DNA of 34,572 bases, from contig PBSL01000069.1 of NCBI GenBank assembly GCA_002726205.1, positions 1-34,572 on the forward strand. Direction: 5' to 3'. Source of the stretch: Planctomycetaceae bacterium. GTDB taxonomy: Bacteria; Planctomycetota; Planctomycetia; Planctomycetales; Planctomycetaceae. The number at the start of each line of letters is the position of its first letter. Positions within the stretch are counted from its first letter, which is position 1. Under the pieces are notes generated by a model. It was given only the letters and a program-made list of their open reading frames with translations. It searched no databases and was not told where the DNA came from. Positions 1 through 34,572 of the stretch are shown one piece after another. A program made the position numbers and the translations under genes.

Positions 1-225
1 CACAAGACCCGCAAGACCAGCGAGACGCTCGACACCAGGCCGGGGATTCACGTTGTTTCTCCCGGGGGGCGTTTGCTGGACTTCGCCAGAACACCTGTCG
101 ACACGATCACCAACTGCGCCTTCGGCGGCAAGGACCTCAGGACTCTCTATATCACCTGCGGCCCCTATCTCCTGAGCCTGCGGACGAAAATCCCGGGCAA
201 AGCTGGCTACCGGCCCCGGGCCTGA
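1..225 (+). CDS. SMP-30/gluconolactonase-family protein, C-terminal end (partial)
   Basis: Frame 1 is open from the window edge to a TGA at 223-225 and gives 75 residues; the 5' part lies outside the window. The segment TNCAFGGKDLRTLYIT matches the last beta-propeller blade of the SMP-30/gluconolactonase/LRE family, where a T-N-x-A-F-G-G-x-D-x-x-T-L-Y-I-T pattern is typical. Family members are six-bladed propellers that hydrolyse sugar lactones or related esters with a bound divalent metal. The metal ligands are not in the visible part, so activity and substrate cannot be judged. The gene converges on gcvT, with 58 bases between the two stop codons. Confidence 0.8.
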   Translation, partial: HKTRKTSETLDTRPGIHVVSPGGRLLDFARTPVDTITNCAFGGKDLRTLYITCGPYLLSLRTKIPGKAGYRPRA

Positions 226-283
226 GTCGTGCCGGACCGGAAAACACCGCGCAAAGCAGACGGCGCGGATCCGCGGTCGTTCA

Positions 284-1381
284 TCATTGCAACGGCCGCC
301 GGTAGAACGGCAGTTCCACGACCTCCGCGGCAACACGTTGGCCGCGGACATCAACCTCGACGGCGGTGCCGGTGGCCGCGGACGCCGACGTGACATAGGC
401 CATCGCGATCACGATCTCGAGTGTTGGAGAAAACGTCCCACTGGTGACTTCCCCAACGGCTGTCTCGCCGCTGAACACGGTTGCTCCACCGCGGGCGATC
501 CGACGGCCTTCGAGTTTCAGGCCAACGCGTTGCGGGAGTTCACGACTGGCGGCAGCCAGAACCGCCTCGCGTCCTATGAACTCGGCCGCTTCGGGCTTGA
601 CCGCAAACCCGAGTCCGGCGGTGTAGGGGTCAATCTGCTCGGAGAGTTCATGACCGTAAAGTGGCATGGCGGCTTCGAGCCTGAGCGTGTCGCGGCATCC
701 GAGACCGGCAGCCACCAGGCCCAGTGCCCCGCCCGTACGCAACAAGTGCTCCCACAGTTCACTCGTGGCGGCAGCCGGAACAATCAACTCGAACCCATCC
801 TCTCCGGTGTAGCCGGTCCGACTGATCCAACCCGCGTGGCCCAAGATCCCAACCGGGGCGCAGCGGTAATAACGCATCGGTGCCACGTCCACATCGGTCG
901 CTCCCGATGCCAGTTCCAGCGACCGAGGCCCCTGCACTGCCAACATGGCCCAGTCGCCTGTCCGATCCTCGATTTCAACGTCGTACCCTTCGCTGTGCTC
1001 CTGGATCCACGCGACGATCTTTTCTCGATTCGACGCGTTGACAACCAGCAGGTATTCCCCGTCAAACCGATAGACCAGCACATCGTCGAGGATCCCGCCC
1101 GCCGTGTTGCAGACCAATGCGTAGCGGACCCGGCCGACTTCGATTGAAGCCACATCGTTGGTGACCAGTCGGTCGAGCAGTCTGCAGGCATCGCGTCCAC
1201 GAAAGACAATTCTGCCCATGTGTGAAATGTCGAACAGCCCCGCCGCGGTCCTGACTGCCCGATGTTCCTCGGTGATCGAGGTGTACTGCACCGGCATCTC
1301 CCAACCGGAAAAATCAACCAGGCGAGCACCATTGGCCACATGCCACCCGTGGCAGGGAGTTCTCAGGAGCGGTTCAGACAT
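284..1381 (-). CDS. gcvT: Aminomethyltransferase, glycine cleavage system T protein
   Basis: The product of 365 residues is full length for GcvT, which takes the aminomethyl group from lipoylated H protein and passes the methylene to tetrahydrofolate, releasing ammonia, in the cytoplasm. Family signatures are visible: DFSGWEMPVQY at 23-33, the DISHMG motif at 51-56, the GGILDD segment at 95-100 that holds the catalytic Asp of the family, and SRTGYTGEDGFEL in the middle. The ATG start (1379-1381) has GAGGG about 10 bases upstream. It lies 79 bases downstream of rnr on the same strand and may share its transcript. No gcvH or gcvP is present in the window, and the short gap shows no glycine-riboswitch-like structure. 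Confidence in the family is high. Confidence 0.95.
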   Translation of the reverse strand: MSEPLLRTPCHGWHVANGARLVDFSGWEMPVQYTSITEEHRAVRTAAGLFDISHMGRIVFRGRDACRLLDRLVTNDVASIEVGRVRYALVCNTAGGILDDVLVYRFDGEYLLVVNASNREKIVAWIQEHSEGYDVEIEDRTGDWAMLAVQGPRSLELASGATDVDVAPMRYYRCAPVGILGHAGWISRTGYTGEDGFELIVPAAATSELWEHLLRTGGALGLVAAGLGCRDTLRLEAAMPLYGHELSEQIDPYTAGLGFAVKPEAAEFIGREAVLAAASRELPQRVGLKLEGRRIARGGATVFSGETAVGEVTSGTFSPTLEIVIAMAYVTSASAATGTAVEVDVRGQRVAAEVVELPFYRRPLQ

Positions 1382-1460
1382 CGACTACGGGCCCTCGTGG
1401 CCAGGGTGCCGGGGATCTCGTTTGAGGCACGTTCGCCGCCATCGCCACGGCTGTCAAGCG

Positions 1461-3545
1461 TCAGCGACGACCGCGGCCCCGCCGACGGCCCTTCCGCCTC
1501 CCCTTGCCACGTCGGGACTTCGATGACTTCTTCTCATCACCGCTGGTCTCGCCACGTCGACACGTTCCAGGCCGTTGGACCCGGCCGCTGCGTTGATCGA
1601 CGGCCAACTCGACGGTCCGTCGATCGAGATTCACTCCGACAATCTTGACGCGGACCTGGTCTCCCAGACGAAACGACCGACCCGACCGCCTTCCGGTCAA
1701 GGTCAGTTCTCCGCGATCGAAGTCAAAGAAATCGTTGTCATCCAGTTCCCGGACGTGAACAAGCGATTCGATCGGGATCGACATCCCCCGGCAGATGACA
1801 CCGAATTTCTCGACTCCGGTAATAATCGCGTCGATGGTCTGACCGATCCGTTCACGGACGAACATCAACAGCTTCAGACGCACCAGCGCCCGCTCGGCCT
1901 TTTCAGCCCGTCGCGCGGTCAACGAACATGATCGTCCCAGGCGATCAACCTTGCTGGCCGAAAGCCCCCTGGTGCGACGACCACTGGCCAGCGAGGCGAT
2001 CAGGCGGTGGATCGTCAGATCTGGATAGCGGCGAATCGGGCTCGTGAAATGGCAATAATTCTCCAACGCCAGTGCATAGTGTTCTTCTTCCCGGCCGGTA
2101 TACTCCGCCTGCTTGAAACTCCGCAACAAAGCGTAGTTGACCGCTTGACTCAGTGGCCCTCCCTCCACCTTGTCCAGCAGTTTCTGCAGCGCCGGCCGGG
2201 ACTGTGGTCGATCAAGCCGAAATCCCAGACCACCCACAAAGGTAGCAAACTGCCTTAGCTTGGTGATGTTGGGGCTGGGATGGATTCTCCGCAGAAACAC
2301 CAGGCCGCGGTCGGTCAACGTGGACGCGACGGCCGAATTGGCCGCCAGCATGAACTCCTCGATCACCTGGTGGCTCTCGTCATGAACGGTTTCCCTGACG
2401 GCTTCAACCCGCCCCCCGGCGCCGAGGTCGATCTTGAGCTCTGGCAGGTGCAATTCGAGAGCCCCTGCCGCGAATCGTCGCCGCCTGAGAACGCGACTGA
2501 GCTGGTGCATCTCGACGAGCAAACGTCGGACCGGCGCCGCCACACGGCCACGAAACCCGTCCGGGTCAGCCAGAATCTCGCCGACCTGCTCGTAACTGAA
2601 GCGACGGGTCACGCGGATCGCCGCGCGGGCAAAGGCCACGTCGCGGGGAATGCCGTCCTCGCTGAATTCAATCAGGGCCGAGATGACGTAACGGACCCGA
2701 TTCTGCTGCAGGCTGGCAAGACCATTGGAGATGAGCTCCGGGAGCATCGGCAGCACTCTTCCGGGCAGGTACACGCTGGTCCCCCGCCGCCGGGCTTCAC
2801 GATCCAGAGCACCACCCGGAACCACGAAATGCGACACATCGGCGATGTGCACCCCCAGCCGCCACCCGCCATCATCAAGTGTCTCGAGTGAAATGGCGTC
2901 ATCGAAATCGCGGGCGTCCCCGGGATCAATCGTCACGATCGTCTCGGAGGTCAAATCGAGTCGGCCGTCGAGATTGTCTTCATCAAAGGCCGCGACCGCC
3001 TGCCGCGCCTCCACGAGCACATCGTCTGGGAACTCGACCGGCAACCCGAATTCGTGGATTATCGTCAGTTCATCAACACCGGATTGGTCGCGTGGACCGA
3101 GAACCTCGAGTAACACGCCCTCGGCCTGCTGGTTCCACTCGGGGAAGTGGAGCATTTCCAGGACCACCTGGTCTCCGGGGCGTACTCCCTTGGCGCCCGG
3201 ATCACCGACCACGACGGGATCAGCGAACAAGGTCCCGTCGACCCGGACCCAACCGAGACCGGCTCGCTCAAAGTACCGTCCGACGAAGCGGGTGGTGCTG
3301 CGTTCGAGAACCCGCAACACCTCGCCGCAGCGTTGCCCTCCCCGTCGCCGGCGTCCGAGCATTTTTACCCGGACGGTGTCTCCCGAGAGAGCACCCCGCA
3401 TGTCGTCAGCGGCGATGAACAGTTCCGCGGAAGGCTTCTCAGCCGCTCTCGACGGCAACAGAAAGAACCCCGCTCCCCCGCCCGTCCGCTGTACCGGCCC
3501 TTCAAATTCGGCCACTTCACGTTTCGACCGTTTCTTCACGGTCAC
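1461..3545 (-). CDS. rnr: Ribonuclease R, 3'-5' exoribonuclease (RNB family)
   Basis: The 694-residue product matches RNase R/VacB, a processive 3'-5' exoribonuclease that degrades structured RNA. Cold-shock-type OB folds occupy about residues 15-165. The RNB catalytic domain runs from about 195 to 520, with the metal-binding Asp cluster in TIDPGDARDFDDA (D207, D213, D215, D216). An S1 domain follows at about 575-655, and the C-terminus (about 660-694) is very rich in Arg, Lys and Gly. It lacks the N-terminal helix-turn-helix of the longer (about 813 residues) E. coli enzyme. The start is GTG at 3543-3545, directly after the TAG stop of the upstream exoribonuclease gene, with GGAGGT at 3550-3555 as ribosome-binding site. 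The two genes are therefore probably translationally coupled. Confidence 0.95.
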   Translation of the reverse strand: MTVKKRSKREVAEFEGPVQRTGGGAGFFLLPSRAAEKPSAELFIAADDMRGALSGDTVRVKMLGRRRRGGQRCGEVLRVLERSTTRFVGRYFERAGLGWVRVDGTLFADPVVVGDPGAKGVRPGDQVVLEMLHFPEWNQQAEGVLLEVLGPRDQSGVDELTIIHEFGLPVEFPDDVLVEARQAVAAFDEDNLDGRLDLTSETIVTIDPGDARDFDDAISLETLDDGGWRLGVHIADVSHFVVPGGALDREARRRGTSVYLPGRVLPMLPELISNGLASLQQNRVRYVISALIEFSEDGIPRDVAFARAAIRVTRRFSYEQVGEILADPDGFRGRVAAPVRRLLVEMHQLSRVLRRRRFAAGALELHLPELKIDLGAGGRVEAVRETVHDESHQVIEEFMLAANSAVASTLTDRGLVFLRRIHPSPNITKLRQFATFVGGLGFRLDRPQSRPALQKLLDKVEGGPLSQAVNYALLRSFKQAEYTGREEEHYALALENYCHFTSPIRRYPDLTIHRLIASLASGRRTRGLSASKVDRLGRSCSLTARRAEKAERALVRLKLLMFVRERIGQTIDAIITGVEKFGVICRGMSIPIESLVHVRELDDNDFFDFDRGELTLTGRRSGRSFRLGDQVRVKIVGVNLDRRTVELAVDQRSGRVQRPGTCRRGETSGDEKKSSKSRRGKGRRKGRRRGRGRR

Positions 3546-4550
3546 CTAGACCTCCGAACCACCGGTGGCTCCCTCGGCAGGTCCCTTGTAGAACTTCTTC
3601 CCCAGCCGGGGCACGAAGGCCGTCCAGCGGGACTGCTGATTGGGATCACTGTTGATCACGCTCATCGTCTCGTTGAGCCGGGCGTCGAGATTGTCCAGGA
3701 AGTGCAGGGCCACGGCTTCAACTGTCATCGGCGGACGGGGACTCCCGGCGTCGAGTGATCCGTGATGACTGACGATCAGGTGCTTCAGCCGCAACAACAG
3801 TTCCTCGTCAAATCCTCGACCCGTGCGACTGTAGAACTCGGCGATTTTCGTCTCGAGAACCTCGAGAACCAGCACGATGTGGCCAAGCAACTGGCCTTCA
3901 TCCGTGTAGGCCATCGTGCCCTCGACCGAGATCTCCCGGACCTTGCCCAGATCATGCAGGAAGATCCCGGCCATCAGGAGATCACGGTCCAGAAACTCGT
4001 AAAGACCGGTCAACCGGTCGGCCGCTTCGAGCATTGTCGAGACGTGTTCGAGCAACCCACCGCGGAAGGCGTGGTGGATCTTGATCCCGGCCACGGCCGT
4101 CGCAAACGAGCCGACCAGGGCCTCGTCATCGAGAAAACAGGACATCAATTCGCGGAGATCGGGGTTGGCAAGTCCTCGCAGCAACTCGTCGACACGAGCG
4201 AGTTGTCTCTGGTTCGCCGCGCTGCGGTCCTCCTCGAAGTCGACCATCTCAACCGACGTCGCCGACACCTTCTCGATTCGCGTCAGAATCATCTGCAGTG
4301 CCCCCTGGTAAAGCTGCACCTTGCCCAGGGCATGAACGAAATCACCGGTCTCGAACGTCGTGGCCGAGTCTTCCGACACGTTCCACATCAGCCCGTGGAT
4401 AATCCCGGTGCGATCCTTCAGGTGGGCAAGCAGGTACAAATCTCCGTTGCGATTGGCGCGGAGCTGCTTGTCCGAAAGCAGAAAGATCTCGTCGACCGAC
4501 TGGCCGTCACGGAGAAATTCGACGAATTGGCGTGACATGTTGCAACGCAT
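3546..4550 (-). CDS. YhaM-like 3'-5' exoribonuclease (OB fold + HD domain)
   Basis: The 334-residue product has the two-domain layout of YhaM-family exoribonucleases, metal-dependent enzymes that trim RNA, and in some species DNA, from the 3' end. An OB-fold nucleic-acid-binding domain spans about residues 20-100. An HD phosphohydrolase domain spans about 155-300, with H169 (LLEH), H199-D200 (LHDLGK), H262-H263 (SHHG) and DNLD at 286-289 as likely metal ligands. The ATG at 4548-4550 is used here; a second ATG four codons downstream (MSRQF) is equally possible. The stop abuts the GTG of rnr, so the pair encodes two 3'-5' exoribonucleases from one transcript. The leader contains a -10-like CTAGAAT and a strong hairpin. 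Confidence 0.88.
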
Positions 4551-4561
4551 CGAGGCGGGTT

Positions 4562-4582
4562 GGAAGCACCGTCGGTGCCTCC
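4562..4582 (-). promoter_or_regulatory. Stem-loop in the leader of the YhaM-like gene
   Basis: A 9-base inverted repeat with a 3-base loop: GGAGGCACC, GAC, GGTGCTTCC on the minus strand, with one G-U wobble in RNA and the core GCACCG/CGGTGC perfect. It begins about 11 bases upstream of the start codon and lies downstream of the inferred -10 box at 4596-4601, so it should be in the 5' leader. It ties up a GGAGG, but that sequence is 27 bases from the ATG and is probably not the ribosome-binding site. There is no T-run, so it is not an intrinsic terminator. A role in autoregulation by RNA decay is only a guess. Confidence 0.5.
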
Positions 4583-4595
4583 GGGGACGGCGTTG

Positions 4596-4622
4596 ATTCT
4601 AGGCCGTCACCAATCACAACAA
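4596..4622 (-). promoter_or_regulatory. Candidate promoter of the yhaM-like/rnr/gcvT transcript
   Basis: On the minus strand a TAGAAT (4596-4601) sits 45 bases upstream of the ATG. A weak -35-like TTGTTG (4617-4622) lies 15 bases further up, slightly short of ideal spacing. The -10 is within GGCCTAGAAT, the same ten bases found upstream of the DUF1573 gene. The region is divergent from the proS promoter candidate. Confidence 0.45.
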
Positions 4623-4662
4623 CAGGCCGCCGCCGTCCGTGTCCCCTCCCGCCCGTCTCTGC

Positions 4663-4668
4663 TAGAAT
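4663..4668 (+). promoter_or_regulatory. Candidate -10 box of proS
   Basis: CTAGAAT occurs at 4662-4668, 50 bases upstream of the GTG start of proS. It matches the other three intergenic copies in this window. No clear -35 hexamer is visible at 16-18 bases upstream, so this is a weaker promoter call. Confidence 0.4.
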
Positions 4669-4718
4669 GCCGTCTTCAACAGCCGGACCCGGCGGTCCGA
4701 GGATGCGGGAGACCCGAT

Positions 4719-6467
4719 GTGCGTTGGAGCCAGTCGTTCATTCCGACGATGAAGGAGATCCCGGCCGACGCCGAGATCCCCAGCCACCAGTTGATGTTGA
4801 GAGCCGGACTGATCCGCCAGGTGATGGCCGGTGCCTACACTTACCTCCCACTGGGTTGGCGAGCGATTCGCAAGGTCGAGGCAATCGTTCGCTCCGAGAT
4901 GGAGCGGGCCGGTGCAATCGAGTTGTTCATGCCGGCCTTGTGTCCGGCCGAACTCTGGGAACAGACCGGCAGGATCGACGACTACGGCAACGCCCTGGTC
5001 AACTTCCCCCTGGTCCGCGGCGACCGCCAGATCCACGTTGTTCTGGGACCGACGCACGAGGAGGTTGTCACCGACCTGATGGCACGGCAGATCAAGAGCT
5101 ACAAGCAACTGCCGATCACGGTGTTTCAGATCCAGACGAAGTTCCGTAACGAGGAACGACCCCGTTTCGGTGTTCTCCGCACCAGCGAATTCCAGATGAA
5201 GGACGCCTACAGCTTCGGCACCGATCTCGAACAACTCAACGTGGCCTACGACCAGATGTTTGCCGCCTACTGCCGGATCTTCGCCCGTTGCGGCCTCGAA
5301 TACCTGACGGTCGAAGCCGAAAGCGGGCCAATCGGAGGTGACGCGTCACACGAGTTCATGGTACCCGCCGACAACGGCGAAGACGAAATCGTCCACTGCC
5401 ACTCGTGCGGCTATGCGGCCAACACCGAGCGAGCCGAAATCGGCCGGCCGGTTCCGGCAATCGCAACGCCTGAGACGATGGCCGAGTTGTCCACCAGGCA
5501 GACACCCGGGACCACCAGCATCGAACAGGTCAGCCAGATGCTTGCATGCGACCCGTCACGGATCATCAAGACGCTGATCTACTCGGTCGACGACAGCACC
5601 GTGGCGGTCCTGCTGCGAGGTGATCACGAAGCCAACCAGTCCAAGATCCGCCGGGCCCTTAACGGCGACACGATCGAACTCGCCGACCCCGCGACAATCG
5701 AACAGGTCAGCGGTGCCCCGGTCGGATTTGCCGGCCCGGTCGGACTCGGGTGCCCGATCCTCGCCGATCACGACATCGTGACAATCGTCGATGCCATCAG
5801 CGGGGCCAACCAGGTGGATGCCCACTTCACCGGGGTCAACATCGGACGCGATTTCACACTGGAAACCTCGCATGACCTGAGAATGGCCATCGGCGACGAC
5901 CCGTGCCCCCGTTGTGACGGAACGCTGCAACTGGCAAGAGGAATCGAGGTAGGGCACGTCTTCAAGCTCGGCACGAAATACTCCACAGCACTCTCGGCCG
6001 AGTACCTCGACGAAAAAGAAAAAAAACACCCGATGGTCATGGGCTGCTACGGGATCGGCATCAACCGAATTGTTGCCGGCATGGCCGAAACCTCGCATGA
6101 CGAGAACGGGCTGATCTGGCCATTGGCGATTGCCCCGTTCGAAGTACTCGTGATCCCGCTCAACATCAACGATGACCAGGTGATGGCAACGGCCGACCGG
6201 ATCTATGACGATCTGCGGTCGGAGGGGCTGGACGTGTTGATGGACGACCGCAAGGCACGACCGGGATTCAAGTTCAAGGACGGCGACCTGATCGGCATTC
6301 CGCTCCGCGTGGTCATCGGGGGCAAGGGGTTGGCCGATGGCGTGGTCGAACTGAAGTGGCGAACCGACGAGGACTCGCAACGGGTCCCGATCGACGAGGC
6401 GATCGCTTCGATCCGTCAACAGGTCCGCGACCGTCAGGCTGCCGAAGCGGAAACGGTTCCCGAGTAA
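4719..6467 (+). CDS. proS: Prolyl-tRNA synthetase, bacterial type with editing insertion
   Basis: The 582-residue product is close to the 572 of E. coli ProRS, which charges tRNA-Pro and hydrolyses misacylated Ala-tRNA-Pro. Class II motif 2 is visible as [18 protein letters not shown], and motif 3 as [14 protein letters not shown] YbaK-like editing (INS) domain lies between them at about residues 225-385, and an anticodon-binding domain follows. Paired cysteines (CHSCG and CPRC) flank the insertion. I chose the GTG at 4719 because the family's start ([12 protein letters not shown]) follows immediately and GGGAGA lies 6 bases upstream. An open frame runs back to an ATG at 4560, but its extra 53 residues are non-homologous and would span the divergent promoter region. 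Confidence 0.95.
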
Positions 6468-6530
6468 TCAACCCAACCGTCAAGCTCGTCATAACCGTCT
6501 GGCAGGCCTTATCTTACGCACTCAGATTCT

Positions 6531-6558
6531 TTGACCGGGTTGCCGACAGGTCTAGAAT
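6531..6558 (+). promoter_or_regulatory. Promoter of the aldehyde-dehydrogenase-like gene
   Basis: TTGACC (6531-6536), 16 bases, then TAGAAT (6553-6558), followed 42 bases later by the ATG at 6601. This is a good match to a sigma-70-type promoter and lies in the 133-base gap after proS. The rest of that gap shows no terminator. Confidence 0.6.
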
Positions 6559-6600
6559 TCAGCAGGACGTCTCCAGAGACTGCTGACTGAGAGGCCGCCG

Positions 6601-8349
6601 ATGTTCCCGGTTCGATCACCTTCCCCGCACCAGACGTCGCCCGTCAGCCCGGCCCGACGGGATGCTCCGGGCGTGGCGATTCCCCCGGGAATCGCCAGCG
6701 AAATCGACCGCCATCTTGCCGCCCTCAGACGGGGAGCGGACCGACTGGCGATGACCCCCCTGGCGGACCGCATCCGTTTGCTGAAGGCCGTGCAACACAA
6801 CGTGTTGCGATCGGCAATGGAATGGGTTGATGTCTCAACAGCATCCAAGCAGGCAGTCCCCTCGAGCCATGTTCGTGCCGAGGAAATTCTCTCGGGACCA
6901 GCCGTCACCGCCCGTTACCTCGATTTACTGACGCGAACGTTGGAGGAGATTCGTGAAAAGGGGCAACCGAGTCTTCCCGGTCGCCCTCGCCGCGGCAGCG
7001 ATGGACGGTTGCTGGTTCCGGTGGCACCGATCTGGCGGCTGTTTGATCCATTGACCTTCACAGGCATCCGCGCCCACGCCCGGATGCGTGGTGGAATCGC
7101 CCCGGCCACCCTGCCCACGCACATCGCCCGATCCTACCGGCAGATGACACCGGACACGTTTCCGGCTGTCTCACTGGTCCTGGGGGCCGGCAACATCACG
7201 AGCGTACCCGTGCTGGACACTTGCGATCGGCTGTTCAATCGAGGCCAGGCGGTACTGCTGAAACTCCATCCGTTGCACGAGCACCTGCAGCCGACACTCG
7301 AGCGCGTGCTGGCACCACTGCTGGAAACCGACTGCCTGCGGATCATCACGGGAGGCCCTGCCGTGGGGGCCTGGGCGGTAGACCACGCGGCCATCGACAA
7401 CATCCACATCACCGGCGGCCGGGAGACTCACGATACGATCGTCTGGGGTCCGGCCGGTCCCGAGCGAGAGAAGCGTCGCCGTCTCGATCAACCGCTGTTG
7501 CAGAAACCGATCTCGGCCGAACTCGGCAACGTCAGCCCGTGGATCGTCCTCCCGGGCGACTACTCGCAAAAGCAACTCGATTATCAGGCCGAGAACATCG
7601 CCGCCTCGGTGATCAACAATGCCGGTTGCAACTGCGTGGCGACCCGGGTCCTGGTGACATGGCGAGGCTGGCGTGGACGGGAACGATTTGTCGACAAGGT
7701 CAACGACATCCTGTCGAACGCCGAGCCGCGTGACGCGTGGTATCCCGGCGCACGGGAACGCTGGGAAGAATTCTCCGGCCAGGTCGCATCGGGCGATCGC
7801 CTGCAGGCCACGCTCGTTCGCGATCTGCTTCCGACCGCCGACTCTCCCTTTTTCCAGCGTGAGCCGTTCACCTGTGTTCTGGCCGAGGTTGGGCTTGGGG
7901 GTGCGACACCCGAGGAGTTTCGTGAACGGGTGGTTCGATTCTGCAATGAGACACTCTGGGGAACGCTCAGTGCAACGATCACCGTTCCGCCCCGGCAGCA
8001 GCGCGGCGGCGACGCTCGCCGGCGTCTCGACACGCTGGTCAGTTCACTGCGATACGGCATGATTGGAATCAACCAGTGGGTCGGTCTGAACTACATGCTG
8101 GCAAGTCCTCCGTGGGGAGGGCATCCCGACAGCACGACGGCCGACGTTCAAAGCGGAAACGCCCGGGTGCACAACACGTTCCTTCTCGACGGCATCGACC
8201 AGACCGTGCTGTCGGGACCGCTGACAACGTTCCCGCGTCCGCTGTGGTTCCCCAGTCACAACAACCCCGAGCCGCTGGCCTGGGCGTTGTTGCGACTGTT
8301 CGGCAGACCGGGCTGGAAGAACCTGTGGCGGTTGCTGCGGTGCCTCTGA
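6601..8349 (+). CDS. Aldehyde dehydrogenase-fold protein, divergent
   Basis: The 582-residue product is longer than usual aldehyde dehydrogenases (about 480-500) and diverges from them, but it keeps the landmarks. ISAELGNVSPWIV holds a Glu (E307) where the catalytic base of ELGG is expected. NNAGCNCVATR holds a Cys (C345) aligned with the nucleophile in the usual N-x-G-x-x-C pattern. VLLKLHPLHE at 218-227 resembles the NAD-binding K-P segment, and ITGG at 249-252 and 270-273 fit the Rossmann part. The N-terminal 30 residues are Pro/Arg rich with no clear signal peptide. The likely reaction is NAD(P)-dependent oxidation of an aldehyde; the substrate is unknown. A short-chain dehydrogenase gene follows after 64 bases, suggesting an alcohol-to-acid pair, which is inference. 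It could also act as an acyl reductase. Confidence 0.75.
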   Translation: MFPVRSPSPHQTSPVSPARRDAPGVAIPPGIASEIDRHLAALRRGADRLAMTPLADRIRLLKAVQHNVLRSAMEWVDVSTASKQAVPSSHVRAEEILSGPAVTARYLDLLTRTLEEIREKGQPSLPGRPRRGSDGRLLVPVAPIWRLFDPLTFTGIRAHARMRGGIAPATLPTHIARSYRQMTPDTFPAVSLVLGAGNITSVPVLDTCDRLFNRGQAVLLKLHPLHEHLQPTLERVLAPLLETDCLRIITGGPAVGAWAVDHAAIDNIHITGGRETHDTIVWGPAGPEREKRRRLDQPLLQKPISAELGNVSPWIVLPGDYSQKQLDYQAENIAASVINNAGCNCVATRVLVTWRGWRGRERFVDKVNDILSNAEPRDAWYPGARERWEEFSGQVASGDRLQATLVRDLLPTADSPFFQREPFTCVLAEVGLGGATPEEFRERVVRFCNETLWGTLSATITVPPRQQRGGDARRRLDTLVSSLRYGMIGINQWVGLNYMLASPPWGGHPDSTTADVQSGNARVHNTFLLDGIDQTVLSGPLTTFPRPLWFPSHNNPEPLAWALLRLFGRPGWKNLWRLLRCL

Positions 8350-8413
8350 GGCGGTCACTTGAAAACGGCCGACGACACGCGTTCCACGATGCGGGGCCTG
8401 GAGAAACAACGCC

Positions 8414-9358
8414 ATGAAGACGTTCTCACCAACGCTGGCCCAACGTCGCGTGCTGATCACCGGCGCGGGTCACGGCCTGGGCCGCGCGCTGGCCGGTGCA
8501 TTCGCCGAAGCCGGCGCCCGGATCATCGTCACCGACCACGATCCGTCGGGCGTCGAAGCCACGACCCGTTGGTTGTGCGGCCGTGGTGACGTGGCGATCG
8601 GGCTGACAATGGACGTCACCTGCCAGCGGAGCATTCGCCGTGCCCGGCAGGAAGTGTTGTCCCGAACCGGAGCCATCGACATCCTGATCAACAATGCCGG
8701 CACCGTCCACGGCGGTCGCTTCTGCGATGTTTCGCTGGACCGGCATCTGACGACGCTCCAGGTCAACACGATCGGACCGATCCAGGTCACTCACACGTTC
8801 TTACCGGACCTCATCACGTCGAAGTCACCACACCTGGTCAACATTCTCAGCGCCGCGGCGTTGACCAGTCTGCCCGGGGCGACGACCTACGCCGCCAGCA
8901 AATGGGCGATGCTGGGTTTCACCGACTCGCTGCGAGCCGAGTTGCGGCGGGATGGGCACGGCCACGTGGGAATCACCGCCGTTTGTCCGAGTTTTATTTC
9001 GACGGGCCTGTTCACCGGCTCCCACCCGCCCCGATTCACTCGCATGCTGACTCCCGCGGCCGTCGCCCGGCATGTGGTCCAGGCGGTCCACAGCAAGCGA
9101 CAACTGCTGGTCCTGCCCCGGATCGTCAGAGCAATCCCGTTGGCACGTGCCCTGCTTCCCCGTCGATTGACATCGCATCTGGCCGATTGGCTGGGGATCA
9201 GTTCCTGCATGTCTGACTGGCAGGGTCACGCCCCACCAATCGACCGGCCTGAAGTCAGCGACCCGGCCTTGGCCCCGGCAGGCAACCGGCCACCGCAGCC
9301 TCCTGCCCAGCAGGCAACCGCCGAGACGACGGACCCCGAAGCGATCCGCCCCGTCTGA
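8414..9358 (+). CDS. Short-chain dehydrogenase/reductase (SDR)
   Basis: The 314-residue product is a classical SDR. The dinucleotide-binding TGAGHGLG is at 16-23, the NNAG motif at 93-96, and the catalytic set is S146, Y159 and K163 (YAASK). An Asp (D41) at the end of the second strand suggests a preference for NAD over NADP. A C-terminal part of about 60 residues (FTRMLTP onward, with a Pro/Ala/Thr-rich end) resembles longer retinol-dehydrogenase-like or fatty-acyl SDRs rather than the 250-residue core. The gene lies 64 bases after the aldehyde dehydrogenase-like gene and is probably cotranscribed. The substrate cannot be told from sequence. Confidence 0.88.
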   Translation: MKTFSPTLAQRRVLITGAGHGLGRALAGAFAEAGARIIVTDHDPSGVEATTRWLCGRGDVAIGLTMDVTCQRSIRRARQEVLSRTGAIDILINNAGTVHGGRFCDVSLDRHLTTLQVNTIGPIQVTHTFLPDLITSKSPHLVNILSAAALTSLPGATTYAASKWAMLGFTDSLRAELRRDGHGHVGITAVCPSFISTGLFTGSHPPRFTRMLTPAAVARHVVQAVHSKRQLLVLPRIVRAIPLARALLPRRLTSHLADWLGISSCMSDWQGHAPPIDRPEVSDPALAPAGNRPPQPPAQQATAETTDPEAIRPV

Positions 9359-9474
9359 ACATCACGCTCGATGGCCGGGTCTTGAAGTTCCTCGCCCGAC
9401 TCCTGAAGATAGGCCGATCCTGGATATCCCGACCATGTGCGGGAATCTTCTGTCGGCACAGCATAGGGGTTTGA

Positions 9475-11064
9475 ATGTCCGCAACCGGAATTCGTCGCGC
9501 GCTGCGACTCGGTCTCCTGCTGGTGAGTCTGGTGGCCGCGCGGCTGCCTGCCGCCAATCGTCCGAACATCGTGTTCATTTTTACCGACGACCACGCCGCC
9601 CATGCGCTTTCCTGCTACGGGTCGAAGATCAACAAAACGCCCCACCTGGACCGATTGGCCCGGGAAGGCACGCTCTTCCAGAACTGCTTCTGCACCAATT
9701 CGATCTGTGGCCCCAGTCGGGCGGTGATTCTGACCGGCAAGCACAGCCATCTCAACGGTGTCATCAACAACCGCGTCCGGTTCAATGGTGCTCAACAGAC
9801 GTTCCCGAAGTTGCTGCAAAAGGCCGGCTACCAGACCGCGATGGTCGGCAAGTGGCACTTGAAGAGCCTGCCGACGGGATTCGACCATTACGAGGTACTG
9901 ATCGGCCAGGGACCCTACTACAACCCTCCGATGATCGCCAACGGAAAGCGCGTCAAGCATATCGGCTACACGACCGAGATCATTACCGACATCGCGATGA
10001 AATTTCTCACCACCCGCGATGCCGACAAGCCGTTTCTGCTGATGTTCCAACACAAGGCTCCGCACCGGAACTGGCAGCCCGGCCCGAAGTACCTCACGAT
10101 GTTCGACGACGTCACGATCCCCGAACCGGACACTCTCTTCGACGACTACCGCGGCCGCGGCACAGCCGCGCGAACCCAGGACATGACCATCAAGAAGACG
10201 TTGACCCCCAACGACCTCAAGCTCGTCCCTCCCCGCAACCTGACTCCGTCGCAACGGAAGGCCTGGGATGCCGCCTACGCTCCCAAGAACGCCGCATTCC
10301 GCAATGCCAATCTCAAAGGCAAGGCCCTGGTCCGCTGGAAGTACCAGAGGTACATCAAGGACTACCTCCGTTGTATCGCATCGGTCGATGACAACGTCGG
10401 CCGGGTGCTCGACTACCTCGACAAGACGGGCCTGGCCAAGAACACGGTCGTGATCTACTCATCCGACCAGGGATTTTACCTCGGCGACCATGGCTGGTTC
10501 GACAAGCGGGTCATGTACGAGGAAAGCTATCGCATGCCGCTGCTGGTCCGCTGGCCCGGCCACACCCGCGCCGGCAGCGTCAACACCGATCTGGTCTCGA
10601 ATATTGATTTTGCACAGACCTTCCTGGACCTGGCCGGGGTTGCCGCGACTGGCGACATGCAGGGTCACAGCCTCGTGCCGCTGTTCAAGGGCAAGACGCC
10701 AACAGACTGGCGCAAGGCATTGTATTACCACTACTACGAGTTCCCCGGCCCTCACAGTGTCCGTCGACACTTTGGTGTCCGGGATGCCCGATACAAGTTG
10801 ATCCACTTCTACAACGTCGATGAATGGGAACTCTACGACCTGAAACGTGATCCTCGGGAGATGAACAGTGTCTACGGAGATCCGCAATACGACACGATCA
10901 CCTCGCGACTGAGGACCGAACTCGATCGACTGCAGAAACACCATCGCGTGCCCGACGACCGTGGGTCGGTTTCCAAGGAGGGCAAACGGCGGGATTCCGG
11001 AAAATCACCCAAGCGAAAAAAACGGAAGGCTCGTAAGAAGCGTACGACGACGGCCGGGAGATAG
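9475..11064 (+). CDS. Secreted sulfatase (formylglycine type)
   Basis: The 529-residue product starts with a signal peptide (about 1-27, cleavage near LPAA). [12 protein letters not shown] at 29-40 carries the metal-binding Asp pair (D38, D39). The sulfatase signature CGPSR at 78-82, with C78 as the residue converted to formylglycine, is followed by the LTGKH segment. A later [16 protein letters not shown] is the usual second metal/substrate site. Such enzymes hydrolyse sulfate esters of polysaccharides in the periplasm or outside the cell and need a formylglycine-generating enzyme, not seen here. The last 35 residues are extremely Lys/Arg rich, which is odd for an exported enzyme. The ATG has AGGGG five bases upstream. 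The next gene starts 7 bases after the stop. Confidence 0.93.
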
Positions 11065-11071
11065 CGTCAAC

Positions 11072-12208
11072 ATGCTGACATTCGTCCTGGCCTGTGTTGT
11101 TCCACCGTTCTTGTTGGCGGTGACGACAACCGCTCTTGTCCGCCGGTTCGCCCCTGGCTGGGGCCTGCTCGATCGGCCCGGCCCGCGGAAGGTTCACGAA
11201 GTGGTCACCCCCTTGGGGGGTGGCGTTGCCGTCTGGCTCTCGGTGGTGATTCCTCTCGGGCTGGTTTCCATCACCGCCTGTGGCTGCCTGCCGGGACTGA
11301 CACTGGATCGTTTCCTGCCGGCCGAGGTGTCGGCATCACTGGATTTCGTCCAGATCGGCAGCCGGCTCGGCCTGCTCTGGTGGATCCTGGGAGGAGCGAC
11401 CCTGCTGGCGTTGGTTGGGTTGATCGACGACTTCCGCAACCTGCCCTGGCTACCACGGCTGGCAATACAATTGCTGGTGGCGGTGGGGCTGGTCCTGGCC
11501 GGTGTGCGTGGCACGGTCTTCCTGCCGTGGCCGTGGATCGGATTCGTGGCAACCGTGCTGTGGATCCTGGTCCTGGTAAACGCCTTCAACTTTCTCGACA
11601 ACATGGACGGCCTCTCTCCGGGGATCGCCCTGATCGCCGCCTCGCTGTTCGCCGTGGTCCTGCTGACAGGCACAGCGCATCCCCACTGGCTGGTTGCCGG
11701 TGTGCTGCTGGTCCTGGCCGGATCTCTGGCCGGATTCCTCTGCCACAACTGGCCCCCGGCAAAGATTTTCCTCGGTGACGCGGGCAGCTACTTCATCGGG
11801 CTGCTGCTGGCCGCGTTGACCGTCGTCGGAACGTTTTACGAGGGCGGGACCGGAACCGACGGACGTCATGTGATTCTCGCCCCGCTGTTCATCCTGGCCA
11901 TTCCGCTGTACGACTTCACCAGCGTCATGCTGATCCGTCTCGGCCGTGGCCACAGCCCGTTCCGTCCCGACAAGAACCACTTCTCGCACCGATTGGTCGA
12001 ACTGGGGCTGAGCCGGAGAAATACGGTGCTGACGATTCACCTGGCCACGCTACTGACGGGACTGGGCGGTGTGTTGTTGTACCGGGTCACCGACTGGACG
12101 GCAGCCCTCCTGATCCTGGTCCTGATCTCCTGCGTTCTCGGCATCATCGCGATTCTCGAAACGGTCGGCCGCCGTGCCCAGAACGACGACGTGGTGACGG
12201 ATGACTGA
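11072..12208 (+). CDS. Polyprenyl-phosphate sugar-1-phosphate transferase (WecA/TagO/MraY superfamily)
   Basis: The 378-residue product is a polytopic membrane protein with about ten hydrophobic helices. It carries the superfamily motifs in order: VHEVVTPLGGG at 41-51, the DD pair at 119-120 (GLIDDFRN), NAFNFLDNMDGL at 170-181, FLGDAGSYFIG at 233-243, and PDKNHFSHRL at 299-308. These fit the GlcNAc-1-phosphate type more than MraY. It would load the first sugar phosphate onto undecaprenyl phosphate for O-antigen or another surface glycan at the inner membrane. The ATG at 11072 follows the sulfatase stop by 7 bases and begins a hydrophobic helix. An open frame extends to 10961, but those 37 residues are hydrophilic and lie inside the sulfatase gene. 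Its end overlaps the next gene by 8 bases. Confidence 0.9.
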   Translation: MLTFVLACVVPPFLLAVTTTALVRRFAPGWGLLDRPGPRKVHEVVTPLGGGVAVWLSVVIPLGLVSITACGCLPGLTLDRFLPAEVSASLDFVQIGSRLGLLWWILGGATLLALVGLIDDFRNLPWLPRLAIQLLVAVGLVLAGVRGTVFLPWPWIGFVATVLWILVLVNAFNFLDNMDGLSPGIALIAASLFAVVLLTGTAHPHWLVAGVLLVLAGSLAGFLCHNWPPAKIFLGDAGSYFIGLLLAALTVVGTFYEGGTGTDGRHVILAPLFILAIPLYDFTSVMLIRLGRGHSPFRPDKNHFSHRLVELGLSRRNTVLTIHLATLLTGLGGVLLYRVTDWTAALLILVLISCVLGIIAILETVGRRAQNDDVVTDD

Positions 12209-14510
12209 GCCAGCCACCGCCGCTGCGGGCAACCAGGCAACACCGGCAGCGGCACACCCCGCCTGGCTCGGGCTCGCCACGTCGCTGCTGGCCGCTCGTT
12301 GGCTGGTTCCCACCGAGTCGGCCGCCGCCGGTGCCACTCTCTGGCTGGTCGCGCTGTGGCTGGCCCTGGCCACCGCATGGAGCCTGGCACGATTGAAGTT
12401 CGATCGGGTGGGACCACCAAGACTGGACCGATTCGACCTGGCGATCCTGATGCTGGCACTTCCCCAGATCGTCTCGGCGGTCCTGCTGGTCGCAAGCTCC
12501 GACGGCAACACCCGCGCGGCCAGCAACATCGCCTGGGAGTGGACTGGCCTGGTGGTCACCTTCCTGTTCTTACGCCGACTGGTTTCCTCGCCCGCACACC
12601 ACAATGCGTTGATGCGTGTCACCGTCGGCCTGGCAATTGCGACTGGCGTTCTGGGAATCTGGCAGCATCACGTGGGCTACGGCATGGCGGTTGCCGACCA
12701 TGATGCGCAGCTGGCCAGGCTCGAACAGGCCACCCACGCCGGGGACCTCTCCACTCAGCGTCGATTGCAGTCAGAAATGGCCGGTCAGGGCATTCCACTC
12801 GACGGGCCGGCACGACAACTGTGGGAACGTCGACTGCGAGACAGCCGTGAACCGATTGGCCTGTTCGCCCTCGCCAATTCCCTGGGCGGATTCCTGGCCC
12901 CGCTGCTGCTGGTCGGACTGGCGATGTGGCTGTCGGCTCGAAAAACTGATCGGCCGGGAAAGGTCGGCTCGGCCGCAATCCTGCTGTCGTTGTTCTACTG
13001 CCTGCTGCTGACAAAAAGCCGAACGGCGTGGGTCGGCCTGGCCGTCGGCGGCATCCTCCTGGCGATCGCTCACCGCGGTTGGCTGAATCGCCGACGGCTC
13101 GTTCTGGCCGCTGCGGCGTTGGGTTCTGGATGCCTGTTCCTGTTGGCCGTCTTCCTGACACGCGGGATCGACGTGGAGGTCCTGACCGAGGCTCCCAAGT
13201 CACTGGCTTACCGGTGGGAATACTGGCGGGGTACCCTGGACGTGATTGCCGAGCGGCCGTGGCAAGGCACCGGTCCGGGAAATTTCCGGCAACATTACCT
13301 GGCCCACAAGCCCAGCGGGTCAAGTGAGGAAATCGCCGACCCGCACAACTTCGTTCTCGAGGCTACCGCCACCGCCGGCCTGCCGGGACTGCTCGGCCTG
13401 GCCGGCTGCCTGGGACTTCTGGCCTGGTCGCGACGCCGAGGACCGCAGGCAACATCGCCGACAGGATCATCGGGAAGAAAAGATCCCGGGGAACGCGACG
13501 GGTTCCCCAGCGTGATGATCGGGGGGGGCGGTGGATTTTTCCTGGCGATGACACCCGGTCTGCTGCTGGGCTCGGGACTGGACCTGAGGCTGGTCCTTCT
13601 CTTGATCGCCTGGGTCGTCGCGATTCGCCTGTTGCCATCCGGTTCCGTCGAACCTCCCTCATGGCGAAGCAGCAAGCTGGCCGCACTCCTGGTGCTGTTG
13701 GTCCACCTGCTTGGTGCCGGTGGATTCAGCCGACCGGCACTGATGCAGTTGGGACTGTTGCTGGTCATCGGCCTGCGACCTGCTGACGACGATTCCTGCC
13801 AACCGCTGCCGGCCACCGCCCCATCAAAGTGTGGTTGGCTGACCATCGCCGGCGGTGGACTGCTGCTGGCCGCCCTGTTGATCGGAACGGTGTTGCCGAT
13901 AATGACCCGCACCACGGCCGAGCGAATGGCGACAGCGGCATCGTTGCTGCGAGGCCAACCTGCTGCGGCGACGCGACACCTTCGCGATGCCGTGCGAGCC
14001 GATCAACGCGATCCGGTTCCGGCTCGACAACTGGCCCAGTTGATGTTCGACACCTGGTCGGGTTCGTCCGTCGCCGACGACGAACTCTTCGACAACGTGA
14101 TCCAGGTGGCGTTGAAGGCGCAGCGCCGAGATCCTTACAGCTGGATTCCTCCTCACGACCTGGGCCGATTCTATCGGCAACGTCATCTGCTCACAGGTGA
14201 CAGCAATGATGTCGCGGCCGCGATTCACTGGTCCACGCGGGCCGTGCAACGCTACCCGACCAACCCGAGACTGAGAGCCTCGCTGGCCGAGACTCTCCAC
14301 GAGGCCGGCCATCACGATGCCGCTGCCAGCGAATCCCAACGGGCGATGGAACTACAGGACATCCTTCGACAGCGAGGACACACTGACAAACTGCTTCCGG
14401 CCAATCGAATCAAGAAGCTGAGGCGGCTCGTCTCCGGAAAGCCGGATCGGATTCCCGACACCACGCCGGGATCCGTTTCAGCGGGAACCAGAAGACCTGA
14501 CCGCAATTGA
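12201..14510 (+). CDS. O-antigen ligase/polymerase family protein with C-terminal TPR domain
   Basis: The 769-residue product has many hydrophobic segments in about residues 20-500. The Wzy_C-type signature lies at about 345-395: RWEYWRGTLDVIAERP, then GTGPGNFRQHYL, then DPHNFVLEATATAGLPG. About residues 580-740 are soluble and helical, with TPR-like repeats (MATAASLLRGQPAAATRHLRD and AIHWSTRAVQRYPTNPRLR-type units). The protein would join or polymerise lipid-linked glycans on the periplasmic side. Ligase (WaaL) and polymerase (Wzy) cannot be separated by sequence alone. Its ATG overlaps the stop of the WecA-like gene (ATGACTGA), indicating coupled translation. A DUF1573 gene follows behind its own promoter. 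Confidence 0.85.
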   Translation: MTEPATAAAGNQATPAAAHPAWLGLATSLLAARWLVPTESAAAGATLWLVALWLALATAWSLARLKFDRVGPPRLDRFDLAILMLALPQIVSAVLLVASSDGNTRAASNIAWEWTGLVVTFLFLRRLVSSPAHHNALMRVTVGLAIATGVLGIWQHHVGYGMAVADHDAQLARLEQATHAGDLSTQRRLQSEMAGQGIPLDGPARQLWERRLRDSREPIGLFALANSLGGFLAPLLLVGLAMWLSARKTDRPGKVGSAAILLSLFYCLLLTKSRTAWVGLAVGGILLAIAHRGWLNRRRLVLAAAALGSGCLFLLAVFLTRGIDVEVLTEAPKSLAYRWEYWRGTLDVIAERPWQGTGPGNFRQHYLAHKPSGSSEEIADPHNFVLEATATAGLPGLLGLAGCLGLLAWSRRRGPQATSPTGSSGRKDPGERDGFPSVMIGGGGGFFLAMTPGLLLGSGLDLRLVLLLIAWVVAIRLLPSGSVEPPSWRSSKLAALLVLLVHLLGAGGFSRPALMQLGLLLVIGLRPADDDSCQPLPATAPSKCGWLTIAGGGLLLAALLIGTVLPIMTRTTAERMATAASLLRGQPAAATRHLRDAVRADQRDPVPARQLAQLMFDTWSGSSVADDELFDNVIQVALKAQRRDPYSWIPPHDLGRFYRQRHLLTGDSNDVAAAIHWSTRAVQRYPTNPRLRASLAETLHEAGHHDAAASESQRAMELQDILRQRGHTDKLLPANRIKKLRRLVSGKPDRIPDTTPGSVSAGTRRPDRN

Positions 14511-14536
14511 CCGATTTAAAAGAGAAGGCCTAGAAT
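14507..14536 (+). promoter_or_regulatory. Promoter of the DUF1573 gene
   Basis: TTGACC (14507-14512, overlapping the stop codon of the upstream gene), 18 bases, then TAGAAT (14531-14536). The ATG is 79 bases further on. The -10 box lies inside a perfect inverted repeat (14526-14542), so access to it may be controlled. Confidence 0.58.
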
Positions 14537-14542
14537 AGGCCT
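14526..14542. repeat. Perfect 7-base inverted repeat over the -10 box
   Basis: AGGCCTA, GAA, TAGGCCT. The flanks GAGA and TCTC extend the pairing after a two-base bulge. No T-run follows, so a terminator for the upstream gene is unlikely. The position, exactly over the inferred -10 element, suits an operator. Confidence 0.6.
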
Positions 14543-14615
14543 GTTCTCCACGACTGCCACGGTCGATCCCGTACAAAGAGCGGGCCTGGCCGATCGTTCC
14601 GTCAACGAGGTTTCC

Positions 14616-15866
14616 ATGCGTATCGCCGTTGTCATCCTGTCGATCGTCCTGTTCGTCGGGCTCCTGTTCTTTGGTGCCAAGACCTATCGCGAGACGGTGA
14701 CCGCCACCGACAACCTGCGACCCGACGAGCAGGCTTCGGAGCTGCCGCTGCCTGCAAAGAGCGGACCACACCCCAAGGTGGTGATCCTCGGTGGTCGAGA
14801 GTTCGACTTCGGGGTCATGGAACAGGGACAGGAGTCCAGCCACGCCTTCCTGATCCGCAACGACGGCCAGGCGACCTTGCGACTGCTGGCCAACTACAAG
14901 GGTGACAACACCTGCGAATGCACCGTCGGCAAACTCACCCGCGACACGGTCCCGCCGGGAGAAACCGTCGAGGTCCTTGTCCAATGGGGCGTAAAAAAAC
15001 CGGTGATCGACTTTGCTCATTCGGCAACGATCCGTACCAACGATCCCGAGGCGATGAAGATTCCGTTTGTCGTCAAAGGGCTGATTGGACGACGGGCCGT
15101 GATCGCTCCAAGTTCCACCAGGGCGGTCGGACAGTTGGCCAATGACGAGACGGTCAAGGTCGACCTGACCCTGCACACCGAAACCATCGACACGTTCAAG
15201 TTGCTCAAGGTCGAAAACCCCGGCGGCGCGGTCACCTTCAAGACTCGGCCACTCTCGGCCGGGGAACTCGAACAACTTGCCGACAACAGCTCGAACACGA
15301 CCACCAAGAAAGAGAAGTCGGGCCAACTCAAGGTCATCAGCAAAGTCGGTGGCAAGCGACCGACTCCGAGGGCCGGTTACGCCATCACCGCAACCGTCAC
15401 CGGCGCCAAACTGCAACCGGGCCCGTTCCAGGAGACGCTGACCTTCCACACCGATCTCGAAAAGGACCACTCGGTCAGTTTTCATCTCACCGGTAGTCGA
15501 TCGGGCTACATCGAGTTCATGAAGGCACAGGGAGCGAAATGGGACAGCCAGAAGCTCCTGCTGCGACTGGGCACCTTTCAGGCAACCAAGGGCAAGTCGG
15601 TGCGGGTCCCGATGTTGTTGAAGGAAGTGACACCGGAGACGAAGTTGCAGGTCATCGGGACGAAACCCGATTTCATGAAAGTCAAGTTCGAGAGAGATCC
15701 CGAGTTTCCGGCCAAGACGAAACATCGCTACTGGATGACGTTGACCGTGCCTCCAGGACAGCCACCGGTGACGCTGACCGCACGTCGTCACGGGACAATT
15801 TCCCTGGAGACCAAGGGAGGCGAGAAACGATCGCTGCGATTTTTCGTCGGCTTTGTTTCTCATTGA
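14616..15866 (+). CDS. Membrane-anchored DUF1573 protein
   Basis: The 416-residue product has one N-terminal hydrophobic helix (about 3-22) and no obvious cleavage site, so it is probably anchored in the membrane and faces the periplasm. A DUF1573 domain lies at about 50-160. It shows the typical FDFGVMEQGQ start, a HAFLIRNDGQATLRL strand, a Cys pair in NTCECTVGKL, and a PPGETVEVLVQW strand. DUF1573 is an immunoglobulin-like (ASH/MSP-type) fold of unknown function that is common in Planctomycetota and Bacteroidota. The remaining 250 residues look like one or two more beta domains. The cytochrome fusion gene follows 47 bases later, suggesting a periplasmic partner; this is inference. The start has GAGG upstream of the ATG. 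Confidence 0.85.
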   Translation: MRIAVVILSIVLFVGLLFFGAKTYRETVTATDNLRPDEQASELPLPAKSGPHPKVVILGGREFDFGVMEQGQESSHAFLIRNDGQATLRLLANYKGDNTCECTVGKLTRDTVPPGETVEVLVQWGVKKPVIDFAHSATIRTNDPEAMKIPFVVKGLIGRRAVIAPSSTRAVGQLANDETVKVDLTLHTETIDTFKLLKVENPGGAVTFKTRPLSAGELEQLADNSSNTTTKKEKSGQLKVISKVGGKRPTPRAGYAITATVTGAKLQPGPFQETLTFHTDLEKDHSVSFHLTGSRSGYIEFMKAQGAKWDSQKLLLRLGTFQATKGKSVRVPMLLKEVTPETKLQVIGTKPDFMKVKFERDPEFPAKTKHRYWMTLTVPPGQPPVTLTARRHGTISLETKGGEKRSLRFFVGFVSH

Positions 15867-15913
15867 TTCTCCAATCGGTCTTTGTTCAACGCGCCGGACC
15901 GGACTAGACACTC

Positions 15914-17437
15914 ATGCCACGTTGGGTCGCTCCGATCCTGGTCTTGCTGGCAGTTGCCGCCCTGGCGGCCGGTTGGTTTTGGCCGGTCCAGGTCCCTCCT
16001 GGTCCAGGCCGTCGGGACCCTGATGCCCTGCTCGACGGTTGGCCGGCACAGGATGTCACGCTGATCATCTCCGGAGAGCAACACGGCTACATGGAACCGT
16101 GCGGTTGCTCGGAGTCGCAATCAGGCGGTTTCTCGCGACGTGCTGATCTCTTTCGACAGTTGAAAGCAAGAGGGTTTTCACCAATCGGTCTCGACCTGGG
16201 TGCCCTGGTCAAGCGTCACCGCGATCAGAGCCGACTGAAATTTCAGACGATGCTGGCCGCCCTGGGAGATCTGGACTATGCAGCCGTGGCCGTGGGTCCG
16301 GAAGATCTCGCACTGGGCCCGGACTTTCTCTTGTCCCAGGGACGTGCCGACGCGGCTGATGAGAATGATGGCAGTGATCTGGAATCATCAGTCCCCCCGC
16401 TGCTCGCCGCCAACGTGCGACTTTACGACAGCCCGGATCTCCCCGGCGCCCCGATCGCATCGCGACTCGTGCCCTGCGGCAGCGAAACGATCGGCGTCAC
16501 CGCGATCCTCGGTCCCGGACTCACCGCCCCGCTCAGGGCAGCCGGTGTGCTCGCTGACGTGACCATCAGTCCTCCGGAAGAGGTACTGCCGGCGATCCTC
16601 GCGGATCTCGTTGACCGTGGTGCCACCCTGCTTGTCCTGCTGTCCCACGCGTCGATCGACACCTCTGTCTCGCTGGCACGCCAATTTCCCCAGTTGCACC
16701 TGGTCGTCAGTGCCCATGGTCCCGAGGACCCCCTCGCCGACAATCCTCGTCAGGTGGGGTCCACGACCGTGGTGACCGTGGGACACAAGGGAAAGTACGC
16801 GGGCGTCGTGGGACTGACCCGCAACAACGACTTGCCCCGCCTGCGATTCGAACTGGTAAATCTCGACAGCCGGCGTTTCCACGACACGCCGTCGATGGCC
16901 GAACACATGCGGACCTACCAGAAAACTCTCGAGCAAACCGACCTGGCGGCGCAAATGCTGCCGATCACCGTTGTTGACGGTCGAGAATTCGTCGGAGCGG
17001 AGCGTTGCGGCGAGTGTCACACAAAGGCGATGGCCCAATGGAAACAGACCGGCCATGCACGTGCCTATGAAAGTCTCGCCAGGGGACGGGCCGGTCACGA
17101 ACACGAATGGATTCCTCGGACCTTTGATCCCGAGTGCCTCAGTTGTCACGTCACCGGCTGGCACCCACAGGACGTGCTGCCGTACAAGAGCGGCTACGTC
17201 GACCGCGGCGGTTCCGCCCACCTGCTGGGAAATCAGTGCGAGAACTGCCATGGCGCCGGAAGCCGACACGTGGCGCTGGTGGAAGCCGACCGGATTGAAG
17301 AGTCGCTGGCCGACGTCCGCGTCACGCTCGAGAAGGCCCGTCGGACCACGTGCATCGGTTGTCATGATCTCGACAACAGCCCAAAATTCGACTTCGACTC
17401 CTACTGGCCCCAGGTTGCCCACCCCGGACGAGACTGA
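15914..17437 (+). CDS. UshA-like metallophosphatase-fold domain fused to four-haem c554-type cytochrome
   Basis: The 507-residue product begins with a hydrophobic anchor or signal (about 5-24). Residues 48-330 resemble the UshA/5'-nucleotidase metallophosphatase fold. However, the first metal motif, normally D-x-H, reads GEQHG (54-58) and is followed by EPCGC (61-65) and GGFSRR. The second half has four c-type haem motifs: CGECH (365-369), CLSCH (408-412), CENCH (442-446) and CIGCH (480-484). This part fits the cytochrome c554 group. The protein is likely periplasmic and should need the cytochrome c maturation system. Cys-containing relatives of UshA with a similar P-C-G-C segment are known and some contain selenocysteine, as I recall. 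The reaction is unknown. The DUF971 gene follows after 3 bases. Confidence 0.85.
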   Translation: MPRWVAPILVLLAVAALAAGWFWPVQVPPGPGRRDPDALLDGWPAQDVTLIISGEQHGYMEPCGCSESQSGGFSRRADLFRQLKARGFSPIGLDLGALVKRHRDQSRLKFQTMLAALGDLDYAAVAVGPEDLALGPDFLLSQGRADAADENDGSDLESSVPPLLAANVRLYDSPDLPGAPIASRLVPCGSETIGVTAILGPGLTAPLRAAGVLADVTISPPEEVLPAILADLVDRGATLLVLLSHASIDTSVSLARQFPQLHLVVSAHGPEDPLADNPRQVGSTTVVTVGHKGKYAGVVGLTRNNDLPRLRFELVNLDSRRFHDTPSMAEHMRTYQKTLEQTDLAAQMLPITVVDGREFVGAERCGECHTKAMAQWKQTGHARAYESLARGRAGHEHEWIPRTFDPECLSCHVTGWHPQDVLPYKSGYVDRGGSAHLLGNQCENCHGAGSRHVALVEADRIEESLADVRVTLEKARRTTCIGCHDLDNSPKFDFDSYWPQVAHPGRD

Positions 17438-17440
17438 CAC

Positions 17441-17773
17441 GTGAGGATTTCTGCCCCGACCCGGATCCAGTTCCTGACCACTGACAATCTGCTGGCACTG
17501 GAGTGGGCCGATGGAGCTTTTCACCGCATCCCGTTCCAAACACTTCGCCAGATGTGTCCCTGTGCGGTGTGTGTCAGTGAAGTGACCGGTGAACGACTTC
17601 TCGATCCCGATACGATTGCCGACGACATCAATCCGATCCGTGTCAACTACAGTGGCAATTATGCTCTGAAGATCGAGTGGAGTGATTCTCACGACTCGGG
17701 TCTTTTCACCTGGGAATTCCTCCACAAGATCGGCGTCACGATTGCCCATCACGAGGCCGGGAATGGCAATTGA
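17441..17773 (+). CDS. DUF971-family protein
   Basis: The 110-residue product is a stand-alone DUF971 (GBBH-like N-terminal) domain. Visible features are the LALEWADGAFHRIPFQTLRQ strand-helix start, a CPCAVC cluster at about 43-48, and the ending FTWEFLHKIG. In other proteins this domain precedes gamma-butyrobetaine hydroxylase, where it binds zinc, or is joined to Mrp/ApbC-type Fe-S carriers; alone, its role is not established. The start is GTG, 3 bases after the cytochrome stop. Its end overlaps the CYTH gene by 11 bases, so all three are probably translated together. Confidence 0.85.
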   Translation: MRISAPTRIQFLTTDNLLALEWADGAFHRIPFQTLRQMCPCAVCVSEVTGERLLDPDTIADDINPIRVNYSGNYALKIEWSDSHDSGLFTWEFLHKIGVTIAHHEAGNGN

Positions 17774-18335
17774 AGTCGAGTTGAAATTTCCATTGGACGC
17801 GGCCACCCCGACGGCCGAGGATCTCTCCAGTCGGCTCGTTGAACTGGGCGCAGCAGCGTTGCCGCCACGCCGACAACGCGACTGCTATTACGCCCACCCC
17901 CAGCGTGATTTTGCGGTCACCGACGAGGCCTTGAGAATTCGCGACGACCAGGGTCGCATCTTCCTGACCTACAAGGGTCCCCTGTTAGACCCCCTGGCCA
18001 AGACCCGACGTGAACTCGAAACCGGTCTCGAATCAGCCGAGGTCGCTGCCGAGATTTTCGAGATGCTGGGATTTCGTCCGGTGCGAGTCGTCGCCAAGCA
18101 TCGTCGACCGTTTCACCTGACGTGGCAGGAAGTCGCCGTCGAAGCAGTCATCGACGAGGTCGATGACCTGGGGACCTTTGTTGAACTCGAGACAATCACA
18201 GACGAGGCCGGCCATGAGGCTGCCCGCGACCAGCTGTTGGCCCTCGCATCGAACCTGGGCCTGGAACACGGCGAGCGTCGCAGCTACCTGGGACTGTTAT
18301 TGGCTCGGGACGAAGAATCCACGAACCGCAGCTGA
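17763..18335 (+). CDS. CYTH-domain protein (class IV adenylate cyclase/thiamine triphosphatase fold)
   Basis: The 190-residue product opens with the diagnostic E-x-E-x-K motif (E4, E6, K8 in MAIEVELKF). It continues with ALRIRDDQ and FLTYKGP, acidic and basic residues lining the expected tunnel, and ends with FVELETI and a RRSYLGLLL strand. The family hydrolyses or cyclises triphosphate substrates with magnesium or manganese. CyaB-type adenylate cyclase is the usual annotation, but triphosphatase activity is at least as common. The ATG at 17763 overlaps the DUF971 stop by 11 bases. An open frame extends 27 codons upstream, but that part is a shadow of DUF971. Confidence 0.85.
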   Translation: MAIEVELKFPLDAATPTAEDLSSRLVELGAAALPPRRQRDCYYAHPQRDFAVTDEALRIRDDQGRIFLTYKGPLLDPLAKTRRELETGLESAEVAAEIFEMLGFRPVRVVAKHRRPFHLTWQEVAVEAVIDEVDDLGTFVELETITDEAGHEAARDQLLALASNLGLEHGERRSYLGLLLARDEESTNRS

Positions 18336-18373
18336 CTCGATCAAGGAATTCTTGCCAATGAGCATTTTTTCTT

Positions 18374-18387
18374 CGAACTGGCGTTGA
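18374..18387 (+). promoter_or_regulatory. Possible LexA-type (SOS) box upstream of recA
   Basis: CGAACTGGCGTTGA matches 8 of the 10 fixed bases of the CGAAC-N4-GTTCG box known from Gram-positive LexA. It lies 108 bases upstream of the recA ATG. No clear -35/-10 pair was found around it, and the LexA recognition sequence of this organism is unknown, so this is a weak call. The rest of the 160-base gap shows nothing else convincing. Confidence 0.25.
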
Positions 18388-18495
18388 AAAGCTGACAGCC
18401 AGTGGCGACGATTCAGTTTCCGGCGCGGGACGATGCCGGTTGCGGAACGTGTGAAGGATCCCAACCGCGCCGCGGGACAAAGGAGTGAAAACCCA

Positions 18496-19650
<1,155 letters not shown>

Positions 19651-19715
19651 ACCTGGTGGGGCGGACTTGGGGCGCGCTGGTGCGACGGATATCATGGGGG
19701 GAGGAGTCCCTTCTG

Positions 19716-21278
19716 ATGCGCAGCAGCGTAATTCTTCTATCGACCCTCCTGTCGTGGGTCACTTTACCGGTTTCCGGCACCGCGCAGGAACGTCCGGCAG
19801 CTGCTGGACTGCTCTCATTGCAGCAGTCCCTGGTCCGCGTCACCGCCCGTTTTGAACCCTCGGTCGTTGCGATCGCCCGCTACCGGATCGCCGACAACAA
19901 CACGACTCCCGGCGGGCCGAATGGGCGTCTTTTCCCGGACCCGGATCACCCGGACTTCATCCCCAGCGAATACGGAACCGGGATCGTGATCGGTTCACCG
20001 ACGGCCCCCGATCGCCGCCTGATCCTGACGTGTTTTCACGTGGTTCGCGGTGGCCCCATTTCTCGAACAGCCGGGACCAATGCCCGGCGACCGTCGCGGT
20101 TGTCCCCACCTGGCGGATCGGCTCCGCCGACTGTCGGAGAGCGACTTCACGTGAGATTCTCCAACCGTCGTGGTTGTCCGGCACGAATCCTGGCCGCCGA
20201 TCCCCGCAGTGACCTCGCGGTCCTCGAGTTGGCTCCCGATGATCTCAACCAAGCCGGCCTTGATCCGAAGACGTTGACAGCAGTCACCCTGGCCGCCCGC
20301 CCACAACCGGCCAAGGGTCAGTTCGTGCTGCTCCTGGGCAACCCTTTCGCCATCGCCCGTGACGGATCGGCAAGCGTGGGATGGGGGCTGATCAGCAACA
20401 CGGGCCGAGCGGCGATCATGACGGGCGATCGTGGCGGGCCCGATCACTCGATCCACCGGCTCGGCACACTCCTGCAACTGGATTCCCGGCTCAAGCACGG
20501 CACCAGCGGAGGCCCGGTGCTGGACACCAATGGGCAGTTGATCGGATTGACAACGACAATTGCTCCCCGTGACGGGGTCGAGACTGCTGCCGGGTTCGCC
20601 ATTCCGATCACCGCACCGATGCTGAGAATCATCGATACTCTCCGCCGTGGACTGGAAGTCGAGTACGGGTTTCTCGGCATCCAGCCCGATGATGTCTCGT
20701 CTGGCCAACTGGCAACCTACACCGGTTCATTCCGACAGTCCTCGGCCGCGAGAGCAGCTCGCGTGTTTCGCGGTTCTCCGGCGCGCCGGGCCGGAATCCT
20801 CACCGGGGACCTGATCCTCTCGGCAGCACGCCGCCGGGTTCACAGCCGTTACGACCTGATGCGTCAGATCGAATTGACCGGTCCCGGACGAGAAATCACC
20901 CTGACGCTCTGGCGCGAGACGACCCGCGAACGGTTGCAGGTCCGGGTGCGCCTGGGCAAGTGGCCCGTCCCGGACGGAACCGCTCTGGTGTCATCCCGGC
21001 AACGGCACGCTCCCTGGCGAGGACTCGAGGTCGATTACCCGACCGGACGCCGTCGTTTCGTGCCGGCGTCGTTCGAGTTCCCGCAAGCCGTCGTCATCAC
21101 GTCGGTTCATCCCGGCAGCCCGGCGGCAACGGCCGGCATCGAAGCTGGTGACTTCATCGAACAGGTGGCCGACCAGTCGACCGAAACCCCGGCGGAATTC
21201 TTCAAGGCCGTCGATTCTCGAAGCGGCGCCGTACTGCTAAAACTGCTCGACGGACGCAACATCCGCGTTGCCCCCTGA
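19716..21278 (+). CDS. HtrA-like secreted serine protease with two PDZ domains
   Basis: The 520-residue product begins with a signal peptide (about 1-23, ending SGTAQE). A trypsin-like domain at about 40-305 shows the triad H108 (LTCFHVV), D166 (PRSDLAVLEL) and S264 (HGTSGGP). PDZ domains lie at about 315-410 (with FRGSPARRAGILTGD) and 430-515 (with VHPGSPAATAGIEAGD). This is the DegP/HtrA layout: a periplasmic protease and chaperone for misfolded proteins. A Pro/Arg-rich stretch of about 30 residues is inserted after the His (about 112-140). The ATG at 19716 is chosen because it starts the signal peptide and GGAGGAG lies 9 bases upstream; an earlier ATG at 19656 would add 20 charged residues. 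alaS follows after 39 bases. Confidence 0.9.
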   Translation: MRSSVILLSTLLSWVTLPVSGTAQERPAAAGLLSLQQSLVRVTARFEPSVVAIARYRIADNNTTPGGPNGRLFPDPDHPDFIPSEYGTGIVIGSPTAPDRRLILTCFHVVRGGPISRTAGTNARRPSRLSPPGGSAPPTVGERLHVRFSNRRGCPARILAADPRSDLAVLELAPDDLNQAGLDPKTLTAVTLAARPQPAKGQFVLLLGNPFAIARDGSASVGWGLISNTGRAAIMTGDRGGPDHSIHRLGTLLQLDSRLKHGTSGGPVLDTNGQLIGLTTTIAPRDGVETAAGFAIPITAPMLRIIDTLRRGLEVEYGFLGIQPDDVSSGQLATYTGSFRQSSAARAARVFRGSPARRAGILTGDLILSAARRRVHSRYDLMRQIELTGPGREITLTLWRETTRERLQVRVRLGKWPVPDGTALVSSRQRHAPWRGLEVDYPTGRRRFVPASFEFPQAVVITSVHPGSPAATAGIEAGDFIEQVADQSTETPAEFFKAVDSRSGAVLLKLLDGRNIRVAP

Positions 21279-21317
21279 ACACATCATTTCCAACCCACGA
21301 CTTTTCTGTAACACCCG

Positions 21318-23951
21318 ATGAAATCCGACGAACTCCGCGAGTGTTTTCTCTCGTTCTTTGAGTCCAAAGACCACACCCGCCGTCCCTCCGACGTGCTGGT
21401 TCCGGCGGATGATCCCACCGTGCTGTTCACGCCAGCGGGAATGAGCCAGTTCAAGAACCAGTTTCTCGGAATCGGGCAATTGGAGTTCACCAGGGCAGCC
21501 ACCTGCCAGATGTGCCTGAGAACCGGTGATATCAGCAATGTCGGCGCCACGGCCTACCATCACACGTTCTTCGAGATGCTTGGAAATTTCTCCTTCGGCG
21601 ACTACTTCAAGAAAGAGGCCATCCACTGGGCCTGGGAGTTTTTGACCGGCAAGCAGTGGTTGGGCCTGGATCCCGAGCGGTTCAGCAGCACCGTTTACCT
21701 TGACGATGACGAGGCTTTCCGGATCTGGAACGAGGAGATTGGACTGCCGCCGTCGCGGATTCGCCGGGATGACGAATACGAGAATTTCTGGCCTGCCGGT
21801 GCACCGACAAACGGCCCCGACGGTGTGTGCGGTCCTTGCAGCGAGATCTTCTTCGACACCGGTGACGGCAATGAACCCGTCGAGGTCTGGAACCTGGTAT
21901 TCACTCAGTTCAACCGTGTGGGCGATCCCCCGGACAACCTGCGACCTCTCCCGAAGAAGAACATCGATACCGGGATGGGATTGGAACGAACCGCGGCGGT
22001 CCTGCAAGGTGTTCGCAGCAACTTTGAAATCGACAGCCTGCGTCCACTCTGTGAAGCGGCAGGTGAGATCGTCGAGGTCCACTACGAGTTTGACGGTGAC
22101 GCCGGCCGCCCACTGAGGCGAATTGCCGATCACATGCGTGCGGTGACGTTCTGCATTCATGAAGGAGTCGAACCGGGCAATGACAAGGAGAACTACGTCG
22201 TCCGCCAGTTACTGCGGCGAGCACTCCTGGAAGGTTATCTGCTCGGTCGACACGATCCCTTCCTGCACCAGTTGGTCCCGGCAGTCGTCACGGCAATGAA
22301 GGCGGCCTATCCGGACCTGTCGCAATCGGCCGAACCAGTCGCCAATGTGATCCTTGAGGAAGAGAACCAGTTCCTGGACATCGTCGAACGTGGCGTGGGG
22401 AAATTCGAGAAGTTGGCCAAGACTGCTCGTGATTCCGGCCGCACGGTAATCACCGGTGAAGAGGCCTTCGACCTTCACCAGACCGACGGCTTCCTGATCG
22501 AACTGACGGAATCGCTGGCCACGCGATCCGGCCTGACGATCGATCGAGAGCAATTTGATTCGTTGATGCAACGGCAACGGCAAGTCAGCGGCGCGGGCGC
22601 GTTTCTCGACAGCGTGATGGCCGCCGGGCCACTCGATGAACTCAGGAACCGTGTCGGCGGCACCGACTTTTGCGGTTACGAACAGGGCGATACTTCGGCG
22701 GAAGTCCAGGGAGTGATCGCCGATGGGCAACTGGTCGAATCCTGGGAGGAGACCGGCGAGTCGTCAGCGATTGCAGTCGTCCTTGACCGCACTCCATTTT
22801 ACGGCGAAGCCGGTGGACAGGTCGGCGATACGGGTTTCCTGCGAGCGGACGGCCTCGAATTCGTCGTAACCGACACACAACGCGACGGCGACCTGCTGCT
22901 GCACATTGGATATCTCGTCAGCGGTTCACTCCCGATCGGCGCCTCGGTCACCGCAGCCATCGACTCGTCACGGCGTGCCGGCATTCTCCGTGCCCACTCG
23001 GCCACGCACCTGCTTCATCACGCTCTGCGGACCGTCCTGGGTCAGGCCGCGATGCAACGAGGCTCGAAAGTGGAATCCGATGCACTACGCTTTGACTTCG
23101 CCCACAAGCAGCCCGTCAGTGGCGATGAACTCCGGAAAATTGAGGACGAGATCAACGAGAGGATCGCCGAGGGCGCGGAGGTTTCGACCGAATTGATGGA
23201 CCTGGAAGCCGCACGCGCTGCCGGTGCGATGGCCCTGTTTGGTGAGAAGTACCCGGACCGTGTGCGGGTGGTCCGGATGGCTGATTTCAGTACCGAGCTT
23301 TGTGGAGGCACTCACCTGGCCAATACCGGCCAGGTCGGTCTCTGCCGGATCATTTCCGAAGAACCCGTCGCCAAGGGTGTCCGCAGGATTTCGGCGTTGA
23401 CCGGTCCTCGATCACTCTCACGGATTCGCGACACCGAAACGGTCGTCAAGGAATTGAGCGTGGCGTTGAAGGCGCCGCCGGAGGAACTGCTGCGACGGAT
23501 CGAAACTTTGCAGACCGAGTTGCGGGAATCGCGGAAACAACTGCAACAGCTCAGCCGCGCGTCGGTTGCCGACGCGGCCGCCAGCCTCGTTGATGAAGCC
23601 GAAATCGTCGATGGTGTTCGGATCGTCGTGCACCACGCCACCGATACCGACCGCGACGGACTTCGTGACTTCGCCGATCAACTGCGAGAGAAGGTTTCGC
23701 CGGTCGCCATTCTCGTCGCTGCCGAAATTGACGGTAAGGTCGCGTTGACCGCGGCCGTCAGCAAGGATCTTCTTGATCGCGGTCTCAACGCATCCGACTG
23801 CATCCGTGCCGCGGCTGCGGTCGTCGGAGGCGGTGGCGGTGGCCGCCCGGATCTGGCCGAGGCAGGTGGTCGAGATCCCGGTAAGATCGACCAGGCGCTC
23901 GAGGCCGGAGCGTCGGTTTACCGCGACGCGATTGAAGCCTCCGCCGGTTAG
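21318..23951 (+). CDS. alaS: Alanyl-tRNA synthetase
   Basis: The 877-residue product has the length and order of bacterial AlaRS (876 in E. coli). The class II catalytic domain opens with [16 protein letters not shown] and contains [10 protein letters not shown] and a [13 protein letters not shown] segment. The editing domain has the zinc/editing residues in HSATH (H560-H564) and CGGTH (C662-H666). A coiled coil (about 705-745) and the glycine-rich C-Ala domain ([15 protein letters not shown]) complete it. It charges tRNA-Ala and clears Ser- and Gly-tRNA-Ala. The Shine-Dalgarno is weak. Its stop codon overlaps the end of the convergent aldolase gene by 4 bases. Confidence 0.97.
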
Positions 23952-24970
23952 GCAATCCCTCGCCGTTGCAATTCGCCCAGGACGTTCTCGACCAGGACCG
24001 TCAACTGGCCGGCGTCAAGTTCGCTTGTTGCCGCAACGGGCGTCGCGCAACCAACCTCGGGCTCGTCCGTCAAACCGTGCGTGGCCAGCAGGCACTGCAG
24101 TGTATCGCTGAGCGTTTCCAGATCACTGACCTGGTCGGATGACATCGGTTGCCGGCCCTGCCCCATCCGGAATCCGCGCAGGGCCGCCGCGGCCCGAAAA
24201 CCGTCGGGAAACTCGGATTCGAGAATCATCGTGTCAAAGAGCGTGACCAGGTCGTACTGGACCTGCCGGGCCTCGTCGAGTTTTCCGGCCAGTGTCAACT
24301 CGTAGAGCTTGCGGGTGATCTCGGGGACGACACCCGAACTGGCATTCGTGCCACCGTCACAACCGATCAGCAACATCGGCATCAACGCGGCATCCCAGCC
24401 GGTCAGAAACGAAAAGTCCGGGCGGACGGGCCGCACGGCCTGGATCATCCGGATCATGTGAGGGATATCGCCACTGGAGTCCTTGATGGCCACAATCCGT
24501 TCGCACTCCTCGGCCAACCTCAGAACCGTGGGAACATCGATCGGCGAGGCGAACATCGGGATGTTGTACAGCGTCACATCAACCGGAGTGTTTCGGGCGA
24601 TGTCACGAAAGTAGGCGTAGACCGCGTCGGGACCGAGACGGTAGTAGAAGGGGGCGACAATCGCCACGGCCCGGACACCCAGTTCGTGATAATACTCGCA
24701 CGCCGCCACCGTCTCGCGAACATTGGCCTCGGCAGCCCCGGCCAGGATCGGAACACGGCCGTTCACCTGGTCGGCAATGATGGCAACGATTCGTTTTCGC
24801 TCGTCGACGGTGAACCGAGTGAACTCGCCAGTCGAACCGTTCGGATAAAGCCCGTGGACTCCCCTCTCGATCAGCCAATCAACATACCGACGCAACTCCG
24901 ACTCGTTGACCTGGCCGGATTGATCAAGGGGAACGAGGTTGGGAGTAAAGATCCCTGTAAGTCTGTTCAT
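23948..24970 (-). CDS. DapA/NanA-family (class I) aldolase or lyase
   Basis: The 340-residue product belongs to the dihydrodipicolinate synthase/N-acetylneuraminate lyase family of TIM barrels. YPNGSTGEF at 42-50 carries the G-x-T-G-E loop, LYNIP puts the catalytic Tyr at 135, and AIKDSSGD puts the Schiff-base Lys at 163. Family members split or join pyruvate and an aldehyde. The true substrate here could be 4-hydroxy-tetrahydrodipicolinate, a sialic acid or a sugar acid; the context does not decide. A C-terminal extension of about 40 residues goes beyond the usual 290-300. The ATG at 24968-24970 (MNRLTGIF) is preferred over a GTG nine codons upstream. It lies 136 bases after the antiporter gene. 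Confidence 0.85.
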
Positions 24971-25106
24971 GGGGCACCGGACTGGAAACAAGGCCACAGT
25001 TTTTCCAGTTCGAGCCTACCGCGCGGTCAGGGGCTTTTGGCAAACCGGGCAGACTTTGACGACAGGAAGTGCACGATCACGTCCGGTTGCGACGAGCCTG
25101 ACGACT

Positions 25107-26768
25107 CTAGCGGTCGCACGCGTTGGCACCGGAAGCGGAGTCCGTGGCTGAAGCGGTCTTGGCAGGCAATACCATGGCCCGCCGAGCGGTGGGCTTGCGA
25201 CCGACAAATCTGGGAACAGCAATCACGGCAGCAAGCCCAACAGGCAGGCAGACCCAGACAGGCACTCCCAATCCCACCGGAACGTAACCGGCGACCAGGG
25301 CCACAAGCGCCACGACAAAGGCATAAGGTGCCTGGGTCGAGACATGGTCCAGATGGTCGCAACCAGCGGCAGCCGACGAGAGAATGGTGGTATCGGAGAT
25401 CGGGGAACAATGGTCTCCGAAGATCGCTCCGGCCAACACGGCGCCCAGGGTTCCCAGCAGGATCGGGTCATCGGGAACCGGTGTGGGAAGCAGGTTCCAA
25501 CAGACCGGGACCGAGAGTGGGATCAGCAGTGCCATGGTCGAAAAAGAACTGCCCGTGGCCAAGGCAATCGCAGCTGCCAGGACAAACGACAATGCTGGCA
25601 TCCACTCGGCCGGCAGCCCCCGACCGGTCGTCTCAACCAGAAACTCCGCGGTGCCGAGGTTGTCGGGATTGCACACCGCGGCCAATGCCCAGGCCAGGAC
25701 CAGGACCCACAACGCCTGGAGCATGCTCGCTCCACCCCGGCACCAGCCAGCCAGGGACTGGCGAAGCGAGAGCGCCCGTGTCGCCAGGGTCATCACCAGG
25801 CTGGACAGCGACGCGGCCAGCGAGGCGCCCAGCATGACCTCCAGGGTTCCTTCGCTGCCATACTGGGTCAGACCGAAGATCAGCCCACCGATGAGCACTA
25901 TTAGCGGCACTAACGCATTTCGGACCAGTGGACGCCTGGCGACGCCGTCAGGCAGAGCGTCGATCGCCGGCGGTGCACTACTGCCCGGCCGCGACACTTC
26001 TCCGGTTTCAACCGCTCGCCGCTCGGCTCCGGCCATCGGACCAAAGTCCCGGCCGGTAAGAGCCACGACCCAGACGAAGACCAGCAGCAAGATCGAGTAG
26101 AACCGGTAAGGGATCGTCTCCAGAAACAACCAGTAGGCGTCGACCTGCTGGCCCAGGTCCGCGTAGACTTCGTGGATCAAGCCGACCTCGTAACCGACCC
26201 AGGTCGAAATCACGGCCAGGCCGGCCACCGGTGCTGCGGTCGCATCGACCAGGAAGGCCAGCTTCTCTCGGGAGATCCTCAGCCGGTCGGTGATCGGACG
26301 CATCGACGTCCCAACGACGAGCGTGTTGGCGTAATCGTCAAAGAACACAGCCAGGCCCAGCCCGCAGGTCAGTTGCTGACCGTGACAACGATCCCGGCCC
26401 GGCCGGATCAATCTCGAAATCACCGCCTGCATGGCCCCGTTTCGAGTGATCACGCCGACCATGGTCCCCAGCAGTGTCGTGAAGATCAGGATCAGCCCAT
26501 GAGCGTGCAGGCTCGCGGAATCTCCAACCAGGTAGTCCCGGACCAAGGCCCGGGCCGCTGCCACCACGTCACCATCAGCCACGATCAACGCACCGACCGT
26601 AACACCGGCTAGCAACGCCGGGGCCACACGACGAAATCCAATCGCCAATCCGATCGCCAGCAGGGGCGGGGCGAGACTCCACACCCCAAACCGGTGTTCA
26701 ACGGCATCGACCATCACCGAGGAGGCCACTGCATCAGACAACAGCCACGGCAGACTCACTGACAGCAT
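25107..26768 (-). CDS. Na+/H+ antiporter, NhaC family
   Basis: The 553-residue product is a polytopic inner-membrane protein with about 12 hydrophobic segments. Typical NhaC-type motifs are VFFDDYANTLVVG at about 141-153 and DATAAPVAGLAVISTWVGYE at about 175-194. A GDHCSPISDTTILSS segment follows in the C-terminal half. It would exchange protons for sodium or another small cation or organic acid; substrate assignments in this family are often wrong. The stretch 225-275 is polar, likely a cytoplasmic loop. It starts 36 bases after the histidine kinase gene, so it is probably in the same transcript as the two-component pair. The Shine-Dalgarno is weak. Confidence 0.87.
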   Translation of the reverse strand: MLSVSLPWLLSDAVASSVMVDAVEHRFGVWSLAPPLLAIGLAIGFRRVAPALLAGVTVGALIVADGDVVAAARALVRDYLVGDSASLHAHGLILIFTTLLGTMVGVITRNGAMQAVISRLIRPGRDRCHGQQLTCGLGLAVFFDDYANTLVVGTSMRPITDRLRISREKLAFLVDATAAPVAGLAVISTWVGYEVGLIHEVYADLGQQVDAYWLFLETIPYRFYSILLLVFVWVVALTGRDFGPMAGAERRAVETGEVSRPGSSAPPAIDALPDGVARRPLVRNALVPLIVLIGGLIFGLTQYGSEGTLEVMLGASLAASLSSLVMTLATRALSLRQSLAGWCRGGASMLQALWVLVLAWALAAVCNPDNLGTAEFLVETTGRGLPAEWMPALSFVLAAAIALATGSSFSTMALLIPLSVPVCWNLLPTPVPDDPILLGTLGAVLAGAIFGDHCSPISDTTILSSAAAGCDHLDHVSTQAPYAFVVALVALVAGYVPVGLGVPVWVCLPVGLAAVIAVPRFVGRKPTARRAMVLPAKTASATDSASGANACDR

Positions 26769-26804
26769 GGCATTCCCAGAACAACTCGCCGGCGTGAACC
26801 CGGG

Positions 26805-27503
26805 TCAGTTGGTCGAAGGCCAGAAGACCCGGACAGACAACCCGGTCGGCTCCCGCGTCTCAACCTCGATCCGTCCACCGTGCAGCGTGACAATCCGCCA
26901 GCACTTCGGCAACCCGAAGCCCAGGCCCCGCCCCGCCTGTCGGCCCGAGAAGAAGGGATCAAACAGATGCCGGCGTTCGGTCTCATCGAGACCCGGGCCA
27001 GCGTCGCGCACCTCCAATACTGCCTGATCCCCCGCCGTCACGACCACATCGACACGACCACCCTCCCGATCGGCCTCGAGCGCATTTGTCAGCAGTTCTC
27101 CAATCACGATCGCCAGTTGCGTCGGATCGGCATGGATCGGCACCGGACCTTCCCCGGACCGCACGACCCGACCCTCGCGATCGGAATGACCATCGACGAC
27201 TCCTCGAATCACCTCATCGACAGCCTCGACGAGATCGCCATCTTGAGGCTCGCAAACCGGAGGACGTGCAAACAGCATCACGTCGGCAATCATGTCACGG
27301 ATGCGGTAGGCCTGGCCGGCAATCGTAGCCAGCGCCTGTCGTCTTGCCGGGTCAGATTCGTCACTCATCAACAACTGGACCCGCCCGACAATCGTCGCCA
27401 CGGGATTGTTGAGTTCGTGGCCGGCGCCGGCAGCAAACTCGGCCAGCGACTCCAACCGTTCATCATCGGCAGCCACGGTGACGGGCTGATCGGTCCCAGT
27501 CAT
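26805..27503 (-). CDS. Soluble sensor histidine kinase (no N-terminal sensor domain)
   Basis: The 232-residue product has little more than a kinase core. The H-box AGHELNNPV contains H29, the N-box GELLTNALEA contains N140, the G1 box is DAGPGL (167-172), the F-box is LFDPFFSGR, and the G2 box is GRGLGFGLPKCWRIV (191-205). There is no membrane segment and no PAS or GAF domain, so input must come from another protein or the short N-terminus. The ATG has AGGAGAGG five bases upstream. It lies 36 bases after the response regulator gene and 36 before the antiporter gene, so the three are likely one unit with the kinase serving that regulator. Confidence 0.9.
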   Translation of the reverse strand: MTGTDQPVTVAADDERLESLAEFAAGAGHELNNPVATIVGRVQLLMSDESDPARRQALATIAGQAYRIRDMIADVMLFARPPVCEPQDGDLVEAVDEVIRGVVDGHSDREGRVVRSGEGPVPIHADPTQLAIVIGELLTNALEADREGGRVDVVVTAGDQAVLEVRDAGPGLDETERRHLFDPFFSGRQAGRGLGFGLPKCWRIVTLHGGRIEVETREPTGLSVRVFWPSTN

Positions 27504-27539
27504 CGCGACCTCTCCTGCCCTGCCGACAACACGCCCGAT

Positions 27540-28115
27540 CTAGGCACGCGACTCGATGTCCAGCAGCCCGCAAACCCGGCCAATCAGAGCTTCTACCTCG
27601 AACGGCTTCTGCATGAAGTCATCGGCTCCCGACTCGCGCAATTCATCGACCTTGTCGGCCTCGACCATGCCACTGATGCAGATGATACGAACGTCATCGA
27701 GACTCTCGTCGCAGCGGACTCGCTGACAGACTTCCCGACCATTGATGTCTGGCAACATCACGTCCAAGACGATGATGTCCGGCTTGTATTCCTTGACCAT
27801 CATCCCGGCATCAAAACCATTGTTGGCCACGCGAACTTCAAACCGTCCATCAGCGTCGAAAACGTCGCGGATCAATTCCACAAGTTCTTCGTCGTCGTCA
27901 ACGATCAAGGCCTTGCGTCGCCCGCTTTCCAGGGAATCGGTCGGAATCCCGTTGTCCTTCATGAAGCGATAGAGCACATCCCGGGGAATTCGACGAAACC
28001 GGGAACCCGGAACGCGAAACCCCTTCAGCTGTCCCGAATCGAAGCAGCGGATGATTGTCTGCTGCGAGACATTGCAGATCTTGGCCGCTTCGCCGGTGGT
28101 GAAGACCGTTTTCAT
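27540..28115 (-). CDS. Response regulator with N-terminal excisionase/MerR-type HTH and C-terminal receiver
   Basis: The 191-residue product reverses the usual order. Residues 1-55 are a winged helix of the excisionase/BldC type (TTGEAAKICNVSQQTIIRCFDSG, then LKGFRVPGSRFRRIP). A short linker leads to a receiver domain at about 68-187. The receiver keeps the acidic pocket (D73-D75), the phospho-acceptor D118 (IIVLDVMLPD), S148 and K170 (MQKPF). It should bind DNA in response to phosphorylation by the adjacent kinase. I chose the ATG at 28113-28115, where the HTH begins; AAGGAG (28128-28133) lies about 12 bases upstream. A TTG three codons earlier is too close to that site. The leader is about 137 bases. 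Confidence 0.92.
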   Translation of the reverse strand: MKTVFTTGEAAKICNVSQQTIIRCFDSGQLKGFRVPGSRFRRIPRDVLYRFMKDNGIPTDSLESGRRKALIVDDDEELVELIRDVFDADGRFEVRVANNGFDAGMMVKEYKPDIIVLDVMLPDINGREVCQRVRCDESLDDVRIICISGMVEADKVDELRESGADDFMQKPFEVEALIGRVCGLLDIESRA

Positions 28116-28259
28116 TGTTTCCAACCCCTCCTTGAATGGGGACCTGCTTCGGTCAAAACCACTTCGATTACAGGCCTGACCGTTCCGTAGCCCCGGAATT
28201 CTGGCAAGACGAATTTCCTCTCCATAGCTTCGATCTTGCCCTCCTTATCACGGGGGCCG

Positions 28260-28287
28260 ATTGTATCTATCTTACAGTATCGGTCAA
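28260..28287 (-). promoter_or_regulatory. Promoter of the response regulator/kinase/antiporter unit
   Basis: On the minus strand TTGACC (28282-28287), 16 bases, then TACAAT (28260-28265): a good sigma-70-type match. The -35 lies inside an inverted repeat GTAT-N6-ATAC (28277-28290), a possible operator. Transcription would start near 28252, leaving a leader of about 137 bases. The rest of the 246-base gap downstream of mnmG shows no clear terminator. Confidence 0.6.
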
Positions 28288-28361
28288 TACCGACCTTCCT
28301 CTCTACCCTTCCCTGTCATCAATCTTGTGCGTGGGTTACCCAATCACCCATATCGGAAGAG

Positions 28362-30203
28362 TCAATTAGAATCCGCCGGAGCGGGCTCGTCGAGGTAGAG
28401 CATGAGCACGGCAAGGTCGGCGGGCGTGATCCCGCTGATCCGTCCGGCCTGGCCGAGGTTGACGGGGCGGACCCGGGCCAGTTTTTCCCGGGCCTCGCTG
28501 CGAAGTTGAGGAACGGCATCAAAGTCGAACGTCGAGGCAATCGCCACACGCTCGACTCGCTGCTGCTGCTGGATTGTCGCCGCCTGCCGACGAATATACC
28601 CGGCGTACTTCGTCTCGATTTCGACCTGCTGGGCAGCTCGCGGATCAATGACCTCGGCGGCCAGTTCCGGTGAGAGTTCACACAGCAGCGACCAATCGAC
28701 CTCGGGACGGCGGAGCCGTTCTTCGAGCGACTTGCCGTCATACTTGAGTTCACGAATCCGTGTTTCTGCCCGAGCCACGTCGATCTCGTGATTTTCGAGT
28801 TGAGTCATTCGTTCCGGTCCGACCAGCCCCACTCGATGGCCAAGTCGCGTCAGTCGACGATCGGCATTATCGTGTCGCAACAGGAGCCGGTACTCGGCTC
28901 TCGAGGTGAACATCCGGTAGGGTTCGTCAACTCCCCGCGTCACCAGGTCATCGATCAGCACCCCCAGGTAAGCCTGGCTGCGATCGAGGACCAGTGGTGG
29001 CTCTCCCGCCAAAACGAGTGCCGCGTTGGCACCGGCCAACAGTCCTTGCCCGGCGGCTTCCTCGTAACCGGTCGTCCCGTTGAGTTGACCCGCGAAGAAC
29101 ATCCCCTCGACCAGTCGCGTCTGCAACGTGGCATCCAACTGCGTGGGCGCAGCAAAGTCGTACTCGACGGCGTAACCGTATCTCATGATCTGGGCTTGCT
29201 CGAGCCCGATGATGCCATGAACCAGTTCCTCCTGGACGTCACGTGGCAGGCTCGTGGAGATCCCGTTGCAGTAGATCTCGTGTGTCTGCCAGCCCTCGGG
29301 TTCGAGGAAGATCTGGTGACGGTCTTTTTCGGGGAACCGGACAACCTTGTCTTCGATCGACGGGCAGTAGCGAGGCCCAGTTGTTTCGATCTGGCCACTG
29401 TACATCGGAGCCCGATGCAGGTTGTCGCGAACCAGCTGATGGACCGCCGGCGTGGTCTCGGTCAACCAGCAGTGCCTTTGTGGCCGATCGATCGCAGCGG
29501 TCAGGAAACTGAAGGGCTGGGGATCCACGTCGCCGGGTTGTTGCTGGAGTCGTTCGAAGTCGATCGTCTTCCCGTTCAGTCGCGGTGGCGTCCCGGTCTT
29601 GAATCGCTGCAGTTCGAAGCCCAGCCGGGTGAGGCAATCTGACAACGTGCTGGTTGTGCCCTCTCCTGCCCTTCCGCCGGCCGATCGAGTTTCTCCGGTG
29701 TGCATCACTGCCTGCAGGAAGGTGCCGGTGGTCACGACCACCGCCCGTGCTCGAAACGTCGTGCCACCCTCGACCCGTACTCCTGTCACCCGTCCGTCCT
29801 GGACAAGAAGTTCTTCAACGGTTTCCTGGCGAAGGACCAGGTTTTCCTGGGATTCAACCCGAAACTTCATCGTGTACTGGTAGGCCTTCTTGTCGGCCTG
29901 GGCACGGGGACTGTGCATCGCCGGCCCCTTGCCCAGGTTGAGCATTCGAAATTGCAGGCCGGTTTCGTCGATCACCTCCCCCATGGCTCCACCCAGCGCA
30001 TCGATCTCGCGAACGATCTGCCCCTTGGCAATCCCCCCAATCGCCGGGTTGCAACTCATCTGCGCAACGGTATCGCAGTTCATCGTCAGCAACGCCGTCC
30101 GCGCCCCCAGCCGGGCCGAGGCCAGTGCCGCCTCGCACCCGGCGTGGCCACCACCGATCACGACAACATCAAACTCGTTTTGTGGACTTTTCACACAGCA
30201 CAT
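28362..30203 (-). CDS. mnmG: tRNA uridine 5-carboxymethylaminomethyl modification enzyme MnmG (GidA)
   Basis: The 613-residue product is MnmG, the FAD protein that works with MnmE to add the carboxymethylaminomethyl group to wobble uridine in certain tRNAs. The FAD site GGGHAGCEAA is at 17-26. The two conserved cysteines are C51 (MSCNPAIGG) and C280 (RYCPSIEDK). The family signatures GPRYCPSIEDKVVRFP and GQLNGTTGYEEAAGQG are present, and the length is close to the usual 620-630. The ATG at 30201-30203 is taken; a GTG three codons later is possible. It lies 19 bases after ruvB on the same strand. No mnmE or rsmG is seen nearby. Confidence 0.96.
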   Translation of the reverse strand: MCCVKSPQNEFDVVVIGGGHAGCEAALASARLGARTALLTMNCDTVAQMSCNPAIGGIAKGQIVREIDALGGAMGEVIDETGLQFRMLNLGKGPAMHSPRAQADKKAYQYTMKFRVESQENLVLRQETVEELLVQDGRVTGVRVEGGTTFRARAVVVTTGTFLQAVMHTGETRSAGGRAGEGTTSTLSDCLTRLGFELQRFKTGTPPRLNGKTIDFERLQQQPGDVDPQPFSFLTAAIDRPQRHCWLTETTPAVHQLVRDNLHRAPMYSGQIETTGPRYCPSIEDKVVRFPEKDRHQIFLEPEGWQTHEIYCNGISTSLPRDVQEELVHGIIGLEQAQIMRYGYAVEYDFAAPTQLDATLQTRLVEGMFFAGQLNGTTGYEEAAGQGLLAGANAALVLAGEPPLVLDRSQAYLGVLIDDLVTRGVDEPYRMFTSRAEYRLLLRHDNADRRLTRLGHRVGLVGPERMTQLENHEIDVARAETRIRELKYDGKSLEERLRRPEVDWSLLCELSPELAAEVIDPRAAQQVEIETKYAGYIRRQAATIQQQQRVERVAIASTFDFDAVPQLRSEAREKLARVRPVNLGQAGRISGITPADLAVLMLYLDEPAPADSN

Positions 30204-30222
30204 TCAGCTCGAGACGACGGGA

Positions 30223-31311
30223 CTAGAACAGTTGCCCCTGGTCATCTTCGTCGGGAGCGAAATCGAATTCGGCCCCGAGGTGTTCGACGGCGGCCCGGGT
30301 TATCATCCGCCCCCGCGGGGTCCTTTGGACGAACCCGATCCGTAACAGGAACGGCTCGATATCATCCTCGATCGTCTCACCGGCGATATTCAGACTGTGC
30401 GCGATGGCCTGCATGCCTGCCGGACCTCCGGAGAAAACCGTCATCAGGGCCTGGAGGTACTTGCGGTCCAGGCTGTCGAGACCAATCAGATCCACTTCGA
30501 GCATCGACAGCGCTTCGTCGGCAATCTCATCGGTGATCGAGGGATGGCCGTGGGCGTCGACAAAATCACGCGCCCACCTGAGCAGGTTATTGGCCTTCCT
30601 GGGAACACCGCGACTACGGAGAGCAATCGCCTTGGCCGCCGCTTCGTCGATCGTGGTCTTCAGCTTCTTCGCATTGCGCCGGACAATCTCGTGGATGTCC
30701 TCGACATCGTAGAAATCCAGGTGCTCACGTGTGACGAAGCGATCACGCAATGGTGCCGTCAGCATCCCGCTGCGGGTTGTTGCGCCGATCACGGTGAACG
30801 GTTCCAGCGACATGTTGATCGTGCGAGCATTCAACCCCTCGCCAAGAGTGATGTCGATCCGGAAATCCTCCATCGCCGGATAGATGAACTCCTCGACCGT
30901 CGGAGGTAACCGATGGATCTCGTCGATGAACAACACCGAACCCCGCGTGGCGTTGGTGAGATACGGCAGGAGATCCTTGGGGGCACTCAGTGATGGCCCC
31001 GACGTGATCTGCACATCGGCCCCCAGTTCCCTTGGCAACACCGTGGCCAGGGTCGTCTTGCCAATCCCAGGTGGGCCATCCAGGAGAAGATGCGAAAGCG
31101 GATCACCTCGACGACGGGCCGCCTCGAGGATGATTCGCAATCGTTCGACGACTTTTCTCTGCCCGACAACATCATCCAACGCCAACGGGCGAAGCTGCTC
31201 GTCGTAGCCGGCGTCATCAGGATCGAACCCGTCGTCCCCGGGTTGCTCGGGAGAGGCTTCCCCCCCACCCGCAGCAGACAGGGGACCTCCCAGTAGAGGA
31301 TCTCGCGGCAT
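30223..31311 (-). CDS. ruvB: Holliday junction branch-migration ATPase RuvB
   Basis: The 362-residue product is RuvB, the hexameric motor that with RuvA moves Holliday junctions. The AAA+ core has Walker A GPPGIGKTT (79-87), Walker B FIDEIH (128-133) and GATTRSGMLTAPLRDRF (176-192), followed by the winged-helix DNA-binding domain ending TPRGR. Two oddities are visible. An N-terminal extension of about 38 Gly/Pro/Asp-rich residues precedes the core. The motif usually read as D-R-F-G is DRFV here. The ATG overlaps the yebC stop by one base (TGATG), so translation is coupled. ruvA and ruvC are not in the window. Confidence 0.95.
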   Translation of the reverse strand: MPRDPLLGGPLSAAGGGEASPEQPGDDGFDPDDAGYDEQLRPLALDDVVGQRKVVERLRIILEAARRRGDPLSHLLLDGPPGIGKTTLATVLPRELGADVQITSGPSLSAPKDLLPYLTNATRGSVLFIDEIHRLPPTVEEFIYPAMEDFRIDITLGEGLNARTINMSLEPFTVIGATTRSGMLTAPLRDRFVTREHLDFYDVEDIHEIVRRNAKKLKTTIDEAAAKAIALRSRGVPRKANNLLRWARDFVDAHGHPSITDEIADEALSMLEVDLIGLDSLDRKYLQALMTVFSGGPAGMQAIAHSLNIAGETIEDDIEPFLLRIGFVQRTPRGRMITRAAVEHLGAEFDFAPDEDDQGQLF

Positions 31312-32060
31312 CAGCCGGTCACCTCAGCCAGGATTTCATCGGGAACATTAAAATTCGCCGTCACGCTCTGCATGTCGTCCTGGTCCTCGAGTGCCTCAAG
31401 CAAGTTCAATACGCGTCGACCGTTGGAAGCGTCCAGATCCACGGTGCTCATAGGCACTCGAGCAATTTCTGACACCTGGGTCTCGACGTTCGCCTCCCGC
31501 AGCACCTCGGCGACGGACTGAAAGGCCTCGGGGGGCGAGGTCACCTGGAAAACTTCTCCCTGGTCCTCGATGTCATCAGCCCCGGCCTCAAGTGCCAGTT
31601 CCATCAGAGCATCTTCGTCAACAGCGTCGCGGGCGACAGTAAAAAGCCCCTTCCGCTGAAACAGCCAGGCGACGCAACCGCTACTGCCGAGATTCCCGCC
31701 ACCGACCTCGAAGATCTTTCGGACTTCACCAGCCGTCCGGTTGCGGTTGTCCGTCAACGCCTCACACATCACCGCCACACCGCCGACCCCGTATCCCTCG
31801 TAGAGTATCTCGGTGAACTCGACCCCACCCGCCTCGCCACAGCCTTTCTGGACAGCGCGATCAATGTTGTCCTTGGGCATGCTTGCCTTGCGTGCCCGAT
31901 CGATCGCATACCGCAACGTCAGGTTCATGTCGGGGTCGCCCCCTCCCTGCTGCGCTGCGACGATGATGGCTCGGCTGAGCTTGCCGAAGAGCTTGCCGCG
32001 TTTCTTGTCGGCAACGCCCTTCTTGTGCTTGATCCCCGCCCAGTGCGAATGACCCGCCAT
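31311..32060 (-). CDS. yebC: YebC/PmpR-family protein
   Basis: The 249-residue product begins MAGHSHWAGIKHKKG, the hallmark of the YebC/PmpR/TACO1 family, and keeps the NIDRAVQKG and EGYGVGGVAV segments and the usual length of about 245. Members are cytoplasmic. Some were described as transcription regulators, and more recent work ties YebC to translation of proline-rich stretches. In many bacteria it precedes ruvC-ruvA-ruvB; here it directly overlaps ruvB. It starts 28 bases after the TPR gene, so the TPR gene may head the operon. Confidence 0.95.
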   Translation of the reverse strand: MAGHSHWAGIKHKKGVADKKRGKLFGKLSRAIIVAAQQGGGDPDMNLTLRYAIDRARKASMPKDNIDRAVQKGCGEAGGVEFTEILYEGYGVGGVAVMCEALTDNRNRTAGEVRKIFEVGGGNLGSSGCVAWLFQRKGLFTVARDAVDEDALMELALEAGADDIEDQGEVFQVTSPPEAFQSVAEVLREANVETQVSEIARVPMSTVDLDASNGRRVLNLLEALEDQDDMQSVTANFNVPDEILAEVTG

Positions 32061-32088
32061 GGTGGCCTCGTCTCCCTGACCGGCCCCG

Positions 32089-34347
32089 CTAGCTCGTCTT
32101 CTTAGACGACTTGGCGGCGTCCTTGAGTTTTTGCTCGATCCGCTTGATCAGCTTCGCGTCTGGCCGCTTGTCTTCCCGGGCCAACTTCAGGGCCTGCTTC
32201 CAGGCCTCGACGGCCTTGTCGGCCTGCTTGAGCTTGTCGAGGCAGTCACCGAGATGTTCCAGAATCGTGGCATCGGCACCATCACGACCGGCCGAGGACT
32301 TCTCGAGGAACTCCAGGGCCGCCTTGTAACGTCCCAACTTGAACAGCACCCATCCCATACTATCCTGGTAGGCTGAATTCTCCGGTTCGGCCTTCAATGC
32401 CCTGCGGATCATCTGCTCGGCCTGCTTGAGCTTCTTCCCCTGGTCGGCGTAAAGGTAACCCAGGTCGTTGTTGACAGACGGATTCTCGGGATCCTCGGAA
32501 AAGACCTTCTCGAGTACCAACTCGCCCTTGCGGATGTCTCCCTGCTGCACGTAGATGTTGGAAAGGCTGAACTGGCACCGCCGGACGACACTGGTTTCCT
32601 TGGGAAACTGCTTGATCACCTGTTCAAACAGCGGCACGGCCTTCTTCCATTGATGGGCGTGATAATAAATCCACGCCTCCTGGTAATGCAGCAGCGGATG
32701 GTTGCTTGTCTGCCGCGCCTCGCCGATCGTCGCCAACGCCTCTTCGGTCTTGCCATCGAACTCGTAGGACTGGGAGAGTTGAAAGAGAAACTGAGCCTTG
32801 AAGACGCCCAGTGTCTTGTCATCGGCGGCGGACCGCAGCAGACCGGAAGCAGACGTGTAATTCTCATCGACCATCAGGGTCCGGGCCAGATCGTCGATGT
32901 GACGGCGAAACTGATCCAACAGCAAACGATCCTTGACCGCCATGACCGATTTCTGCGACGCCAGTCCCCACTTCAGCAGCGTCACCGCCTGCATCTTGTC
33001 CTTGGACTGAACAGCCAAACGCGCCGCAACAAAACGGCGTGAGAACGCCGCCTTGGCCTGATTGTCTTTCGCTTGTCGAACAGCCTCGTCAAGAACCTGC
33101 TTGCCGAGCCCCTTGTCGGCAGCCACGGCCTTGAGCTCTTTGTCGAGCCGCTTCAGATCCCCTCTAACATCAACAGCCTGTCCCAAAGCCTCAAGCAGCG
33201 CGGCCGCCCGGGCCTTACGCCGGTGCAACACCGCCAGCCCCCAATACCCGGCCTCACGATCCCGGGGCTTGGCCTTGGCAACACCTTTCTCATACAACGC
33301 CGTCGCCTGGTCCAGGCGATCGGCGGCGACGTACTGGTCGGCAAGAAAGATCTGCAGGACCGGGTTCTCGGGATCCTGACCGACCATTTTTTCCAGACGG
33401 CCGATGAGTTCCTGCGACTTGTCGAGCCCCTCGAGAATCCGACCAAGCAACTCGTAGGCAGAACGACCCTTGGAGCTTTGCTTCTTGGCGAAGTACTTCT
33501 CCAATTCGACAAGAGCCTCGTCGAACCGCTTGGTTTCATGGAACACCTGCGCGAGGTTGTAGCCGAGTGTCGCCGGGTTTCCCTGGCCGTTCTTCGCGGC
33601 GGCACGGAAAGCCTGCACAGCCCGATCGGTCAGTCCGGCAGCGAGAAATACCTGTCCCATCCGCTCGTAGGAAGTGTTCGGATCAGCGAGCAACGCGCGG
33701 CGAGTCCGCTCATCGAGATTGTAGGACCGGGGCTTCTGCAGTGAATCAAAGACCACACCGAAGCACTCCGCCGCTGCTTTCTGTTTGCCAGTCCCCACGT
33801 ACATCAAGCCCAGGTCGCGCATCACGCTGACGTAGATCGCCGACTTCTGATCGATGCTCTTCGACTTTCTCGCCTGCTCCATCAACTGGATCGCTTCGGC
33901 CAACTTCTGCTGACGGATCATCTGCCGAGACAACCACCTGAGCAACTGGTAGTCGTCGGGATTGAGCGAAACAGCCTTCCGGGCGTACCCAACAGCGTCG
34001 TCGACCTGGTTCAGCCGCAGCGCCACCTGGAGCATGTCGCGATAGATCGCCACCTGGCTCCCATCATGCTTGACCGCCTGTTGGAACGCAGCAAGTCCCC
34101 CCTTGAGATCGCCCTTGGCCATACGATATCGACCGGTCATGTACCAGGCACGAGCCATTCGCCGACCGAGAGATGAGTTCTTGTCGATCGTCCGCTTTGG
34201 ATTCAACGGCAGCGCCGGATCGTCGAACAACTGCTGTTTGTAGCCGGACGGAAACTTCGCGTCCGAGGGCAAAGGAGGGGCTGGCGGGGCCGTTTGAGCA
34301 GCGACCAGGGCGGGCGTCAACAGCAACACGAGGAGGTGTCGACTCAT
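32089..34347 (-). CDS. Exported TPR-repeat protein of unknown function
   Basis: The 752-residue product starts with a signal peptide (MSRHLLVLLLTPALVAAQ, about 1-18) and a Pro-rich linker. The rest is helical with many TPR-like units, clearest at about 60-130, 250-330 and 520-720 (for example MIRRALKAEPENSAYQDSMG and YADQGKKLKQAEQ). The C-terminus is Lys/Ser rich. TPR arrays bind other proteins; a periplasmic or outer-membrane scaffold role is possible, but no enzyme domain is visible. The ATG at 34345-34347 is chosen because the signal peptide starts there and AGGG lies 8 bases upstream. An open frame runs 48 codons further up but has no such features. Confidence 0.85.
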   Translation of the reverse strand: MSRHLLVLLLTPALVAAQTAPPAPPLPSDAKFPSGYKQQLFDDPALPLNPKRTIDKNSSLGRRMARAWYMTGRYRMAKGDLKGGLAAFQQAVKHDGSQVAIYRDMLQVALRLNQVDDAVGYARKAVSLNPDDYQLLRWLSRQMIRQQKLAEAIQLMEQARKSKSIDQKSAIYVSVMRDLGLMYVGTGKQKAAAECFGVVFDSLQKPRSYNLDERTRRALLADPNTSYERMGQVFLAAGLTDRAVQAFRAAAKNGQGNPATLGYNLAQVFHETKRFDEALVELEKYFAKKQSSKGRSAYELLGRILEGLDKSQELIGRLEKMVGQDPENPVLQIFLADQYVAADRLDQATALYEKGVAKAKPRDREAGYWGLAVLHRRKARAAALLEALGQAVDVRGDLKRLDKELKAVAADKGLGKQVLDEAVRQAKDNQAKAAFSRRFVAARLAVQSKDKMQAVTLLKWGLASQKSVMAVKDRLLLDQFRRHIDDLARTLMVDENYTSASGLLRSAADDKTLGVFKAQFLFQLSQSYEFDGKTEEALATIGEARQTSNHPLLHYQEAWIYYHAHQWKKAVPLFEQVIKQFPKETSVVRRCQFSLSNIYVQQGDIRKGELVLEKVFSEDPENPSVNNDLGYLYADQGKKLKQAEQMIRRALKAEPENSAYQDSMGWVLFKLGRYKAALEFLEKSSAGRDGADATILEHLGDCLDKLKQADKAVEAWKQALKLAREDKRPDAKLIKRIEQKLKDAAKSSKKTS

Positions 34348-34422
34348 TGGAATTTCCCTGCCAGAGGCCATTTCACACACACCACTCATCCTGGTCCAAG
34401 CACGGCAGCAAGCGGTGCGGGC

Positions 34423-34428
34423 ATTGTA
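34423..34428 (-). promoter_or_regulatory. Candidate -10 box of the TPR gene
   Basis: TACAAT on the minus strand, 75 bases upstream of the ATG, identical to the -10 of the response regulator promoter. The -35 region is poor (TGGTCG at 17 bases). Two 11-base direct repeats lie just upstream of it. Confidence 0.35.
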
Positions 34429-34449
34429 ACGACTGCCGCGGAACACGAC

Positions 34450-34478
34450 CACATCCAACCCCTTGATCACATCCAACC
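34450..34478 (-). repeat. Two 11-base direct repeats upstream of the TPR gene
   Basis: GGTTGGATGTG occurs at 34468-34478 and again at 34450-34460 on the minus strand, 18 bases apart. Both lie between the stop of the lysine-rich protein and the candidate -10 box of the TPR gene. Confidence 0.7.
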
Positions 34479-34491
34479 AAGAAACACACAA

Positions 34492-34572
34492 CTACCTGGA
34501 CGACTTCTTCTTGGGTGCAGACTTCTTCTTGGGTGCAGACTTCTTCTTGGGTGCAGACTTCTTCTTGGGTGC
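34492..34572 (-). CDS. Lysine-rich repeat protein, C-terminal end (partial)
   Basis: On the minus strand the frame is open from the window edge to a TAG at 34492-34494. It encodes four copies of the hexapeptide A-P-K-K-K-S followed by S-R and the stop. The rest of the gene is outside the window, so its function cannot be known. Lys/Ala/Pro-rich tails of this kind occur on histone-H1-like proteins and on several RNA- or DNA-binding proteins. No start codon or domain is visible. Confidence 0.7.
   Translation of the reverse strand, partial: APKKKSAPKKKSAPKKKSAPKKKSSR
34502..34572 (-). repeat. 18-base tandem repeats at the window edge
   Basis: Four copies (the last cut by the window end) of an 18-base unit, GACTTCTTCTTGGGTGCA on the plus strand, identical throughout. 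They encode the A-P-K-K-K-S repeats and probably continue beyond the window. Confidence 0.95.

Follow-up and report, generated by a model that had tools for sequence, protein, structure and literature searches.

Which reaction could be carried out by a protein that joins a phosphatase fold to a four-haem cytochrome? The question is raised by a gene in the genome of Planctomycetaceae bacterium (assembly GCA_002726205.1, contig PBSL01000069.1, positions 1–34,572; this whole analyzed stretch of 34,572 nucleotides is referred to as the window). The gene (15914–17437, forward strand, with an ATG at 15914 and a stop at 17437) encodes an UshA-like/tetrahaem cytochrome fusion protein of 507 amino acids. 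The profile of its branch matches nearly all sampled genomes of one bacterial class, yet among the matches listed, the literature search returned neither an assigned function nor a functional study of the fusion protein.

Fold and metal site of the phosphatase domain

The whole fusion protein was modelled with AlphaFold2 from an alignment of the window protein and 80 homologues, which gave a pLDDT of 90.2 and a pTM of 0.88. In this model, a hydrophobic helix at the N-terminus (residues 5–19; 15926–15970, forward strand) may act as a signal peptide or a membrane anchor, and because this helix is combined with c-type haem motifs, the protein is predicted to be exported. Residues from about 45 to 347 (16046–16954, forward strand) form a metallophosphatase domain of the 5'-nucleotidase type. 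Structural alignment of the model with VIA-align matched this domain to the Thermus 5'-nucleotidase 2z1a with a Z score of 29.8 over 282 residues (rmsd 2.8), followed by CD73 (9p1m, Z 29.6), UshA (Z 28.4), and SoxB (2wdc, Z 28.2). The metallophosphatase fold is therefore common to the fusion protein, UshA, CD73, and 2z1a (Z 28–30). In contrast to these enzymes, the fusion protein lacks the two-metal site, and the cytochrome takes the place of the nucleotide-binding C-terminal domain. That domain (PF02872), which we take to be the usual C-terminal domain of 5'-nucleotidases, gave no match in the fusion protein at an E-value of 0.01; elsewhere it was matched in 2 of 40 relatives and nowhere in the own genome, in a search whose controls were positive in 10 of 14 cases.

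The two-metal set of 5'-nucleotidases consists of eight residues, namely D-x-H, a bridging D, an N-H pair, H, and H-x-H. The corresponding positions of the fusion protein were read off the alignment to 2z1a, and conservation was counted over 81 aligned rows comprising the window protein and all 80 fetched homologue loci. Residues 54–65 of the window protein read GEQHGYMEPCGC, in which the first metallophosphatase motif is degenerate and consists of E55-Q56-H57-G58 (16076–16087, forward strand). Position 55 is Glu in 39 of the 81 rows and the canonical Asp in 5. The canonical His at position 57, the second metal ligand, is present in the window protein (E-x-H-G) and occurs in only 28 of the 81 rows, and therefore the first motif has decayed rather than having been swapped for a new fixed one. 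The bridging Asp is replaced by A97 in the window protein (16202–16204, forward strand) and is kept in 10 rows; P129-E130 (16298–16303, forward strand) occupies the place of the Asn-His pair, of which N129 and H130 are each found in 1/81 rows. His is present in 40/81 rows at position 245 and in 5/81 at position 268, the window protein included in both cases, and the last His, at position 270, is found in 0/81 rows and is Pro in the window protein. D55, H57, and D97 do not occur together in any of the 81 rows. Counted per row, none of the eight canonical residues is kept in 20 rows, one in 40, two in 13, and three in 8, so that the maximum in any row is three; the window protein, with H57, H245, and H268, is among those with three. 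These counts indicate that there is no conserved two-metal centre in the family, and because the metal residues are lost across the 81 rows, a phosphatase or nucleotidase activity was rejected as the main function. The preliminary description had pointed out GEQHG in place of D-x-H-G and a metal site altered accordingly; both observations hold, the alteration extends over the whole family, and the first needs refinement only in that His57 is still there. Given the three kept His residues and E55, the window protein itself may still bind some metal.

The cysteine pair and its selenocysteine counterpart

Close behind the decayed motif lies P62-C63-G64-C65 (16097–16108, forward strand), which is invariant in 81/81 rows. 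Only ten of the 301 columns of the phosphatase domain are invariant, and C63 and C65 are among them; K292 (16787–16789, forward strand), kept in 80 of the 81 rows, may be a further functional residue. PCGC was found in all 80 fetched loci, each time inside an open reading frame with at least four CxxCH motifs, and a motif scan of further sets of loci with the N-terminal domain found it in 30/30. In the window, C63-G64-C65 is encoded by TGC GGT TGC, and the residue at codon 65 is thus Cys, not selenocysteine (Sec). On the other hand, an in-frame TGA stands at the position of C65 in relatives from other families of the same phylum, namely in 10/10 regions that had been picked because each held a TGA match. 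Eight of these regions have PCGU and two have TCGU, and in all ten, 414–455 open codons follow the TGA and a predicted stem begins 17–18 bases after it. In nine of the ten, the TGA-form gene is followed by a second copy with CGC, which gives a tandem Sec/Cys pair. SelB scored above the cut-off in 16/16 searched genomes having a TGA-bearing match. Comparison of these genes establishes, at the level of their codons, that the C65 position is exchanged between Cys and Sec among relatives. Among 40 relatives, 17 likewise have SelB above the cut-off; they include the own genome, where the gene (G000:C76:38902-40776) scores 354 bits while the fusion gene uses Cys; given SelB, the window organism may possess other selenoproteins.

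PMC2398784, PMC9312934, and PMC13188914 each include an UshA-like CxU family in their lists, and the review entries for it give no function. The table in PMC2398784 assigns the CxU motif to the UshA-like family, which its accompanying text names as an exception among the families with conserved Cys-based redox motifs. A CxC arrangement can also serve as a structural or metal-binding motif, and a metal such as copper or zinc might be bound by the CGC pair in replacement of the lost centre, forming a haem-fed reaction site that involves no dithiol/disulfide cycle. The haem domain weakly matches MccA sulfite reductase, an enzyme that pairs haem with Cys-bound copper, and the invariant C63 and C65 together with the H57, H245, and H268 of the window protein could supply ligands. 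However, these candidate extra ligands are not conserved (His57 in 28/81, His245 in 40/81, and His268 in 5/81 rows), and Sec, which takes the place of C65 in relatives, is uncommon as a plain metal ligand, which makes such a centre unlikely.

The tetrahaem domain

Residues 346–507 (16949–17434, forward strand) form a tetrahaem domain like that of cytochrome c554. The domain scores 52.9 bits with Pfam PF13435, well above the cut-off of 20.8, and its profile finds c554 of Nitrosomonas europaea (1bvb) with an E-value of 6.5e-22. Modelled alone, these residues reached a pLDDT of 92.9 and matched c554 (1ft6) with a Z score of 12.6 over 144 residues, compared with 5.9 for the next entry. The four haem-binding motifs are C365GECH369 (17006–17020), C408LSCH412 (17135–17149), C442ENCH446 (17237–17251), and C480IGCH484 (17351–17365), all on the forward strand and each kept in 81/81 rows, and therefore a chance occurrence of these motifs is ruled out. 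The preliminary description had placed four CxxCH motifs in the second half of the protein and had taken the protein for a fusion of a phosphatase fold with an electron-transfer module; the conservation of the motifs confirms the former, and the structural match to 2z1a, together with the profile and fold matches to c554, the latter.

Only seven His residues are invariant in the 81-row alignment: the four of the CxxCH motifs and H381 (17054–17056), H452 (17267–17269), and H503 (17420–17422), all on the forward strand, which are candidate distal ligands. H381 is aligned with His27 of c554, a haem ligand in that protein, whereas H452 and H503, whose role as ligands is more tentatively assigned, align only loosely with its later ligands. 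In c554, three haems are bis-His coordinated and haem 2 is five-coordinate. Three extra His residues would fit one open haem in the fusion protein as well, and by analogy, the haem without an invariant distal His is probably haem 2. The two proteins are thus alike in their four haem motifs, fold, and His27 equivalent; in contrast to c554, the haem unit here is one domain of a larger protein.

The haem domain is better conserved than the phosphatase domain (mean identity to the window protein of 48% and 35%, respectively, in the 81-row alignment), as would be expected if the protein were a pure electron carrier or a gas-handling c554-like cytochrome with an open haem, to which the phosphatase domain merely contributed a docking scaffold and C63–C65 a structural disulfide. 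Such a role is quite improbable: a structural disulfide leaves the Sec exchange in relatives unexplained, and the two cysteines are among the very few positions of the phosphatase domain that never vary.

Family, gene context and proposed reaction

The best NCBIfam match of the window protein is NF041198 (UshA_like_PCGU), with an E-value of 1.4e-62 and 212 bits, below the cut-off of 275. All 81 aligned proteins match this profile at an E-value of 1e-10 or better, and in full-length matches its 519 positions are covered from start to end, both domains included. The likeness to this UshA-like (seleno)protein family lies in the two-domain layout and the PCG-C/U motif: the window protein has PCGC at 62–65 after the first strand, combined with the arrangement of an UshA-like domain and a C-terminal multihaem domain. 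In contrast to the TGA forms in the ten regions, which mostly occur as a tandem Sec/Cys pair, the window has the Cys form as a single copy beside a DUF1573 gene. The architecture is therefore already known from NF041198, although uncharacterised, and by its profile score, the window protein is placed in a Cys-containing branch below the cut-off. What is new here is that the profile of this branch matches nearly every sampled genome of the class and that a DUF1573 gene lies upstream in most loci. In the planctomycete class of the window, 198 genomes were sampled, and a profile built from the 81 rows matched 196 of them at an E-value of 1e-30, mostly with one match each; across the phylum, it matched 132 of 288 genomes; named loci with the fusion gene include anammox genera. 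In the survey of ushA-like and cpdB-like genes in PMC10454023, the row for Planctomycetota carries two minus signs, read as neither being found.

SoxB thiosulfohydrolase has the same fold (Z 28.2) and, to our knowledge, no haem domain. The SoxB profile TIGR04486 gave only 34 bits on the window protein, far under the cut-off of 550, and SoxB membership was rejected on this score; 6 of the 81 rows matched the profile at an E-value of 1e-10 or better. A search for SoxY gave a match in 0/40 genomes, with its control positive in 0/14 genomes. It is very improbable that the protein is a SoxB- or 5'-nucleotidase-like hydrolase with its ester cleavage retained, whose cytochrome would serve in redox regulation or take up electrons from sulfur products, since the fold and this weak profile match stand against a family in which no row keeps more than three of the eight metal-site residues, the normal C-terminal domain (PF02872) is absent from the fusion protein, and the SoxB score is so low.

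Immediately upstream of the fusion gene, separated from its ATG by 47 bases, ends a gene for a DUF1573 protein (14616–15866, forward strand; PF07610, E-value 7.2e-12) with a CECT motif and a hydrophobic N-terminus, which is a probable partner. It is this neighbour, and not the fusion protein itself, that matches the OS_HP2/DUF1573 (seleno)protein family NF041425, with 41 bits and thus under the cut-off of 100. Both PMC13188914 and PMC9312934 list DUF1573 also as a UGC selenoprotein. In a profile search of the 80 loci, 66 had a DUF1573 gene upstream of the fusion gene, at most 2.5 kb away and in the same orientation; 1 had it downstream, and none on the opposite strand. Another 11 loci gave no match in this upstream stretch of 2.5 kb; at one of them (L071) the gene lies slightly further up, and two (L135 and L141) have less than 1.6 kb of upstream sequence. 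The last 3 loci had no room for the upstream search. The CxC motif is present in 56 of the 57 DUF1573 rows that were aligned. The DUF1573 profile had no match in the ten TGA-form regions, and because the gene is missing both there and at some of the loci, DUF1573 is not obligatory.

Among the four TGA-form regions scanned for neighbours, the TGA-form gene lies just downstream of an ECF sigma factor/anti-sigma factor pair in three (L143, L148, and L149, not L147), which hints at stress control of the TGA-form genes. At L147, an open reading frame with a match to the middle domain of hydrazine synthase alpha (3767–6574, E-value 1.5e-20) adjoins the TGA-form gene. Further upstream in the window (9475–14510) lie genes for a sulfatase, a WecA-type GT4 transferase, and O-antigen ligase/TPR proteins. 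The last two recur upstream of the fusion gene in many other loci: clustering covered 75 neighbourhoods, that of the window among them, after 6 of the 80 loci had been left out because they lacked a picked focal open reading frame, and it grouped genes with the O-antigen ligase of the window in 37 and with its GT4 transferase in 27. In this clustering, the DUF1573 gene of the window was masked by a longer antisense open reading frame, which the DUF1573 profile search avoids. A polysaccharide role deduced from these neighbours was set aside, as the anammox loci L132, L136, and L140 have DUF1573 without O-antigen ligase or GT4 genes. On the other side of the fusion gene, RecA (18433–19650) has a repetitive E-A-T tail (19547–19644) encoded by an 18-base tandem repeat with 5.4 copies and 98% matches.

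Because the metal residues are mostly lost, a haem domain is fused, and the Cys pair is strictly conserved with Sec in relatives, the fusion protein is probably a redox enzyme and not a phosphatase. The best explanation, which has a reasonable though not a strong claim to be correct, is that a metallophosphatase fold without the two-metal site serves as the scaffold of a haem-wired redox protein, exported and acting through thiols (in relatives, selenols). In the proposed mechanism, C63 and C65 would sit in the former active-site pocket or close to it, where they may alternate between the dithiol and the disulfide state or bind a redox metal. Electrons could then pass via the haem chain to or from a periplasmic carrier, with the open haem, probably haem 2, acting as the electron entry point or as a second reaction site. 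The upstream DUF1573 protein, with its own CxC motif, would be a likely partner or substrate. The preliminary description had interpreted the protein along similar lines, and its fusion of a fold with an electron-transfer module, altered metal site, and important Cys pair all stand; the last of these is upheld by the invariance of the pair (81/81) and the Cys/Sec exchange, so that the objection that it might not be kept in homologues falls away. Its further suggestion of a periplasmic sulfur or nitrogen enzyme was not supported by any of the results; the SoxB match is weak.

More tentatively, and as a proposal still short of even confidence, the fusion protein may belong to a new class of oxidoreductases, wired to haems and working with thiols or selenols, that evolved from a dead metallophosphatase scaffold, forms part of the core of the planctomycete class, and is served by a dedicated CxC-bearing DUF1573 partner. 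If so, the label "UshA-like" would hide a redox enzyme, and the Cys/Sec family would acquire a known layout, a possible partner, and a testable mechanism based on two cysteines.
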